Shown piece after piece: positions 1-64,000 of a DNA stretch of 64,000 nucleotides (its first letter is position 1; the number at the start of each line of letters is the position of its first letter). The notes below the pieces were generated by a model that was given only the letters and a program-made list of their open reading frames with translations, was not told the DNA's origin and ran no database searches. The position numbers and the translations under genes are program-made. The stretch spans positions 3,248,501 to 3,312,500 of the forward strand of contig NZ_CP133189.1 of assembly GCF_030913655.1 (NCBI RefSeq), written 5' to 3'. The DNA is from Clostridium sp. MB40-C1 (GTDB taxonomy: Bacteria > Bacillota > Clostridia > Clostridiales > Clostridiaceae).

Positions 1-98
1 AATAATGTAGTAGTAAAGATAGAACAACAATATATTCCTTAAAAAATTATATAATATTAACTTCATTTGTATAGATGTTAATGGGAGGGGGAATTACA

Positions 99-782
99 AT
101 GGAGTTAAAAGTCTTAGTAGTTGAGGATGAAATATCTATAAATGATATTTTAGTAACTGCTTTAAGGGCAGATGGATATACAGTTAAAGGTGTGTTTTTA
201 GCAAAGGACGCTAAAGATGCTTTAAACTTTTTTAATCCAGATATAGTATTACTAGATATAAACTTACCAGATGAAGATGGGTTTGAATTATGTAGGTATA
301 TAAACCGAAAATGCACTATTCCCATAATTATGTTAACTGCACGTAATGATATTGTAGATAAGGTTTTAGGATTAGAATTAGGAGCGGATGATTATATTAC
401 TAAACCATTTCATATAAAAGAGGTATTAACTAGAGTAAAGGTTGCAATGAGAAGAGTTAATAAATATAAAGAGCAGCCAGATGAAGCATTTATAGATGTA
501 AATAAATCTGTTAAAGTGAATCTAGAAGGTAGGATTGTATTTAAAGACGGTGAAGAAATCAAATTGAAGCCTAAAGAGTATGAGCTATTAGAGTTTTTTA
601 CTAAAAATAGAAATAGAGTTTTTTCAAGAGAAGAGCTTTTAGATAAAGTTTGGGATTTTGATTATGATGGAGAGATTAGAACGGTTGATGTACATGTTAG
701 AAGATTAAGAAGCAAGCTTGATAAAAAAGATGGAACATCTATTATAGAGACTGTTTTTGGAGTAGGATATGTAATGAGGTAA
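99..782 (+). CDS. OmpR/PhoB-family response regulator
   Basis: Cytoplasmic DNA-binding response regulator of 227 aa. The receiver domain (about 1-118) has the acidic pair E9/D10, phosphoacceptor D53 (in VLLDINLP), T80 and K102 (ITKPF). A winged-helix domain (about 130-227) has the usual TVDVHVRRLRSKL recognition helix and ends GVGYVMR. I chose the ATG at 99 because a strong GGAGGGGG site lies just upstream at 84-91; an in-frame ATG at 75 would precede that site. A histidine kinase starts 5 bp after the stop, so the two form a two-component operon. The signal and the regulon cannot be read from the sequence. Confidence 0.95.
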   Translation: MELKVLVVEDEISINDILVTALRADGYTVKGVFLAKDAKDALNFFNPDIVLLDINLPDEDGFELCRYINRKCTIPIIMLTARNDIVDKVLGLELGADDYITKPFHIKEVLTRVKVAMRRVNKYKEQPDEAFIDVNKSVKVNLEGRIVFKDGEEIKLKPKEYELLEFFTKNRNRVFSREELLDKVWDFDYDGEIRTVDVHVRRLRSKLDKKDGTSIIETVFGVGYVMR

Positions 783-787
783 TTTGT

Positions 788-2218
788 ATGAAAATAAGAT
801 ATAAATTTATAATTGGATTAACATTTATACTAATAGTTTCGGTGCTAATAATGAATGTTGCAATAACAAAGGTCTTAAATTCAAATATGGAAAAGGCTAT
901 AAATAGTTCTCTAAAACAAGTAATGAATAGTACACATGAATATATAAAATATAAACTTGTAACTAATAGTTCTAAAGATAACCAGGAAGCATTAGTTGAA
1001 GAGGGGAATTATATTGTCAAGTATATATCCTTAAATTATGAATCTAAATGTGATATAAACGATATAAATGATAAATTTATAGAAGGCAATGTTGATAAAG
1101 AGTTTAAAAGCATAATAAAGGATAGTAACAAAATGGCTATTCAAGGTAAAGCAATTGTAGATTTAAAATATAAAAATAATGGAGTAAATGCAATATTAAC
1201 TTATCCTATATATATTGATAGTAAATACGTAGGAATTATAAATATAGTAAAGAATTACGATTCGGAATATATGACTTATAAAAAAACTATGAATATTATA
1301 AATGGGATAGAAGTTGGAATATTTATAGCCATATTTATATTTTCATTTTTGATGACAACTAGAGTTACTAATCCTATTAGTAAATTAACGGAAGCAATAA
1401 AGAAGCTAGGAAATGGTGATTATGATATTTCAATTGATGAACATGGGAAAGATGAAGTGGCAATATTAGCGAGAGAATTTATATCTATGAGAGATAAAAT
1501 AAAAGAGCAAATAGAAACTATTGAGGCGGAGAAAGATAAAGTATATAAATTAGAAAAGGGAAGAAGAGAATTTTTTAATAGTGTAACACATGAATTGAAA
1601 ACACCATTAACAGCTATATCGGGATATGCTGAATTACTACTTACAGGAATGGTTGAAGATAAAGAATTTGATAAGAGGGCTATTGAAAGAATCTATTCGG
1701 AAAGCGATAGACTTCATAAGTTAGTATTAGAGCTTATAGATGTGTCTAAGGGAATATATGTTGTAAAAAAGGAATTTAAAGAAGTTAACATGAAAAAACT
1801 TATTACTCAAAGTTGTAATGATATGAATATAAAGGCTAATAAATATTCATTAAAAATAGTGCAAAATATAAGTGAGGGAATAGTTAGAGCGGAAGAGGAT
1901 AAAATTAGACAAGTAATGATTAATATAATTGACAATGCAATAAAGTATTCATATGGAGGAAGTGAAATATACGTTAATTCTTATGTTAAGGATGATAAAT
2001 ATTTTATTGAAGTTATAAATAATAGCAAACCAATTCCAGATGAAATATTTAATAATATATTTGAACCTTTTATAAAATTTAGTGAAAGAGAGAATAAAGA
2101 TAGTAGAGGATTAGGATTATATTTATGTAATGAAATAATTAAAGAACATGATGGAAAAATAACTATAGAAAATGGATTTTTAATAAAAATAAAAATTTCT
2201 TTAACAGTTTTAAAATAA
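788..2218 (+). CDS. Membrane sensor histidine kinase
   Basis: Sensor kinase of 476 aa, partner of the adjacent regulator. Membrane segments are near 7-28 and 170-190, enclosing an extracellular region of about 140 aa. A HAMP domain follows (about 190-243), then a HisKA domain with phosphoacceptor H268 in HELKTPL, then the HATPase domain with the N box (NIIDNAIKYS) and the glycine lid (SRGLGLYL). The position of the usual DxGxG G1 box reads NNSKPIP, so that box is degenerate. The C-terminus after the lid is compact. The kinase class is clear; the stimulus is unknown. Confidence 0.93.
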   Translation: MKIRYKFIIGLTFILIVSVLIMNVAITKVLNSNMEKAINSSLKQVMNSTHEYIKYKLVTNSSKDNQEALVEEGNYIVKYISLNYESKCDINDINDKFIEGNVDKEFKSIIKDSNKMAIQGKAIVDLKYKNNGVNAILTYPIYIDSKYVGIINIVKNYDSEYMTYKKTMNIINGIEVGIFIAIFIFSFLMTTRVTNPISKLTEAIKKLGNGDYDISIDEHGKDEVAILAREFISMRDKIKEQIETIEAEKDKVYKLEKGRREFFNSVTHELKTPLTAISGYAELLLTGMVEDKEFDKRAIERIYSESDRLHKLVLELIDVSKGIYVVKKEFKEVNMKKLITQSCNDMNIKANKYSLKIVQNISEGIVRAEEDKIRQVMINIIDNAIKYSYGGSEIYVNSYVKDDKYFIEVINNSKPIPDEIFNNIFEPFIKFSERENKDSRGLGLYLCNEIIKEHDGKITIENGFLIKIKISLTVLK

Positions 2219-2275
2219 CCTTTTATTTTCCATGGCTTTAAGGGAAATTAATAAGCAAAGAAGGGCGTGGTTTTG

Positions 2276-3181
2276 GTGATAGATATATCGTTATTAGGGT
2301 GCGGTGGAGGCATGCCAATGCCTAGTAGATTTTTATCCTCAACTATTATTAATTATAAAGGGAGAAAGATTCTTGTAGATTGTGGGGAAGGTACTCAGGT
2401 GGCTATGAGAATTATTGGGTCAGGATTTAAATCTATTGATGTTATATGCATAACTCATGGACATGGGGATCATGTTGTTGGATTACCGGGACTTCTTGCT
2501 ACTATAGGTAATAGTGGAAGAGTTGATCCTATTACCATAATAGGACCAAAAGGAATTGAAGATATAGTAAAAGGTCTTAGGGTTATAGCACCTTACCTGC
2601 CTTATGATATAAATATAATAGAAAATCCTAACGCCCCTTTAAATATAATAGAAGATTTAGTAGTTTCTACGTTAGAATTGGATCATTCATCACCTTGCAT
2701 AGGCTATAGTTTTTATTTTAAAAGAAAACCTAAATTTGATATAGCTAAGGCAAATACAAATAATGTACCTAAAATTTTTTGGAGTACTCTTCAAAAGGGT
2801 GAGATAGTAATTGATAAAGGAATTACGTATGAACCTAGCATGGTTTTAGGTAATGAAAGGCAAGGTATAAAGATTAGTTTAATAACGGATACAAGACCAT
2901 TAGATACAATACCGGATTTTATAAAAGGAAGCGATTTATTTATTTGTGAAGGCACTTATGGTGAGGATAATGATTTAGAGAAAGCAATAAAAAACAAACA
3001 TATGACATTTGGTGAAGCAGCACAGCTTGCATTTAAAGGTAATGTTCATGAGCTTTTACTCACTCACTTTAGTCCAGCTATGAGTGAACCAGAATTATTT
3101 AAACAAAATGCAACAAATATTTTTGAAAAAACTATAATAGGGCATGATATGTTTGTTAAGAGTTTAGCTTTTAGGGATTAA
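2276..3181 (+). CDS. RNase Z-like metallo-beta-lactamase-fold hydrolase
   Basis: Metallo-beta-lactamase-fold protein of 301 aa resembling ribonuclease Z (tRNA 3' processing) or an arylsulfatase-like relative. It has the N-terminal LLGCGGGMP turn, the metal motif H61-G-H63-G-D65-H66, a later LDHSSPCIGY segment, an Asp in LITDTRP, and a C-terminal LLLTHFSP histidine. In-frame starts are GTG 2267, TTG 2273 and GTG 2276. The ribosome binding site AAGAAGGG at 2257-2265 is well spaced for 2273/2276 and too close for 2267, so 2276 was chosen. The fold is secure. True tRNase Z activity is less so, because I did not identify a clear exosite arm. Confidence 0.88.
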   Translation: MIDISLLGCGGGMPMPSRFLSSTIINYKGRKILVDCGEGTQVAMRIIGSGFKSIDVICITHGHGDHVVGLPGLLATIGNSGRVDPITIIGPKGIEDIVKGLRVIAPYLPYDINIIENPNAPLNIIEDLVVSTLELDHSSPCIGYSFYFKRKPKFDIAKANTNNVPKIFWSTLQKGEIVIDKGITYEPSMVLGNERQGIKISLITDTRPLDTIPDFIKGSDLFICEGTYGEDNDLEKAIKNKHMTFGEAAQLAFKGNVHELLLTHFSPAMSEPELFKQNATNIFEKTIIGHDMFVKSLAFRD

Positions 3182-3206
3182 CAAATTTAAATTATAATAT
3201 TTTATA

Positions 3207-3248
3207 GGGAAGCGCTAATATTGTGGGAGAGGTGCTTTCCTTTTTTAT
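3207..3248 (+). terminator. Rho-independent terminator
   Basis: The 9-bp stem GGGAAGCGC / GTGCTTTCC (two G-T pairs) is followed by TTTTTT. It ends the transcript of the RNase Z-like gene. Confidence 0.75.
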
Positions 3249-3398
3249 AATAAGTTTTGTTTTAAAAGAGTGTTATTTTAAAATTATAGGAACCTGGCAA
3301 TTTTTTAAACACAGTTTTATAATAAAATGTTTTAAACTAAAAAATCTTTAATAAGATTTTCTTTTTGGAGCATTTTATTTTTTTTGGAGTAGAATTAA

Positions 3399-3420
3399 GA
3401 ATGATTATCAATTACAATTG
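3399..3420. promoter_or_regulatory. Possible Fur-type operator
   Basis: GAATGATTATCAATTACAAT lies about 120 bp before the MATE gene. Its complement contains TTGATAATCATT, which matches one half of the classical Fur box, while the other half is weak. The rest of the 356-bp gap from 3182 to 3537 is AT-rich and holds no further gene. Confidence 0.3.
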
Positions 3421-3537
3421 TATTAATATCACTATACTGTAAAAACAAAAATTATATTTTAAGAATGGAATTTAAGTGAAAATAAAATTAAGTGTCTATT
3501 AATTTTATATATGTTTAATGAAAGGAGAAGTTTGTTT

Positions 3538-4890
3538 ATGAATAAAAATAGAGAGGAATTGCTTCAAAAACAACCTAGAGAGTTGATGTTTAAATTGTGT
3601 ATTCCAGCAATTCTGGGGATGGTAGTAATAGGATTATACTCATTTATGGATGGAGTTTTTGCTGGACAGTTAATAGGAAAGAATGCTATGGGAGCTGTAG
3701 CAGTTGCATACCCAATTACATTTTTAAATAGTGCTATAGCTACTTTGATAGGAATAGGGTCTTCATCCATTTTGTCAAGAGCAATAGGAAAAAACCACCA
3801 AGAAACGATAAATAAAATTATGGGAAATTTATTAAGCTTAGTATTGATATTCTCTACTATTATTATGGTTGTAGGAATTGTATTTACAAAAGAGCTTTTA
3901 CTTTTAACTGGAGCTAATGGAGAAATTTTAGAGTTAGGGGTAAGATATCTTCGTATTATTTTCATAGGTTCAATTTTTGTGAATTTTGCTCAAAGTGCAA
4001 ATATGGTAATGCGTGGCGAAGGAATTATGAAAAAAGCTATGGCTTTTATGACAATAGGAGCTGTTTTAAATATAATATTAGATCCTATTTTAATAAAGGC
4101 CTTTGGAGAACATGGAATCGAAGGCGCAGCAGTAGCAACTATAACCTCTCAAATTATTCAAGCGGTAATTACAATGTTTTACTTTATAAGGAAAAGTAAA
4201 AATGTTAGATTTCATAAAATACAAATTGAAAAAACACTTTTACCAGAGATATTCTCAGTAGGGGTATCTGCTATGATGATGCAAGTTATGAGTATGGTAC
4301 AACAGACATTAATGTATAGAATGGCAGCAAAGTATGGTGGCAATAATCAATTGATATTAATGGGAGCAACATTGAGAATACAAGCTCTTTCTTTTATTCC
4401 GCTTTGGGGAATGAGTCAAGGATTACAACCAGTAGTTGGAACAAATTATGGAGCAAAATTATTTTCAAGAGTAAAAAAGTGCACAAATACTTTTATATTA
4501 GGGTCTACTGCTCTTGCACTTATATTCTGGATACCTATTCAATTATTCCCTCAAAAAGTGTTATCATTGATGATAACGGATATACCCATAGTTAATCAAG
4601 GAATTACTAACTTTAGAATCATGTATAGTACATTCCCAGTATTAGGAGCTTTCATTATGGGAGTAACATTTTTTCAATCAATAGGTAATGGAAAAAATGC
4701 TGGTTTGTTGGTTCTATTAAGACAGATAATATTATTTGTACCAGCAATTATATTACTTCCAGCTATTGTAGGAATTAGTGCTGTATGGTTTGTAAGTCCA
4801 TTAATAGATGGAATAGTATTTGTTATATTAGTATTGTTAATTTCTAAGGAGTACAAAAAGATGTATGCAGTAAGAAGTGTTGAAGCTTAA
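3538..4890 (+). CDS. MATE-family multidrug/cation exporter
   Basis: Polytopic membrane transporter of 450 aa, the usual MATE length, with about 12 hydrophobic segments. The N-terminal repeat begins with the typical LMFKLCIPAILGMVVIGLYS and the G-x-D-G-V-F-A-G stretch. The mid-protein G-A-A-V-A-T and the later WGMSQGLQPVVGTNYGA segment are family hallmarks. It would export drugs or metabolites using an H+ or Na+ gradient. I chose ATG 3538 because AAAGGAG lies at 3521-3527; the in-frame ATG at 3511 precedes that site. The gene is transcribed alone and closed by the terminator at 4920. Confidence 0.93.
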   Translation: MNKNREELLQKQPRELMFKLCIPAILGMVVIGLYSFMDGVFAGQLIGKNAMGAVAVAYPITFLNSAIATLIGIGSSSILSRAIGKNHQETINKIMGNLLSLVLIFSTIIMVVGIVFTKELLLLTGANGEILELGVRYLRIIFIGSIFVNFAQSANMVMRGEGIMKKAMAFMTIGAVLNIILDPILIKAFGEHGIEGAAVATITSQIIQAVITMFYFIRKSKNVRFHKIQIEKTLLPEIFSVGVSAMMMQVMSMVQQTLMYRMAAKYGGNNQLILMGATLRIQALSFIPLWGMSQGLQPVVGTNYGAKLFSRVKKCTNTFILGSTALALIFWIPIQLFPQKVLSLMITDIPIVNQGITNFRIMYSTFPVLGAFIMGVTFFQSIGNGKNAGLLVLLRQIILFVPAIILLPAIVGISAVWFVSPLIDGIVFVILVLLISKEYKKMYAVRSVEA

Positions 4891-4919
4891 ATTTATGGAT
4901 ATTTATGATGGTATTTATA

Positions 4920-4958
4920 GAGAATAACCAAAATTATGAGGTTATTCTCCTTTTTTAT
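4920..4958 (+). terminator. Rho-independent terminator
   Basis: The perfect 10-bp stem GAGAATAACC / GGTTATTCTC with a 10-nt loop is followed by CTTTTTTATTTT. It ends the MATE transcript. It is not U-rich in the other direction, so it probably does not serve the convergent GH18 gene. Confidence 0.9.
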
Positions 4959-5065
4959 TTTGTATACAATTACGATATAATTTTTAGGTTGCAAAAAAAC
5001 AATAAGTAGAAATAAAATTGTTGTTCAGAATTTAGTTATAAGTGGAATATAATTGAGTATTTTAG

Positions 5066-6394
5066 TTATCTATTAAATTTGGTTTTAATGCTTGTCCAAT
5101 AATCGACATTTTCAAGCCCAAGTCTCCATATAGCTATACCAGACATGTCATATGAATTTACTAGGTTAAGCTTATAGTTTAAACTTTGAGCGTTTTCAAA
5201 CCACACAGTGTGACTAACACCAGAGGCATCGGAATAAGTAAAGTAGGGGGATTGCGATACAGAGTCCCATTGTATAGTAGCTCCATAAGTTGCAGCTAAA
5301 TTGTAAGTGGCTGAAATACTGTAGGCTTTAGTTCCATTTATTGACCAATCATAGCTGTATGCTGCAGTGCCTAGGAGAAGCTTTTCTTTTGGTATAACTG
5401 TAAGAGCATACTTAATTACATTTTCTACCCAATTAATTGAAGCTATTGCTCCAGGGGTGCCACCAGGATAATGTTCATCATAAGTCATTAATACAATTTG
5501 ATTTGAGTATTTAGCTAGTGCAGCATAGTCATAAGCTCCACTCCAAGGAGTTGTAGGGCTATCACTAGTTTTAGCAGCAACAGCTATGGTTACATAAAAA
5601 CCTTGAGGGTGAAGTGTATTATAAAGTTCACTCATAAATGTTGTCAGATAACTTCTATCGTAATAATATAGACCTTCAAAGTCAATATTAACCCCTTTAT
5701 ATCCATTAACTTTTAGGCAATTTAAAATATTATTTATTAAAGTTTGTCTATTTGTTGGACTTTCTAATAACGTTTTTGCTATATTTCCATCAAAGTTATT
5801 TGATACCATGGCAAGTGTCTTAATGCTATTACTATTTGCATAAGTTATTTGATTGGTTGGAACTAAGCCTGAAATTTTCCCATAACTATCTGTTATATAA
5901 GTATGTGTGGCAATTTCATCAATTGTTGAGGTATTTGTTGCTATGGAGTTATAAGAGGAATTGTCTCCTGAATAATAATAAGTAGCGAATCCAAGTACTA
6001 ATTTTTTAGAAGTTAATGCAGCTTGAGTTGTTGTAAGGTTTATATGTGTAGAATCTAGGGAGGTACCAAAGGAACTATATGCTCTAACAAAGTACCAATA
6101 TTTTGTATTGGATGTTAACCCTGTGTTTTTATAGCTATTTGTTGAAATTGTAGCTATTAAAGAGTAATTTGAGTCATTAGGAGTTGCTCGATAAACTTTG
6201 TAGCCTGTAGCTCCAGAAACCGTTTGCCAATTTAAAGTTACTTCACTTGTTGTTACTCCCGTATAATTTAATGAAGTGGGGGCGTTAGGTACAGAACGTG
6301 AAATTTTATTAGATTTAGCAAAAATAAAACTAGTGTTTAAAGCAAATACAGAAACTACAATAATAAGTAATAAAAGCTTTTTATAATACTTCAA
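5066..6394 (-). CDS. Secreted Fn3-GH18 glycosidase (chitinase/spore-cortex hydrolase type)
   Basis: Exported glycoside hydrolase of 442 aa. Residues 1-26 are a signal peptide with a KK start and a hydrophobic core. One fibronectin type III domain follows (about 36-125, with VTLNWQTVSGATGYKVYR), then a GH18 barrel (about 130-442). The GH18 active-site strand reads GVNIDFEG, with D238 and proposed acid E240. It lacks LysM repeats, unlike YaaH-type cortical lytic enzymes. The start is TTG at 6394, supported by AAAGGGGAG at 6404-6413. It may act on chitin, glycans or peptidoglycan; the sequence does not decide which. Confidence 0.88.
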   Translation of the reverse strand: MKYYKKLLLLIIVVSVFALNTSFIFAKSNKISRSVPNAPTSLNYTGVTTSEVTLNWQTVSGATGYKVYRATPNDSNYSLIATISTNSYKNTGLTSNTKYWYFVRAYSSFGTSLDSTHINLTTTQAALTSKKLVLGFATYYYSGDNSSYNSIATNTSTIDEIATHTYITDSYGKISGLVPTNQITYANSNSIKTLAMVSNNFDGNIAKTLLESPTNRQTLINNILNCLKVNGYKGVNIDFEGLYYYDRSYLTTFMSELYNTLHPQGFYVTIAVAAKTSDSPTTPWSGAYDYAALAKYSNQIVLMTYDEHYPGGTPGAIASINWVENVIKYALTVIPKEKLLLGTAAYSYDWSINGTKAYSISATYNLAATYGATIQWDSVSQSPYFTYSDASGVSHTVWFENAQSLNYKLNLVNSYDMSGIAIWRLGLENVDYWTSIKTKFNR

Positions 6395-6637
6395 TATAAA
6401 CTACTCCCCTTTAAATATAAAATTTAATTTTGATTTAATATTGCTCTACATAAAGGCCTTTAATTTTTCTATTAATTAAACTGATTTTCTAATGTAATAC
6501 TTATTATATCGATTGAGAAATAAACATAATGAACGAGTAATTTATGGTATAGTTTCCTAAAAAAATCTATTTACGTTGAAATCTAAATTTGTTTAATTAA
6601 TAAAAATTAAATATTGTGACAATTGATATATTTATCA

Positions 6638-6664
6638 TAAAGTCCAATATTTCCTAGACGATAA
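6638..6664 (+). promoter_or_regulatory. Sigma-D (sigma-28) type promoter
   Basis: TAAA (6638-6641), exactly 15 bases, then GACGATAA (6657-6664) differs by one base from the motility-sigma consensus TAAA-N15-GCCGATAA. It lies 58 bp before the ATG of the following gene. The rest of the 6395-6722 gap is AT-rich. Confidence 0.6.
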
Positions 6665-6722
6665 ACAAACGTATAGTATAAATTTACATTAAAAAATATA
6701 ATATATTTTAGGAGGAACAAGT

Positions 6723-7931
6723 ATGAATTTAAATAATATAGACTCTATAAATACGGAAATATCAAAATATAGTATGTATAATAATGAAACTAAAGCTAAA
6801 ATAAATGAAACACATATTGCAGAGATATCAAATAATGACGATTACCTAGAATTAAGTATAGACTATAGCAATGATGAAGTTTCAAATGTTTTAAATAGTA
6901 TTAGAGATTCTTTTGAGGATAGTTATTATATGCACAACGATAACAACAAATCAATTGTAGATTGTACTTCAGAATATGGGAAAATACTAAAATCTATAAA
7001 CTCTAATTCTAAATTTGACGATGACACAAAAATTAAGTTAACCAAAGCATTAGATGATTCTTTTGACAGTTTTATAGAGAAAAAAGTTAAAGAATTTAGT
7101 AATAATATATCGGATTTCTTTAATAAGCCAGGCTATATGAAAGAAGCATATGATCGTCAAGGAAATAACATGGGGATAAAAGGTGAAAAGATAGTTAATG
7201 AGATAGGTCTTGAAAAAAATATTAAGAGTATGTTTTTAGTGGCAAAAAATTTCTATAAAAATAACTTAAATGGAACAAAAGAGGAATTAGATACATTTCT
7301 TCAAAATAGATTTTCTGAAACAAAGAGTGTTGAGGAGTTAAGTTATAATGACTTTAAATCTTTAAATAAGGCATTAGATATTGTTAATGATTATGACCAA
7401 AGTACATCAGTTTTTAAGAGTTCAAAACTAATGAATAGTGCTTTAGAGAATTTAGAAAAAGGAGGGGTTTCCTCTAAATTAGTAAATGCGTTTAAAAAAG
7501 CTATTAACCAAAATAATGATTGCAGCAGCAGAATTAAAACTTTTGGTAAAATACAATATGAATATGAAAAACAATTAGAGAAGCTTATGGCAGAAGGTTC
7601 AAACAATGAAGTAATGTTAAAGGAATTAAATAAAAAAAGAAAAAAAATGGTTGAAGACTATAACAAGGAGATGGAAAAGTTTCAACATCAAATGTATAAA
7701 TTAGATATGTTAAAACTATCTATGAGTGAAGATGTCGAAAGTGATAATCCATTAGAAAATTTAACAAAGATACATAATAAGCAACTTGAAAGATTAGATA
7801 AACAACAAATTGAAATTGAAAACAGGATAAACGATACTAGAAAGATGTTTAAGGAGGTATCTGAAAATTATACAAAGTTTCTTAAAGAACCAGCTTCATT
7901 TATTGATAGTGAATTGAAAAATAAGATATAA
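6723..7931 (+). CDS. Unknown coiled-coil protein, possible motility-sigma regulon member
   Basis: I do not recognise this 402-aa protein. It is highly charged and hydrophilic, rich in Asn, Lys and Glu, and has no signal peptide or membrane segment, so it is probably cytoplasmic unless exported by a dedicated system. Residues about 270-400 have heptad-like Leu/Lys/Glu patterning consistent with a long coiled coil. ATG 6723 is preceded by TAGGAGGAAC at the right distance. It is transcribed alone, with a sigma-28-like promoter upstream and a structured terminator downstream. The promoter suggests a link to motility or a surface appendage; this is inference. Confidence 0.8.
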   Translation: MNLNNIDSINTEISKYSMYNNETKAKINETHIAEISNNDDYLELSIDYSNDEVSNVLNSIRDSFEDSYYMHNDNNKSIVDCTSEYGKILKSINSNSKFDDDTKIKLTKALDDSFDSFIEKKVKEFSNNISDFFNKPGYMKEAYDRQGNNMGIKGEKIVNEIGLEKNIKSMFLVAKNFYKNNLNGTKEELDTFLQNRFSETKSVEELSYNDFKSLNKALDIVNDYDQSTSVFKSSKLMNSALENLEKGGVSSKLVNAFKKAINQNNDCSSRIKTFGKIQYEYEKQLEKLMAEGSNNEVMLKELNKKRKKMVEDYNKEMEKFQHQMYKLDMLKLSMSEDVESDNPLENLTKIHNKQLERLDKQQIEIENRINDTRKMFKEVSENYTKFLKEPASFIDSELKNKI

Positions 7932-8072
7932 TAAAGTTAATAGATTTTATCACCTCTATGTATCATAAAGGCATTAATTGGTACAAGTATATAGGGTTAA
8001 ACAAGATACAATTAAATTTACTAATTTAACTTAAAGAAGTAAATGTAAATAATATTTTTAATAAAAATATAT

Positions 8073-8130
8073 TTAGGGGATATTTCAATTTAGAAAATCA
8101 TTTCTATTTGGAGATAGCCCCTAATTTTTA
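8073..8130 (+). terminator. Structured terminator
   Basis: The outer stem TTAGGGG / CCCCTAA encloses a small inner hairpin (TAGAAA / TTTCTA) and is followed by TTTTTATAT. It probably ends the coiled-coil gene about 140 bp upstream. Confidence 0.6.
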
Positions 8131-8243
8131 TATATTATTTAAAAATTTAAAACCAATTTAGTGCTATGAGTGTATAAAAAATGGGCTTTATAATCAATAA
8201 TTACTATAATAAGTATATTACCTTTTGTTTTGCTTTACTATTA

Positions 8244-8264
8244 GTATTAAGTATTAAGTATTAG
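8244..8264. repeat. Short tandem heptamer GTATTAA x3
   Basis: Three consecutive copies of GTATTAA (the last incomplete) in the 495-bp gap between the coiled-coil gene and the TVP38 gene. It may be slippage-prone. Nothing else is recognised in the gap apart from the terminator at 8073. Confidence 0.6.
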
Positions 8265-8426
8265 ACAATTTAAAAATATTGCATATTATATTAATATAAA
8301 TTAAGTATCAAATTTTCTTCAAATTATTTATAGGTGAAAAAGCGATAAAGTGGTACATTTAAGTACATAAACTATAGTTATTATGTTAGAATGATAGTAA
8401 TAAAAGGAAAGGACAAGAGGTTTATC

Positions 8427-9071
8427 ATGAGGAACAAAAAGTTAGTGGGGTTAATAATTATACTTTTAGTTGGTGTTTTGATTTTTATGAATAGGGGAAA
8501 ACTTCAAGAATTTAAGAACGTAAACTCTTTAGTAAAGTATATTAAAGGATATGGTAAATACGCTTTATTATGTTTTATTATAATATTTTCATTAAAACCA
8601 ATACTTTTGGTAATACCGTCAGCTATGTTGTCCATAGCTTCAGGGATACTTTTTGGACCAATAAAAGGTTTTACCATAAATATGATAGGCTTTTTTATTT
8701 CAGGAACATTAGCGTTTATGCTATCAAGATTTTTAGGTAAAGAGTTTGTAGATAAAATGTTAAAAGGTAAGGCATTGTCTCTTAATCAGAATATGGAGAA
8801 AAAAGGATTTAAGATACTTTTCTTGCTAAGATTACCACCAGTGTTACCTTATGATCCTTTAAGTTATGCTTGTGGATTAACTAAAATAAATTATAAAGCT
8901 TTTATATTTGCTTCATTACTTGGTGTAGTACCAGAAACTCTATGTTATTCTTTTATGGGAGAAAATATACTTAATCCTTTATCTCCAAAATTTATTATTC
9001 CTTTAATAGTAATAATTATAGCTACTTTACTTTCAGGAATTGCTTTTAAAAAAAGCAAGGATATGGTTTAA
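8427..9071 (+). CDS. TVP38/TMEM64 (VTT-domain) membrane protein
   Basis: Integral membrane protein of 214 aa in the DedA/TVP38 superfamily, which includes proteins linked to lipid scrambling. There is an N-terminal membrane helix (about 6-22). The VTT core follows with PSAMLSIASGILFGPIKGFTI, then a helix-breaking FLLRLPPVLPYDPLSYACGL segment typical of the family, and a C-terminal helix. ATG 8427 is chosen because AAGAGG precedes it by 6 bases; an in-frame ATG at 8391 lacks such a site. It is a single-gene unit facing the convergent AlaX-like gene. Confidence 0.88.
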   Translation: MRNKKLVGLIIILLVGVLIFMNRGKLQEFKNVNSLVKYIKGYGKYALLCFIIIFSLKPILLVIPSAMLSIASGILFGPIKGFTINMIGFFISGTLAFMLSRFLGKEFVDKMLKGKALSLNQNMEKKGFKILFLLRLPPVLPYDPLSYACGLTKINYKAFIFASLLGVVPETLCYSFMGENILNPLSPKFIIPLIVIIIATLLSGIAFKKSKDMV

Positions 9072-9077
9072 ATACTT

Positions 9078-9112
9078 AATAGAAAAATGTTGCTACGCAA
9101 CATTTTTCTATT
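9078..9112. terminator. Bidirectional terminator
   Basis: A perfect 16-bp stem (9078-9093 with 9097-9112) and 3-nt loop sit between two convergent genes. It contains A/T runs on both arms, so it can end transcription in both directions. Confidence 0.85.
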
Positions 9113-9117
9113 GTGTT

Positions 9118-10326
9118 TTATTTAGAATTTAAGCAGTTTTTTATCTTCATGAAGGCATATTCTAAAGTTGAATCAAGGTTGTTAGTGTTCTTTCCACCAC
9201 CTTGAGCAGAAGAATCACTTCCACCGCCATTTCCATCAATTAAGGTAATAGCATCTTTTAAGAGTGAGTTCATACTAATAACTTTTAAATCTTTTGAGCA
9301 CATAAATATAAGACGTGCTTTGGCATCATCTTTAATAGCAAACAAAACTATGACGTTTTCAAAGGATGTTAGCTTTGAAGCTAGAAGGTTGATGTATTTA
9401 AAATCTGTATTATCATATACAGATTTTATTATATTAATATTGTTTAGTTTATCGCAGTTATTAATCATGTCTTGAATTTCATAATCGGCTATTTTAGCTT
9501 TCAAACTACTATTTTCATAAATAATTTTTCGTAGGTCTTGTGTAAGGTGTTGTATTTGATCTAAAGCTTCTTCTTCATTACATTTTAAATTGGTGCAGAT
9601 TTTTGAAGTGAAGACATCCTTTGAGAAATAGTCTGCCACAGCTCTTTTGCCACATAAAAATGTTATTCTTGTGGAATTTTTAAGGTTCTCCCATTTTATA
9701 ATTTTAATTAGCTGAACTTCTATTGTAGACTTAGGGTGTATTCCAAAGCATGGAGTTATAGATAGGTCACCAATTTTAGCTATTCTTATTTGTTCACTTG
9801 TTCTAGTGAGCGGTTTTTTAAAGGCTAATTTTTTTAACTCTGACTTAGAAGGATACATAAACTCAATGGGAATATTATCAAATATAATATTGTTTGAAAG
9901 TTTTTCCACTTCTTGTATTTGGAATATATCAAAAATTTTATCTATATTAATGGTACAGTATTCTTTGTCTAATTTAAAATCCATAGTATTTCCATTAAAG
10001 AGGTTAAGGAAACAAGAGGAAAGAATATGCTGACCAAGATACTGCTGCATATTGTCAAATCTATTTTCCCAGTTAATAGAACATTTAATTTTATGAATTT
10101 TTATTGGCTTTTTTTGTGTCACATGATATATATCCCCTTCTTTTTCGTATACTCGGATTACTGGGATTGATTCTAAGTGTCCTGTGTCACAAGGTTGTTC
10201 TCCATCTCCAGGGTAAAAGTAAGTCTTATCTAAAAGAATATGAAATTCATTGTTTTTTTCAGATATATTTATTATTTCAGCAGTAAATGTTTTGATATAT
10301 TGATTTTCATAATAAAGCTTTTCCAT
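9118..10326 (-). CDS. AlaX-L-like alanyl-tRNA editing protein with DHHA1 domain
   Basis: Cytoplasmic protein of 402 aa built like the editing half of alanyl-tRNA synthetase. An N-terminal barrel contains DKTYFYPGDGEQPCDTG, followed by the SAD editing domain. A coiled-coil linker (about 240-290) leads to a C-terminal DHHA1-like domain ending in the glycine-rich IDGNGGGSDSSAQGGG. The family deacylates mischarged Ser/Gly-tRNA(Ala). Zinc ligands H100, C193 and H197 are present, but the first His of the HxxxH motif is Y96 (QQYLGQH). AAAGGAGA supports the ATG at 10326. The editing role is probable; its activity is uncertain because of Y96. Confidence 0.85.
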   Translation of the reverse strand: MEKLYYENQYIKTFTAEIINISEKNNEFHILLDKTYFYPGDGEQPCDTGHLESIPVIRVYEKEGDIYHVTQKKPIKIHKIKCSINWENRFDNMQQYLGQHILSSCFLNLFNGNTMDFKLDKEYCTINIDKIFDIFQIQEVEKLSNNIIFDNIPIEFMYPSKSELKKLAFKKPLTRTSEQIRIAKIGDLSITPCFGIHPKSTIEVQLIKIIKWENLKNSTRITFLCGKRAVADYFSKDVFTSKICTNLKCNEEEALDQIQHLTQDLRKIIYENSSLKAKIADYEIQDMINNCDKLNNINIIKSVYDNTDFKYINLLASKLTSFENVIVLFAIKDDAKARLIFMCSKDLKVISMNSLLKDAITLIDGNGGGSDSSAQGGGKNTNNLDSTLEYAFMKIKNCLNSK

Positions 10327-10570
10327 ATTGATAAATCTCCTTTAAATAGCTAAATTAGTTTGTCTTTAATTGTACTATAAATTAATAAAAGAATCTTGTT
10401 TATATTATAGAAAATTTATTTATAATATAAAGAATTTGAATAAATAGCATAAAGATTATTTATATAAATTAAATAAATGCCTGTGTTTTAGTAAGTTAGT
10501 GATTTAAAACAAAGTCAAATAATTAAGTATAAAGTATGTATGGTGATAATGAAAAATAACAAAACCGAAT

Positions 10571-10612
10571 AAAACAGCAAAAAACAGCAAAAAAGTATTA
10601 ACAAAACAGCAA
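10571..10612. promoter_or_regulatory. Triple direct repeat AAAACAGCAA, candidate DeoR-family operator
   Basis: Three identical copies of AAAACAGCAA lie at 10571-10580, 10581-10590 and 10603-10612, preceded by a weaker AAAACCGAAT. They are about 70 bp before the GTG of a DeoR-family repressor. DeoR/GlpR proteins often bind such direct repeats and autoregulate. The rest of the gap 10327-10682 shows no gene. Confidence 0.5.
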
Positions 10613-10682
10613 ATAAGTGATATTATATTATTGGGTAAGTTAAAACGTGCCTATGGTGTAGACGAAAGGAGTTTTAATAGTT

Positions 10683-11453
10683 GTGTTTGCAGAGGAACGA
10701 CGAGAACTAATACTTTCTAAAGTAAAGTTACTAGGAAGAGTATTTGTAAAAGATTTAGCAGAAGAATGTGGTGTTTCAATAGATACTATTCGAAGAGACC
10801 TTACATCTATGGAGGAAAAAGGGCTTTTAAAAAGAACCCATGGTGGTGCTGTACCTTTATCAAAGGTTAGAAGATTGCCAATGGATGAGAAAATTAGATA
10901 TAGTGAAGGTACAGAACATCAAAATGCTGTTGCTAAATTAGCTTCAACTTATATAGAACAAGGTGATACTGTTTTTATAGGTGGAGCGAGCATACACTAT
11001 GTTTTATTAAAGTATCTTCCAAGAGATAGGGAATTCACAGTTATTACAAATTCACTTACAATTGCACAAAAACTTAAAAACTTAAGTAACGTTGAAACAT
11101 ATATAGTATGTGGAAAAATAAAAAGTGAAGAAGGTATGGTTGATGTATTAGCCACTGATTTTATAAGAGGGTTAAGAATAGATATAGCTTTTTTAACAGG
11201 AGGAGGAATTTCTGCAAAACATGGTTTAAGCAGTTCTACACCAGAAGGAGCTATTTTTCAAAGAACTGTAGCAGAGGTATCTCGTAGGAAAATATGTCTT
11301 GCTAATTTTGATAAGGTAGGTACTGAGTTTTTTTCCAAAACTATAGATATTAAAGATTTGGATATATTAATAACTGATTGGGAAGCACCTGATGAAGAGA
11401 TTAACAAAATGGGAAAATTAGGAGTAAAGGTTTTAATTGCAAAACAAATATAG
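10683..11453 (+). CDS. DeoR/GlpR-family transcriptional regulator
   Basis: DNA-binding regulator of 256 aa. The DeoR-type helix-turn-helix spans about 6-57 (typical start FAEERRELI, then VKDLAEECGVSIDTIRRDL). The DeoRC sugar-phosphate sensor domain spans about 75-232, with the expected TGGGISAKHGLSS and CLANFDKVGTEFF segments. The start is GTG 10683, with GAAAGGAG at 10664-10671. Thirty-six bases separate it from two tandem aminotransferase genes, so it probably controls them and itself in response to a phosphorylated sugar. The repeat at 10571 is the likely operator. Confidence 0.93.
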   Translation: MFAEERRELILSKVKLLGRVFVKDLAEECGVSIDTIRRDLTSMEEKGLLKRTHGGAVPLSKVRRLPMDEKIRYSEGTEHQNAVAKLASTYIEQGDTVFIGGASIHYVLLKYLPRDREFTVITNSLTIAQKLKNLSNVETYIVCGKIKSEEGMVDVLATDFIRGLRIDIAFLTGGGISAKHGLSSSTPEGAIFQRTVAEVSRRKICLANFDKVGTEFFSKTIDIKDLDILITDWEAPDEEINKMGKLGVKVLIAKQI

Positions 11454-11489
11454 AATATATAATTTTATTAAATAAAAGGAGGCTAAATA

Positions 11490-12611
11490 ATGAAGGTTAA
11501 TTTTTACACATCGCTAAGAGAATATAATGAAAAAAAAGGTGAATTCGATAAAGCTATTCAATCGGTTATTGAAAAAGGTAATTTTATATTAGGCGAACAA
11601 GTTACTCAACTTGAAAAAGATATTCAAGAGTATACAGGAGCAAAACATGCTATAGGAGTAGCGTCAGGTACTGATGCATTAGTTATTGCTTCAGATATAC
11701 TTGGATTTAAGGATGGAAAAGAAGTTATAACTTCACCATTTACTTTTCTTGCATCTGCATCATGTATTATAAAACATAAAGGTAAACCAGTTTTTGTAGA
11801 TATTGATGAAGATACATTGCAAATTGATGTTAATAAAATTGAAGAAAAAATAAATGAAAATACAGTAGGTATACTTCCAATACACTTATTTAATCAAATG
11901 AGTGATATGGATAAAATCATGGATATAGCAGATAAACACAATCTTAAAGTTTTAGAAGATGCTGCTGAGGCATTTGGTATGAGATTTAAGGGAAATAGTG
12001 ATAATTATAGACATTCAGGAACTATCGGAGATTTTGGAGTATATTCTTTCTTCCCAACAAAGACTCTTGGAGGATATGGTGATGGAGGAATGATAGTTAC
12101 TAATGATGATAACTTAGCACAACTTGTAAAATCTTATAGAGTTCATGGTGCTTCAAAAAAATATCATTATGATTTTATAGGATATAATTCTAGATTAGAT
12201 ACTCTTCAAGCGGCTGTATTATCAGTTAAGTTAAAATATATAGATGAAGCAATACAGAAGAGAGAAAACATAGCTAAGTTATATATTGAAAGATTAAAAG
12301 ACTGTGAAAATATTAGATTCCCTAAAGTTAAAGGAGATCAACATCAAGTTTATTATGTATTTAATATATTAGCAGAAAATAGAGATGAACTTGCAGAATA
12401 CTTAAAGAAAAACGAAATAGGAACAAGTATTTACTACCCAATGCCTCTTCATCTACAAAAGAGTTTTGAATATTTAGGATATAAAAAGGGAGATTTCCCT
12501 ATAGCTGAGAAGATTGCTCAAGAGATTATTGCTCTTCCTATATATCCAGAGATGACTACTGATGAAGTTGAATTTGTATGTGAAACAATTAAAAAGTTTT
12601 ATAGAAAATAA
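11490..12611 (+). CDS. DegT/DnrJ/EryC1 family sugar aminotransferase (first of pair)
   Basis: PLP-dependent aminotransferase of 373 aa, the standard DegT length, which would transfer an amino group to a keto-sugar nucleotide or related substrate. PLP phosphate-binding SGTDALVIA, D157 (LEDAAEAFG) and the Schiff-base K191 (FFPTKTLGGYGDGG) are all present. AAAGGAGG precedes the ATG. It follows the DeoR regulator and precedes a second DegT gene at a 29-bp gap. The segment IHLFNQMSDM resembles the IHLFGQ of WbpE/FdtB-type enzymes. The exact substrate cannot be read from the sequence. Confidence 0.9.
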   Translation: MKVNFYTSLREYNEKKGEFDKAIQSVIEKGNFILGEQVTQLEKDIQEYTGAKHAIGVASGTDALVIASDILGFKDGKEVITSPFTFLASASCIIKHKGKPVFVDIDEDTLQIDVNKIEEKINENTVGILPIHLFNQMSDMDKIMDIADKHNLKVLEDAAEAFGMRFKGNSDNYRHSGTIGDFGVYSFFPTKTLGGYGDGGMIVTNDDNLAQLVKSYRVHGASKKYHYDFIGYNSRLDTLQAAVLSVKLKYIDEAIQKRENIAKLYIERLKDCENIRFPKVKGDQHQVYYVFNILAENRDELAEYLKKNEIGTSIYYPMPLHLQKSFEYLGYKKGDFPIAEKIAQEIIALPIYPEMTTDEVEFVCETIKKFYRK

Positions 12612-12640
12612 TAGAACCTAATAAAGAGAGGATGTTTAAT

Positions 12641-13819
12641 ATGAGTAAAAAAATACCATTTTCACCACCGGATATAACTCAAGCAGAAATTGATGCTGTA
12701 GTTGAGGTTATGAAATCAGGTTGGATTACATCTGGACCAAAAATACTTCAGTTTGAACAAAATATAGCAAAATATTGTGATACTAATCACGCTGTAGCGG
12801 TAAATAGTGCTACTGCTGGATTAGAACTTATATTAAAAGTTTTAGGAATTAGTGGAGAAGATCAAGTTATAACAACTCCATACACATATGCTGCTACATC
12901 TAACGTATTATTACACAGAGGTGTAAAACCAACTTTTGTAGATGTAAAAAAAGGTGACTTTTTAATAGATGAGCAAAAAATTTATGATGCTATAACACCA
13001 AAAACAAAAGCAATAATGACTGTTGATATAGCAGGGGTTCCTGTAGATTATGATGCAGTTAAGAAAGTAATAAAGGCTAAAAACCGTGAAGATATTGTAC
13101 TTATATCTGATTCAGCTCATTCATTTGGTGCTACATATAAGGGGCAAAAAGTTGGGGGACAGATGGATTTTCACGTATTTTCATATCATGCGGTAAAGAA
13201 TCTTACAACTGCAGAAGGCGGAGCGATTACTTTTAATAATAACAATTTTAGGGGTAAAGAAGATTTATACAAAGAATTTAAATATACATCATTACAAGGA
13301 CAGACAAAAGATGCTCTTTCAAAAATGCAAGCTGGAGCATGGAAATATGATATTTTAACTGATGGATTTAAGTGCAATATGACAGATATTATGGCAGCAA
13401 TAGGTCTTGTTCAACTTGAAAGATATGAAGGAATGCTTGAAAAGAGAAGTGAGTTATTTGATGTTTATAATTCTGTTCTTAAGGATAAAGAATGGGCTAT
13501 GATTCCTTTCAGAGGAGAAGAAGGAACAGAAACTTGCTACCATTTATATACATTAAGAATAAAAGATTTTACTGAAGATCAAAGAAATAAAGTTATACAG
13601 ATGATGGCAGAAAAAGATATAGCTACAAATGTACACTTTATGCCACTCCCAATGTTTACTGTATATAAAAACTTAGGATATAAAGTAGAAGATTATCCTA
13701 ATGCATATGCACAATATTCTAATGAAATAACATTACCGCTTTATTCTACACTTTCACTTGATGATGCTGAATATGTAGCAACTGAACTTGTTAAGTGTGT
13801 AGAAAAAGTTTTAGGTTAG
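12641..13819 (+). CDS. DegT/DnrJ/EryC1 family sugar aminotransferase (second of pair)
   Basis: PLP-dependent aminotransferase of 392 aa, related to but clearly distinct from its neighbour. It has SPPDITQAEIDAV at the start, D157 (SDSAHSFGA) and Schiff-base K186 (YHAVKNLTTAEGG), the pattern seen in ArnB/PseC-like sugar-nucleotide 4-aminotransferases. I chose ATG 12641 because AGAGAGGA lies 9 bases before it; an in-frame ATG at 12632 overlaps that site. It is the last gene of the deoR-degT-degT unit, closed by the terminator at 13842. No dehydratase, epimerase or glycosyltransferase accompanies the pair here. Confidence 0.9.
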   Translation: MSKKIPFSPPDITQAEIDAVVEVMKSGWITSGPKILQFEQNIAKYCDTNHAVAVNSATAGLELILKVLGISGEDQVITTPYTYAATSNVLLHRGVKPTFVDVKKGDFLIDEQKIYDAITPKTKAIMTVDIAGVPVDYDAVKKVIKAKNREDIVLISDSAHSFGATYKGQKVGGQMDFHVFSYHAVKNLTTAEGGAITFNNNNFRGKEDLYKEFKYTSLQGQTKDALSKMQAGAWKYDILTDGFKCNMTDIMAAIGLVQLERYEGMLEKRSELFDVYNSVLKDKEWAMIPFRGEEGTETCYHLYTLRIKDFTEDQRNKVIQMMAEKDIATNVHFMPLPMFTVYKNLGYKVEDYPNAYAQYSNEITLPLYSTLSLDDAEYVATELVKCVEKVLG

Positions 13820-13841
13820 TTAAATTCATATAAATAATAGG

Positions 13842-13882
13842 ATTGTATAGTGATTATAAAAAATTGCTATACAATTTTTTTA
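13842..13882 (+). terminator. Rho-independent terminator
   Basis: The 9-bp stem ATTGTATAG / CTATACAAT is followed by TTTTTTTAT. It ends the deoR-aminotransferase operon. Confidence 0.75.
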
Positions 13883-13984
13883 TGCTTATTAAGGATTATA
13901 TAAAGTTAATTTGGGTGTAGCATTTTTATTTAAATAGAATATATTACTATTAGTTAGTAAAAAGCTAGGAGGAAAAATTATAAT

Positions 13985-14212
13985 ATGGCTAATCCAATGA
14001 AATCAGAAATTAAAAAAACAGATGTAATTTATTCGCCTAATGAAAAATGTATTCCACAAGAAATGGTAATAAGAAATGTTAGGCTAGCTGCTGCATATGT
14101 TCCTTTTCAAAAACTCTGCACTATCTTCTCTCCTATAGAAGCTCTTAAAAGAGGAACTGTTTTTCCAGAACTTTTTAGTCCTTACCCAGTAAAAGATAAA
14201 TATAATATGTAA
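13985..14212 (+). CDS. cotJA: Spore coat associated protein CotJA
   Basis: Small protein of 75 aa, first gene of the cotJABC operon made in the mother cell during sporulation. The central VRLAAAYVPFQKLCTIFSPIEALKRGTVFPELFSPY block is the CotJA signature: aromatic, proline-rich and ending with a FPELF.PY motif. AGGAGGAAAAATTATA precedes the ATG. CotJB starts 17 bp after the stop. In Bacillus and clostridia the products assemble in the inner coat with the CotJC manganese catalase. No sigma-E-like promoter could be read with confidence. Confidence 0.93.
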   Translation: MANPMKSEIKKTDVIYSPNEKCIPQEMVIRNVRLAAAYVPFQKLCTIFSPIEALKRGTVFPELFSPYPVKDKYNM

Positions 14213-14229
14213 GTAAGGAGGGGACTATT

Positions 14230-14514
14230 ATGAGTAAAAATATGAGTAAAATGGAGCTTCTAAAACAGATCACTGCTTTGAATTTTGTAGTTGAAGATCT
14301 TGGATTATATCTTAATACTCATCCTATGGATCAACAGGCTCTTGCTAAATATAATTTATATGTAATGCAGTATAAGGCATTAAAACAAAACTATGAGCTT
14401 TGTCATGGGATGTTATCTCAAAATGGTCAAAGTCCATATCCATGGCAATGGATAAATGAGCCTTGGCCTTGGGAGTATGAGGCTAATTTTGAGTTTGAGA
14501 GAGAGGAGAGATAG
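14230..14514 (+). CDS. cotJB: Spore coat protein CotJB
   Basis: Protein of 94 aa, the second cotJ product. It shows the family pattern LLKQITALNFVVEDLGLYLNTHPMDQQAL, then YNLYVMQYKALKQNYEL and the tryptophan-rich YPWQWINEPWPWEYE near the C-terminus. AAGGAGGGG precedes ATG 14230 well. Only 3 bp separate it from cotJC, indicating translational coupling. It is a coat component thought to work with CotJC; no catalytic motif is visible. Confidence 0.94.
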   Translation: MSKNMSKMELLKQITALNFVVEDLGLYLNTHPMDQQALAKYNLYVMQYKALKQNYELCHGMLSQNGQSPYPWQWINEPWPWEYEANFEFEREER

Positions 14515-14517
14515 TGT

Positions 14518-15117
14518 ATGTGGACTTATGATAAGATATTAGAATATCCTGTTAAAATCAAAAATCCCAATCCTAAAATGGCAAAAGTAATTATAACTCA
14601 ATATGGAGGCCCTGATGGAGAATTGGCTGCATCATTAAGATACTTAAGTCAAAGATTTTCTATGATCACTCCTCAAGCTATAGCTACATTAAATGACATA
14701 GGTACAGAAGAATTAGCACATTTAGAAATAGTGGGATCAATTGTTCACCAATTATTAAAAGGAGCTAGTGTTGAAGAAATAGAGAAAGCAGGTATGGGGG
14801 CTTATTATGCAGATCATGATAGAGCAATTTATCCTGTAAGTGCAGCAGGAGTACCATTTACAGCTGCATACATTCAGTCAAAAGGAGACCCGATTGTAGA
14901 CCTTACTGAAGATTTAGCGGCAGAACAAAAAGCAAGAGCTACTTATGAATATTTAATTCAAATGGCCGATGATCCTGATGTAATAGAGCCTTTAAAGTTT
15001 TTAAGGGAAAGAGAGGTTGTTCATTATCAGAGGTTTGGTGAAGCGCTTAGAATAGTTCAGGATTATTTACAAGAACCTCGTTTATTTATGATGCCAAAAC
15101 CAGATTTTATGAAGTAA
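14518..15117 (+). CDS. cotJC: Spore coat manganese catalase-like protein CotJC
   Basis: Protein of 199 aa, member of the dimanganese catalase family, deposited in the spore coat. It begins MWTYDKILEYPVKI, typical of CotJC. The di-metal ligands are visible: Glu in GPDGELAASLRY, Glu/His in GTEELAHLEIV, Glu in DLAAEQKARATYEY, and Glu/His in EREVVHYQRFGEAL. It may remove H2O2 at the spore surface. It is the third gene of cotJABC, closed by a strong terminator at 15138. Confidence 0.95.
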   Translation: MWTYDKILEYPVKIKNPNPKMAKVIITQYGGPDGELAASLRYLSQRFSMITPQAIATLNDIGTEELAHLEIVGSIVHQLLKGASVEEIEKAGMGAYYADHDRAIYPVSAAGVPFTAAYIQSKGDPIVDLTEDLAAEQKARATYEYLIQMADDPDVIEPLKFLREREVVHYQRFGEALRIVQDYLQEPRLFMMPKPDFMK

Positions 15118-15137
15118 TTAAAAATAATAGGGATTTT

Positions 15138-15170
15138 AAACACAGAGATAATTTTTCTCTGTGTTTTTTG
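15138..15170 (+). terminator. Rho-independent terminator
   Basis: The stem AAACACAGAGA / TCTCTGTGTTT (11 bp, 7-nt loop) continues into TTTTTT-like sequence. It ends cotJABC. Confidence 0.88.
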
Positions 15171-15298
15171 TTATGTAAAGTAAATTATATTCAAAAAATT
15201 TAATCTAAGAGAATATTGAGGGGAATTTTGAACACCATATAAATATGAATTAAGTTAAAACAAGAATTATAAATGCGATTTTTTAAGGAGGATATTTT

Positions 15299-18200
15299 AT
15301 GTCTAAAGTTATGAAAACAATGGATGGAAATGAAGCAGCAGCATATGCATCATATGCGTTTACTGAAGTTGCAGCTATATACCCAATAACTCCATCAACT
15401 CCCATGGCAGAATCTGTAGATGAATGGTCAGTGCATGGTAAAAAGAATATATTTGGTCAAGAAATAAAGGTTGCTGAAATGCAGTCTGAAGCAGGAGCTG
15501 CAGGAGCTGTTCATGGCTCTCTTGCTGCAGGAGCATTAACAACTACATACACGGCTTCTCAAGGATTACTGCTTATGATTCCCAATATGTATAAAATAGC
15601 TGGAGAGTTACTTCCAGGAGTATTTCATGTAAGTGCGAGGGCTCTTGGCGCACATGCATTGTCAATTTTCGGAGATCATCAAGATGTAATGGCATGTAGG
15701 CAGACAGGTTTTGCTCTTTTAGCTTCATCAAATGTACAAGAAGCTATGGATTTAGGATGTATAGCTCATCTTAGTGCAATTAAGTCAAGGGTACCATTTC
15801 TTCATTTCTTTGATGGATTCAGAACATCTCATGAGTATCAAAAGATAGAAGTAATCGATTATAATGATTTAGCTAAAATTGTAGATTATAATGCTATAAA
15901 GCAATTTAGAGATAGAGCTTTGAACCCAGAACATCCAGTTGTTAGAGGAACAACGCAGAATTCAGATATTTATTTTCAAGGAAGAGAAGCTTCAAATAAG
16001 TTTTTAGATGAAGTTCCTAATATTGTAGAAACCTATATGCAGGAAATAAAGAAAATTACAGGAAGGGAATATCATCCATTTGATTATTACGGTGCACCAG
16101 ATGCAAAGCATATTATAGTTGCTATGGGATCTGGATGTGACACTATTTCAGAAACTGTAGATTATCTTAATAAAAAGGGGGAAAAGGTTGGACTTGTTAA
16201 AGTTCGTTTATATAGACCTTTTTCAGCTAAACATTTCTTAAATATAATACCTAAAACAGTAGAAAAGATTTCAGTGCTTGATAGAACAAAAGAACCTGGT
16301 GCTCCAGGGGAACCATTATATCTTGATGTTGCTAAGTTGTTCTATAATTCTGAAGATAAACCAACGATTATAGGAGGAAGGTATGGTTTAGGGTCAAAAG
16401 ATACAAGACCATCTGAAATTTTGTCAGTATTTGAGAATATGAAAAAAGACAATCCTAAAGATAATTTTACTGTAGGTATTGTAGATGATGTAACGTATAC
16501 ATCTTTACCAGAAGCAGAAATGATAAATACTACTCCAGAAAATAATATAAGTTGTAAATTCTGGGGATTAGGCTCAGATGGTACTGTAGGAGCTAATAAA
16601 AGTGCAATTAAAATAATTGGAGATAATACAGATCTTTATGTTCAGGCATATTTTTCATATGATAGTAAGAAATCAGGAGGAACAACTATTTCACACTTGC
16701 GTTTTGGAAAAGATCCTATAAGATCTTCATATTTAGTACACGAGGCAGATTATATTGCCTGTCATAATAAATCATTTTTATATAATTACGACATATTAAA
16801 AGGACTAAAGAAGGGCGGAACATTTGTACTTAATTGCCCTTGGAAAGAAGAGGAGTTAGACGAAAAAATACCTGCATCTATAAGAAAATATATATCCCAG
16901 AATAATATAGAGTTTTATATCATCGATGCTATTAAGATTGCTTCCGAAATAGGATTAGGAGCAAGAATAAATATGATTATGCAATCTGCATTTTTTAAGT
17001 TAGCTAATATAATACCAGTTGAAAGTGCAGTTAAATATCTAAAGGATTCTATTCAAAAAACCTATGGCAAAAAAGGTGAAAAAATTGTTGAAATGAATAA
17101 AAATGCAGTAGACAGAGGAATAGAAAATTTAATTAAAATAAATGTACCTACATCGTGGGATGAAGCTGAGGAAGAAGAAAGACCTATTAAAGATGAACCA
17201 GAATTTGTGAAAAAAATACAAAGAAAGATAGCTAGAAATGAAGGAGATGAATTGCCAGTTAGTGCCTTTAACGGCATGGAAGATGGAACATTTCCACTTG
17301 GAACTACTGCCTATGAAAAAAGAGGAATTGCTGTTATGATTCCAGAGTGGCAAATAGATAAATGTATACAATGTGGTCAATGTGCTTATATATGTCCTCA
17401 TGCTACTGTAAGGCAAATCCTTTTAAATGATGAAGAAGCCCAAAAGGCTCCGGATACTTTTAAAACAAAAGAACCAAGTGGAAAAGGACTTGAAAAGTAT
17501 CACTATAGAATACAAATAGCTCCTTTAGATTGTACTGGATGTGGTAATTGTGCTGATATATGTCCTGCACCAGGTAAAGCTCTTATAATGAAACCAGCAG
17601 ATGAACAGATAGAGATGGAATCTGAAAACTGGGAATTTGCTGCTAAAGTTAAAGAAAAAGATGGCGTGATAGATAAAGAGACAGTTAAAGGAAGTCAATT
17701 TGCGAAACCTCTTTTAGAATTTAATGGTGCATGTCCAGGATGTGGCGAAACCCCATATATTAAACTTTTAACTCAATTGTATGGTGAAAGAATGATGATT
17801 GCTAACGCAACAGGTTGTTCATCAATTTGGGGAGCAAGCGCACCATCTATAGCTTATACCACTAATGATAATGGAAAAGGTCCAGCTTGGGGTAATTCAC
17901 TATTTGAAGATAATGCGGAATACGGATATGGTATGTTTCTTGGAGTAAAGCATATAAGAGACAGATTAGCTGATATTATGAAAGAAGCAATAAAAATGCC
18001 TGCATTAAATGAATCTATAAAACAAGCATTTAATGAATGGATAAGTTCGAAAGATGATGGAGAATTATCTAAGAGTGCTTCATTAAAGGTATTAGAAATA
18101 TTAGAAGGATATGAAGATAAAGAAAATCCTATAATAAAAGAAATTTTAGATAAAAAAGATTTTCTAATTAAAAAATCTCATTGGATTATAGGTGGAGATG

Positions 18201-18823
18201 GTTGGGCTTATGATATAGGATATGGTGGAGTAGACCAAGTATTATCTATGGGCGATGATGTAAATCTTTTTGTAATGGATACTGAGATATACTCAAACAC
18301 AGGTGGTCAATCTTCTAAAGCTACACCTACAGGAGCTGTTGCTAAACTAGCTGCAGGAGGAAAAAGAATGAGAAAGAAGGACCTTGGATTAATGGCTATG
18401 AGTTATGGAAATGTATACGTTGCTCAAATAGCTATGGGTGCAAATATGAATCATACTATTAAGACTATAGTAGAAGCTGAGAAATACAAAGGGCCTTCAA
18501 TTATTATAGCTTATGCACCTTGTATTAGCCATGGTATAAAGTTAGGTATGGGAAGTAGTATGAAAGAAGAGAAAAAGGCTGTAGAAGCTGGATATTGGCA
18601 TTTGTATAGGTATAATCCTGATTTAAAAAAGGAAGGCAAAAATCCATTTGTACTTGACTCTAAAGAACCAACAGCTTCATATAAAGATTTTATAGAAGGC
18701 GAAATTAGGTATTCTTCATTAAAGAATATGTTCCCAGAGAAAGCAGAATTGTTGTTTAAAGAATCTGAAAATAATGCTAAAGAAAGATACGATATGTATA
18801 AACGTTTATCTCAACTAAAATAG
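15299..18823 (+). CDS. nifJ: Pyruvate:ferredoxin (flavodoxin) oxidoreductase
   Basis: Single-chain PFOR of 1174 aa, the full family length. It oxidises pyruvate with CoA to acetyl-CoA, CO2 and reduced ferredoxin, the central step of clostridial fermentation. The pyrimidine-binding domain opens with YAFTEVAAIYPITPSTPMAE. Two [4Fe-4S] motifs lie at C689/692/695/699 (CIQCGQCAYIC) and C745/748/751/755 (CTGCGNCADIC). The proximal cluster motif is CPGCGETPY. The TPP/Mg motif GGDGWAYDIGYGGVDQ lies at about 965-980. TAAGGAGGA supports the ATG. It is a monocistronic unit between two strong terminators, and its ferredoxin may exchange electrons with hydrogenases. Confidence 0.97.
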   Translation: MSKVMKTMDGNEAAAYASYAFTEVAAIYPITPSTPMAESVDEWSVHGKKNIFGQEIKVAEMQSEAGAAGAVHGSLAAGALTTTYTASQGLLLMIPNMYKIAGELLPGVFHVSARALGAHALSIFGDHQDVMACRQTGFALLASSNVQEAMDLGCIAHLSAIKSRVPFLHFFDGFRTSHEYQKIEVIDYNDLAKIVDYNAIKQFRDRALNPEHPVVRGTTQNSDIYFQGREASNKFLDEVPNIVETYMQEIKKITGREYHPFDYYGAPDAKHIIVAMGSGCDTISETVDYLNKKGEKVGLVKVRLYRPFSAKHFLNIIPKTVEKISVLDRTKEPGAPGEPLYLDVAKLFYNSEDKPTIIGGRYGLGSKDTRPSEILSVFENMKKDNPKDNFTVGIVDDVTYTSLPEAEMINTTPENNISCKFWGLGSDGTVGANKSAIKIIGDNTDLYVQAYFSYDSKKSGGTTISHLRFGKDPIRSSYLVHEADYIACHNKSFLYNYDILKGLKKGGTFVLNCPWKEEELDEKIPASIRKYISQNNIEFYIIDAIKIASEIGLGARINMIMQSAFFKLANIIPVESAVKYLKDSIQKTYGKKGEKIVEMNKNAVDRGIENLIKINVPTSWDEAEEEERPIKDEPEFVKKIQRKIARNEGDELPVSAFNGMEDGTFPLGTTAYEKRGIAVMIPEWQIDKCIQCGQCAYICPHATVRQILLNDEEAQKAPDTFKTKEPSGKGLEKYHYRIQIAPLDCTGCGNCADICPAPGKALIMKPADEQIEMESENWEFAAKVKEKDGVIDKETVKGSQFAKPLLEFNGACPGCGETPYIKLLTQLYGERMMIANATGCSSIWGASAPSIAYTTNDNGKGPAWGNSLFEDNAEYGYGMFLGVKHIRDRLADIMKEAIKMPALNESIKQAFNEWISSKDDGELSKSASLKVLEILEGYEDKENPIIKEILDKKDFLIKKSHWIIGGDGWAYDIGYGGVDQVLSMGDDVNLFVMDTEIYSNTGGQSSKATPTGAVAKLAAGGKRMRKKDLGLMAMSYGNVYVAQIAMGANMNHTIKTIVEAEKYKGPSIIIAYAPCISHGIKLGMGSSMKEEKKAVEAGYWHLYRYNPDLKKEGKNPFVLDSKEPTASYKDFIEGEIRYSSLKNMFPEKAELLFKESENNAKERYDMYKRLSQLK

Positions 18824-18830
18824 TTAATAT

Positions 18831-18874
18831 TATAAAAGCTGTTAGTGTTTATTTATACACTAACAGCTTTTATA
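18831..18874. terminator. Bidirectional terminator
   Basis: A perfect 18-bp stem (18831-18848 with 18857-18874) with an 8-nt loop lies between convergent nifJ and the small spore protein gene. The TATAAAAGC / GCTTTTATA ends allow function in both directions. Confidence 0.88.
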
Positions 18875-18891
18875 AATAGATTTAAAAGTTA

Positions 18892-19059
18892 TTATTTTTC
18901 ATTTTCATCAACATACTCTTTAGCATTCATTACCTCATGTTCATTAGGAACACTGACCATTGATATAGGCTTTACTTGTTCCATGTTGGCCCATGCAGCA
19001 GTATCATGTTTTTCTATAGGTGTAGCCATGAATTTTTCTTTAGATTTATTTTTACTCAT
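18892..19059 (-). CDS. Small DUF3787-type spore surface protein
   Basis: Hydrophilic protein of 55 aa with the family core MATPIEKHDTAAWANMEQV followed by a VPNEHEVMNAKEYVDENEK-type end. This matches the small clostridial family known as DUF3787, members of which have been described as spore surface proteins. The start was set at 19059 because GAGGAGTGATTAT sits directly upstream; an in-frame ATG at 19074 lies inside that site. It stands alone, near the CotJ operon but on the opposite strand. No enzymatic motif is visible. Family assignment is from memory of the motif. Confidence 0.8.
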   Translation of the reverse strand: MSKNKSKEKFMATPIEKHDTAAWANMEQVKPISMVSVPNEHEVMNAKEYVDENEK

Positions 19060-19257
19060 ATAATCACTCCTCATAAATAGTATTATCAGTATTAAATAAA
19101 ATATAAATAAAAATCTATATTTTTATTAGTGTTAGCTTTCAAATGGTTAGAAATAAGTTAAAAAATTATAGGTCATTAGTAATTTATGTTTATTAATGCA
19201 GTGTAATTGGATGTCTCAGAATAAAATTTTAACATATCTAATTTTGAACTGATGTTA

Positions 19258-21903
19258 TCAGACTCTTTCTAAAGATTTCTTACGATAAGTGGTTTTAGTA
19301 TTTGATTGAGTAAATACTGATTTATAAGTTTGAATTATTATAAAAGGTATTAAGGACAAGCCATATACTGTTAAGAGTTGATTTAAATTAAGATTACTAA
19401 CTTGAAAAATTACTTTTAATGGTTTAAATAATAAAACTGAATTTAAAAGAATAAAGCCTAGAGAGAAAGCTATCCATAAATATTTGTTAGAGAATATCCC
19501 TATTTTAAATACAGATTCTTTAGAGCGAGTATTAAAACCATGAATTAATCTTGAAAGGCATAGAGTTGAAAAAGCCATAGTAGTTGCTAACATTGTGTTA
19601 CCAGTACTTAAACCAATATGAAAAGCTGTCATTGAACATATAGCTAGCAATAAACCTTCAAGTAAAATATTGATTCCAAACTCCTTACTTAATATAGGGG
19701 TAGTTATATTTCGAGGTTGTTCTCTCATTACGTCTTTTTTATTAGGATCAAGGCCTAAAGCTATAGCAGGAAGGCTATCAGTAAGCAGATTAATAAATAA
19801 AAGGTGAACTGGAGCAAACGGGACAGGGAGATCGGTTAAAGAGGCATATAAAACTGATAGAATTCCTGCTGCATTTCCAGATAATAAAAATTTAATAGAA
19901 TTTTTGATGTTTCTATAGATATTTCTACCATTAGATATAGCTTTTACAATAGTTGAAAAATTATCATCTGTTAGTATCATTGAAGCAGCATCTTTGGCAA
20001 CTTCTGTTCCTGTAATTCCCATAGCTATACCTATATCAGCTTGTTTTAAAGCAGGAGCATCATTAACTCCATCACCAGTCATGGCAACTACATTGCCTTT
20101 TTCTTGCCATGCCCTTACTATTCTTATTTTATGCTCTGGGGAAACTCTAGCATAAACAGAGATATTTTCAACTTTTTGCTTTAATTCTTCATCACTCATA
20201 TTATCAATTTCACAGCCTTCAATAGCTTGAGAGTTATCTTTTAATATACCAATTTGTTTAGCTATAGCAGAAGCAGTAATTTTGTGGTCACCAGTTATCA
20301 TAATTGGTTTAATACCGGCACTTATACAATCAGCTACTGCTTTAGCAGATTCTTTTCTTGGTGGATCTATCATAGCAATAAGACCTAAAAATATTAAGTT
20401 GTCTTCATCAGTTATAGTAATAGATTGATTTTTATCAATTTCTTTATAGGCGAAGGAAAGAACTCTCAATCCGTTTTTAGAGAAAGTTTCGTTTGCTTTT
20501 TCGATATTTTCTATGTCCTTAGGTGTAAGTGGTTTTGTACCTTTAGAGGAACTTATCATTATGGTTTTAGTAAGCAATACATCTAAAGCACCCTTAGTTA
20601 CCATTAAGGTTTTACCAGATATATTATGAACAGTACTCATAAGTTTTCTATCTGAGTCGAAAGCTATTTCATCAAGTCTTGGATAATTCTTTCTTATAGT
20701 TAATTCATCTAAATTATAAATATCACCTAAATTTACAAGAGCTACTTCTGTAGGATCACCAATTTCTTTATTTTCAATAGTTACAGCATCGTTGCAAAGT
20801 AAGCTCATTAATACTAAGTTTTTTTCAATAGATTTTTGAGTATTTAACTCATTGTAATTTAAAACTTTATTATCTACATATAATTTTTTTACGGTCATTT
20901 TGTTTTGTGTTAAAGTACCAGTCTTATCAGAGCAGATTATTGATACACTTCCTAAGCTTTCTAAAGCTTGAAGTTTCCGTATTATAGCACTTTCTTTAGC
21001 CATTTTTTGTGTGCCTAAAGATAATACTATTGTCACAATAGAGCTTAAAGCTTCAGGTATAGCTGCTACTGCTAGGGCAACTGCAAATATAAAAGAGTCA
21101 ATAAGTATATATCCTCTATATATATTTAATCCAAATACAATAACGCATATAATTAATATAGCAACAGTTAATTTTTTACTGAAATCATCTAAACTAACTT
21201 GTAATGGAGTTTTCTTTTCCTTTGTATTTTCTAAAAGTTCAGCTACTTTTCCAAGTTCTGTGTTCATACCTACTGAAGTAACTAGTATAGAAGCTCTACC
21301 ATAAGTTACTAAACTACCTGCAAAAGCCATGTTTTTTTTATCACTTATTGAGACGATATCTTGGTCTATGATACTCTCTGTTTTTAAAACACTTTCTGAT
21401 TCACCAGTTAGTGAACTTTCATTAACTTGAAGTCCGTAATTTTTAATTATTCTACCATCAGCAGATACATAATCACCAGAGTCTAAATATAAAATATCAC
21501 CTACAACTACTTCTCTTGAAGGTATTTCAACTTTTTTACAATTTCTTAGCACTTTGGCAGTTGGAGCAGATAGGGTTTTTAAACTAGTTAAAGATTGTTC
21601 TGCTTTAATATGTTGCACAGTACCTAAAATAGCGTTTAATACAACTACTAAAAATATAACAATGGAGCTTTCAAGATTTCCTAAAAACATAGATATAGTT
21701 GCTGCAAGTAATAGTATTATCACTAAGAAATCTTTAAATTGTTCTAAAAAAACTTGAAATGTTGTTTTCTTTACTGTTTCTTTTAGTTGATTTAAACCAT
21801 ATTTTTCTCTTTGCTTTTGAACGTCCTCGTTAGTTAATCCTTTAGAAGTCACATTCAATATGTGCATTAATTCTTGTTTGGATTTTTGGTGAAGATTTTT
21901 CAT
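19258..21903 (-). CDS. P-type cation ATPase, probably Mn2+ (or Ca2+) exporter
   Basis: PII-type ATPase of 881 aa. It has an N-terminal cation-ATPase domain, a TGES actuator loop, a TM4 motif VAAIPEALS, phosphorylated D326 in SDKTGTLTQNKMTV, MTGDGVNDAPALKQADIGIAMG, and a C-terminal Cation_ATPase_C domain with about six helices. By sequence alone it would be called a calcium pump. The leader carries a probable yybP-ykoY Mn2+ riboswitch, and in Lactococcus that switch controls a P-type ATPase (YoaB) tied to Mn2+ efflux. Mn2+ export is therefore my preferred inference. ATG 21903 is chosen for its spacing to AAAGGAG at 21912-21918. Confidence 0.92.
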   Translation of the reverse strand: MKNLHQKSKQELMHILNVTSKGLTNEDVQKQREKYGLNQLKETVKKTTFQVFLEQFKDFLVIILLLAATISMFLGNLESSIVIFLVVVLNAILGTVQHIKAEQSLTSLKTLSAPTAKVLRNCKKVEIPSREVVVGDILYLDSGDYVSADGRIIKNYGLQVNESSLTGESESVLKTESIIDQDIVSISDKKNMAFAGSLVTYGRASILVTSVGMNTELGKVAELLENTKEKKTPLQVSLDDFSKKLTVAILIICVIVFGLNIYRGYILIDSFIFAVALAVAAIPEALSSIVTIVLSLGTQKMAKESAIIRKLQALESLGSVSIICSDKTGTLTQNKMTVKKLYVDNKVLNYNELNTQKSIEKNLVLMSLLCNDAVTIENKEIGDPTEVALVNLGDIYNLDELTIRKNYPRLDEIAFDSDRKLMSTVHNISGKTLMVTKGALDVLLTKTIMISSSKGTKPLTPKDIENIEKANETFSKNGLRVLSFAYKEIDKNQSITITDEDNLIFLGLIAMIDPPRKESAKAVADCISAGIKPIMITGDHKITASAIAKQIGILKDNSQAIEGCEIDNMSDEELKQKVENISVYARVSPEHKIRIVRAWQEKGNVVAMTGDGVNDAPALKQADIGIAMGITGTEVAKDAASMILTDDNFSTIVKAISNGRNIYRNIKNSIKFLLSGNAAGILSVLYASLTDLPVPFAPVHLLFINLLTDSLPAIALGLDPNKKDVMREQPRNITTPILSKEFGINILLEGLLLAICSMTAFHIGLSTGNTMLATTMAFSTLCLSRLIHGFNTRSKESVFKIGIFSNKYLWIAFSLGFILLNSVLLFKPLKVIFQVSNLNLNQLLTVYGLSLIPFIIIQTYKSVFTQSNTKTTYRKKSLERV

Positions 21904-21942
21904 TAACATCACTCCTTTAAGAATTTTTGGATATAAATATAT

Positions 21943-22001
21943 AAAAAAACAAGACTTTTAATATAATTCTTGAATTTTCTAGAATTATATTAAAAGTCTT
22001 G
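21943..22001 (-). terminator. Attenuator terminator of the ATPase leader
   Basis: On the minus strand, a perfect 21-bp stem (21981-22001 with 21950-21970) with a 10-nt loop is followed by seven U residues (21949-21943), about 40 bases before the ATPase start. Its first arm overlaps the 3' strand of the aptamer stem P1, so the two structures exclude each other. Confidence 0.88.
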
Positions 22002-22085
22002 TAACCAATGTTATTGGCATATAATACCAGGCAACTTTTGTTAGCCGGAATGTTGATATTATATTTATTACTACTCCCTTTTAAT
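21989..22085 (-). promoter_or_regulatory. yybP-ykoY (Mn2+) riboswitch aptamer
   Basis: Read on the minus strand, ATTAAAAGGGAGTAG opens the element. ATCAACATTCCGGCTAAC and GTTGCCTGG follow, then CATTGGTTACAAGACTTTT. This is the layout of the yybP-ykoY class: GGGAGTAG after P1, paired loops with TCAACA and CCGGC, and a closing strand. P1 forms between ATTAAAAG (22085-22078) and CTTTTAAT (21996-21989). Forming P1 removes the left arm of the terminator, so ligand binding should switch the ATPase on. The class is known to sense Mn2+. Confidence 0.8.
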
Positions 22086-22345
22086 ATATGGGACAGAAAT
22101 ATTTAATTTTTAAACTAAATCTATATTAAAATTATATTCCATTTAAAGGGAAAAGTCCACTATAGTTTTAAAATTTTTATGAGTGGGATTTATATATTTA
22201 AAAAAGTTCCATATAATTTGTTTAGAAAGCCCATTGACTCTTACCTTATGTAATAGTGTATATTAATATGAAAAAGAAAATGAATAAATCTAAGAAGAGA
22301 AAATAGATAAGTAAAATTTAATATGACCAATAATTAAAAAAATTA

Positions 22346-22393
22346 TTGACTATAAAAAAGTGAAGTGATACTATAAAATAGTTAGCTGGCTAA
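22346..22393 (+). promoter_or_regulatory. marR promoter with overlapping operator
   Basis: A sigma-A promoter TTGACT (22346-22351), 17-base spacer, TACTAT (22369-22374). The inverted repeat TTAGC-TG-GCTAA (22382-22393) lies at the predicted start site, a classic position for repression by the MarR protein encoded next. Confidence 0.7.
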
Positions 22394-22412
22394 ATTAATT
22401 GGAGGGACATAA

Positions 22413-22865
22413 ATGAACTTTTGTGAACATGATTCACTATATCATATTTTTATTCAAGTAATAAGGCTTCACTATCATCGTACGCACATACTTCTTGAAA
22501 AAGTAGGAGTTTATCCTGGGCAACCACCGATGCTAATAGCATTGTATCATAAAGATGGACAAAGCCAAAAGGAGTTAGCTGATAAGCTTAAGATAAAGCC
22601 TTCTACTATTACAGTAATGCTTAGAAGAATGGAGAAAGCACAACTTGTAGAGCGAAGATTAGATGTTGAAGATCAACGTGTATCAAGAGTATATCTTACA
22701 CATCAAGGTAAAAAAATTTGTAAGGAAGTAAAAGAAATTATACAAAGTATAGGCTCAGAATGTTTTAGTGGTTTTACAGTAGAAGAGAAAGTTTTATTTC
22801 GTAGGCTATTAATGCAAATGCGAGATAATCTTTCAAATGAAGAAGATAATAAATTAGACGGCTAA
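22413..22865 (+). CDS. MarR-family transcriptional regulator
   Basis: Winged-helix regulator of 150 aa. The recognition region reads SQKELADKLKIKPSTITVMLRRMEKAQLVERR and the wing has the conserved DVEDQRVSRVYLT (D-x-R). Helical N- and C-terminal ends would form the dimer. TGGAGGGAC precedes the ATG. It sits directly before a two-gene ABC exporter and has a palindromic site over its own promoter. It is therefore likely a local repressor of a drug-efflux operon, released by a small hydrophobic ligand. Confidence 0.92.
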   Translation: MNFCEHDSLYHIFIQVIRLHYHRTHILLEKVGVYPGQPPMLIALYHKDGQSQKELADKLKIKPSTITVMLRRMEKAQLVERRLDVEDQRVSRVYLTHQGKKICKEVKEIIQSIGSECFSGFTVEEKVLFRRLLMQMRDNLSNEEDNKLDG

Positions 22866-22947
22866 CATTAAATTGGACATTCTGTAGTTAAATTATAATA
22901 TATGAGATTAGAAATTCACTATTTAAAATGAATGGAGATGATTGCTT

Positions 22948-24675
22948 ATGATAAAATTATTTAGGTTTTTAAAGCCATATACATCGTATATAGTTGCAGT
23001 TTTTATACTTGTTTTTTTTCAATCAATTTCTGAATTATATTTACCAACGTTGATGTCGGATATTGTTAACAAGGGAATAGTTAATGGTGATACTAATTAT
23101 ATTTTAAAAATTGGAGGATTAATGCTTTTTGTTGCTGCAGGTGGAACTATATGTACAGTATTTGCTAATTTCCTATCTTCAAAAGCTGCAACAGGATTTG
23201 GAAAAATTCTCCGTAATAAGGTTTTTTCAAAAGTTGAGAGTTTTTCACTACAAGAGTTTGATAAGATAGGTACAGCCTCTCTTATTACAAGAACTACAAA
23301 TGATATTACTCAAGTTCAACAAGTGCTTATGATAATGCTTCGTATGATGGTTAGTGCTCCTATGATGTGTATTGGTGGCATTATTATGGCAGTATCAAAG
23401 GATGCGAGATTGTCTCTTGTTCTTGTTGCTATCATTCCAATACTTGTTTTGGCTATATTTATAATAGCTAGAACAGGAATACCTCTTTTTAAAACAATGC
23501 AAGTAAAAATTGATAAACTAAATCTTGTTGTTCGAGAGGAATTAGTTGGTATTAGAGTAATACGTGCATTTAACCGTATTGATCATGAGAAAAAGCGTTT
23601 TAATGAAGCTAACAATGATCTTACTGATACAGCTATTAAAGTAAATAAAATATTAGCAACCTTAATGCCAGTTATGATGGTAGTACTTAACTTCACATCA
23701 ATTGCTATCATTTGGTTTGGGGGTATTCGTATAGATAATGGAAATATGCAAGTTGGAGATTTGATGGCATTTATTCAATATGCAATGCAGATCATGTTTT
23801 CATTAATAATGGTTTCAATGATGTTTGTTATGATACCTCGTGCATCAGCTTCAGCAGTAAGAATTAATGAGGTTCTAGATATTGAACCAGAAATTAAGGA
23901 TGCTGAAAATGTTAAGAATTCTGATAGCAAAAGAGGATATGTTGAATTTAAGAATGTAACTTTTAGTTATCCAGGAGCAGAACAACCAGCTATAAATAAT
24001 ATTAATTTTATGGCAAAACCAGGAGAGACAACAGCCATTATCGGAGGAACAGGTTCAGGAAAATCTACAATGATAAGTCTTATTCCTAGATTTTATGATA
24101 TTGATAGTGGAAGTATTTTAGTTGATGGTTTAGACATACGAAAAATGAGTCAAGAAAGTCTTAGAGATAAAATTGGGTTTGTTCCTCAAACGTCGGTTAT
24201 TTTTACTGGCTCAATTAAGGATAACATTAGGTATGGTAAAGAAAATGCTAGTGATGAAGAGGTCAAGTGCGCAGCTGAAACAGCTCAAGCTATGGAGTTT
24301 ATATCAAATATGGAAGATAAATTTGACTCTGTTATAGCACAAGGAGGAACAAATGTTTCTGGAGGACAAAAGCAGAGGCTTTCTATTGCACGTGCCTTAG
24401 TTAGAAGGCCTGAAATATATATTTTTGATGATAGTTTTTCAGCTCTTGATTTTAAAACAGATTCTAAACTTAGAGCTGCTTTAAGAAAGGAGACCACAGA
24501 TTCTACTGTGATTATTGTTGCTCAAAGGGTTAGTACTGTTATGGATGCTGACAGAATTATAGTTTTAGATGAAGGTGAAGTTGTAGGAATGGGTAAACAT
24601 AAGGAACTTTTAGACAGTTGCAGCATATATCGTGAAATTGTAGCTTCGCAACTTTCAGAGGAGGAAATAGCATGA
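22948..24675 (+). CDS. Heterodimeric ABC exporter, subunit with degenerate ATPase site
   Basis: ABC exporter half-transporter of 575 aa, with six membrane helices (1-310) fused to an ATPase domain. Walker A is GGTGSGKST (366-374), the signature is VSGGQKQR, and Walker B is IFDDSFSALD, in which D495 replaces the catalytic Glu. The H-loop position reads AQR instead of AHR. Such a subunit pairs with a canonical one, as in BmrCD or TM287/288. I chose ATG 22948 because GGAGATG precedes it; an in-frame TTG lies 6 bases upstream. The next gene overlaps by 4 bp. The substrate is unknown, probably drugs or lipids. Confidence 0.93.
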   Translation: MIKLFRFLKPYTSYIVAVFILVFFQSISELYLPTLMSDIVNKGIVNGDTNYILKIGGLMLFVAAGGTICTVFANFLSSKAATGFGKILRNKVFSKVESFSLQEFDKIGTASLITRTTNDITQVQQVLMIMLRMMVSAPMMCIGGIIMAVSKDARLSLVLVAIIPILVLAIFIIARTGIPLFKTMQVKIDKLNLVVREELVGIRVIRAFNRIDHEKKRFNEANNDLTDTAIKVNKILATLMPVMMVVLNFTSIAIIWFGGIRIDNGNMQVGDLMAFIQYAMQIMFSLIMVSMMFVMIPRASASAVRINEVLDIEPEIKDAENVKNSDSKRGYVEFKNVTFSYPGAEQPAINNINFMAKPGETTAIIGGTGSGKSTMISLIPRFYDIDSGSILVDGLDIRKMSQESLRDKIGFVPQTSVIFTGSIKDNIRYGKENASDEEVKCAAETAQAMEFISNMEDKFDSVIAQGGTNVSGGQKQRLSIARALVRRPEIYIFDDSFSALDFKTDSKLRAALRKETTDSTVIIVAQRVSTVMDADRIIVLDEGEVVGMGKHKELLDSCSIYREIVASQLSEEEIA

Positions 24676-26549
24676 GTGAACAAAAAAAAGGGGCTAAGTC
24701 AGGTGGACATATGGGACCACATATGGGGATGCCTGTAGAAAAAGCAAAAGATTTCAAAGGTACACTTAAAAGACTTCTCAAATATTTAAAGCCACGAAAA
24801 TTTCAAATTATTATAGTATTCTTTATGGCTATTTTAAGTACAGTTTTTAGTATTGTAAGTCCCAAAATTATGGGAAGAGCAACAACTAAATTATTTGAAG
24901 GTCTTATGGCTAAATTTATGGCAGCAAAGATGCACAAGCCTATTCCCAGCGTTGATTTTGGATATATAAAACATATACTTTTTATTTTAGTGATCCTTTA
25001 TGCTATTAGTGCATTTTTTAGCTATATTCAACAATTTATTATGGCTGGAGTTGCACAGAAAACAGTTTTAGAAATGCGTAAAGATATAAATGACAAGCTT
25101 CAACGTTTACCACTTAAGTTTTTTGATTCACGTACTCATGGTGAAATTTTAAGTCGTGTTACAAATGATGTTGATAATATTGCTACAACATTACAACAAA
25201 GTTTAACACAACTTATTACATCAGTGGTGACTATTGTAGGAGTTATCATTATGATGCTTACAATAAGTCCACTTATGACTCTTATTGCTTTTGTAACTTT
25301 GCCGCTTTGTGCTATTGTGACAAAGAAAATAGCGTCTACTTCACAAAAATATTTTTCAGGACAACAAAAGGAACTAGGTAATTTAAATGGGCATGTGGAA
25401 GAGATGTATACAGGACATAAGATAGTAAAAGCTTTTGGTCGTGAAGGTGATTCCATTGATAAATTCAATGAAATTAATGAAAAACTTTATGAGGAAGGAT
25501 GGAAGGCCCAGTTTGTTTCTGGTATTATAATGCCTTTACTAACTTTTATAAGCAATATAGGATATGTGCTTATATGTGTAGTTGGGGGAATTATGGTAAC
25601 TAAAAAGAAAATTGAGATTGGTGACATACAAGCATTTATTCAATATTCTAAACAGTTTACTCAACCAATAGTTCAAACAGCAAATATAGCTAACATTCTT
25701 CAATCCACTGTTGCATCAGCTGAACGTGTTTTTGAACTTCTTGATGAAATTGAGGAAATTGAAGATAGTGTTGATGCAAAAGTTTTAAAATCACCAAAAG
25801 GCGAGGTCAAATTTGAGCATGTTAGGTTTGGATATAAGGAAGATATAGCTCTTATTGAAGATATGAATATAGATGTAAAACAAGGACAGACAATTGCTAT
25901 TGTAGGACCAACTGGAGCTGGTAAAACAACACTAGTAAATTTATTAATGCGTTTCTATGAAATAAATGAAGGTAGAATTACTATCGACGGTATTGACATT
26001 AGAAATTTACAACGAGGTAATTTACGAAGCAATTTTGGTATGGTACTACAAGATACATGGCTTTTTAATGGTACAATAAGAGATAATATAGGATATGGAC
26101 GTGAAGGAGCTACAGAAGAAGAAGTTATTAATGCAGCGAAAGCGGCTCATGCTGATCATTTTATTAGGACTCTTCCAGAGGGGTATGATACAGTACTAAA
26201 TGAGGAAGCTTCTAATATTTCACAAGGACAAAGACAACTTTTGACTATTGCCAGGGCAATACTTGCTAATCCATCTATATTAATTCTTGATGAAGCTACA
26301 AGTAGTGTTGATACAAGAACAGAGATTTATATTCAAAAAGCTATGGCAGAGTTAATGAAAGGAAGAACAAGTTTTGTTATTGCACATAGGCTATCTACAA
26401 TTCGTGACTCAGATTTAATACTTGTTATGAATAATGGTAGTGTTATTGAAAAAGGTAATCATGAAGAACTTTTAGAACAAAAAGGATTTTATGCTGATCT
26501 TTATAATAGTCAGTTTACTAGTGGAAGTTTAGAAAAAGAGGCTATTTAA
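24672..26549 (+). CDS. Heterodimeric ABC exporter, catalytic subunit
   Basis: Half-transporter of 625 aa, overlapping the previous gene by ATGA and so translationally coupled. A Gly/His/Met-rich N-terminal extension (about 1-25, including GGHMGPHMGMP) precedes six helices. Its ATPase domain has Walker A GPTGAGKTT (412-420), a modified signature ISQGQRQ (about 516-522), and Walker B LILDEATSSVD with E541 and AHR. The canonical Glu here and the altered signature fit one functional and one degenerate ATP site in the pair. The Met/His-rich tail could bind metal; that is speculation. Confidence 0.93.
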   Translation: MSEQKKGAKSGGHMGPHMGMPVEKAKDFKGTLKRLLKYLKPRKFQIIIVFFMAILSTVFSIVSPKIMGRATTKLFEGLMAKFMAAKMHKPIPSVDFGYIKHILFILVILYAISAFFSYIQQFIMAGVAQKTVLEMRKDINDKLQRLPLKFFDSRTHGEILSRVTNDVDNIATTLQQSLTQLITSVVTIVGVIIMMLTISPLMTLIAFVTLPLCAIVTKKIASTSQKYFSGQQKELGNLNGHVEEMYTGHKIVKAFGREGDSIDKFNEINEKLYEEGWKAQFVSGIIMPLLTFISNIGYVLICVVGGIMVTKKKIEIGDIQAFIQYSKQFTQPIVQTANIANILQSTVASAERVFELLDEIEEIEDSVDAKVLKSPKGEVKFEHVRFGYKEDIALIEDMNIDVKQGQTIAIVGPTGAGKTTLVNLLMRFYEINEGRITIDGIDIRNLQRGNLRSNFGMVLQDTWLFNGTIRDNIGYGREGATEEEVINAAKAAHADHFIRTLPEGYDTVLNEEASNISQGQRQLLTIARAILANPSILILDEATSSVDTRTEIYIQKAMAELMKGRTSFVIAHRLSTIRDSDLILVMNNGSVIEKGNHEELLEQKGFYADLYNSQFTSGSLEKEAI

Positions 26550-26580
26550 GATTATATTAGTATTTTAAATGAATGAGTTG

Positions 26581-26677
26581 GGGATGTCTGGAAGTAGAAA
26601 AATAACATAATATAATTGATTGATTTTTAAATTAAAACCTCAATGTATTGTGTATAAAATTTATTTTTGGACATCCC
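26581..26677. repeat. Long imperfect palindromic intergenic element, copy A
   Basis: A 97-bp sequence closed by GGGATGTC / GACATCCC lies 31 bp after the ABC exporter stop. Its interior (AAATAACATAATAT near the left end, ATAAAATTTATTTTTG near the right) aligns along most of its length with the element after speB at 46797-46887. It is not followed by a T run, so a simple terminator does not fully explain it. Confidence 0.6.
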
Positions 26678-26734
26678 TTATATTAAGAATATATTTATAA
26701 AAGGTAAGGATATCTATAATTTAAAACCTTATTT

Positions 26735-26985
26735 ACTCAACTTTCGCAGCAAAGAAGTAAATGCAGATATAAAATATATATTGCTATAAACCACTTCACT
26801 TCGCAAAGTAATTCTAAGTCCTAAAAATGTATCATTACTAAAAAAATCAAACTCGTTAATACTCAAACATGATTTTTTTTAACATAATAATACATTTTTA
26901 GAACAAGAATTACTAATTATATTTTAAATGGTTTATACATATTTCATATCTGTTTCAGGCTATTTGTGTTCTGCGAAAGTTGAGT
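26735..26985. mobile_element. MITE-like foldback element with 15-bp TIRs and 5-bp target duplication
   Basis: The terminal inverted repeats ACTCAACTTTCGCAG (26735-26749) and CTGCGAAAGTTGAGT (26971-26985) are perfect. TATTT directly flanks both ends (26730-26734 and 26986-26990), as expected of a 5-bp target duplication. The inner arms are also complementary, for example GTAATTCT...CTAAAAATGTAT against ATACATTTTTAG...AGAATTAC. The whole 251 bp can therefore fold back. It encodes no protein, so it would depend on a transposase elsewhere in the genome. Confidence 0.8.
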
Positions 26986-27082
26986 TATTTAATAATATTA
27001 AAGCAAAGGTGGTATATATAAGTACATTAATTAAATAAGTAATCATATTATATAAGGATACATTAATTTGGAGGTAAGCTTA

Positions 27083-27814
27083 ATGAAAAATTACCAATCA
27101 AATAATACTTATATATTAGATTTTAAAGTAGGAGATGTGAATGGTGATGGAATACTAGATAGGATATATCTTATAGGAAATAAGGAAAGTGAAGGAGCCA
27201 TATTTGAAAAAAATATAGCTTTAGTTATTGAAGATGGATTAACAAACCATAGGTTATATGTACCACTTGAAACTAATGCTGGGTATGGAGCTAGGTTGTT
27301 TTTGGGGGATTTCACCAATGATAGAGTTAAAGATATAAAGATAAGTATAGATTCAGGTGGAAGTGGGGGACTCGCATATTACTATATATATTCTTTTAAA
27401 AACAATGTTCTAAAGTTGATATTTGATTATGAGGATTTTAACCAAGAATATCAATATCAGGTTATCTATCGTGATAATTATAAGGTGGATGTTATAAACA
27501 AAAGAATGAAGGAGATTTATACTATTGATATAAGTTATAGAGATCCAGAATATCTTTCTGAGATATATAATGCAGATGGTACATTAAAAGAGCCTTTAAT
27601 GGGATGGGTAAATCCATTAGGTGCACTTTGGCCTGTAGTTACAAATAGAAATTCAAGAAGAAATACTTATGATTTACTTGCAATACAAAGAATTGCTGGA
27701 AGATATAATGCTGATGCACTAGGTAATGTACAGACACTTCTAACTTGGGATGGTACTAAATTTAATCCTGAATATGGGGAAGTTACATTGTTTGGAAGAG
27801 AATATATTGGATAA
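27083..27814 (+). CDS. Unknown protein with FG-GAP/VCBS-like Ca2+-loop motif
   Basis: Protein of 243 aa without signal peptide or membrane helix. Near the N-terminus, GDVNGDGILDRIYLIG has the D-x-N-x-D-G-x-x-D pattern of calcium-binding FG-GAP/VCBS or dockerin-like loops. A second related segment reads GDFTNDRVKDIKISIDSGGSGG. The rest is beta-rich and aromatic, and ends FNPEYGEVTLFGREYIG. ATG 27083 is chosen because GGAGGT lies 7 bases upstream; an in-frame TTG at 27068 precedes that site. It is transcribed alone. Related clostridial proteins exist, but I cannot assign a function. Confidence 0.8.
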   Translation: MKNYQSNNTYILDFKVGDVNGDGILDRIYLIGNKESEGAIFEKNIALVIEDGLTNHRLYVPLETNAGYGARLFLGDFTNDRVKDIKISIDSGGSGGLAYYYIYSFKNNVLKLIFDYEDFNQEYQYQVIYRDNYKVDVINKRMKEIYTIDISYRDPEYLSEIYNADGTLKEPLMGWVNPLGALWPVVTNRNSRRNTYDLLAIQRIAGRYNADALGNVQTLLTWDGTKFNPEYGEVTLFGREYIG

Positions 27815-27861
27815 ATTTTATATTTATAATTAAATAGGGAATAATAGTATTTATAGTTATT

Positions 27862-27896
27862 ACTCATAGACATATTAGTCTATGAGTGTTTTGTTT
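27862..27896 (+). terminator. Rho-independent terminator
   Basis: The 10-bp stem ACTCATAGAC / GTCTATGAGT with a 6-nt loop is followed by GTTTTGTTTTT. It ends the preceding single gene. Confidence 0.85.
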
Positions 27897-28068
27897 TTAT
27901 ATAATGAAGCACTAATTGAAAAATTGTATGGAGGTATGTTGTTTATAAATTATGCAATTTCCTCTTTATTTTTACCTAAATTTTTAATAAAATAATATGG
28001 TTATATATGATATACTGTAATCACAATAATATTATAATTAGCATATAAAAAATATGGAGATGATTTTT

Positions 28069-30420
28069 ATGAAATTGTGTTCTATTTGCAATAAAAATAT
28101 AGCAACTATATTTATTTCAAAAATTATAGATGGAAAACCTAAAATGCAAGGTTTATGTATAGACTGTGCTAGAAAAATGGGGATCCCGGTTATAGATCAG
28201 TTGATGCAACAAACAGGAATGTCTAAAGAGGAAGTTGAAAATCTTACAGATCAAATGAAGGGGATGCTTCAAGATATAGATATTGAAGAATTAAGTAATA
28301 ACGAGTTATTTTCTAATTTATCTGAAGGATTATTTCCATTTATGAAAGATGAGGATGGCATTGTAGAAGAAGTTGAAGAAGAGGTTCAAGAAGAAGCCTC
28401 AAGTGAAGATGAATTTATATTAGAAAATAAAGAATTTAATGATAATAATGAAGAAAAATTTTCAGGGACAAGAGAACAATCTAAAGCTAAATCAAAAAAT
28501 AAGCACTTTAGAAATAAAAAGAAGTATCTTGATAAGTATGGAGTAAATTTAACAGATAAGGCAAAGAACAAAGAAGTTGATAAGATTATAGGAAGAGATA
28601 AAGAAATTGATAGAGTTATTCAAATACTTAACAGAAGAACAAAAAATAATCCAATATTGATTGGAGAGCCAGGGGTAGGTAAGACAGCTATTGCAGAGGG
28701 ATTGGCTGTGAAAATTGCTGATAAGGAAGTGCCTCATAAGCTTCTAAATGCTGAAATATATCTTCTTGATTTAACGGCTATTGTGGCGGGCACACAATTT
28801 AGAGGGCAATTTGAGGGTAGAATGAAAGCAATTTTAAAAGAAGCTAAAGAGAGTGAAAATGTTATTCTTATAATTGATGAAGTTCATAATATTATGGGAG
28901 CTGGAGAAGTTCAAGGTGGAGCAATGAATGCTGCTAATATTTTAAAACCTGCTCTTGCAAAAGGAGAAATACAGTTAATAGGAGCAACTACTCTTGAGGA
29001 GTATAGAAAGCATATTGAGAAGGATTCTGCTTTAGAGAGAAGATTTCAGCCAGTATTAGTTGATGAGCCTACTGTAGAAGAAACTATAGAAATTTTAAAA
29101 GGAATAAAGGGTTATTATGAAGATTATCATAAAGTAATAATATCTGATAAGGTAATAGAGGCAGCAGCTAACTTATCTCAAAGATATATTACTGATAGAT
29201 TTTTACCAGATAAAGCGATTGATGTGATTGATGAAGCGGGTTCAAGGGCAAACTTAAAAAATAAGAATCTTACTAGGCTAGAAACTTTAAAGCAAGAGTT
29301 ATCAAATCTTCAAGATGATAAAAGAAAAGCTGCGGAAAGCGATGATTACGAAAAAGCTGCAGAGTATAAAATGAGAGAATGTAAACTAGGGGAAGAAATA
29401 AGGAAAATTGAAGAAAAAAACGGTCAATCAGAGATTACTGTTGAAGATATAGCTTATGTTATAGAAGCTTGGACTAAAATACCAGTACAGAAGATTACAG
29501 AAGAGGAAGCTAAGAAGTTATTAAGTCTAGAGAAAAGTCTCCATAAAAGAGTCATTGGACAGAATGAAGCTATAGTTAGTTTATCAAAGACTATTAGAAG
29601 AAATCGCTCAGGATTTAGAAAAAAGAAAAAGCCAGCTTCATTTATATTTGTAGGACCTACTGGGGTTGGTAAAACAGAACTAGTAAAGGCATTAGCTGTA
29701 GAGCTTTTTGGTAATGAAGATGCTATGATTAGAATAGATATGTCTGAATATATGGAAAAACATACAGTGTCTAAACTTATAGGAGCTCCTCCTGGATATA
29801 TAGGATATGATCAAGGAGGGCAATTGACTGAGAAAGTTAGAAGAAAGCCGTATTCAGTAATACTTCTAGATGAAATTGAAAAAGCTCATCCTGACGTATT
29901 CAATATGCTTCTTCAAATTCTTGAAGACGGAAGGCTTACAGATAGTCAAGGAAGAACAGTATTTTTTGAAAATACAGTAATTATCATGACTTCTAATGCT
30001 GGAACTAACTTTAAGTCAAATGGAATAGGATTTAATAATGCTGGGTATGCTGCATTAGAAGACAATGCCAAGGAAGCGTTAAAAGAAACTTTTAGACCAG
30101 AGTTTTTAAATAGGGTAGACGAAGTAATAGTATTCGATCAACTTAATACAGAAGAACTTCGTAGTATAGTAGATTTGATGCTTAAAGAAGTTGTAGATGA
30201 AGTATTAGAAAAGAATATGAGTATAGAGGTTTCTAAGGAAGTGAAAGACTTTATATTAGAAAAAGGATATGATGAAAAGTATGGAGCAAGACCTTTAAGA
30301 AGAACAATTCAAAGATATATTGAAGATGAGATTGCAGAAATATATCTTGAAAACAAGCTTAAAGAAGGATCTCATATAAAGGTAAAATTAAAAGAAGGAA
30401 AAGTAGTAGTTGAAAGTTAG
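28069..30420 (+). CDS. clpE: ClpE-type AAA+ protease ATPase
   Basis: Hsp100 unfoldase of 783 aa. In place of the usual Clp N-domain it has an N-terminal zinc finger (C4-x2-C7 and GLCIDC), the ClpE hallmark. An acidic linker (about 90-150) follows. AAA1 has Walker A GEPGVGKT (199-206) and IIDEVHN. A UVR-like coiled segment spans about 405-450. AAA2 has GPTGVGKT (529-536) and [19 protein letters not shown] in AAA2 is the likely ClpP-docking loop. It would deliver misfolded proteins to ClpP. ATG 28069 is set by GGAGATG upstream. No CtsR heptad repeat was found in the leader. Confidence 0.92.
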
Positions 30421-30473
30421 CAGTAAAGGGTGATCTCCTTTATTTGATAGAAAATATCTAAATTAAGTATTTA

Positions 30474-30578
30474 AAAAGCTGGTAAATTTTGAATGAAACT
30501 AAAGTTAGTGGATTATATAGGAAACTATTTATTGTGTCTACTAAATTATGAGCAGTTCATTATTTGCTAGCTTTTTTT
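30474..30578 (+). terminator. Long imperfect palindrome ending in a T run
   Basis: AAAAAGCTGGTAAAT at 30474-30488 pairs with ATTTGCTAGCTTTTT near 30562-30576 (G-T pairs allowed). The arms stay partly complementary for about 40 bp around a central loop, followed by TTTT. It probably terminates clpE, whose stop lies 54 bp upstream. The rest of this gap shows nothing else. Confidence 0.5.
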
Positions 30579-30722
30579 GTATGGAAAACATAGGTGACTA
30601 ATGATAATAATTTTTTACCTTAACATTGAACTTAGATTTTGTCAAAGAATTAGAATACTACAACTAACAATTATATAATAAAAATAGTATAATTATATAT
30701 ATAATTGGAGGAAGGTGAGTCC

Positions 30723-30926
30723 TTGAGAATTTTACTATATATTATAATAGGAATAGTGTTATTTATTATATTTGCTGTTATTTTTGAAAAGCCTATGGAT
30801 GATTCAGGAGATGAATTTAATGCTAATATATTTCCTTTTGAGATAAAAGATCCAAAGGATTGGTATAAGACAAAGCAAGATAAAACCCAAAAAGATAAAA
30901 CAAAAGAAGATGATAAAGATAAATAA
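30723..30926 (+). CDS. Small single-pass membrane protein with charged tail
   Basis: Protein of 67 aa that I do not recognise. One hydrophobic helix (about 2-23) is followed by an acidic stretch and then a tail of repeated Asp-Lys units (QDKTQKDKTKEDDKDK), probably cytoplasmic or surface exposed depending on topology. The start is TTG 30723, placed by the strong GGAGGAAGG at 30707-30715. It lies 66 bp before the sigma-54 activator gene on the same strand and may share its transcript. No function can be proposed. Confidence 0.7.
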   Translation: MRILLYIIIGIVLFIIFAVIFEKPMDDSGDEFNANIFPFEIKDPKDWYKTKQDKTQKDKTKEDDKDK

Positions 30927-30992
30927 GTATAAAAGGTGGAGAGTGTGAAGAGTGGATATTAGACTAAAAATAGAGGAGGTTATTTCCATAAA

Positions 30993-32975
30993 ATGCAGCT
31001 ACAAGATAATGAAAATATAATAAAAATATGGGGAAATTTTATCAATAAAGGTCTATTAGATACAAAGAATTTAAGATATATCATAGCAGAATCATGGAAA
31101 CGCAGTAAGCAATACAAGATAAATCCATTTTTGAATGATTTTTTTGTAAGACTTGAAAAAGATGAGTTATTCAAAAGATGTAAGCAATATGCAGTACTTT
31201 TAGATACTACAAAACCTTTTATGGAAAGCTTATATAAAATAGTAAAGGATACTGAGTTTTTAATTAGGTTAACTGATAGAGAAGGATATGTTTTAGATCA
31301 TATAGGGAATGAAAAACTAATTAATATTTATAATTCTTGTGGATTATGTGAAGGGTATAGTGTAAAAGAAGAAGTCATAGGAACCAATGCTATAGGTATA
31401 GTACTTATAACTGGAGAACCTATTCAGGTTGTAGGAGGAGAACATTATTTAAAGAAATATCATAACTTAACATCATCAGCTTGTCCTATAAAGGATAGGA
31501 ATGGAAATATATTAGGTGTTTTAAGTATGACTGGAAATTATAAACTTGTTCACCCTCATACGTTAGGGATGGTAGTAGCTGCTGCTGAGGCAATAGAAAA
31601 AGAAATTAAATTAGAAGAAAGAAATAAAGAACTTGAAAATATAAGTGAAAAATTTTATCAAATTACTGAATCTATATCAGAAGGTATAATTAGAATTGAC
31701 AGAAATGGAAATATAGTAAGTATAAATAGATTTGCCAGAAAATTATTACTATTCAAAGAACAAGAGATTATAGGAGAGCATTTTAAGAGCATTCTCAGCA
31801 TAGGAAACCGACAAGATATTATTAAAGGCGTAAAAAACTTTAGAAAGTTTGAGGAGGAAGAAATACATTTTAAAACTAGGACAGGGAAAAAGAAAACATG
31901 CATTGCAAATATTACTCCTATTAAAGCACCAAATAATAAAGGTAGGGAAGGTATAGTTATAACGTTTAGAGAAGAAAAGAAGATTCATAATTTAGTAAAC
32001 AAAATAGTTGGTGCAAATGCTAAGTTTACATTTGAAGATATACTTGGAGAGAGCAAGGCTATAAAATCGGCAATAAAAATATCTTCAATTTCTGCCAAAA
32101 CTAATACAACGATATTGCTTCAAGGTGAAAGTGGAACTGGAAAAGAAATGTTTGCCCAGGCAATACACAATGAAAGTGATAGGAGAGATTTCCCTTTTGT
32201 GTTTTTAAATTGTGGTGCAATACCTAGAGAACTAGTTTCCAGCGAACTATTCGGGTATGTAGAAGGTGCCTTTACAGGTGCTAAAAGAGGAGGCCATCCT
32301 GGTAAATTTGAATTGGCAGATGGAGGAACCATATTCTTAGATGAGATAGGAGATATGCCTTTTGATGCTCAAGTAAGTTTACTTAGGGTATTAGAAGACA
32401 GAACTGTTGTAAGAGTGGGGGGACATGATGTCATTCCAATTGATGTAAGGGTAATTGCTGCTACAAATAAAGATTTGAGCAAAGAAGTTGAGCTTGGAAA
32501 TTTTAGAAGTGATTTGTTTTATAGAATAAATGTTATGACAATTAATACTCCGCCTTTAAGGAATAGAGAACAGGATATTAAAATATTTATTCAGTACTTT
32601 TTAAAAAAATTTTGTAAAGATATAGAAAAAGATATAAAGGGAATTAGTGAAAGCTTTTATAAAGGTATGGTTAGTTATAATTGGCCAGGTAATGTTAGAG
32701 AACTTCAAAATGTAATGCAAACAGTAGTAAACATGGCAGAACAAAACTCAATATTAAATTATGAAAATATACCATCACATATAACTGGAAAAGAAATACT
32801 AGGAGAATTAATACATAAAAAAGAATTAGTTTCTTTAGAAGAAATAGAAAAAAATGCAATTATTCAAACTATAAAAGAGTTAGGCGGAAATGTAGCATCA
32901 GCAGCTAAAGTCTTGGGAATAGGAAGAAGTACTATGTATAGAAAGATGAAAAAATATAACATAGATATAATGTAA
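30993..32975 (+). CDS. Sigma-54-dependent transcriptional activator (AcoR-like)
   Basis: Enhancer-binding protein of 660 aa. A GAF-type sensor region (about 70-200, with CGLCEGYSVKEEVIGTNAIG as in AcoR relatives) is followed by a PAS domain (about 215-330). The AAA+ domain has Walker A GESGTGKE (378-385), the sigma-54-contacting GAFTGA (425-430) and the R finger region. A Fis-type helix-turn-helix (about 620-660, VASAAKVLGIGRSTMYRKMKKY) ends the protein. GAGGAGGT precedes the ATG. Downstream lie repeated sites and a -24/-12 promoter for the Mrp-like operon, its likely target. The ligand is unknown. Confidence 0.95.
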   Translation: MQLQDNENIIKIWGNFINKGLLDTKNLRYIIAESWKRSKQYKINPFLNDFFVRLEKDELFKRCKQYAVLLDTTKPFMESLYKIVKDTEFLIRLTDREGYVLDHIGNEKLINIYNSCGLCEGYSVKEEVIGTNAIGIVLITGEPIQVVGGEHYLKKYHNLTSSACPIKDRNGNILGVLSMTGNYKLVHPHTLGMVVAAAEAIEKEIKLEERNKELENISEKFYQITESISEGIIRIDRNGNIVSINRFARKLLLFKEQEIIGEHFKSILSIGNRQDIIKGVKNFRKFEEEEIHFKTRTGKKKTCIANITPIKAPNNKGREGIVITFREEKKIHNLVNKIVGANAKFTFEDILGESKAIKSAIKISSISAKTNTTILLQGESGTGKEMFAQAIHNESDRRDFPFVFLNCGAIPRELVSSELFGYVEGAFTGAKRGGHPGKFELADGGTIFLDEIGDMPFDAQVSLLRVLEDRTVVRVGGHDVIPIDVRVIAATNKDLSKEVELGNFRSDLFYRINVMTINTPPLRNREQDIKIFIQYFLKKFCKDIEKDIKGISESFYKGMVSYNWPGNVRELQNVMQTVVNMAEQNSILNYENIPSHITGKEILGELIHKKELVSLEEIEKNAIIQTIKELGGNVASAAKVLGIGRSTMYRKMKKYNIDIM

Positions 32976-32988
32976 AGAAAAAAGAAAG

Positions 32989-33066
32989 TGTATCATAATG
33001 AAACTCGTGTGCCATTATGATACAAAAAAAAAGAAATAATATGTCGTAAATGTATCATAATGAAAC
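32989..33066. promoter_or_regulatory. Upstream activator sites for the sigma-54 regulator
   Basis: TGTATCATAATGAAAC occurs identically at 32989-33004 and 33051-33066, and its inverted core CATTATGATACA lies at 33013-33024. Copies one and two form an inverted repeat followed by a run of A, not T, so it is not a terminator. The sites lie about 150-230 bp before the predicted start of the -24/-12 promoter, the normal range for enhancer-binding proteins. Confidence 0.75.
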
Positions 33067-33073
33067 AATTATT

Positions 33074-33108
33074 AAAAAGGTTGAATATTTTATTCAACCT
33101 TTTTCTTG
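33074..33108 (+). terminator. Rho-independent terminator
   Basis: A perfect 14-bp stem (33074-33087 with 33091-33104), core GGTTGAAT / ATTCAACC, ends in CTTTTTC. It ends the activator transcript and separates it from the Mrp-like operon. Confidence 0.88.
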
Positions 33109-33189
33109 TTTATATATAAATTTTATAATAAACCAGGGTAAATCAAGGGTTTAAGAGGATGGAAAATAGTAACTATAATTATAAAAAAG

Positions 33190-33206
33190 TTGGTATGAAT
33201 CTTGCT
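33190..33206 (+). promoter_or_regulatory. Sigma-54 (-24/-12) promoter
   Basis: TTGGTATGAATCTTGCT has GG at 33192-33193 and GC at 33204-33205, exactly 12 bases apart as sigma-54 requires, with TTGG and TTGCT matching the consensus elements. It lies 38 bp before mrpE and just downstream of a sigma-54 activator gene. Confidence 0.82.
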
Positions 33207-33243
33207 TATAAGATTAACATAACTAGAAAAGGAGGTATTTAAA

Positions 33244-33714
33244 ATGACATTTGGGGTTATGATATTATACTTAATATTTTGGATTGTACTATGTGAAAAG
33301 TTTAATATAGAAACATTTATTTTAGGGATAACAGTATGTATATTATTAAGCATTTTAAATGAAAATCTTTTTGGTAAAACCACAAGAAAAGAAAAATCTT
33401 TATTAAAAAACACAAGGTACTGGGCTGAATATATATTTCTTTTAGTAAAAGAAGTAGTTATAGCTAACATAAATGTAGCAATAATTGTATTAAGTCCGAG
33501 TATGAATATTTCGCCTGGTATAGTAGAGTTTAAAACAAAATTAAAATCTAATTTTTGTAGAATGGTTCTTGCTAATTCTATTACTTTAACTCCTGGGACT
33601 ATAACTGTAGATATAGAAGATGATATATTAAGAATTCATTGTCTTAAAAGAGAGTATATAGAAGGTGTAATGGATTCTAAATTTGAAAAAATTCTTTTAA
33701 AAATAGAGGAGTGA
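33244..33714 (+). CDS. mrpE: Mrp/Mnh antiporter subunit E
   Basis: Membrane protein of 156 aa, MrpE/MnhE family, first gene of the antiporter operon. Two N-terminal helices (about 3-40) are followed by an amphipathic loop and a third hydrophobic stretch. The C-terminal cytoplasmic domain has the signature MVLANSITLTPGTITVDIEDD. In Mrp complexes E is needed for assembly of a cation/H+ antiporter. GGAGGT precedes the ATG. It is the same family as MbhA of membrane-bound hydrogenases, so the name rests on the absence of hydrogenase subunits here. Confidence 0.92.
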   Translation: MTFGVMILYLIFWIVLCEKFNIETFILGITVCILLSILNENLFGKTTRKEKSLLKNTRYWAEYIFLLVKEVVIANINVAIIVLSPSMNISPGIVEFKTKLKSNFCRMVLANSITLTPGTITVDIEDDILRIHCLKREYIEGVMDSKFEKILLKIEE

Positions 33715-33720
33715 TATATT

Positions 33721-33972
33721 TTGGATAAGTTATTTGTATTTGCAATTTTATTTCTAACAGGAACTGTTTTTTTATGTATGATTAGATTAGTTAAAGGACC
33801 TAGTGCAGCAGATAGATTAGTTGCTATAAATGTTGTAGGAACTAAAACAATAATATTGATCTTAATAGTTTCTTTTATAATAAGAGAGACGTATTTTATT
33901 GATGTATCTTTAGTATATGCTTTAATAAGTTTTATTGCATCTGTGGTTATTGCAAAAAATGTAAGAATATAG
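33721..33972 (+). CDS. mrpF: Mrp/Mnh antiporter subunit F
   Basis: Small membrane protein of 83 aa with three predicted helices and the MrpF motif VKGPSAADRLVAINVVGTK. The start is TTG 33721, supported by AGAGGAGTG eight bases upstream. It follows mrpE by 6 bp and precedes mrpG by 11 bp, so translation is closely coupled. It is a structural subunit of the antiporter membrane arm (the family corresponds to MbhB). Confidence 0.92.
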   Translation: MDKLFVFAILFLTGTVFLCMIRLVKGPSAADRLVAINVVGTKTIILILIVSFIIRETYFIDVSLVYALISFIASVVIAKNVRI

Positions 33973-33983
33973 GAGGGGTTTTT

Positions 33984-34304
33984 ATGAAGATAGCTATTAT
34001 GGGAGTATTTCTTATGAGTGGACTATTTTTCTTTATGGTTGGAACTATAGGAGTATTAAGATTTCCTGATATATATACAAGAGTTCATGGTGCTGCAAAG
34101 TGTGATACTTTAGGGGCTGTGTTATGTTTAATATCACTAATGATTTATAGTGGATTTAATATAGTTAGCTTAAAGCTTTTGTTGATTATAGTTTTTATAT
34201 GGATCACGAATCCTACAGCGACACACTTAATAGTAAAGGCTAAATATGAAAATGATATGAAGGTGAAAAATAAGGAAGGTGTGGATAAAATTGAAAACGT
34301 TTAG
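33984..34304 (+). CDS. mrpG: Mrp/Mnh antiporter subunit G
   Basis: Membrane protein of 106 aa with three helices and the MrpG hallmark GVLRFPDIYTRVHGAAKCDTLG, then TNPTATHLIVKAKY. AGGAGGGG supports the ATG. Its 3' end overlaps the next reading frame by 14 bp when TTG 34291 is used as start. Structural subunit, equivalent to MbhC. Confidence 0.93.
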   Translation: MKIAIMGVFLMSGLFFFMVGTIGVLRFPDIYTRVHGAAKCDTLGAVLCLISLMIYSGFNIVSLKLLLIIVFIWITNPTATHLIVKAKYENDMKVKNKEGVDKIENV

Positions 34305-34530
34305 TATTATAATGCTCATATTTTTAATTGGATCTTCGATAGCTGTTTCTGTTATGAAAAACATGTTATCTGCAATTATTATTTTTATGATTTATAGCTT
34401 GATAATGGCCATATTGTGGGAACAGCTTAATGCGCCAGATGTAGCAATTACAGAGGCGGCAGTAGGAGCAGGAATTACAACTCTTTTATTTATGCTTACA
34501 TTAAAGAGAATTAAGGGAGTGAAAAAATGA
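34291..34530 (+). CDS. Mrp/Mbh subunit with DUF4040 (MbhD-like, MrpA middle part)
   Basis: Membrane protein of 79 aa, three helices, containing EQLNAPDVAITEAAVGAGITTLLFM, the DUF4040 pattern found in the C-terminal part of MrpA and as separate MbhD. The Asp/Glu pair in that helix is conserved in the family. The start is TTG 34291, with GGAAGG at 34274-34279; an in-frame GTG at 34279 overlaps that site. It overlaps the next gene by 4 bp. The MrpA C-terminal region is thus split into separate genes here. Confidence 0.85.
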   Translation: MKTFSIIMLIFLIGSSIAVSVMKNMLSAIIIFMIYSLIMAILWEQLNAPDVAITEAAVGAGITTLLFMLTLKRIKGVKK

Positions 34531-34829
34531 AGAAAATAATTGCTTTCATACTTTCTACATGCTTAATTGGTATTTTATTATTGGGTGTTAATGATTTACC
34601 TAGGTTTGGAAGTGAGAATAATCCAGCTAATAATGAGGTTTCAAAATATTATATAGAAAATTCAGTAAAAGATACTGGAGCTACCAATATAGTAACGGGA
34701 ATTATATTAGATTATCGTGCTTTTGACACTTTTGTAGAAGCTAGTGTTTTATTTACAGCAGCAGTTATAGTAATTATTTTATTAAAAAAGGATAAGCAAG
34801 AAAATCAAGATGATAATTATATTAAATAA
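34527..34829 (+). CDS. MbhE-like / MrpA C-terminal-like subunit
   Basis: Protein of 100 aa with an N-terminal helix (about 4-20), an extracellular loop (PRFGSENNPANNEVSKYYIENS), the segment ATNIVTGIILDYRAFDTFVEASVLFTAAVIVIIL and a charged tail. This matches the MbhE family and the extreme C-terminus of MrpA, where TNxVTxILxDxRxxDTxGE is typical. It starts within the stop of the preceding gene (ATGA). Together with the DUF4040 gene it replaces the missing tail of a large MrpA. Confidence 0.85.
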   Translation: MKKIIAFILSTCLIGILLLGVNDLPRFGSENNPANNEVSKYYIENSVKDTGATNIVTGIILDYRAFDTFVEASVLFTAAVIVIILLKKDKQENQDDNYIK

Positions 34830-34861
34830 TTGTAAAAAGATATCTTAAGTAGGAGGGGCTT

Positions 34862-35281
34862 ATGAAGGATGTAATTTTAAAAGAGGTAACGAAAATAGTA
34901 ATCCCTTTTATACAAATTTTCGGTATATATGTTATTTTTCATGGACATTTAAGTCCAGGGGGAGGATTCGCAGGGGGAACCATTATAGGTGCTAGTTTTA
35001 TCTTATATAGATTAGTTTGTGGAAATAAACAAGCTAAACAAAAGCTAGTATATAAAACTTTAATGAATATAGTATGCTTTTCTGTGTTTTTATATGGATT
35101 ATTAAAAGGATACAGTTTTATAACAGGAGGTAGTCATATTAATTTACCGCAACCACCTTTAGGTAATCCAGGTGATGTTTTTAGTGGAGGTTTTTTATTG
35201 CCTTTGAATATACTTGTAGGTACTATTGTAGCTATATCAATATACTTTTTTTATTCATTATTTGATGAAGGGGAAATTTAG
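34862..35281 (+). CDS. mrpB: Mrp/Mnh antiporter subunit B
   Basis: Membrane protein of 139 aa with about four helices, MrpB/MnhB family. It shows the family block FGIYVIFHGHLSPGGGFAGGTIIGASFILY near the N-terminus. A second block, LGNPGDVFSGGFLLPLNILVG, lies near the C-terminus. TAGGAGGGGC precedes the ATG. The stop is directly followed by the ATG of mrpC. Equivalent to MbhF. Confidence 0.94.
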   Translation: MKDVILKEVTKIVIPFIQIFGIYVIFHGHLSPGGGFAGGTIIGASFILYRLVCGNKQAKQKLVYKTLMNIVCFSVFLYGLLKGYSFITGGSHINLPQPPLGNPGDVFSGGFLLPLNILVGTIVAISIYFFYSLFDEGEI

Positions 35282-35644
35282 ATGGAAGGGATATTAAACA
35301 ATTATTATGAAACAGCAGCGATTATTTTATTTGGAGTAGGTTTTACAATTCTTTTACTTCATAACAATTTAATTAAGAAAATAATAGGTATGAATATTAT
35401 GGATACAGCAATTTTTTTATTCTTTATAGCAAAAGGATATATAGAAGGTAGAGAGGCACCAATAATTGTAAATGGATATAAGGGGGTTAATGCATATATA
35501 AATCCAATTCCTACAGGACTTATGCTGACGGGCATAGTTGTAGGGGTTAGCACTACAGCTTTTGCTTTAGCATTAACTATTAAAATATATGAGAATTATG
35601 GAACTATAGAATTGGATGAGATATTAAAAAAGGGAGATGGTTAA
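35282..35644 (+). CDS. mrpC: Mrp/Mnh antiporter subunit C (NuoK-like)
   Basis: Membrane protein of 120 aa with three helices, homologous to NuoK of complex I. It has LLLHNNLIKKIIGMNIMDTAIFLFF and PIPTGLMLTGIVVGVSTTAFALALTI, the usual MrpC pattern. Its ATG immediately follows the mrpB stop, with AAGGGG eight bases upstream inside mrpB. Equivalent to MbhG. It probably links the antiporter subunits within the membrane arm. Confidence 0.93.
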   Translation: MEGILNNYYETAAIILFGVGFTILLLHNNLIKKIIGMNIMDTAIFLFFIAKGYIEGREAPIIVNGYKGVNAYINPIPTGLMLTGIVVGVSTTAFALALTIKIYENYGTIELDEILKKGDG

Positions 35645-35647
35645 ATT

Positions 35648-37117
35648 TTGATTATTAAAAGTTTTCCACTGATGATAGTGCTCATATTATTCATAACGGC
35701 TTTTGTAATGCCTATAGTAAATAGAAAAAATATAGTAAAGGGTATAAGTCTTATATCAATGTTCGTATCATTAGTTCTTTCTATAGCAAATCTTAGAGGA
35801 GTATTAATTAGTGGTAAGTATTCCTATTCCATAGGACATTTTGATGCGCCTTTTGGAATTGAATTTTATATAGGAAATATAGAATCTATAATGGCGGTAA
35901 TGTTTACTTTTGTAGCTAGTATGGTTATTTGGTATTCCATTTATAGTATAGACAAAGATATAAATGAAAATAGAATTCCTTTATATTATTTACTTGTAAA
36001 TGTACTTATAGGTTCTTTACTAGGAATTGTATTCACGAATGATATATTTAATGCTTTTGTTTTTATTGAAATAGGAACTTTAGCTTCTTGTGGGATAGTG
36101 GTTATAAAAGATAAAAAGGAAAATATAAAGGCAACTTTAAAATACCTTATAATGAGCTGTTTAGGTTCCGGTCTTGTGCTTATGGGAATTGCATTTTTAT
36201 ATTCTATGACAGGACAATTAAATATAACTTATATTCACGAAGTTTTGATAAATAATTATACAAATTACCCTAAGGCGATTCTTGTAACTATCGGATTATT
36301 TACAATAGGATTGGGTGTTAAAAGTGCCATGTTTCCTCTTCATAATTGGTTACCAGATGCTCATTCAAGTGCACCTACTTCATCAAGTGCTCTTCTTTCA
36401 GCCCTTGTACTAAAAGCTTTTGCAATATTATTAATAAAAATTTTGTATAGAGGGTTTGGATTAGAGATTATAGCAGGAAATATGGTTTTAGATATATTAC
36501 TTATTTTAGGTATTGCAGGAATGGTTATCGGTTCTGTATTTGCTATATTCCAAAGGAATATAAAGAGGTTAGTAGCGTATTCAACTGTAGCTCAAATGGG
36601 GTATATATTCTTTGGTATAGGATTAGGAACTGAATTTGGAGTTACACTAGCTGTTTTCCATATGATTGGTCATGCAGTAACCAAATCAGCATTGTTTTTA
36701 TGTGCAGGGGCAATGATTGAAAAAACAGGTCACAAGGAAATTGATAAATTAAGAGGTGTTGGAAAAGAGATGCCACTAACCTTAGGGCTATTCTTTATAG
36801 GTTCTTTATCTATGATAGGAATACCTGTACTACCTGGATTTGTTAGTAAATGGTATTTATCTTTGTCGAGTATAAGGGCAGGTAAACCAATGTTAATAAT
36901 TTTTATATTAATAAGTAGTTTATTAAATGCGGTATATTATTTCCCTATTGCTATAAATGGATTTTTTGGAGAAGAAAATTTAAAGGGAAAAGTGTATAAG
37001 TCTAAGAAAAAGCCACTAAAAGAACTATTGCCAGTAATGATGTTAATTATAGCTATGATTGGAGTAGGAATAGCTTCAAGAAGTATAATAGATATTATTA
37101 AGCTTGGCATAGGATAA
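35648..37117 (+). CDS. mrpD: Antiporter-like subunit 1 (MrpD/NuoN-type)
   Basis: Polytopic proton-translocating subunit of 489 aa, Proton_antipo_M family. Key residues of the pump are visible: the TM5 Glu in NAFVFIEIGTLA, the TM7 Lys in GLGVKSAMFPLHNWLPDAH, a following Lys in LSALVLKAFAILL, and the RLVAYSTVAQMGYIFFGIG segment. The start is TTG 35648, with AAGGGAG upstream at a slightly long distance. It is the first of three such subunits in the operon and the best match for MrpD/MbhH. Confidence 0.92.
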   Translation: MIIKSFPLMIVLILFITAFVMPIVNRKNIVKGISLISMFVSLVLSIANLRGVLISGKYSYSIGHFDAPFGIEFYIGNIESIMAVMFTFVASMVIWYSIYSIDKDINENRIPLYYLLVNVLIGSLLGIVFTNDIFNAFVFIEIGTLASCGIVVIKDKKENIKATLKYLIMSCLGSGLVLMGIAFLYSMTGQLNITYIHEVLINNYTNYPKAILVTIGLFTIGLGVKSAMFPLHNWLPDAHSSAPTSSSALLSALVLKAFAILLIKILYRGFGLEIIAGNMVLDILLILGIAGMVIGSVFAIFQRNIKRLVAYSTVAQMGYIFFGIGLGTEFGVTLAVFHMIGHAVTKSALFLCAGAMIEKTGHKEIDKLRGVGKEMPLTLGLFFIGSLSMIGIPVLPGFVSKWYLSLSSIRAGKPMLIIFILISSLLNAVYYFPIAINGFFGEENLKGKVYKSKKKPLKELLPVMMLIIAMIGVGIASRSIIDIIKLGIG

Positions 37118-37131
37118 AAGGAGGACTTGAT

Positions 37132-38583
37132 TTGAATAGTGCTGTAATTTTACTCCCAGTTTTTTTCCCTTTTGTTTTGTCTATACTAATAGCTATTTTT
37201 AAATTCAAAGAAAGAGAAAGAAACATATTTGCTAGCTTTGGAGTGATTTTTAATTGTATTTTTTTATTTTTTATTTTTTACTATGTAGGTGAGTGTAGCT
37301 TTCATTTGTTTAAATTCAATGATTTTCTTGATATATACCTTAAAATAGATAAATTATCAATTCTTTTTTCTATATTAGTATCAGTGTTATGGATATTTAC
37401 TACTTTTTATTCAATGGAATATATGAAGCATGAAGGAAAGGAAAATAGATTTTTTATATTTTTTACAGCTACTTTAGGAGTTACAATGGGGATTGCTTTT
37501 TCAGGAAACTTAATTACATTATATATTTTCTATGAATTGCTTACTTTAGCTACCTTCCCATTAGTAATTCATTCTGGCACAAAACAAGCATTATCTAGTG
37601 GTAAAAAATATCTTATATACTCTTTTGGTGGAGCAACATTAGTTTTATTAGGAATGATTCTATGCTTTAGTATAACAAAAAACTTGAATTTTGTTCCAGG
37701 TGGAGTATTAGCAGGAGTTTCAGGTGGAAATACAAAGTTATTTCTTGGAATTTACGTAAGTTTATTTTTAGGGTTTGGGGTCAAAGCTGCTTTAGTTCCA
37801 TTTCACTCATGGTTACCAGAAGCTATGGTAGCTCCCACACCTGTAAGTGCTCTTTTACATGCGGTTGCTGTAGTTAAGTCGGGAGCTTATGCTCTAATAA
37901 GAATAAGTTATTTTATAGTTGGGGCTGATGTAATAAGAGTAACAAAAGGGCATATATACATGAGTGTATTAATTGGAGTAACTATTATAATGGGATCGTT
38001 TTTAGCACTTCATCAACAGAATTTAAAGAAAAGGTTAGCTTATTCTACTGTCAGTCAGCTAGGGTATATATTATTGGGAATTGTACTTTTAAACGAGGAT
38101 GCTTTAGTGGGTGGATTACTTCATTTAATAAATCATGCTGTTATAAAAATAACTTTATTCTTTTGTGTTGGCACAATAATGTATATGACTCATAAGACTG
38201 AAATCAGTGAGATAAAGGGCATAGGGAAACAAATGCCTATTACTATGGGATGTTTTGCAATAGCAGCAATTTCTCTTATAGGAATTCCTCCGAGTAATGG
38301 GTTTGTGAGCAAGTGGTATTTGGCTTTAGGTGGACTCGTAGAAGGAAAGATATATTTTGCAGCTATACTACTTTTGAGTGCAGTTCTTACAGCATTGTAT
38401 CTTTTACCTATTGTTACTGTAGCTTTTTTTAAAAAAGAAAATAACGATGTGATAGAGGTAAAGGAAGCACCTATGAAGATGTTGGTGCCTATAGTATCAA
38501 TAACAGTGATAGTCGTGTTATTAGGGTTATTCCCAAATCCAGTTGTAACTTTTATACAAAAGATAGCAGCTGAGTTGATTTAA
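37132..38583 (+). CDS. Antiporter-like subunit 2 (MrpD/NuoM-type)
   Basis: Second Proton_antipo_M protein, 483 aa, with about 14 helices. It carries the TM5 Glu (IFYELLTLATFPLVIHS), TM7 Lys (GFGVKAALVPFHSWLPEAM) and TM8-region Lys (VAVVKSGAYALI), plus KRLAYSTVSQLGYILLG. It resembles NuoM/MrpD but differs clearly from the gene before it, so the duplication is old. The start is TTG 37132, preceded by AAAGGAGG. The retained charged residues suggest an active ion channel, not a remnant. Confidence 0.9.
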   Translation: MNSAVILLPVFFPFVLSILIAIFKFKERERNIFASFGVIFNCIFLFFIFYYVGECSFHLFKFNDFLDIYLKIDKLSILFSILVSVLWIFTTFYSMEYMKHEGKENRFFIFFTATLGVTMGIAFSGNLITLYIFYELLTLATFPLVIHSGTKQALSSGKKYLIYSFGGATLVLLGMILCFSITKNLNFVPGGVLAGVSGGNTKLFLGIYVSLFLGFGVKAALVPFHSWLPEAMVAPTPVSALLHAVAVVKSGAYALIRISYFIVGADVIRVTKGHIYMSVLIGVTIIMGSFLALHQQNLKKRLAYSTVSQLGYILLGIVLLNEDALVGGLLHLINHAVIKITLFFCVGTIMYMTHKTEISEIKGIGKQMPITMGCFAIAAISLIGIPPSNGFVSKWYLALGGLVEGKIYFAAILLLSAVLTALYLLPIVTVAFFKKENNDVIEVKEAPMKMLVPIVSITVIVVLLGLFPNPVVTFIQKIAAELI

Positions 38584-38599
38584 AAAGGAGGGATAAAAT

Positions 38600-40672
38600 A
38601 TGAAGAGTGAAAATTTATTATTATTTATTATACTTTTTCCTATGATAGGAGCTTTTATAGGTCTCGGATTAGGACGAATAAATGAAAAGTATAGAGATGT
38701 TTTTAATATTGTAATGACAGGTATAGTTTTTGGTGTGATAACATTTTTATATAAATTTGTACAATCAGGATCAATAGAACTGTCTGTACCATATATAATG
38801 GGAACAGGACTACATTTAAAATTAGATATGTTTAGATATATATTTGCTTGGATAACTTCTTTTGTATGGTTTTTAGTTACAATTTATTCAACACAATATT
38901 TTATAAATTATAAGAATAGAAATAGGTACTATTTTTTCTTTATACTAACATTTGCAAGTACAATAGGTTTGTTTGTATCAGAAAATATTTTAAATTTATT
39001 TACTTTTTTCGAAATAATGTCATTAACTTCTTATCCATTAATTATCCATGATGAGAGTGAGTATTCTCATGAAGCAGGGAATATTTATATAGTAATGGCA
39101 ATTAGTGGGGGATTAATTCTTCTGATGGGATTGTTCCTATTGTTTGATTACACTAAAACATTGGATATAAGTCAGCTTAATGTTGCTGTTTCTAATATAG
39201 GAAATGTAAAGTATGTGATATCAGCTTTGATTATAATAGGTTTTGGAGTAAAGGCAGGAATGTTTCCTCTTCATATATGGATGCCTAAAGCTCATCCAGC
39301 TGCACCTGCACCGGCAAGTGCTATACTATCTGGAATATTAGTCAAAACAGGTATTTTTGGAATCATTATTGTTGCTAATATAATGATGGCAGGAGACATT
39401 GTTATATCTGCTATTATATTAGTTATAGGATTTTTGAATATGTTTATAGGTGGATTTTTAGCAATGTTTCAAAGAAACATTAAAAGAATTCTTGCTTATA
39501 GTAGTATGAGCCAGATGGGATATATTCTCGTTGGTATTGGACTTGTGGGAATGCTTAAAGAACATGGTGCTATAGCTATTTATGGAAGTTTATACTATGT
39601 TATCAATCATGCAATTTTCAAATCGCTTTTATTTATGATAGCTGGGCTTATATATATTGTATTACATGAATTAAGTATAAATGAAATAGGTGGATTTGGA
39701 AGAAATAAAAACAGGCTTAAAGTATTATTTTTAATAGGAATGTTTTCTATTATAGGAATGCCTGGTTTTAATGGATATACAGGAAAAACTCTTTTACATG
39801 TTGCTCTTTCAGAAGCTCATCATATGTACGGAGGATGGTGGTTTACAGCAGCTGAAATTATATTTACAATAAGTAGTGCTTTTACAGTAGCTTATTTATT
39901 AAAAATATTTGTAGCTGTATTTGTGGAGAAAAACGATCCTGCTATTGAACAAGTAAAAATAAAATGTAAAGCTATTATATATGTACCTATGGTTATTTTA
40001 TCAGTAGTATCTATATTTATAGGTATTATGCCAAATAAAATTTTTAAACTTATTAATAAATCCATAGATGTTTTCCCAAGCCAAGTTTATATGGAGCCTC
40101 ACTTTTATTCAGCGTCCCATATGGCTTCAGCATTTCTTATAATATTAATAGGAGTGGGTATTTACTTCTTATTTATAAGAACTTATTTAATGAAAAAACA
40201 AGAAGAACATTGGTATTATGAAAATTATGCTTTAAACTGGATTAGCTTAGAAAAAAACATCTATGCACCAGTAGGAAAAGTTATATTTATTGTTTGTTCT
40301 ATTATATTAAAGATTATTGATAAAGGGCTTATATATTCAATAAATACGTTTAATAAATTATGCAAAGCTTTAACTTTGAGAGAAATCAAGAGAGGAAAGG
40401 GTATTAAGGGACAATTGAAACAATGGATGGAAACAATGATTGAGTCTAGTATGGCTTGTATAAATACAACTCAAAAAAATATAAAAAAACTTACTAATAT
40501 AGATGAGAAAAATGTACTCAAATCTAATGATATAAGTAATAAAATAAATACTTCTACAACAAATCTTAGAGATGAAGCTTATAAGTTAGGAGAAAAAATG
40601 AATAGTGTAACTTACTCAATATTTGTTTTTGCAGGAGTTCTTGTAGCATGTCTCTTAATTATGATTGTATAA
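38600..40672 (+). CDS. Antiporter-like subunit 3 with C-terminal extension
   Basis: Third Proton_antipo_M protein, 690 aa. The core (about 1-480) has the Glu in FTFFEIMSLTSYPLIIHD, Lys in GFGVKAGMFPLHIWMPKAHP, Lys in SGILVKTGIFGI, and KRILAYSSMSQMGYILVGIG. A further C-terminal part (about 500-690) contains three more hydrophobic segments separated by a charged, helical stretch and ends in a membrane helix. It could carry a lateral helix like that of NuoL/MrpA. AAAAGGAGGG precedes the ATG. It is the last gene of the operon; it is longer than MrpD but lacks the MrpA DUF4040 tail, which is encoded separately. Confidence 0.9.
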   Translation: MKSENLLLFIILFPMIGAFIGLGLGRINEKYRDVFNIVMTGIVFGVITFLYKFVQSGSIELSVPYIMGTGLHLKLDMFRYIFAWITSFVWFLVTIYSTQYFINYKNRNRYYFFFILTFASTIGLFVSENILNLFTFFEIMSLTSYPLIIHDESEYSHEAGNIYIVMAISGGLILLMGLFLLFDYTKTLDISQLNVAVSNIGNVKYVISALIIIGFGVKAGMFPLHIWMPKAHPAAPAPASAILSGILVKTGIFGIIIVANIMMAGDIVISAIILVIGFLNMFIGGFLAMFQRNIKRILAYSSMSQMGYILVGIGLVGMLKEHGAIAIYGSLYYVINHAIFKSLLFMIAGLIYIVLHELSINEIGGFGRNKNRLKVLFLIGMFSIIGMPGFNGYTGKTLLHVALSEAHHMYGGWWFTAAEIIFTISSAFTVAYLLKIFVAVFVEKNDPAIEQVKIKCKAIIYVPMVILSVVSIFIGIMPNKIFKLINKSIDVFPSQVYMEPHFYSASHMASAFLIILIGVGIYFLFIRTYLMKKQEEHWYYENYALNWISLEKNIYAPVGKVIFIVCSIILKIIDKGLIYSINTFNKLCKALTLREIKRGKGIKGQLKQWMETMIESSMACINTTQKNIKKLTNIDEKNVLKSNDISNKINTSTTNLRDEAYKLGEKMNSVTYSIFVFAGVLVACLLIMIV

Positions 40673-40730
40673 AGTTAAGTTTTTCGTAAAGTGTATTTAT
40701 GCTTATGAATTATACAGTAACTAAAAGTAA

Positions 40731-40754
40731 TATAATGTTTTATAAAACATTATA
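40731..40754. repeat. Perfect 24-bp palindrome
   Basis: A self-complementary 24-bp sequence (half-site TATAATGTTTTA) lies 58 bp after the antiporter operon. It has no T run directly after it. It could be a protein site or the base of an RNA structure. The rest of the 318-bp gap is AT-rich, with the terminator at 40791. Confidence 0.6.
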
Positions 40755-40790
40755 TTATATTATATATTTATTTTTATATGATTTTATTTA

Positions 40791-40830
40791 AAACTGTTGA
40801 TGAATGTATAATATCAACAGTTTTTTATAT
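40791..40830 (+). terminator. Rho-independent terminator
   Basis: The 11-bp stem AAACTGTTGAT / ATCAACAGTTT with an 11-nt loop is followed by TTTATAT. It ends the Mrp-like operon about 120 bp after its last stop. Confidence 0.85.
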
Positions 40831-40990
40831 TTACTAAAGTTTCAAATAAGGCTTTTATATTAGGAAATTTTTCAATAAATTATTAATGTTAATGATTTTG
40901 TATTATAATGGAATTGATATTTGATACATGAGTTAATAAGATAATATATAAACAAATAGTACATTAGTTAAAAAGCGGAGGATTTAATCT

Positions 40991-41470
40991 ATGAAATTTA
41001 AAAATTTTATAATAGTCGCTGCACTTTTGGGAAGCATAATATTTTCTGTTTGTGGTGCAACTGGAAGGTTAATAGGGAATGATCCTGATACAAAAGCTGC
41101 TGAAACTGTAGTTAGAAACTATTTTAAATACAAAAATGAAAAGAACGAAGAAAAAGTTCTATCAACGCTAACAGATAGCTTCAAAAGTCCTAATGTAGTT
41201 CGGGAATATGACGATTTAGAAAGTATAAAGCTAATAGGTATACAAGAAGAGATGAATAATAACATCAAAGGGAGTTATTTAAAAGATGGACAGGGTAGTG
41301 TAAATGGAACTACTGAGAAAAATCTTAAAGTCTTTAAAGTAACCTATCGTGTTAAATATAAAGAAAATAATAAAAGTGCTCAAGAAAGTGGGAAATATAT
41401 TTGGTGGTTTGATGTTATTAGAAAAGATGAAAACTCTCCTTGGCTTATAGATGATTTTGGTGAGTTGTAA
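40991..41470 (+). CDS. DUF4829-type secreted lipoprotein
   Basis: Exported protein of 159 aa. Residues 1-20 are a signal peptide, and C21 in IIFSVCGA is a plausible though imperfect lipobox cysteine. The mature part has the features I associate with DUF4829 (NTF2-like fold): VVRNYFKYKNEKNEEKVLSTL, GSVNGTTEKNLKVFKVTY and WWFDVIRKDENSPWLIDDFG. GCGGAGGA precedes the ATG. It is transcribed alone, downstream of the Mrp-like operon terminator and upstream of another terminator. The function of the family is unknown. Confidence 0.82.
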   Translation: MKFKNFIIVAALLGSIIFSVCGATGRLIGNDPDTKAAETVVRNYFKYKNEKNEEKVLSTLTDSFKSPNVVREYDDLESIKLIGIQEEMNNNIKGSYLKDGQGSVNGTTEKNLKVFKVTYRVKYKENNKSAQESGKYIWWFDVIRKDENSPWLIDDFGEL

Positions 41471-41586
41471 ATATATTACATTTAAAAACAAATTTTTTAG
41501 TATACCTTTTTTGCTTGAAAATTTTATTAAAAAAATAAGGTGTGTAATTTAAAGGGATATATACTAATTTAAGTTGTTCCATAAGG

Positions 41587-41637
41587 CTATGCTTTAAAGT
41601 GATTTTAAAAAATATCATTTTGAGGTATAGTTTTTTT
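41587..41637 (+). terminator. Rho-independent terminator with long stem
   Basis: CTATGCTTTAAAGTGAT (41587-41603) pairs fully, with a few G-T pairs, with 41614-41630 and is followed by seven T. It shares the start ATAAGGCTATG-TTTAAA with the hairpin between the hydrogenase genes at 49821. Confidence 0.8.
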
Positions 41638-41990
41638 GTATTGTTGATAAATGAATTTCGCTATAATCAACTCAATAATTTAAAATCTAGATTAGAATTA
41701 CTAAATAAAATTGTAAAATATAAAAAATAAAATCATTTTAAATATAGTACAAAATTAAAAGAACATTTCAGAAAATTATATCAAATAAAAAAATATATAA
41801 TAAAGTCACTCAAAAATTAATTTATGAATAGTAATGATTTCCTTAAAATATTAAATGCACATTTCTTTATGTTAACTAGATGTATATAAAAAATGAAATT
41901 TAAAAAAGGTGAGTATATTATAATAAATTATTTTATGTCATGGAACAATAACAAAGAATAGATAAATTATATTATTTAAAGGAGATTTAT
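41638..41990. other. Gene-poor AT-rich stretch
   Basis: About 350 bp of very AT-rich sequence before the HD-domain gene. One reading frame of about 30 codons (41642-41731, L-INEFRYNQLNNLKSRLELL) has amphipathic character but no ribosome binding site. I see no convincing gene or structured RNA here. Confidence 0.5.
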
Positions 41991-42626
41991 ATGAGGGACA
42001 AAAAGCTTATTTTTAAGGAGTTTGATAGTCACTTAATGAAAGATGAAAAACCTTCAGATTATTTTAATAATTTAATTAAAGAAGGAGAGTTTCCAGAGAT
42101 ATATCCTTTTAATTTAATAGAAGAGCTAAGAGAAGTACCACAATCGCCTAAACATCATCCAGAAGGAAGTGTTTGGAATCATACTATGATGGTAGTAGAT
42201 AATGCTGCTGAAAGAAAGAAGCTAAGTGAAGAACCACATGCCTTTATGTGGGCTGCACTTCTTCATGATTTAGGGAAAAAGCCTACTACAAAACTTAGAA
42301 AAGGAAGAATAACTGCTTATGAGCATGATATACAAGGAGAAAAGATAGCAAGAAAGTTTTTAGAAGAATTTACAGAAGATAAAGAATTTATTGATAAGGT
42401 ATGTTATTTAGTAAGATGGCATATGCAAATTCTTTTTCTTGTAAAAGACTTACCTTTTGCTGATGTTAAAAATATGATTTTGCAAGTGTCCCCAGATGAA
42501 GTTGCACTATTATCTTTGTGTGATAGATTAGGTAGGGGAGAAATGACAGAAGATAAATACAAAGAGGAAGAAGAAAATATTAATACATTTTTATATAAAA
42601 TTAAAAAATTTAATTCTAAGGTTTAA
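41991..42626 (+). CDS. HD-domain phosphohydrolase
   Basis: Cytoplasmic protein of 211 aa with an HD/HDIG metal-dependent phosphohydrolase fold. The metal ligands are visible: His in SVWNHTMMVVDNA, the HD pair in ALLHDLGKKPTT, His in YEHDIQGEKIA, and later RWHMQ and the Asp in LLSLCDRLGRG. It resembles the HD domain fused to CCA-adding enzymes, with the TT-x-x-x-G-R-I-T-A-Y-x-H-D pattern, but stands alone. AAAGGAGATT precedes the ATG. The substrate could be a nucleotide or RNA phosphate; it is not determined. Confidence 0.88.
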   Translation: MRDKKLIFKEFDSHLMKDEKPSDYFNNLIKEGEFPEIYPFNLIEELREVPQSPKHHPEGSVWNHTMMVVDNAAERKKLSEEPHAFMWAALLHDLGKKPTTKLRKGRITAYEHDIQGEKIARKFLEEFTEDKEFIDKVCYLVRWHMQILFLVKDLPFADVKNMILQVSPDEVALLSLCDRLGRGEMTEDKYKEEEENINTFLYKIKKFNSKV

Positions 42627-42684
42627 GGGTATTTAAACTAAGAAATAGATAAATTTAATCTAAAAATTGTAAAAAAATAGTATA

Positions 42685-42713
42685 TTGACAAGGGGAATTT
42701 CATGGTATAACAT
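42685..42713 (+). promoter_or_regulatory. Sigma-A promoter of speA
   Basis: TTGACA (42685-42690), 17 bases, then TAACAT (42708-42713) lies 52 bp before the ATG of the arginine decarboxylase gene. Confidence 0.55.
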
Positions 42714-42765
42714 ATCATGTATTGTAAATTGGTAGTATTAATTTTCTTGAAAAAGGTGGTTGAAA

Positions 42766-44217
42766 ATGATAAGGAATCAAAACAGAACTCCATTATTTGA
42801 CGCTTTAAAAGAATACAATGAAAAAAATATAGTACCTTTTGATGTACCAGGGCACAAGCATGGGAAAGGTATACCTGAATTTGTAGAATATGTTGGAGAG
42901 AGAGTACTAGAGATCGATGTTAATTCTATGAAATGTCTTGATAATATCAGCAATCCAATAACTGTTATTAAGGATGCAGAAGAATTAATGGCAGATGCCT
43001 ATTGTTCTGATCATGCTTTCTTCCTAGTAAATGGAACATCAGCAGGTGTTCAAGCTATGATTATGAGTGTATGTAAGCCTGGAGATAAGATTATAATGCC
43101 TAGAAATGCTCATAAATCAGCCATAAATGGATTAATATTAAGCGGTGCATTACCTGTATATGTTCAACCAGAAGTTAATGATGAGTTGGGTATAGCTATG
43201 GGTGTATCAGTAGAAAATATTGAACGTGCTATAGCTGAAAATCCAGATGTAAAGGCAGTATTTCTCATAAATCCAACTTACTATGGAGCAGTGTCGGATT
43301 TAAAAAAAATAATTAAAACTGCCCATAAACATGGAATGGCAGTTTTAGTAGATGAGGCACATGGAGCTCATTTTAGATTTCATGAAAATTTACCAAAGGG
43401 TGCAATGGAGCTAGGTGCAGATATGGCTGCTGCAAGTCTTCATAAAACAGGAGGATCTCTTACACAAAGTTCAGTTTTACTGTTAAATGAAGGGTTGATT
43501 GATAAGAATACAGTTAAAACTATACTAAATTTATCACAAACTACTAGTGCATCTTATCTTTTAATGGCAAGCCTTGATGTAGCAAGAAAGATGCTGGTTA
43601 TGGATGGAGAAAAGGTTTTGTCTAAAATTTTAGAGCTTACTAGAAAAGCTAGAGAAGAAATAAACAAGATAGATGGATTATATGCTTTTAGTAAAGAGCT
43701 TGTTGGAGAAGCTGGTGTATATAATTTTGATGAAACTAAATTAGGTGTGTGTGTTAAGGGATTAGGTATAACCGGCTTTAAAGCTTATGACATTTTAAGG
43801 GATGAATATAACATTCAAGTAGAACTTGGAGATGTATTTAATATATTAGCTATAGTAAGTGTTGGGGATAACGCAGATTCTATTAAAGCTCTTGTAAATG
43901 CGCTAAAAGATATGAGTAAAAAATATAAAGGTAGTGAATTTAAATTTGATAAAGTTGCATTAAAGAATCCGCAAGTTATAGTTTCTCCTAGAGATGCTTT
44001 TTATGCAACAAAAAAGGTAGTAAAACTAGATGAATCTGAGGGAGAAATAAGTGGAGAGTCAATTATGGCTTATCCACCTGGAATTCCTATAGTTACTCCG
44101 GGAGAAAGGATAAGCGGAGATATTATAGAATATATAAAGTTTTTAAAGAACCAGCATAGTATGCTTACAGATACAGAAGATCCTTATGTTGAAAATATTA
44201 AGGTCTTAGGAATTTAA
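42766..44217 (+). CDS. speA: Arginine decarboxylase (Orn/Lys/Arg decarboxylase family)
   Basis: Fold-type I PLP decarboxylase of 483 aa, the length of Bacillus SpeA/YaaO, which converts arginine to agmatine. It opens RTPLFDALKEYNEKNIVPFDVPGHKHGKG, the family signature. Schiff-base K227 lies in SLHKTGGSLTQSS, DEAHGAHF binds PLP, and a C-terminal substrate domain contains AYPPGIPIVTPGE. AAAGGTGG sets ATG 42766; an in-frame TTG lies 6 bases earlier. With speD, speE and speB downstream the substrate is most likely arginine, since agmatinase needs agmatine, but lysine cannot be excluded by sequence. Confidence 0.92.
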   Translation: MIRNQNRTPLFDALKEYNEKNIVPFDVPGHKHGKGIPEFVEYVGERVLEIDVNSMKCLDNISNPITVIKDAEELMADAYCSDHAFFLVNGTSAGVQAMIMSVCKPGDKIIMPRNAHKSAINGLILSGALPVYVQPEVNDELGIAMGVSVENIERAIAENPDVKAVFLINPTYYGAVSDLKKIIKTAHKHGMAVLVDEAHGAHFRFHENLPKGAMELGADMAAASLHKTGGSLTQSSVLLLNEGLIDKNTVKTILNLSQTTSASYLLMASLDVARKMLVMDGEKVLSKILELTRKAREEINKIDGLYAFSKELVGEAGVYNFDETKLGVCVKGLGITGFKAYDILRDEYNIQVELGDVFNILAIVSVGDNADSIKALVNALKDMSKKYKGSEFKFDKVALKNPQVIVSPRDAFYATKKVVKLDESEGEISGESIMAYPPGIPIVTPGERISGDIIEYIKFLKNQHSMLTDTEDPYVENIKVLGI

Positions 44218-44300
44218 TGATTAGAGAATTATAGTAAAGTTAAAAGCTATGAAAATTTAGAAAAAAAGGTCTTTATGAGGAAATTACAAGACAAGTCTTT

Positions 44301-44345
44301 AAAAACCTAGTAAAATAATGTATATTTTACTAGGTTTTTCTTTAA
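44301..44345 (+). terminator. Rho-independent terminator
   Basis: A perfect 17-bp stem (44301-44317 with 44323-44339), core ACCTAGTAAAAT, with a 5-nt loop ends in TTTTTCTTT. It separates speA from the speDEB operon. Confidence 0.92.
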
Positions 44346-44385
44346 TGAAATTAGAAATATTTTTAATGAAAAATAAAAAAACATA

Positions 44386-44413
44386 TTGACAATTGATAAA
44401 AAATTAGTATATT
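44386..44413 (+). promoter_or_regulatory. Sigma-A promoter of speDEB
   Basis: TTGACA (44386-44391), 16 bases, TATATT (44408-44413). Predicted transcription starts near 44420, inside the first palindrome of the operator array, leaving a leader of about 230 nt before speD. Confidence 0.7.
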
Positions 44414-44415
44414 TA

Positions 44416-44543
44416 TATATAGTGAATGTTTACTATATACAAACAATAAGTTTAGCTATAGTAAACAAAAAACAAAAGTAAACATAAAGTTTACTTTAAG
44501 TAAACTAACGATTTTATAAATTTTATGTTTAGAAATAGTAAAC
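44416..44543. promoter_or_regulatory. Array of AGTAAAC/GTTTACT half-sites (operator cluster)
   Basis: The heptamer occurs six times in 128 bp: GTTTACT at 44428 and 44489, and AGTAAAC near 44460, 44477, 44499 and 44537. It forms a 24-bp near-palindrome over the start site (44416-44439), a 21-bp inverted pair (44476-44496) and a perfect 19-bp palindrome (44488-44506). This looks like a multi-site operator for an unidentified regulator, although RNA hairpins are also possible. Confidence 0.65.
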
Positions 44544-44648
44544 AAATTTAAAAATAATGCATATTATACATATTAGGCAACACTTGAAATGACTGGCAAT
44601 AGCATATAAAAAATATAATAGGATAAACTATTAAAAGGGAGGTTCTAA

Positions 44649-45059
44649 ATGAAAATAGAACAATTAGGAAGACATATTTTAGTTGAATTTTACAACTGTG
44701 ACAAAGATATATTGAATAATCATGCTTTAATCGAAAAGTACATGAATGAAGCAGCAATAGAAGCAAAAGCTACAATAGTAACTAGTTGTTTTCACATGTT
44801 TAATCCTTGGGGAGTTAGTGGAGCTGTTATAATACAAGAATCTCATTTAACAATTCACACATGGCCAGAATATGGTTATGCATCTGTGGATTTATTTACT
44901 TGTGGTGATTCAGTAAATCCATGGATAGCTTTTGATTATCTTAAGGAAAAACTTAAAGCTGAAAAACATGAGGCTTCAGAAGTTGCTAGAGGTCTTGTAG
45001 ATAGAATAAGACATAATGCACATGAAGATTTCGGTGAAATGAATTATAAAGCAGTATAA
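44649..45059 (+). CDS. speD: S-adenosylmethionine decarboxylase proenzyme
   Basis: Pyruvoyl-dependent enzyme of 136 aa, bacterial class 1B, which makes decarboxylated AdoMet, the aminopropyl donor for spermidine. Self-cleavage occurs before S65 in [11 protein letters not shown], generating the pyruvoyl group. H70 and C85 (DLFTCGD) are the processing and catalytic residues. AAAGGGAGG precedes the ATG. It is the first gene of speD-speE-speB, with 31 bp to speE. The repeated half-sites upstream suggest tight transcriptional control. Confidence 0.96.
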
Positions 45060-45090
45060 CAATATTTTTAAAGTCCGGGAGGTAACAATA

Positions 45091-45945
45091 ATGGAATTGT
45101 GGTATACAGAAGAACATACAGATAATGTGAGATTTTCTACAAAGGTAAAGAAGCATATTTACTCACAAAAAAGTGATTTCCAACAAATAGATGTTTTTGA
45201 AACTGAAGAATTTGGTAAACTTCTTACAATAGACGGGCTTGTTATGGTAACAGAAAAAGATGAATTTATATATCATGATATGATAACTCACGTTGCTATG
45301 GCAACTAATCCAGAAATCAAGAATGTTTTAGTAATTGGAGCAGGAGATGGAGGAACAGTAAGAGAACTAACAAGATACAGTACTATAGAGAAAATAGATA
45401 TGGTTGAAATAGATGAAGTTGTTGTTAAGGCTTCAAAAGAATATCTTCCGTTTACAGCGTCTAAACTAGATGATCCTAGAGTAAATTTATATTTCGAAGA
45501 CGGAATAAAGTTTGTAGAAGGAAAAGATAATATGTATGACCTTATACTAGTAGATTCAACTGATCCAATAGGTCCAGGCGAAGGACTCTTCACAACAGAG
45601 TTCTACACAAATTGTTATAAAGCACTTACGGAAAAAGGTATTTTAGTAAACCAAAATGAAAGTCCGTATTATTCTCAGAATGCTAGAGAGATGAGAAGAG
45701 CACATAATAAAATCAACAAAATTTTTCCTATAGCAAAGGCTTATCAGTATCATATGCCAACTTATCCATCAGGACATTGGTTGTTTGGATTTGCTTCAAA
45801 AGTATTGGATCCAATAAAGGATTTAGATGCTGAAAGATGGAATAACTTAGGCATAAAAACTAAATACTACAACACTGACATTCATGTAGGAGCATTTGCA
45901 TTACCTACGTATGTTAAGGAGATGCTAGAAGATGAAAATGTCTAA
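45091..45945 (+). CDS. speE: Spermidine synthase
   Basis: Aminopropyltransferase of 284 aa that joins putrescine and decarboxylated AdoMet to give spermidine. An N-terminal beta domain precedes a Rossmann fold with VLVIGAGDGGTVRELTRY. MVEIDE binds the donor, and the active-site loop is LILVDSTDPIGPGEGLFTTEFY with the catalytic Asp. CCGGGAGGT lies before the ATG. The 3' end overlaps speB by 14 bp. Normal length and motifs; the preference for putrescine is inferred from speB beside it. Confidence 0.96.
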   Translation: MELWYTEEHTDNVRFSTKVKKHIYSQKSDFQQIDVFETEEFGKLLTIDGLVMVTEKDEFIYHDMITHVAMATNPEIKNVLVIGAGDGGTVRELTRYSTIEKIDMVEIDEVVVKASKEYLPFTASKLDDPRVNLYFEDGIKFVEGKDNMYDLILVDSTDPIGPGEGLFTTEFYTNCYKALTEKGILVNQNESPYYSQNAREMRRAHNKINKIFPIAKAYQYHMPTYPSGHWLFGFASKVLDPIKDLDAERWNNLGIKTKYYNTDIHVGAFALPTYVKEMLEDENV

Positions 45946-46786
45946 GAATGTATCGACCTTTATGGGGTTTGATAATGAATATGAGGAGTCGGAGATAGTT
46001 GTTTTTGGAAGTCCTTTTGATGGAACAACTTCATTTAGACCAGGAACTAGATTTGCACCTAACATAATGAGAAATGAATCTTATGGGCTTGAAACATATA
46101 GTCCTTATTTAGATAAAGACTTGGAATACGTAAATGTATTTGATGCAGGAGATTTAGAATTTCCTTTTGGAAATACGGAAAAGGTTCTAAACTTAATTCA
46201 TGAGTTTACATCAGAAATTGTAAGGGATGATAAAGTACCTGTTATGTTAGGAGGAGAACATCTAGTATCTCTACCAGCTATTAATGCTGTATATGAAAAA
46301 TATAATCACATGTACTTAATTCACTTTGATGCTCATACTGATCTTAGAGAAGATTATATGGGAGAAAAATTATCTCACGCATCGGTTATAAGAAGAACTT
46401 GGGACTTCCTTGGAGACAATAAAATATATCAATTTGGAATAAGGTCAGGAGAAAAAAGAGAATTTGAATGGGCTAAACAGCATACAAACTTAACAAAGTT
46501 CTCTTGTGATGGATTAGTAGAAGCAGTTAAAGAAATAGGTGATAGTCCAGTATATATAACTATAGATTTAGATATTTTAGATCCTTCTATTTTCCCAGGG
46601 ACTGGTACACCTGAGCCAGGTGGAATAACTTTTAAGGAAATGATGGAAGCTATAAATCTTATGAAAGATTTAAATATTGTAGGTGCTGATATTGTTGAGT
46701 TGTCTCCACAATATGATACAAGTGGAGTATCAAATGCAGTTGCTTGCAAGATATTAAGAGAATTAGTGTTAGCAATATGCAAATAA
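45932..46786 (+). CDS. speB: Agmatinase (agmatine ureohydrolase)
   Basis: Ureohydrolase of 284 aa hydrolysing agmatine to putrescine and urea. The binuclear Mn motifs are present: GGEHLVSLPA, HFDAHTDLR and DLDILDPSIFPGTGTPEPGG. It completes the route Arg to agmatine (SpeA) to putrescine, which SpeE then uses. ATG 45932 follows AAGGAG by 9 bases within speE; a second in-frame ATG at 45938 is less well spaced. It is the last gene of the operon, followed by a palindromic element. Confidence 0.95.
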   Translation: MKMSKNVSTFMGFDNEYEESEIVVFGSPFDGTTSFRPGTRFAPNIMRNESYGLETYSPYLDKDLEYVNVFDAGDLEFPFGNTEKVLNLIHEFTSEIVRDDKVPVMLGGEHLVSLPAINAVYEKYNHMYLIHFDAHTDLREDYMGEKLSHASVIRRTWDFLGDNKIYQFGIRSGEKREFEWAKQHTNLTKFSCDGLVEAVKEIGDSPVYITIDLDILDPSIFPGTGTPEPGGITFKEMMEAINLMKDLNIVGADIVELSPQYDTSGVSNAVACKILRELVLAICK

Positions 46787-46790
46787 AGTT

Positions 46791-46895
46791 AAAAAGGCTG
46801 TCTTAAAAAAGAAAGATAACATAATATCTTAGTTGGTTTTTATGTTAAAGCTTTAATATATTTGCTTAAAATTCATTTTGAGACAGCATTTTTTA
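46791..46895 (+). terminator. Long palindromic element copy B, probable speDEB terminator
   Basis: AAAAAGGCTGTCT pairs with AGACAGCATTTTT around a 77-nt partly structured loop, ending in a T run. The interior aligns with the element at 26581-26677 (shared AGATAACATAATAT-like left part and TTAAAATTCATTTTG-like right part), so both are copies of one dispersed element. Confidence 0.7.
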
Positions 46896-46932
46896 TTTCG
46901 AATTAAATTTTAAAGATCATAAGTAATTATAT

Positions 46933-47034
46933 TTATTTATTTTTATTTCTAATTTCAGTAAAGTATCCAAAGCAGACAATAAAAATAACTACAATTAATC
47001 CTGTTAATAAAGGAAAAAAGCTTGAATTATCCAT
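46933..47034 (-). CDS. 33-aa membrane microprotein
   Basis: A short gene encoding MDNSSFFPLLTGLIVVIFIV and 13 further residues (ending FTEIRNKNK). It is one hydrophobic helix (about 8-24) with a positively charged end, probably cytoplasmic. GGAGGATTTTCA directly precedes the ATG at 47034, good evidence for translation. It lies downstream of the 53-aa microprotein, membrane protein and XRE regulator on the same strand. I do not recognise it; a bacteriocin-like, toxin-like or regulatory peptide are all possible. Confidence 0.6.
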   Translation of the reverse strand: MDNSSFFPLLTGLIVVIFIVCFGYFTEIRNKNK

Positions 47035-47143
47035 TGAAAATCCTCCAAATAAAAGTGTTTTTATAAATAAAATGTATAGTATACTTCAGATATTATTGTA
47101 ACTTATAATTATCCTTTTATAAAGTAATAATTAATTTAAGTAA

Positions 47144-47305
47144 TTAGTTTTTAATAGTCTCCTCTTTTATAAACAGACTAGCAATTACTGATACAATGAA
47201 AGAATAGGTGAAAAATGGGGTTGCTAAAATACCAAGTAAAACTATTATAAAGGGCCAATCAGTGTGCTTTAAAATATTTATTGCATAATTTGTTTTAGAA
47301 TTCAT
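47144..47305 (-). CDS. 53-aa membrane microprotein
   Basis: A short gene encoding a 53-aa peptide that starts MNSKTNYAINILKHTDWPF and is followed by a strongly hydrophobic stretch (IIVLLGILATPFFTYSFIV) and a charged end KEETIKN. AATTAGGAGGATTGTGAC gives an excellent ribosome binding site before the ATG at 47305. It lies 33 bp after the membrane protein gene on the same strand, so it is probably cotranscribed. Two membrane segments or one long one are possible. The function is unknown. Confidence 0.65.
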   Translation of the reverse strand: MNSKTNYAINILKHTDWPFIIVLLGILATPFFTYSFIVSVIASLFIKEETIKN

Positions 47306-47338
47306 GTCACAATCCTCCTAATTAAATATAGTGATAAT

Positions 47339-47968
47339 TCAAATTAAAATTGTTCTATAAATTACATATCCTATTAATCCAACCATAAATATTAAGTAGA
47401 TTAAAAGAAAAATGTTGAAAATTTTATTGAGTTCCTTTTGTTCTTTTTTATATTCTTCTCTTGAGATACTTTTCTTTTTGGAAGGGAAAAGAGGTATTAT
47501 AAGTCCTAATAAAATTACATTTATATATAAGATTAATTCGTCATATCGTATTAATCCTTTTTTATTTGCGAAAAAATTAGGTTTAAAAACAAGACTAATT
47601 GTTGATAGGACACTTATAGCTATAGAAATATATATTAGAATGTCTGCAAGTTTTTTATTTTTTATTTTAATAGAAAAACTTAATCCCTTAATTTCTAAAA
47701 AATAAAAAATCATGCTTAAAAGCGCTACTGCTTCTATTGCAAATAAAATAATGTTTATGTTAACAATAGTTTTGCCTAAAGTTAGTAGATAAAAACTATA
47801 TGCTAATAGTGATAAAGTAACAATTACAACAGAATTTTTTAGTGAGTTGTTAAATGAATAAAGTTCTAGCTCATCTTTTTCTCCTAATAATATTATTAGG
47901 AATGAACAACTTATAAGGGAAACAAATAGTACATTTAAAGATATTAATAAATTATTTGTAGTTAACAT
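47339..47968 (-). CDS. Unknown multi-pass membrane protein
   Basis: Integral membrane protein of 209 aa with about six hydrophobic segments (near 8-27, 47-63, 70-92, 108-127, 144-160, 186-207). A Lys-rich cytoplasmic loop lies around 162-182. No transporter or enzyme motif is visible. Its start overlaps the end of the XRE regulator gene by 7 bp, so the two are translationally coupled. Such regulator plus membrane protein pairs are common in Firmicutes and sometimes act in peptide sensing or immunity; here that is only a suggestion. Confidence 0.75.
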   Translation of the reverse strand: MLTTNNLLISLNVLFVSLISCSFLIILLGEKDELELYSFNNSLKNSVVIVTLSLLAYSFYLLTLGKTIVNINIILFAIEAVALLSMIFYFLEIKGLSFSIKIKNKKLADILIYISIAISVLSTISLVFKPNFFANKKGLIRYDELILYINVILLGLIIPLFPSKKKSISREEYKKEQKELNKIFNIFLLIYLIFMVGLIGYVIYRTILI

Positions 47969-48192
47969 TGTTCATCATCCTCCAAGATTTCAAAAATTTC
48001 ATCTACTGTTTTGTTAAAATATTTGGCTATAGAAAAAGCAAGCTTTAAAGAAGGGTTAAAAGTTCCTCTTTCAATTTCTAAAATTGTTCCCCTATTAATT
48101 CCTAAGTCTATAGCTAAATCCTCTTGAGTTAAGTTTCCCTCAGCTCTGAGAATTTTTATTTTTGTATTAAACAATTTTTTTCTTTTAACCAT
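47962..48192 (-). CDS. XRE-family transcriptional regulator
   Basis: DNA-binding protein of 76 aa consisting almost only of an HTH_3 domain: KIKILRAEGNLTQEDLAIDLGINRGTILEIERGTFNPSLKLAFSIA, then YFNKTVDEIFEI. This compact form resembles YvaO/Xre-like repressors. GAGGTGTGGC precedes the ATG. A good promoter lies at 48226-48254, with an inverted repeat just upstream of it. It heads a four-gene unit on this strand and probably controls it. Confidence 0.9.
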   Translation of the reverse strand: MVKRKKLFNTKIKILRAEGNLTQEDLAIDLGINRGTILEIERGTFNPSLKLAFSIAKYFNKTVDEIFEILEDDEQC

Positions 48193-48225
48193 GCCACACC
48201 TCTTATTACTGTTATTTGCAATTTA

Positions 48226-48254
48226 ATAGTACTACTTATAAGTTTAAATGTCAA
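48226..48254 (-). promoter_or_regulatory. Sigma-A promoter of the XRE operon
   Basis: On the minus strand TTGACA (48254-48249), 17 bases, TACTAT (48231-48226), 34 bp before the regulator start. Confidence 0.75.
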
Positions 48255-48255
48255 C

Positions 48256-48280
48256 TATATACAACATTTTGTTGCATATA
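48256..48280. promoter_or_regulatory. Inverted repeat next to the XRE promoter
   Basis: TATAT-A-CAACA-TTT-TGTTG-C-ATATA is an imperfect palindrome directly beside the -35 box of the minus-strand promoter. It is a candidate operator for the XRE regulator or for control of the divergent hydrogenase operon. Confidence 0.45.
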
Positions 48281-48419
48281 TACGAAGTGTATTAAGAGAG
48301 GTTGGTTATTGTAAATTGACTATTAAAGTAAAATTGATTTGAGATTTTGTTTTTGCGGTGTATTTTAATAAAATTTTTAGCATAGTATTTAAAGTAAGCT
48401 CTTATAGGAGAAAAATTAT

Positions 48420-48902
48420 ATGAATTGTAAGGTATGTAAGGAATTAATAAATAGAATGAAACAAAACATAGATGAGCTTCAAAATATTAGACATATGAGT
48501 ATTAATTTATATGAGAGGATGTTTTATGATAGTTTAATTCAACAGGAAATGTATAAGATTAATGTTTTAAAAAATTTTCTATGTAATATGAGAAATATGC
48601 CAAATGAATATGAGTATATAGAAAAGATAAGAGATGAAGAAAATGTGAAGAAAAATTACATGAGTATGAGACAACAAGTTTTTACTTTAGATGAGCTTGC
48701 AAAATATGATGGAAAAGGAGGTAATCCAGCTTATATAGCTGTAGATGGTATAGTTTATGATGTAACCTATGAGGCAGCTTGGGCAGGAGGAACTCATTTT
48801 GAACTTAAAGCAGGTAATGATTTGAGTGAACAAATTAATTCTTGTCATGACAAAAATAAAATTTTAAAGAACCTAAAACAAGTAGGAATTCTTGAAAGGT
48901 AA
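48420..48902 (+). CDS. Cytochrome b5-like haem-binding protein of the hydrogenase cluster
   Basis: Protein of 160 aa. The N-terminal part (1-85) is helical, starts with a C3-x2-C6 pair and has no signal peptide. The C-terminal part (about 86-160) is a cytochrome b5-like domain: FTLDELAKYDGKGGNPAYIAVDGIVYDVT, then GGTHFELKAGNDLSEQINSCH, with H126 and H143 as likely haem ligands. TAGGAGAAAAATTAT precedes the ATG. It is the first gene before the hydrogenase small subunit (37 bp gap). An electron-transfer role to or from the hydrogenase is inferred from position. Confidence 0.85.
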   Translation: MNCKVCKELINRMKQNIDELQNIRHMSINLYERMFYDSLIQQEMYKINVLKNFLCNMRNMPNEYEYIEKIRDEENVKKNYMSMRQQVFTLDELAKYDGKGGNPAYIAVDGIVYDVTYEAAWAGGTHFELKAGNDLSEQINSCHDKNKILKNLKQVGILER

Positions 48903-48939
48903 TTGTAAAATTCAACTAAAAAATTAGGAGGAATAAACC

Positions 48940-49824
48940 TTGGTAGATAACATATGCCCAATACTAAAATCTAAAACCTCCATAGCTGAAAGGTTAATAA
49001 GTTCAGCTGTTTCGCAAATACAAAATGGCAATAAAAAAAAGATGAATTTAGTATGGATTGAAGCCGCGGGATGTTCAGGTAATATAATTTCATTGCTAAA
49101 TGGATGTGCTCCTAATGTAAGGTATTTTTTGACGGATATGGTGAATCTAAAATATAACAATAGCATAATGACGGCTCAAGGAGAAAAAGCTCAAGAGGAA
49201 TTGTTAGCAACCCTTAATACAGAATTTATACTTATAGTTGATGGTGCTGTATCTACTAAAGATAATGGGATATATAACATTGTTGGTAGTTATAAAGGTA
49301 AAGAAATAACAGGGATGGAAGAAGTTAAAAGAGCAGCAGAAAAGGCTAAATATATAATTACTGTAGGGACATGTGCATCTTATGGAGGAATTTCAGCAGC
49401 TAGGCCTAACCCTTCTGAATGTATAAGTGCCGCTGATTTTATAAAGAGAGAAGTTAATAAAGAAGTGATAAGAGTACCAGGATGTCCAGCTCATCCAGAT
49501 TGGGTTATGGGAACTGTCGCTAATTTAATATTGTTTGGTGAACCTGAATTAGATGAAGATAGGAGACCTACAGTTTTTTATGGAGTGACAATACATGATA
49601 TTTGTCCTAGAAGGTCATATTTTGAAAAAAGAATATTTGCAAAATCTGTGGGAGAAAAAGAATGCATGTTTAAATTAGGATGTCGAGGACCTGTTACAAA
49701 GACAGATTGCCCTACCAGACAATGGAATGATTATGTAAATTGGCCTATTGGTGATAACACTCCTTGTATAGGATGTGCTCAAAAAGGGTTCCCAGATGCT
49801 ATGGAGCCGTTTATTAATATATAA
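48940..49824 (+). CDS. [NiFe] hydrogenase small subunit, without Tat signal
   Basis: Iron-sulphur subunit of 294 aa. Proximal cluster ligands are in EAAGCSGNIISLLNGC, GTCASYGG and VPGCPAHPDW. Distal/medial ligands are in HDICPRRSYFE, CMFKLGCRG, KTDCPTRQWNDYVNWP and PCIGCAQKGFPD. The pattern, with a Pro at one medial position, resembles group 1 uptake enzymes. There is no twin-arginine signal and no C-terminal membrane anchor: the N-terminus is 34 hydrophilic residues before MNLVWIEAAGC. The start is TTG 48940 with AGGAGGA upstream. The enzyme is therefore probably cytosolic. Confidence 0.92.
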   Translation: MVDNICPILKSKTSIAERLISSAVSQIQNGNKKKMNLVWIEAAGCSGNIISLLNGCAPNVRYFLTDMVNLKYNNSIMTAQGEKAQEELLATLNTEFILIVDGAVSTKDNGIYNIVGSYKGKEITGMEEVKRAAEKAKYIITVGTCASYGGISAARPNPSECISAADFIKREVNKEVIRVPGCPAHPDWVMGTVANLILFGEPELDEDRRPTVFYGVTIHDICPRRSYFEKRIFAKSVGEKECMFKLGCRGPVTKTDCPTRQWNDYVNWPIGDNTPCIGCAQKGFPDAMEPFINI

Positions 49825-49827
49825 GGC

Positions 49828-49877
49828 TATGTTTTAAAAGAGTGTAAAAAACAACACTTTTTTTAAAGCAGAACATA
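49828..49877 (+). other. Intercistronic hairpin between hydrogenase subunits
   Basis: TATGTTTTAAAAGAGTGT pairs, with bulges, with ACACTTTTTTTAAAGCAGAACATA. It is followed by AAAAATAAG, so it is not a standard terminator. It could stabilise mRNA or adjust subunit ratio. Its start ATAAGGCTATGTTTTAAA matches that of the terminator at 41581. Confidence 0.55.
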
Positions 49878-49914
49878 TATAAAAATAAGTAAGCTTATTT
49901 AAAGGGGGGTAGGT

Positions 49915-51321
49915 ATGACGGAAAAGGTTGTTATTAATCCTGTTACAAGAATAAGTGGTTTTCTGCAGATAACAGCTTATATAGAAAAAAATAAAATTAT
50001 AGATGCTAAAAGTCAGGGGATGCTTTTTAGAGGATTTGAAAAGATGTTAAAAGGAAGGCCTCCTCTTGATTCTATTTATTTTACTGAAAGAATTTGTGGA
50101 ATCTGTTCTACGGCACATTCCATGGCTTCTGCTAGAGCTCTTGAAAATGCTTTTAATATACAACCTGATAGAAATGAAGAAATGATAAGAGATGTACTTC
50201 ATGGATGTGAATTTCTACAAAATCATTTAAGGCACTTCTATCAATATGTTCTTCCTGATTATGTAAAGAATTTTAATGTAAATCCAATATATTCAGTAAC
50301 ACACAATGATTTTAGAATTCCTGAAAAAGAAAGCGAAAAGCTTAGAAAAAATTATTTTACATCTTTAATTTACAGCAGGAAGGCTCATGAAGCATTAGCT
50401 GTTTTAGGAGGAAAAGCACCTCACAATCATGGAGTTTTTGCTGGAGGAGTTACAGTTAATATAACAGCTCAAAAAATTGTTCAATTAAAAGCCCTTATAA
50501 CAGAGATTAGAGATTTTATTGTAAATAACATGATTGAAGATGTATGTGTAGTTTCAAAATATTATAAAGATTATTTTCAAATAGGTACAGGGAACGAGAA
50601 TTTAATGACTTATGGAGTATTTGATAATTACGGAAAGGAAGTTTATTATGTGTCTCCAGGAGTTATTATAGGCGGAAAAGAAGAGAAATTAGATACTTCA
50701 AAAATAACTGAAAATATATATAGGTCTTGGTATAAAGCACCACAGAATACTTTAAATATACCAGATAATAATTGGGAACAAGCCCCTCTTAAAGAAGAAG
50801 GATACAGTTGGATAAAAGCTCCAAGATATAATGAGAATGTAATGCAAGTTGGGCCTCTTGCAAGAATGTATATAAGTGGAGATTATAAAGATGGAATTTC
50901 TACTATGAATAGAATCGTGGCTAGAGCATTAGAGGCTGAAAAAATATCTAATATTATTATTCAACTTCTTAACAGAATAGTGCCTAAGAACAGCACAAAT
51001 AAAGCGTATACTTTGAGTAAAAATGCTGTGGGATATGGATTTATAGATACTACAAGAGGTTCTTTAGCTCATTATACAAATATCGAAGAAGGACAGATAA
51101 AAAACTACACGATAGTTACTCCTAGTACATGGAACTTATCTCCTAAAGACTCTAATGGAGTTCCGGGTGCTTTGGAGGAGGCTTTGATAGGAACTCATGT
51201 GGAAAATCCTAATGTTCCTGTTGAAATAGGAAGAATAGTTAGATCTTTTGATCCTTGTGTTTCTTGTGCAACTCACGTTTTAAGTAATGATTTTTCGGCA
51301 ATAGACATAAGGGTGGTGTGA
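49915..51321 (+). CDS. [NiFe] hydrogenase large subunit
   Basis: Catalytic subunit of 468 aa. The NiFe site ligands are C61/C64 in RICGICSTAHS and C448/C451 in DPCVSCATH, with H454. A 14-residue tail (455-468) follows H454 and would be cut off by the protease encoded next. The N-terminus VVINPVTRISGFLQITAYIE is typical. AAAGGGGGG lies before the ATG. The gene follows the small subunit with a 90-bp gap containing a hairpin. It catalyses H2 oxidation or production; the direction in vivo is not fixed by the sequence. Confidence 0.95.
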   Translation: MTEKVVINPVTRISGFLQITAYIEKNKIIDAKSQGMLFRGFEKMLKGRPPLDSIYFTERICGICSTAHSMASARALENAFNIQPDRNEEMIRDVLHGCEFLQNHLRHFYQYVLPDYVKNFNVNPIYSVTHNDFRIPEKESEKLRKNYFTSLIYSRKAHEALAVLGGKAPHNHGVFAGGVTVNITAQKIVQLKALITEIRDFIVNNMIEDVCVVSKYYKDYFQIGTGNENLMTYGVFDNYGKEVYYVSPGVIIGGKEEKLDTSKITENIYRSWYKAPQNTLNIPDNNWEQAPLKEEGYSWIKAPRYNENVMQVGPLARMYISGDYKDGISTMNRIVARALEAEKISNIIIQLLNRIVPKNSTNKAYTLSKNAVGYGFIDTTRGSLAHYTNIEEGQIKNYTIVTPSTWNLSPKDSNGVPGALEEALIGTHVENPNVPVEIGRIVRSFDPCVSCATHVLSNDFSAIDIRVV

Positions 51322-51323
51322 TG

Positions 51324-51779
51324 ATGGGCAAAAAAGTAATAGCAATAGGAAATAGGATAATGAAAGATGATGCTATTGGAGTATTAATTGGTGACGAATT
51401 AAAGAATGATTTAGAAAAGTTAGGGTTTGAAGTGATAATAGGAGAAACGGATGTAGATTATTGTTTAAGTTTTATAGAAAATGGGGATTTTGTATTTATT
51501 TTAGATTCTACTTTCTATGGAATAAACTCAGGGAAAATTACTGTTGTAGATATTAAAAAAGGAGAAACCTTTTTTGAAAAAGGATATTCCCAACACCAAC
51601 TAAGTCTTATAAAACTTTTAAATAGCTATAATTTTCAAAATGTATGTGGCTATATTGTAGGGATAGAAGCTTCAGATATTGATTATGGTATAGAGCTAAG
51701 CAAAGAACTTTTGCAAAATTTTAATGATATAAAGAAAGAAGTATACAATGTTATAATCTCTAAAACCTTTCATGAGTAA
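51324..51779 (+). CDS. Hydrogenase maturation protease (HyaD/HybD/HycI family)
   Basis: Nickel-dependent endopeptidase of about 152 aa that removes the C-terminal tail of the large subunit after Ni insertion. It has GNRIMKDDAIGVLIGDEL with the metal-binding Asp, DFVFILDSTFYGI with the second, and SQHQLSLIKLL with the histidine. Start codons GTG 51318, ATG 51321 and ATG 51324 are adjacent; 51324 has the best distance to AAGGGTGG. It directly abuts the large subunit stop. The tail of that subunit is its expected substrate. Confidence 0.9.
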   Translation: MGKKVIAIGNRIMKDDAIGVLIGDELKNDLEKLGFEVIIGETDVDYCLSFIENGDFVFILDSTFYGINSGKITVVDIKKGETFFEKGYSQHQLSLIKLLNSYNFQNVCGYIVGIEASDIDYGIELSKELLQNFNDIKKEVYNVIISKTFHE

Positions 51780-51892
51780 TTATTTAAGTTGAAGAATAAA
51801 TAGGAACCAATAGGTGCTAAAGGGAGTTTTAAATATATGAATTAAATTAAAATAAAGTTTAAAATAGATAATATTAAAAGGGGGATTTAAAA

Positions 51893-52147
51893 ATGCATGA
51901 TTCATTTTTAATGCAAAATATATCTAAAGGGATTAATGAAGTTTGCAGAAAAAATAATTTAAAGAAGGTAACTTTAATAGATATTTCTGTTGGATTTAGT
52001 AGTCATATAACTGAAAAAAATCTTTTAGAGCATCTTGTAGACTTAAATAGTGAAGTTGTGGATGAAAATACTCAGGTGAAAGTAAATTATGAAGATATGC
52101 CTGAACTTATGGCTGTGATTAAAAAAGTTGAGGGAGAAAAAAGGTAG
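51893..52147 (+). CDS. hypA: HypA-like nickel insertion protein lacking the zinc ribbon
   Basis: Protein of 84 aa resembling the N-terminal Ni-binding domain of HypA. M1-H2-D3 begins the protein (MHE in most HypA) and SFLMQNISKGINEVCRKNNLKKVTLIDISVG follows the family. Normal HypA has about 113 aa with two CxxC pairs forming a zinc site; here the only Cys is in the helix EVCRKN, and the chain ends EGEKR without any CxxC. The natural stop TAG at 52145 is not a visible frameshift, since no CxxC is encoded in the following 10 bp before hypF. AAAGGGGGATT precedes the ATG. Confidence 0.8.
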   Translation: MHDSFLMQNISKGINEVCRKNNLKKVTLIDISVGFSSHITEKNLLEHLVDLNSEVVDENTQVKVNYEDMPELMAVIKKVEGEKR

Positions 52148-52156
52148 ATATAAAAA

Positions 52157-54457
52157 ATGAAATATAATTCAATAGGTTATCTAGTAAAAATATATGGCAT
52201 TGTTCAAGGAATAGGGTTTAGACCTTATATTTATAAGAAAGCAAAAGAATTAAATATTAAGGGGTGGGTTAACAACTGTGACTCTTCAGTAATTATTAAT
52301 GCAGAAGGAATGAGGGACAAAATGGAGCGATTTCTTATAGATGTTGTAGAAAAACCACCTGAACTTGCAAAAATTAAGCAAATAGAAGTAATTGAAAAAA
52401 GAGTAGAGGGATATAAGGATTTTGTTATAAAAAAGAGCAGAAGCTCCAATACAAAATTGAAATTTATTCTTCCTGATATTGGAATCTGTGATAAGTGCGT
52501 TCAAGATATATTTAATAAAAAGTCTAATAGATATAGATATGCTTTTACCAATTGCACTTTGTGTGGTCCAAGGTATTCAATAATAAAGTCTCTTCCTTAT
52601 GATAGATGCAATACAACTATGAGTGAGTTTAAAATGTGTTCTATATGCGATAAAGAGTATAAAAATCCTGAAACAAGAAGATTTCATGCTCAGCCCACAT
52701 GTTGTGTAGGATGTGGGCCTGAGCTTATTTTGACTGATAATTTAGGGATGAAAATACAATGCTTAGATGAGATAAAACAAAGTGCAGAGTTGTTAAAAAA
52801 AGGAAGGATTTTAGGTATTAAAGGAATAGGAGGATTTCATATAGTATGCAGTGCCATAAATGAAAAAGCTATTAGTGAAGTTAGAAGAAGAAAAAGGAGA
52901 AAGGATAAACCCCTAGCATTAATGATGAAGGACATTAAACAGGTTAAACAGTACTGTTTCTTAAGTAAAAAAGAAGAAGAAATTCTTATTAACAATAAGA
53001 GACCTATAGTAATTTTAAGGGAAAAGAATAGTGGACAACTGGCATTTAATATAGCCCCTAGGATAAAAAAGTATGGGGTAATGCTTCCATATACTCCTAT
53101 ACATTATCTATTATTTGATGAGGGATTACCACCACTTGTTATGACGAGTGGTAATGTTAGTGGTAGACCAATAGAATATACAAATGAGGGAGCTTTGAGG
53201 AATCTGTCAAACATAGTGGACTACTTTTTACTAAACAATAGGGATATAAATACACCAGTAGATGATTCTGTAGTTAAAGTATTAGAAGAAAAAGTTATAG
53301 TTAGTAGGCTAGGGAGGGGATATGCCCCTTATAATATTGATAGAAAAATAAAAAATAATATATTAGCTTGTGGTGCAGAGGAGAAAAGTACTTTTTCCTT
53401 TTCTTTAGATGGAATTGCATATATGAGTCAGTATCTTGGAGACTTGAAGGAATTAGGCGCGTATAAAGAGTATAAAAAAGCTATAAATAATATGAAAAAT
53501 ATTTTTGAATTTGAACCTGAAATTATATCTGTAGATGCCCATCCTAACTATATGTCCACTACTTATGGTAACGGTGAAAAAGGTATCAAAGTTCAGATTC
53601 AACACCATCATGCTCATATGGCAAGCTGCATGTTAGAACATAACATATCAGATCATGTTATAGGAATAATATATGATGGTACTGGCTTTGGTACAGATGG
53701 AATGCTTTGGGGAGGAGAGTTTTTAATTGGGAATAAACATGAGTTTAAAAGAGCAGGTCATTTTAAATATACAAAGATTCAAGGAGGAGATTCTGCTCAG
53801 AAGGATATATGGAAAATAGGATTAAGTTATTTAAAGTCTCTTGATAATAAAGAATTGATCCAGTTTGGATTAAAAAGAATTAAAAGATTTTTAAAAGAAG
53901 ATATAGATAAAGAAACTATGGAGAATGTTTGTCGTGCTTTAGATTGTAATATAAACTGTTATAAAACATCAAGTTTAGGTAGATTATATGATGCTGTATC
54001 TTCTATTTTAGGAGTAAGAGAGAGAATAACTTACGATGGGCAGGGAGCTATAGAGCTAGAAAGCGTTGCAAAGGAAAATGTCTATGGAAAGTATGATTAT
54101 GTAATAAAAAAAGAAGATGATGTATATATAGTAGATTATGTTCCTGTGATTATGAGTATATTACAAGAGATTGAAGAAGAGAAGGAAGTTTCAGATATAA
54201 GCTCTAAGTTTCATAATACTATTGCAGACATTACTGTTGAAATGGTATGTAAGTTAAGAGAAGATTTTAAGATAAATAAGGTTGTTTTAAGTGGTGGAGT
54301 ATTTGAAAATGAATATTTATTAAAGAACACATATATAAATTTAATAGATAAAGGTTTTTTAGTGTTTTTCAATGAAAATATACCTACTAATGATAGTGGA
54401 ATTTCTTTAGGACAAGTTGCTATAGCGGATGAAATTTTAAAAGAAAGGAGTTTATAA
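52157..54457 (+). CDS. hypF: Carbamoyltransferase HypF
   Basis: Full-length HypF of 766 aa, which makes the cyanide ligands of the NiFe centre from carbamoyl phosphate with HypE. The acylphosphatase domain (1-90) has GIVQGIGFRPYIYKKA. Two zinc fingers follow (CDKC...CTLC and CSIC...CCVGC). The YrdC-like domain has KPLALMMKD and PIVILREKNSG. The Kae1-like carbamoyltransferase domain has QHHHAHMASCMLEH, GIIYDGTGFGTDG and VVLSGGVFEN. Translation starts 9 bp after hypA with AAGGTAG overlapping the hypA stop. Confidence 0.96.
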   Translation: MKYNSIGYLVKIYGIVQGIGFRPYIYKKAKELNIKGWVNNCDSSVIINAEGMRDKMERFLIDVVEKPPELAKIKQIEVIEKRVEGYKDFVIKKSRSSNTKLKFILPDIGICDKCVQDIFNKKSNRYRYAFTNCTLCGPRYSIIKSLPYDRCNTTMSEFKMCSICDKEYKNPETRRFHAQPTCCVGCGPELILTDNLGMKIQCLDEIKQSAELLKKGRILGIKGIGGFHIVCSAINEKAISEVRRRKRRKDKPLALMMKDIKQVKQYCFLSKKEEEILINNKRPIVILREKNSGQLAFNIAPRIKKYGVMLPYTPIHYLLFDEGLPPLVMTSGNVSGRPIEYTNEGALRNLSNIVDYFLLNNRDINTPVDDSVVKVLEEKVIVSRLGRGYAPYNIDRKIKNNILACGAEEKSTFSFSLDGIAYMSQYLGDLKELGAYKEYKKAINNMKNIFEFEPEIISVDAHPNYMSTTYGNGEKGIKVQIQHHHAHMASCMLEHNISDHVIGIIYDGTGFGTDGMLWGGEFLIGNKHEFKRAGHFKYTKIQGGDSAQKDIWKIGLSYLKSLDNKELIQFGLKRIKRFLKEDIDKETMENVCRALDCNINCYKTSSLGRLYDAVSSILGVRERITYDGQGAIELESVAKENVYGKYDYVIKKEDDVYIVDYVPVIMSILQEIEEEKEVSDISSKFHNTIADITVEMVCKLREDFKINKVVLSGGVFENEYLLKNTYINLIDKGFLVFFNENIPTNDSGISLGQVAIADEILKERSL

Positions 54458-54458
54458 T

Positions 54459-54692
54459 ATGTGTCTTGCAGTATGCGGTAGGATAAAAAGTGTAGATAAT
54501 CCTTTTGCTTTTGTGGATATTAAGGGAATAGAGACTTGTATTAATGTAGAGCTTGTTGATGATCCGAAAAAAGGAGATTATGTATTAATCCACGCAGGAT
54601 TTGCTATTGAAAAAGTGAATAGGGAGTATTTTCAGTATTTAGATGATACCTTAGAAGAAATGCTGAAAGAAGATAATGATTATGATGGATAA
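54459..54692 (+). CDS. hypC: Hydrogenase maturation chaperone HypC
   Basis: Small chaperone of 77 aa with the essential N-terminal MCLAVCG (C2) and the HypC/HupF core VDNPFAFVDIKGIETCINVELVDDPKKGDYVLIHAGFAIEKV. With HypD it carries the Fe(CN)2CO unit to the large subunit. The start lies 1 bp after the hypF stop, with AAAGGAG inside hypF. Its end overlaps hypD. C2 is exposed only after removal of Met1. Confidence 0.96.
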   Translation: MCLAVCGRIKSVDNPFAFVDIKGIETCINVELVDDPKKGDYVLIHAGFAIEKVNREYFQYLDDTLEEMLKEDNDYDG

Positions 54693-55815
54693 TAATAAGG
54701 TAAAAAAAGTAATACAAAATATAAATAAATTGGCAGAGAATACACGGCAAGATAATATAAACCTTATGGAGGTATGCGGAACTCACACTAATTCCATAGC
54801 AAAGTATGGTATAAAAAATGTTATTTCTAATAAGGTAAAGTTATTGTCTGGACCTGGATGTCCTGTATGCGTTACTAATGAAGATTATATAGATGCTGCT
54901 GTACAGCTAGCTTCAGAAGGGATAACTGTAATTACTTTTGGAGATTTAGTGAGAGTCAAAGGTCATAATTGTGATTTGCTTACTGAAAAATCAAAGGGGA
55001 GAGATGTAAGAATAATTTATTCTATAAGTGAAATTATAAATATAGCTAAAGCGATTTATCCAAAAGAGATTGTGTTTTTAGCAGTAGGATTTGAAACGAC
55101 TGCTCCTTTAATTGCTGCTCTTATAAAACAAACATATACAAGTAAAATTAATAATTTATCTTTTTTAACTTCTATAAAAATAATGCTTCCCATACTTGAA
55201 AAAATTTTAAATACCCAAAATAGAAATATAGATGGAATAATTTGCCCGGGAAATGTTGCTGTAATAAGTGGTGGAGATAGTTTTAAGTTTATCTATGAAA
55301 AATATAAAGTTCCTTCAGTAATATGTGGATTTGAAGCGGAAGATATATTAGGAGGGATTTACTTTTTGGTTAAGTATATTAATAAAAAAAATAAAGGTGA
55401 TAATGAAGTTGGTTTTGAAAATTTATACAGAAGATTTGTTAGTCCTAAAGGAAATATTATAGCTAAGAGATTATTGCAAGATATATTTAAAGTAGATGAT
55501 GTGGTATGGAGAGGAATTGGTAATGTTGAAAATTCAGCATTAATTATAGAAGATAAATATTCTAAACTAGATGCTGTTAATAGGTTTAAGTTAAAAGAAT
55601 ATTTTAATAATAAAAATCATGTAGTTGGTAGTTGTAGATGCAGGTGTGGAGATGTTTTGATGGGAAATATATATCCTTTTCAATGTGAACTTTTTAAAAA
55701 AACTTGTAGCCCTGAGAATCCGTATGGACCATGTATGGTATCTCAAGAAGGTGCATGTTCCACATACTATAAATATAATCAATTAGTTATTAGGAAAGTA
55801 AATTACAATAAATGA
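54676..55815 (+). CDS. hypD: Hydrogenase maturation protein HypD
   Basis: Iron-sulphur protein of 379 aa, scaffold for assembly of Fe(CN)2CO. It has MEVCGTHT, LLSGPGCPVCVT and VGFETTAPLIAAL with the conserved Cys residues. The [4Fe-4S] Cys set lies near the C-terminus (CRCRCGD...FQCELF...TCSPENPYGPCMVSQEGAC). The start region overlaps the end of hypC by 17 bp; ATG 54676, 54682 and 54685 are all in frame and the ribosome binding site is weak (GAAAGAAG), so the start is not decided. The hypC-hypD overlap suggests translational coupling. Confidence 0.95.
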   Translation: MIMMDNNKVKKVIQNINKLAENTRQDNINLMEVCGTHTNSIAKYGIKNVISNKVKLLSGPGCPVCVTNEDYIDAAVQLASEGITVITFGDLVRVKGHNCDLLTEKSKGRDVRIIYSISEIINIAKAIYPKEIVFLAVGFETTAPLIAALIKQTYTSKINNLSFLTSIKIMLPILEKILNTQNRNIDGIICPGNVAVISGGDSFKFIYEKYKVPSVICGFEAEDILGGIYFLVKYINKKNKGDNEVGFENLYRRFVSPKGNIIAKRLLQDIFKVDDVVWRGIGNVENSALIIEDKYSKLDAVNRFKLKEYFNNKNHVVGSCRCRCGDVLMGNIYPFQCELFKKTCSPENPYGPCMVSQEGACSTYYKYNQLVIRKVNYNK

Positions 55816-55822
55816 TATATTA

Positions 55823-55841
55823 TTAGAACAAGAATTACTAA
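55823..55841. repeat. Fragment matching the MITE-like element
   Basis: TTAGAACAAGAATTACTAA is identical to positions 26898-26916 inside the foldback element, and the flanks are partly similar (TATATTA before, AATATTT after). It lies 7 bp after the hypD stop and may be an eroded copy. Confidence 0.45.
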
Positions 55842-55949
55842 ATATTTGTTCAATTATTTTTATACAATATATTATTTATCTTCGTTTTATATTATTTTTA
55901 TCATAACAATAATATGGCTTTAAATTTATAAAAAGGAAGGTGATAAGTA

Positions 55950-56948
55950 GTGAGTATGGAAAGCGTGAAACTTATACATGGAGAAGGTGGAAAATATACT
56001 GAAGGATTGATAAAAGATGTATTTTATGAAAAATTTAAAAATGATATTCTTTTAAAGAATATGGATTCTGCTTTATTAGAGATTCCTAGCAATAAAATTG
56101 CTTTTACCACAGATTCTTTTGTTGTAAATCCTATATTTTTCAGAGGGGGAGATATTGGGAAATTAGCTGTTTGTGGTACTATAAATGATTTGACAGTATG
56201 TGGAGCAGAACCACTATATTTAAGTTCAAGTTTCATTATAGAAGAAGGGTTTTCCATGCAGGAGCTAAAGAAGATAGTGAATTCTATGAAAGAGACTTGC
56301 ATACAAGCTAAGTTAAACATAGTTACAGGAGATACAAAGGTGGTTCCAAAGGGAAAAGTAGATAAAGTATTTATAAATACAGCTGGTATTGGGGTTGTTA
56401 AAGATTATTTTCCTAAAAAAATAAAAAAAGGAGATAAAGTAATAGTAACGGGAACTATTGCAGAACACGGCACGGCAATAGCAGTAGATAGGTATAATTT
56501 AAATGTTAAAGGTAAAATTCAAAGTGATTGTGCACCATTAAATTTTCTTTTGGAGTGTTTAAAAAGACATTATGAAAGTATAAAGTTTATGAGAGATCCA
56601 ACAAGAGGAGGATTAGGACAAGTATTAAATGAGATAGCTAATCAATCTGAATTAGGTTTACATATCTTTGAAAATAAAATACCTATAAGAGATGAAGTTA
56701 AGTCTATAAATGAAATGCTGGGCATCAATCCTCTATATTTAGCTTGTGAGGGAAGAATGATAGTAGTAGTAGATAAATATGCTTCAGAAGATATAATGAA
56801 GGTATTAGTAAAAGAATGTAATTGTGATAATGCAAGTGTTATTGGAGAATTTACAGATGAATATGAATTTGTTTATATAGAGAATGATTTTGGAGGAAAG
56901 AGAATACTAGGAAGCTTAGATACGCAAATATTACCTAGAATATGCTAA
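55950..56948 (+). CDS. hypE: Hydrogenase maturation protein HypE
   Basis: ATP-dependent dehydratase of 332 aa of the PurM/ThiL fold. It converts the thiocarboxamide on its C-terminal Cys to thiocyanate for HypCD. It starts VKLIHGEGGKYTEGLI and has FTTDSFVVNPIFFRGGDIGKLAVCGTINDL and FMRDPTRGGLGQVLNEIA. It ends with the essential PRIC. The start is GTG 55950, with AAGGAAGGTGA eight bases upstream; ATG 55956 is less well spaced. It lies 134 bp after hypD, a gap that holds the MITE-like fragment. No hypB gene follows. Confidence 0.96.
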   Translation: MSMESVKLIHGEGGKYTEGLIKDVFYEKFKNDILLKNMDSALLEIPSNKIAFTTDSFVVNPIFFRGGDIGKLAVCGTINDLTVCGAEPLYLSSSFIIEEGFSMQELKKIVNSMKETCIQAKLNIVTGDTKVVPKGKVDKVFINTAGIGVVKDYFPKKIKKGDKVIVTGTIAEHGTAIAVDRYNLNVKGKIQSDCAPLNFLLECLKRHYESIKFMRDPTRGGLGQVLNEIANQSELGLHIFENKIPIRDEVKSINEMLGINPLYLACEGRMIVVVDKYASEDIMKVLVKECNCDNASVIGEFTDEYEFVYIENDFGGKRILGSLDTQILPRIC

Positions 56949-57074
56949 ACTCATGTTATAGGTCAATGATGTATTGTAAAGATTAGTTCCAATAGTATAA
57001 TATATATTAAATTATAAAAATTAGTATTTATTAAATTACTAAAATTATATTAGCTTAAGATGGAGGGGTTAGTT

Positions 57075-57653
57075 TTGAATAAATTTGATATTTTAAATGG
57101 AACCAAGATAAAACCAGAGATGTTAAAAGAAATTATTAATTTAGATAAAAAGGTTTATGAAGAAAAATATTGGACAAACATAGGATTTATGACTAAATGG
57201 TTTTCAAAAAATCCTTATATTATAACTATGATTTATGATAAGGGGAATTTGGCAGGGTATTTTTGTTATTTACCTATTGAAGATGAAAGTTATTTAGAAA
57301 TAAGGAAAGGTGAGGTTTTTCAAGATTTAACCATACCTGTTGAAAATATAAAAAAATATAAAAAAGGAGAGTCAAATAATTTATATTTATTCTCTATAGT
57401 GTTAGATCCTAAATATCAGGGGACAGATGCGCTAAGATATTTACTTAAAGGATTTTATGACAATACAAAAGAGTTAAAAGAAAAGGGAGTTATTTTTAAT
57501 AAACTTTTAGGTGATGTTGTATCTGATAAGGGATATAAATTAGCTAAATCATTAGGATTTAATAAAGTATATGATACTGAATATAATTCAGTTATGTTTG
57601 AAAGCTACTATGATAATATGATAGAAAAGTATGAAAAAAAGTATAAAGAGTAA
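57075..57653 (+). CDS. GNAT-like acyltransferase
   Basis: Probable N-acetyltransferase of 192 aa. The GNAT pattern is visible: a central strand YIITMIYDKGNLAGYFCYLPI, then LYLFSIVLDPKYQGTDALRYLLKGFY, in which the Q-x-x-G turn is simplified (KYQGTDAL). A C-terminal KLAKSLGFNKVYDTEY completes the fold. The start is TTG 57075 because TGGAGGGG lies at 57061-57068; an in-frame ATG at 57060 overlaps that site. It is transcribed with its own terminator at 57695. The substrate is unknown. Confidence 0.82.
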   Translation: MNKFDILNGTKIKPEMLKEIINLDKKVYEEKYWTNIGFMTKWFSKNPYIITMIYDKGNLAGYFCYLPIEDESYLEIRKGEVFQDLTIPVENIKKYKKGESNNLYLFSIVLDPKYQGTDALRYLLKGFYDNTKELKEKGVIFNKLLGDVVSDKGYKLAKSLGFNKVYDTEYNSVMFESYYDNMIEKYEKKYKE

Positions 57654-57694
57654 CTTATTTAATATTTAGAAGCATATAAATAAGGATAAGAGTA

Positions 57695-57737
57695 AGAGCT
57701 ACTGGTTAAGAAAATTTACTAGTAGCTCTTCTATTTT
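57695..57737 (+). terminator. Rho-independent terminator
   Basis: The 9-bp stem AGAGCTACT / AGTAGCTCT with a 17-nt loop is followed by TCTATTTTAT. It ends the GNAT gene. Confidence 0.75.
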
Positions 57738-57868
57738 ATAGTATAATAAATTCATTGAGGAGTTTGTATTTACTTATATAATTTTAGAATTATGCAATTT
57801 CCTCAATTAAGCAATGTACAGAAATCTTAAAAAGATTTATAAGAATTTATAAGAATGAGGTTATAGAT

Positions 57869-59239
57869 GTGGAAAGTATAAAAGAACTTATAAATATCCA
57901 AAGAGAATATTTTCATACTGGTGAAACTAAAAGTGTAGATTTTAGAATACAACAGTTGAGAAAATTAAAGGCATCTATACTTAAGTATGAAGTAGAGATA
58001 TGTGAGGCTCTCAATAAAGATTTATATAAGTCAGAATTTGAATCTTATGCTACAGAGGTAGGAATAACTTTAGATGAAATAAACCTTGCAATAAAAAAAG
58101 TGAAAAGATGGGCAAAGGCTAAAAAAGCAAGAACTCCTATAACAAACTTCTTAGCCTCAAGCTATATTTACTCGGAACCTTATGGTGTAACTCTTATTAT
58201 ATCCCCTTGGAATTATCCTTTTCAACTATTAATGGCACCACTTGTTGGTTCTATAGCAGCAGGAAATTGCTCTGTTTTAAAACCTTCGGAATATACAAAG
58301 AATACTTCGTGTATTATAAATAAAATAATAGAGGAAACCTTTGAAAAGAAATTTATAGCTATAATAAATGGGGGAATAGAAGCTAGTACTGCCATTTTAA
58401 AAGAAAAATTTGATTATATCTTTTTTACGGGGAGTGTTGAAGTAGGAAGAATGGTTATGGAAGCAGCAGCAAAGAACCTCACTCCTTTAACTTTAGAATT
58501 AGGAGGTAAAAGTCCTTGTATAGTAGATAAAGATGTAGATATAAAATTGGCAGCACGAAGAATAGCATGGGGGAAATTTCTAAATGCAGGTCAGACATGT
58601 GTAGCACCAGACTATTTACTTGTTCATAAAGATGTAAAAATAGAATTATTGGATGCTATGAAAAAAGTTATAAAAGAATTCTTTGGAGATAACCCTAAAA
58701 ATAGTCCTGATTTACCTAGAATAGTAAGTGAACGTCATTTTGACAGATTAAAGGACTTTCTTAAAAAAGGACATATTATTATTGGAGGAGAATATAATAA
58801 AGATAATTTATATATTTCACCTACAATAATTGATAATATAAACTGGGAAACCCCTATTATGCAGGAAGAGATATTTGGACCTATATTGCCTATTATGGAA
58901 TATGAAAATATAAGTGAAGTTATAAATGTAGTAAATGAGCATGCAAAACCACTAGCAGTTTATATTTTTTCTAAAAACAAAAGAATTCAAAAACATATTT
59001 TAAAGAGTATTCCTTTTGGTGGAGGATGTATTAATGATACTATAATGCACGTAGCATCAACTAATATTCCTTTTGGAGGGGTTGGAAATAGTGGTATTGG
59101 TCATTATCATGGAAAGGCTAGTTTTGATACTTTTTCTCATAAAAAGAGCGTTGTTAATAAAAGTAATTTAATAGATATTTCTTTAAGATATCCTCCATAT
59201 AAAGATAAGGTTAAATTGTTAAAGAGGATTTTTAAGTAA
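57869..59239 (+). CDS. Aldehyde dehydrogenase (class 3-like)
   Basis: NAD(P)+-dependent aldehyde dehydrogenase of 456 aa, matching the class 3/YwdH length. It has the segment ISPWNYPFQLLMAPL, the nucleotide loop FFTGSVEVGR, general base E210 (TLELGGKSPCIV), nucleophile C244 (FLNAGQTCVAPDYL) and IMQEEIFGPILPI. The C-terminus (DISLRYPPYKDKVKLLKRIFK) is basic and may approach the membrane. The start is GTG 57869 with GAGG eight bases upstream, a modest site. It is transcribed alone. The aldehyde substrate, possibly medium or long chain, is inferred only from class. Confidence 0.93.
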   Translation: MESIKELINIQREYFHTGETKSVDFRIQQLRKLKASILKYEVEICEALNKDLYKSEFESYATEVGITLDEINLAIKKVKRWAKAKKARTPITNFLASSYIYSEPYGVTLIISPWNYPFQLLMAPLVGSIAAGNCSVLKPSEYTKNTSCIINKIIEETFEKKFIAIINGGIEASTAILKEKFDYIFFTGSVEVGRMVMEAAAKNLTPLTLELGGKSPCIVDKDVDIKLAARRIAWGKFLNAGQTCVAPDYLLVHKDVKIELLDAMKKVIKEFFGDNPKNSPDLPRIVSERHFDRLKDFLKKGHIIIGGEYNKDNLYISPTIIDNINWETPIMQEEIFGPILPIMEYENISEVINVVNEHAKPLAVYIFSKNKRIQKHILKSIPFGGGCINDTIMHVASTNIPFGGVGNSGIGHYHGKASFDTFSHKKSVVNKSNLIDISLRYPPYKDKVKLLKRIFK

Positions 59240-59384
59240 TTTACATGAAGGTATTTATTATAAGATATTTGAATATAGTTTAATATATTTCATAGTGTGT
59301 TTTTATATCCTATTCAAGGAATATTTATCATAAATAAATATTAAATAAGTGTAAAAACATATTTTAAAACTATTTTTAAGCTTC

Positions 59385-59420
59385 AAAAAGTATTATAATT
59401 AGATTATAAAAGCTTTTTAT
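59385..59420 (+). terminator. Probable terminator of the aldehyde dehydrogenase gene
   Basis: AAAAAG-TA-TTATAAT pairs with ATTATAA-AAG-CTTTTT around a TAG loop. It lies about 145 bp after the stop. The 327-bp gap to the next gene has no other clear feature. Confidence 0.5.
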
Positions 59421-59566
59421 CTGATTATAGTTACTCTAGGATTTTAATAAGGAATAAGGGGTGTATGGCACTGGATTGCTAAATTAGTTCCATGGCAATT
59501 TCATACTAAGTGAAACTTTATCTAAACTAGTTTTTACTTTATACTTTAATAAAGGGGGTCTCTATT

Positions 59567-59794
59567 ATGTTAAATGGTAAGAAGGTTAGAGAATTTAGGA
59601 TGAATTTGGGGTATACAGCTCGGGATATTGAAAATCTTACTAAGAATCCCAAATATGAAACTTCTATTTCTAAATCATATTTAGAGGAATTAGAGAGAGG
59701 TGATAAGAAAAATCCTAGTCTTGAGAAAGTTGTGGTTCTTGCAAACATTTTACGATGCAAAATAGATGACCTAGTAGTAAACGGAGAGTATTAA
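59567..59794 (+). CDS. Small XRE-family regulator
   Basis: DNA-binding protein of 75 aa with a single HTH_3 domain: GKKVREFRMNLGYTARDIENLTKNPKYETSISKSYLEELERGDKKNPSLEKVVVLANIL, then KIDDLVV. The turn between the first two helices is longer than usual (LTKNPKYETSIS). AAAGGGGGTC precedes the ATG. It is monocistronic, with a strong terminator after it. Its target is unknown; the insert may adapt the helix pair to a SinR-like or sporulation regulator fold. Confidence 0.87.
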   Translation: MLNGKKVREFRMNLGYTARDIENLTKNPKYETSISKSYLEELERGDKKNPSLEKVVVLANILRCKIDDLVVNGEY

Positions 59795-59816
59795 AGTATT
59801 TTTAAAGTCTAATAAT

Positions 59817-59856
59817 AAAAAGGTTGTTTTTAAGAGAAGAAAACAACCTTTTTGGT
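59817..59856 (+). terminator. Rho-independent terminator
   Basis: The 14-bp stem AAAAAGGTTGTTTT / AAAACAACCTTTTT with a 9-nt loop ends in T. It closes the small XRE gene. Confidence 0.9.
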
Positions 59857-59936
59857 TTATAAAGAAATATATTATATTTTATTATAAAATTGAGAATATA
59901 GGATTAAAACTTTAAAAAATAAATTAAAGGCTTATT

Positions 59937-60218
59937 CTATAAAATTTCTATATCAACTTTTTCAATAAATCCTTCTGTATTTTCTTCTATATAATTTACT
60001 ACATTTTGAATTATGGCATTAGATTGTTTTGTGCTGTTACTTACGCAAGCAATACCCAATACTATGGATTGATGGAAGTCTTGATTCTCAATTTCTGCTA
60101 TAGAAACATTGTATCTATGTTTAACTTTTGCAATTATACTTTTTACTTCCATTCTCTTTTCTTTAAGGGAATGAACCCAACTAGCATAAACATAAACTTT
60201 TGCAGTTCCTATAATCAT
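59937..60218 (-). CDS. DUF503-family protein
   Basis: Small protein of 93 aa with the DUF503 pattern: MIIGTAKVYVYASWVHSLKEKRMEVKSIIAKVKHRYNVSIAEIENQDFHQSIVLGIACVSNS, ferredoxin-like fold. Relatives (YlxP) lie near ribosome maturation genes in Bacillus. ATG 60218 is chosen for its distance to GGGGAG at 60227-60232; GTG 60227 overlaps that site. It lies downstream of the DEAD-box helicase stop on the same strand, 98 bp away. Function is not established. Confidence 0.9.
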   Translation of the reverse strand: MIIGTAKVYVYASWVHSLKEKRMEVKSIIAKVKHRYNVSIAEIENQDFHQSIVLGIACVSNSTKQSNAIIQNVVNYIEENTEGFIEKVDIEIL

Positions 60219-60324
60219 TATATACACTCCCCAATAATTGATAATAGATAATGTTCTACTAAAAAATCATTTCATTTAGTATATATTATTATATTTCTTT
60301 ATTTTTATACTTTATATAGTATAT

Positions 60325-61908
60325 TTATCTTGAGTTTGCAGGTTCTATATTTATTTTCTTCCCTTTTATTGTATTGTTTTTCATTACACTTATTACTTGA
60401 GAGGCGCAATCTTTAGGAACTTCAACAAAAGAGAACTTATCATAAATATCAATTTTACCTATTAATTTACCTTTTATGCCTGTTTCACCTGCTATGGCTC
60501 CAATTATGTCCTTTTCTCTTATTTGATGATTACGACCTAAATTTATAAATAGTCTAACCATACCTGATTCTGCCCCTGTATTATCAAATTCATGATGAGT
60601 TTCTATTTCAGTTTTCTTTTCTTCACCAGTAGCGATTTTTAATAAGGCTGCAGCTATATCTATAGATACATAATCTTCATCAAGTAATCTATCTATATAG
60701 TCAATGTATTTACCAAGGTGGCCTTCATCTATAACAGATTTTATTTTTTCTAAGAAAGCGCTTATTTTAACTTCCTCTACGTCGTCAAGAGATGGAATTT
60801 CTTCTCTTTTAACTTTTGATTTAGTGTATCTTTCTATATCTTTAAGCTTGCGAATTTCTTTACCAGATATAAAACTATATGCTTTCCCTTCTCTACCTGC
60901 TCTACCTGTCCTTCCGATTCTATGAACATAATATTCTTCATCTTGAGGCAAATCATAATTGAACACAAATTCTACATCATCTACATCGATACCTCTAGCG
61001 GCAACATCTGTTGCTACTAATATTTCAATAACTCCATTTCTAAATTTATTCATAACACGATCTCTTTGAATTTGCTTCATGTCACCGTGAAGACCATCAG
61101 CAAAATAGCCTCTAGATTGTAAAGCAGCTACAACATCATCTACCTTTTTCTTTGTGTTACAGAATATTACAGAAAGTTTAGGGTTATATATGTCAATGAG
61201 TCTAGATAAAACCTCTATTTTAGAACTTTCTTTTACTTCTAAATATTTTTGTTCAATACTTGGAAGGGTTAATTGTTTATGTGTTATTTTTATCATTTGT
61301 GGATTTTTTTGATATTTTTTACTTAAGTCTATGATTGGTTTTGGCATTGTTGCAGAAAATAAAATCATTTGCTTATTTTTAGGCATATCTTCTATTATAG
61401 TTTCTATATCTTCTCTGAATCCCATATCAAGCATTTCATCTGCTTCATCTAGAATAACCATTTTTACATCATCAAATTTAAGTGTTTTTCTTCTCATGTG
61501 GTCCATAACTCTTCCAGGAGTACCTATAACTATATGAACTCCTCTTTTTAAAGCTTTAATTTGACGGTCGATTGGCTGTCCACCATAAACAGCTAAAGTG
61601 CTTATACCTTTTTTATATTTAGCAAGTTTATTTAACTCTTCTGTAACTTGAATGGCTAATTCTCTTGTTGGACATAAAATCAAAGCTTGTAATTTATCAT
61701 TTTTAGGATCAATAGTGTCTATTGATGGAATTGCAAAAGCTGCTGTTTTACCTGTTCCTGTTTGAGCTTGACCTGTTACATCTTTACCTTCTAATATAAA
61801 AGGTATTGCCTTTTCTTGAATAGGAGATGGTTCTTCAAATCCCATGTCTCCAATAGCTTTCTTTATTTCTTGTGATATTGGTAAATCTTCAAATTTAATT
61901 TTTTCCAT
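60325..61908 (-). CDS. DEAD-box RNA helicase with DbpA-type RNA-binding domain
   Basis: ATP-dependent RNA helicase of 527 aa, DeaD/CshA/DbpA type, acting in ribosome assembly or mRNA decay. The Q motif region is FEEPSPIQEKAIPFILEG. Walker A AQTGTGKT, PTRELA, VILDEADEML, SATMP and RIGRTGRAGREG follow in order. Residues about 450-525 (MVRLFINLGRNHQIREKDIIGAIAGETGI) form the DbpA RNA-binding domain, which usually recognises 23S rRNA helix 92. GAAAGGAAG precedes the ATG. It is a single-gene unit between the chemoreceptor and DUF503 genes. Confidence 0.95.
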   Translation of the reverse strand: MEKIKFEDLPISQEIKKAIGDMGFEEPSPIQEKAIPFILEGKDVTGQAQTGTGKTAAFAIPSIDTIDPKNDKLQALILCPTRELAIQVTEELNKLAKYKKGISTLAVYGGQPIDRQIKALKRGVHIVIGTPGRVMDHMRRKTLKFDDVKMVILDEADEMLDMGFREDIETIIEDMPKNKQMILFSATMPKPIIDLSKKYQKNPQMIKITHKQLTLPSIEQKYLEVKESSKIEVLSRLIDIYNPKLSVIFCNTKKKVDDVVAALQSRGYFADGLHGDMKQIQRDRVMNKFRNGVIEILVATDVAARGIDVDDVEFVFNYDLPQDEEYYVHRIGRTGRAGREGKAYSFISGKEIRKLKDIERYTKSKVKREEIPSLDDVEEVKISAFLEKIKSVIDEGHLGKYIDYIDRLLDEDYVSIDIAAALLKIATGEEKKTEIETHHEFDNTGAESGMVRLFINLGRNHQIREKDIIGAIAGETGIKGKLIGKIDIYDKFSFVEVPKDCASQVISVMKNNTIKGKKINIEPANSR

Positions 61909-61989
61909 AGTTACTTCCTTTCGAATTTAATAAAATAACCCTAACTTAACTATTATATATGTATTATGTGCAATATACAATTAAATATA

Positions 61990-62020
61990 AAAATAAATCT
62001 CAGTTTAATGGCTGAGATTT
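61990..62020 (-). terminator. Terminator of the chemoreceptor gene
   Basis: The stem AAATCTCAG / CTGAGATTT (61995-62003 with 62012-62020) with an 8-nt loop is followed, on the minus strand, by TATTTTTATATTT. Confidence 0.75.
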
Positions 62021-62034
62021 AAGTTTTATTTCAC

Positions 62035-62070
62035 TTTAACTATAAATGTAATTATATATTTATAGTTAAA
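62035..62070. repeat. 13-bp inverted repeat
   Basis: TTTAACTATAAAT / ATTTATAGTTAAA around a 10-nt centre, between the chemoreceptor stop and its terminator. It may assist termination or be an RNA-stability hairpin. Confidence 0.5.
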
Positions 62071-62112
62071 ATGAATTATTAGATAATCTAAATATAACAA
62101 ACTGGAACTTAG

Positions 62113-63849
62113 TTATTGTAGTTTTAAGTTTGACAGCTTATCACTTAAATATGAGGATACAGCACTTAGTTCTTCTACCATTTTCATTAAATTGTTCATA
62201 GAGTTAGCTTCATTATCAATACCTGCTGAAATTTCTTCTGCAGAAGAATTATTTTCTTCAGATATCATAGCTAAGTTTTCAATTTCTTCAGTAATTACAG
62301 AGGTATTGGCAGAGATTTCTTCGGTAGAAGAAGATACCTCTTCAACCTTGGTTGATACATCATTAATAGAAGAATTAATAGCATTAAATCTTTCTATAAC
62401 TTTATCAATAAAACTATTTTGTTCTAAAGTCCTTTTAGCTACATTCTGCATAGATTCACCTGAATTTTCTATGCCTTTTTGTATATTACTAACTAATTTT
62501 GAAATTTCATCTGCCCATCTAGCGGACTCTTCTGCTAATTTCCTAACTTCTTCAGCTACTACAGCAAAACCTTTACCATGTTCACCAGCACGCGCGGCTT
62601 CAATACTAGCATTTAAAGCCAAAAGATTTGTCTGTTCTGCTATAGAAGATATAGCAACTATTATATTATTTATTTCTTTTGATTCTTTAACTAAGTTTTC
62701 AACTATTTCTGAGGTACTATTTACTACATTTACTATATCTTTTGAGTTTATATCGAGATTTTCCATAACCTTACTACCTTCTATAGCACTTTCATTTGTT
62801 TTTATAGCTTCTTCAGTTACTAGTTGGGAAGTGTTTGCGATTTGCACTATAGTTTCATTTACTTCACGAATTTTGTCACTGGTACTAGATAATTTTTCTG
62901 TCTGCTGTGTAATTCTTGTAGTTATATCTTTTGTAGAAGCGTCCATTTGGTCAAATTCTATCCTTGCAGTATTGAATGAATCTTTGAAATTTTCATTTGT
63001 ATCTTGAAGCTTTTTAGAGATATTACTAATGTTAATTAATACATCTTGGAATGTATCTAGCATTTTATTTGTATAGTTAGCTAACTCTCCAATTTCATCA
63101 TTACTGTTAATTTTAATTCTTTTAGTTAAGTCTCCCTCTAAATTAGAAATGAGCTTCATATTTTCAACTAATTCATCAATAGATTTAGTTTGATGTTTAG
63201 TCATTAATCCAACTAATAATCTAACTACTATTAAAGCTGCGATCATTATACCGATTAATACGGATATAATTATAACTTCAAATTTGATAAATTTACTGTT
63301 ATTTAATTCAATTCCTACAACTACTTCTTTATTTTCTAATTTTAAAGGAACGTAAACTTGAGAAGCAGAAGTTTTTTTCTTTAAATTATGCTTTATGTTA
63401 TCCACATATATTTCTTTAGTTTCAAGGGATTTATTTATTTCATCTAAATGTATAGTTTTTGTAAATTCATCGCCATATTTAGCGGCATTTTCTTGGGATT
63501 TATCAATTACATATGACCATTTTCCATTGGTATTGGAAATTATAAAAATGTCTTTTACAAAACCATCAGATTTATTTTGAAGAACTCCAAGAGCTTTATC
63601 AATTTCTTTATACATGGTACTGTTTTCCTTCTCTTTGTCAAGACTTGAAAAATCAACTTTTTCAATTTTGCTAGTTATACCGTTAGTAATGGTAGGAATT
63701 GCTATATTGATAGTACTTTTAATAGAATTAATAATACAAAGATACATTGTTATATCGATTATTACAAATAATGATATTATAAGAAGCATTATATTCCTTG
63801 TCCATTTCTTTCTTAAAGTAGTTGTTTTTGTGGTGTTTAGTTCTTTCAC
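62113..63849 (-). CDS. Methyl-accepting chemotaxis protein
   Basis: Chemoreceptor of 578 aa. TM1 is about 17-42, the extracellular sensor about 43-190 (dCACHE-like size), TM2 about 191-215, HAMP about 216-270. The signalling domain has the invariant tip [36 protein letters not shown]. It relays ligand binding to CheA/CheW. The start is GTG 63849 with GGGGGGAT upstream. A sigma-A type promoter with extended -10 lies at 63894-63922; no sigma-D box was found. The ligand is unknown. Confidence 0.95.
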
Positions 63850-63893
63850 TTATGTATCCCCCCTGTAAATATTACAAAATATATAATAAAATA

Positions 63894-63922
63894 ATTATAG
63901 CATGAATAAAGAAAATACAAGA
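63894..63922 (-). promoter_or_regulatory. Promoter of the chemoreceptor gene
   Basis: Minus strand TCTTGT (63922-63917), 17 bases, then TATAAT (63899-63894) preceded by TGC, an extended -10. It lies 45 bp before the GTG start. Confidence 0.65.
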
Positions 63923-64000
63923 TAAATATTCAGTAAATTTTCATTATTATAATTTTTTTTGCGATTTAACGTGTATACAGTTGTAATTACAGTTTTTTTT

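Follow-up and report, generated by a model that had tools for sequence, protein, structure and literature searches.

A conserved sigma-54 activator, three dyads and a -24/-12 promoter precede an Mrp-type antiporter operon in Clostridium sp. MB40-C1 and related clostridia

Promoters of the sigma-54 type remain closed until an activator spends ATP. In the clostridia, 39 groups of such activators (EBPs) were described together with sigma-54 by Nie et al. 2019 (PMC6615313), 15 of them with TGT-N10-12-ACA sites, and 65% had a single target operon. These regulons have an activator with a Fis-type helix-turn-helix (HTH), usually encoded next to the target operon, and several TGT...ACA dyads, most of them lying 100-250 bp upstream of a TTGGCAT-N5-TTGCT promoter, an arrangement which the locus described here resembles. 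None of the 39 rows in Table 1 of that study has an Mrp operon as target, and the words antiporter, Mrp and Mnh do not occur in its main text; the last gene of the OrdR row is nhaC, regarded there as encoding a transporter of amino acids. The available text of two further papers (PMC12316311, PMC4641369) does not mention Mrp or antiporters, and that of a review of Mrp (PMC5703873) contains none of the terms 'sigma', 'regulator' or 'clostridi'. An antiporter gene under sigma-54 control already has a precedent, since the SigL operon CD2733-CD2734.1 of C. difficile has a sigma-54 promoter, a Na+/H+ antiporter gene and its own EBP, CD2732 (PMC7438776). Unlike the mrp unit, that operon encodes a PLP-dependent transferase, a Na+/H+ antiporter and a membrane protein, and it is no multi-subunit Mrp operon. 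In Clostridium hiranonis, expression of a sigma-54-dependent Fis-family regulator correlates with a Na+/H+ antiporter (PMC7798349). The preliminary description of this DNA knew of no well-described sigma-54 control of Mrp antiporters, and none was found in the open-access text searched, which included PMC2700814, PMC12516955 and PMC4452262, the C. difficile operon being the antiporter case listed there.

The window, a stretch of 64,000 nucleotides of Clostridium sp. MB40-C1 (contig NZ_CP133189.1), contains a sigma-54 activator gene of 660 codons (30993..32975, + strand, as are all the window's genes described below). Pfam matches assigned its product a GAF domain (residues 79-205), a PAS domain (220-326), an AAA+ domain (350-517; PF00158, 228 bits), an AAA lid (523-600) and a Fis-type HTH (614-655; PF02954). 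The motifs expected of such an activator were intact: Walker A GESGTGKE at residue 378, GAFTGA, through which sigma-54 is contacted, at 425 and Walker B LDEIG at 449. The genome also contains rpoN (PF04552 at C1:3827014-3827493). The sigma-54 activator domain had 26 matches in the genome, of which 19 were counted as activators (16 with E values of at most 4.1e-68 and three near 1e-41); the seven weaker matches are probably other AAA+ proteins. The full N-terminal region of the activator was matched once in its own genome, and the other four matches spanned the PAS region only.

The sensor had initially been called an AcoR-like GAF/PAS sensor. Its GAF and PAS domains were borne out by Pfam. Among solved structures DhaR is closest, and assignment to AcoR was rejected because the adjacent target is mrp rather than an acetoin dehydrogenase operon. 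The predicted structure of residues 1-345 (mean pLDDT 87.5) best matched the sensor of E. coli DhaR bound to DhaK and DhaL (DhaR(N) structures 4lrx, 4lry and 4lrz; profile E 3.4e-29, TM 0.71-0.77), and beyond DhaR it matched general PAS folds only. DhaK and DhaL, two kinase subunits, regulate DhaR. The best full-length NCBIfam match was also DhaR (416.3 bits), followed by PrdR (412.6 bits), and membership of either family was rejected because these scores fall under the equivalog cut-offs of 551 and 795, respectively. DhaR activates the dihydroxyacetone kinase operon, whereas the target genes here are Mrp genes. In the case of PrdR, the activator of clostridial proline catabolism, the PAS-AAA+-Fis part aligns, with the alignment beginning after the GAF region.

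Directly upstream of the activator gene is an open reading frame with a TTG start (30705..30926) that encodes a 73-aa protein with one membrane helix, as judged by eye, and no match to a Pfam family. This protein was matched in six of 146 family genomes, all six among the eight from the window's genus, and in every one of the six its sole locus was just upstream of the activator gene. From its position, it may be part of the control unit.

The target was confirmed by Pfam matches to be an ion-antiporter operon of the Mrp type, as had been proposed. It consists of ten genes in the order mrpE, F, G, mbhD, mbhE, mrpB, C and three MrpD-like genes: an mrpE-like gene (33244..33714; PF01899), mrpF- and mrpG-like genes (33721..34304; PF04066, PF03334), mbhD- and mbhE-like genes (34279..34829; PF13244, PF20501), mrpB- and mrpC-like genes (34862..35644; PF04039, PF00420), and three genes for MrpD-like antiporter subunits of 489, 483 and 690 aa (35648..40672; PF00361 in each). 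The mbhD- and mbhE-like genes are the counterpart of the C-terminal part of MrpA, and models for MrpA match their products at that part of the models. The subunits E, F, G, B, C and D and the MbhD/MbhE pieces are shared with Mrp (CPA3) antiporters and the membrane arm of Mbh, so that the A-G subunits that define Mrp are represented; unlike those systems, MrpA is split, its one-piece form being replaced by MbhD/MbhE, there are three MrpD-like subunits, and no redox module follows, the next genes encoding a DUF4829 protein and then an HD-domain protein. Duplication of mrpD is known in cyanobacteria (PMC5703873). The complex would be predicted from its subunits to exchange Na+ or K+ for H+.

Three copies of TGTATCATAATG follow the activator gene, at 32989 (+), 33013 (-) and 33051 (+). 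The 16 identical bases originally noticed in two of them were found as TGTATCATAATGAAAC, over exactly that length, in both + copies. Every copy is part of a 17-bp dyad of the form TGTATCAT-n-ATGAnACA, and these dyads are putative activator sites: dyad A (TGTATCATAATGAAACT, 32989..33005, +), dyad B (TGTGCCATTATGATACA, 33008..33024, with its best half-site on the - strand) and dyad C (TGTATCATAATGAAACA, 33051..33067, +). The centers of A and B are 19 bp apart, and those of B and C 43 bp. The triplet scored 39, against a maximum of 29 among 60 shuffles of the region that preserved dinucleotides; since the window and these same sequences supplied both the motif and the spacing range used in the search, the shuffles are a test of clustering and not of an unseen prediction.

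A terminator-like intrinsic hairpin of 14 pairs followed by a T-run was located after the repeats by a hairpin scan (33074..33104, +) and is probably the end of the activator transcript. Further downstream, a pattern scan placed the sigma-54 promoter TTGGTATGAATCTTGCT at 33190..33206 (+), with the exact GG-N10-GC spacing of -24/-12 elements, ending 37 bp 5' of mrpE. Repeats, terminator and promoter spacing were therefore all as the preliminary description had them. Transcription would be expected to start about 12 nt beyond the promoter, and a sequence like a ribosome-binding site, AGGAGG (33230..33235, +), precedes mrpE. The strict pattern TTGGYAY-N5-TTGCW had 18 matches in the genome, this promoter among them, while the reversed control had none and a control with one extra spacer base had five. 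Eight of the 18 were within 3 kb of one of the 19 EBP AAA+ domains, compared to a random mean of 0.5. The marks of a sigma-54 regulon (activator motifs, Fis-type HTH, -24/-12 promoter, repeated dyads and rpoN) were thus all present.

To compare mrpE loci with and without the activator, MrpE was searched for in the 146 family genomes, which were drawn evenly from a larger group. Thirty-eight genomes matched, with 44 mrpE places (45 rows, since one broken gene gave two), and 33 loci were examined (the window and 32 others), the other 11 being weak matches with E values of 7e-16 or worse. An activator was encoded directly upstream in 15 of the 33 loci, with identities of 62-92% in the relatives, and every one of these 15 had a promoter scoring 7-8 of 8 around GG-N10-GC. 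The remaining 18 had neither an activator at the locus nor a promoter-like sequence above 4 of 8. This co-occurrence strongly supports the sigma-54 control unit for an Mrp-like operon that had been proposed. Because rpoN was found in all 22 genomes tested, the window's own genome and seven activator-less genomes included, its presence alone predicts nothing. In the seven genomes with the closest activator-less operons, the GAF domain proper of the activator had no match, and the only matches to the activator covered the PAS region, at 20-35% identity and reaching back no further than residue 165, which indicates that these genomes have sigma-54 but lack the activator.

The activator-less loci of these same seven genomes, the closer MrpE relatives among the 18 (L065, L069, L071, L073, L075, L076 and L077), share a TAGACG...GATAA block upstream of mrpE, at -68 to -85, which suggests a promoter-like element different from the sigma-54 type. 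Since the block stands in place of the EBP unit in these seven operons, transcription of such an operon apparently need not depend on sigma-54, and it is conceivable, though unlikely, that in the window too the activator regulates mrp while the main or basal promoter is of the sigma-A type, with sigma-54 providing a conditional boost. A candidate for such a promoter is the sigma-70-like match TTAAGA-17-TATAAT (10/12) at 33151-33179, between the dyads and the sigma-54 promoter, which could give basal transcription. However, sigma-70-like matches in the stretch upstream of mrpE were not above chance (17 found, 18.9 expected from shuffles), and TAGACG was absent from all 15 activator-linked regions, as it was from the other 11 activator-less ones.

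Genome-wide searches for the repeats bear on whether mrp is the only target. The 12-mer TGTATCATAATG, for which a search of the genome had been suggested, occurs six times in 3.89 Mb, three of them inside 74 bp here, and its reversed-pattern control had no occurrence. With at most one mismatch, the dyad pattern was found in only two places, both at the mrp locus (dyad B has two mismatches); with at most two it was found in ten places, three of them at the mrp locus, and none of the other seven was within 20 kb of any of the 18 strict sigma-54 promoters. At three mismatches or fewer the pattern and its reversed control were equal (136/118 and 137/121), which makes that level uninformative. A second EBP gene (PAS-AAA+-Fis; C1:3603041; L006:66-2172, C1:3604059) also precedes one TGTATCATAATG copy, a GG-N10-GC sequence and a gene for an ECF transporter S-component. 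This second locus would fit a wider regulon in which mrp is one member and other targets have looser sites, but it has its own EBP and different outer dyad bases, and with so few dyad matches in the genome and none elsewhere near a strict sigma-54 promoter, such a regulon was judged improbable.

The distribution of the activator was also followed in a named genome collection, in which the best 80 of 450 activator relatives were studied. Thirty-two of the 80 precede mrpE and mrpF, with promoter scores of at least 7 in 30 of these loci and of 6 in the two others, both from Fusibacter. For 45 of the 80 (L124-L168), none of mrpE, F, G and C was present in the flanking DNA searched, a depth that could miss distant genes. 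The three exceptions (L106, L115 and L123) were not linked to a full mrp operon: L106 had no mrp gene within the roughly 1.5 kb of available sequence, L123 (Geosporobacter) had other genes beside the activator, and L115 (Peptoclostridium litorale, 10739-14071) kept the activator, dyads and promoter with only two MrpD-like genes downstream. A tree of the activators, built from 79 rows by a quick method with SH-aLRT support and midpoint rooting (L148, with an internal stop, and L150, of 430 aa, were left out), placed all 33 mrp-linked rows and these three exceptions in one group of 36 rows with a support of 100.

Thirteen of the 32 mrp-linked loci were taken as the same records as loci of the family survey, so the two sets are not independent. 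With each distinct locus counted once, there are 34 mrp-linked loci (the window, these 32 and L070), and in all of them, from Clostridiaceae to Fusibacteraceae, an orthologue of the activator, with identity down to 47%, lies directly before mrp genes and a GG-N10-GC promoter is present. In 32 of the 34, the window included, the dyad triplet scored above all 60 shuffles. The first spacing was 19 bp in 30 of these 32 (18 and 20 in the other two), the second was 42-45 bp in all 32, and the distance from the third dyad center to the GG element was 116-149 bp in 28 (106, 162, 170 and 172 in the others). The repeats are therefore dyads in a near-fixed geometry of 19 + 42-45 bp, which refines the preliminary description. 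No triplet of the motif exceeded all shuffles in L114 and L116, and the score of L117 was low; these three branch deepest, and another activator site may be used there. A lenient scan detected a hairpin with a T-run in 27 of 37 regions, a few of these hairpins being built from the dyads, so the terminator is common and not constant.

Among the loci listed, the genes upstream of the activator differ, and the mrp operon downstream is kept. All 28 mrp-linked relatives with enough sequence have at least three MrpD-like genes (one of them split into two frames in L102 and L103), and the sequences of the remaining four of the 32 end early. In the complete genome of L103 and L023, mrpE is split into two frames and the activator, dyads and promoter are retained. 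The clostridial unit is also present, with an activator identity of 59%, in L120, whose record bears the name Lutibacter sp. B2 (Bacteroidota) and may be mislabelled. Although three rows of the activator clade neighbor no full mrp operon, a chance match, with an activator that serves some unrelated gene and a coincidental promoter, is scarcely credible, as the arrangement is kept in 34 loci at activator identities as low as 47%, and the co-occurrence of promoter and activator in 15 of 15 loci versus 0 of 18 already contradicts it.

The locus is very probably a dedicated sigma-54 EBP regulon, with probably one target, that drives the ten-gene mrp operon. Recurrence of the control unit in distantly related clostridia makes it look like a real control switch. 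According to the mechanism proposed from the sequence features, the activator would bind as dimers to the three dyads, about 133 to 195 bp before the GG of the -24 element, and three dimers would suit one AAA+ hexamer, the spacing being nearly fixed in relatives. On receiving a signal through the GAF-PAS sensor, the hexamer would contact closed sigma-54 RNA polymerase at 33190-33206 and open it, and the operon would be transcribed. The terminator should block read-through from the activator gene, so no expression of the antiporter would be expected until the signal arrives. A metabolic or redox signal is only a guess, as the sensor is DhaR-like and the solved structures of DhaR hold protein partners. 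A more specific proposal, which we regard as doubtful when taken as a whole, has the unit turn a three-module Mrp-type exchanger on and off through a DhaR-like sensor that would read a protein partner and not a small molecule; the partner in the window's genus could be the 73-aa membrane protein, and related lineages would have exchanged the entire unit for a different promoter. If that protein is the partner, membrane or ion status would gate sigma-54 transcription directly.

The activators at these loci make up one orthologous group, conserved among relatives. Their type of control is well known and their Mrp target unusual, and no description of the group was found in the literature searched. 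The known clostridial sigma-54 regulons thereby gain a further group of orthologous activators and Mrp as a target. The requirement for an ATP-spending activator predicts that a large ion exchanger would be turned fully on or off in response to one signal. In addition, the near-fixed three-dyad enhancer offers a test case for hexamer assembly on DNA, and the sister genera provide a naturally occurring exchange of promoters on an operon of this kind.
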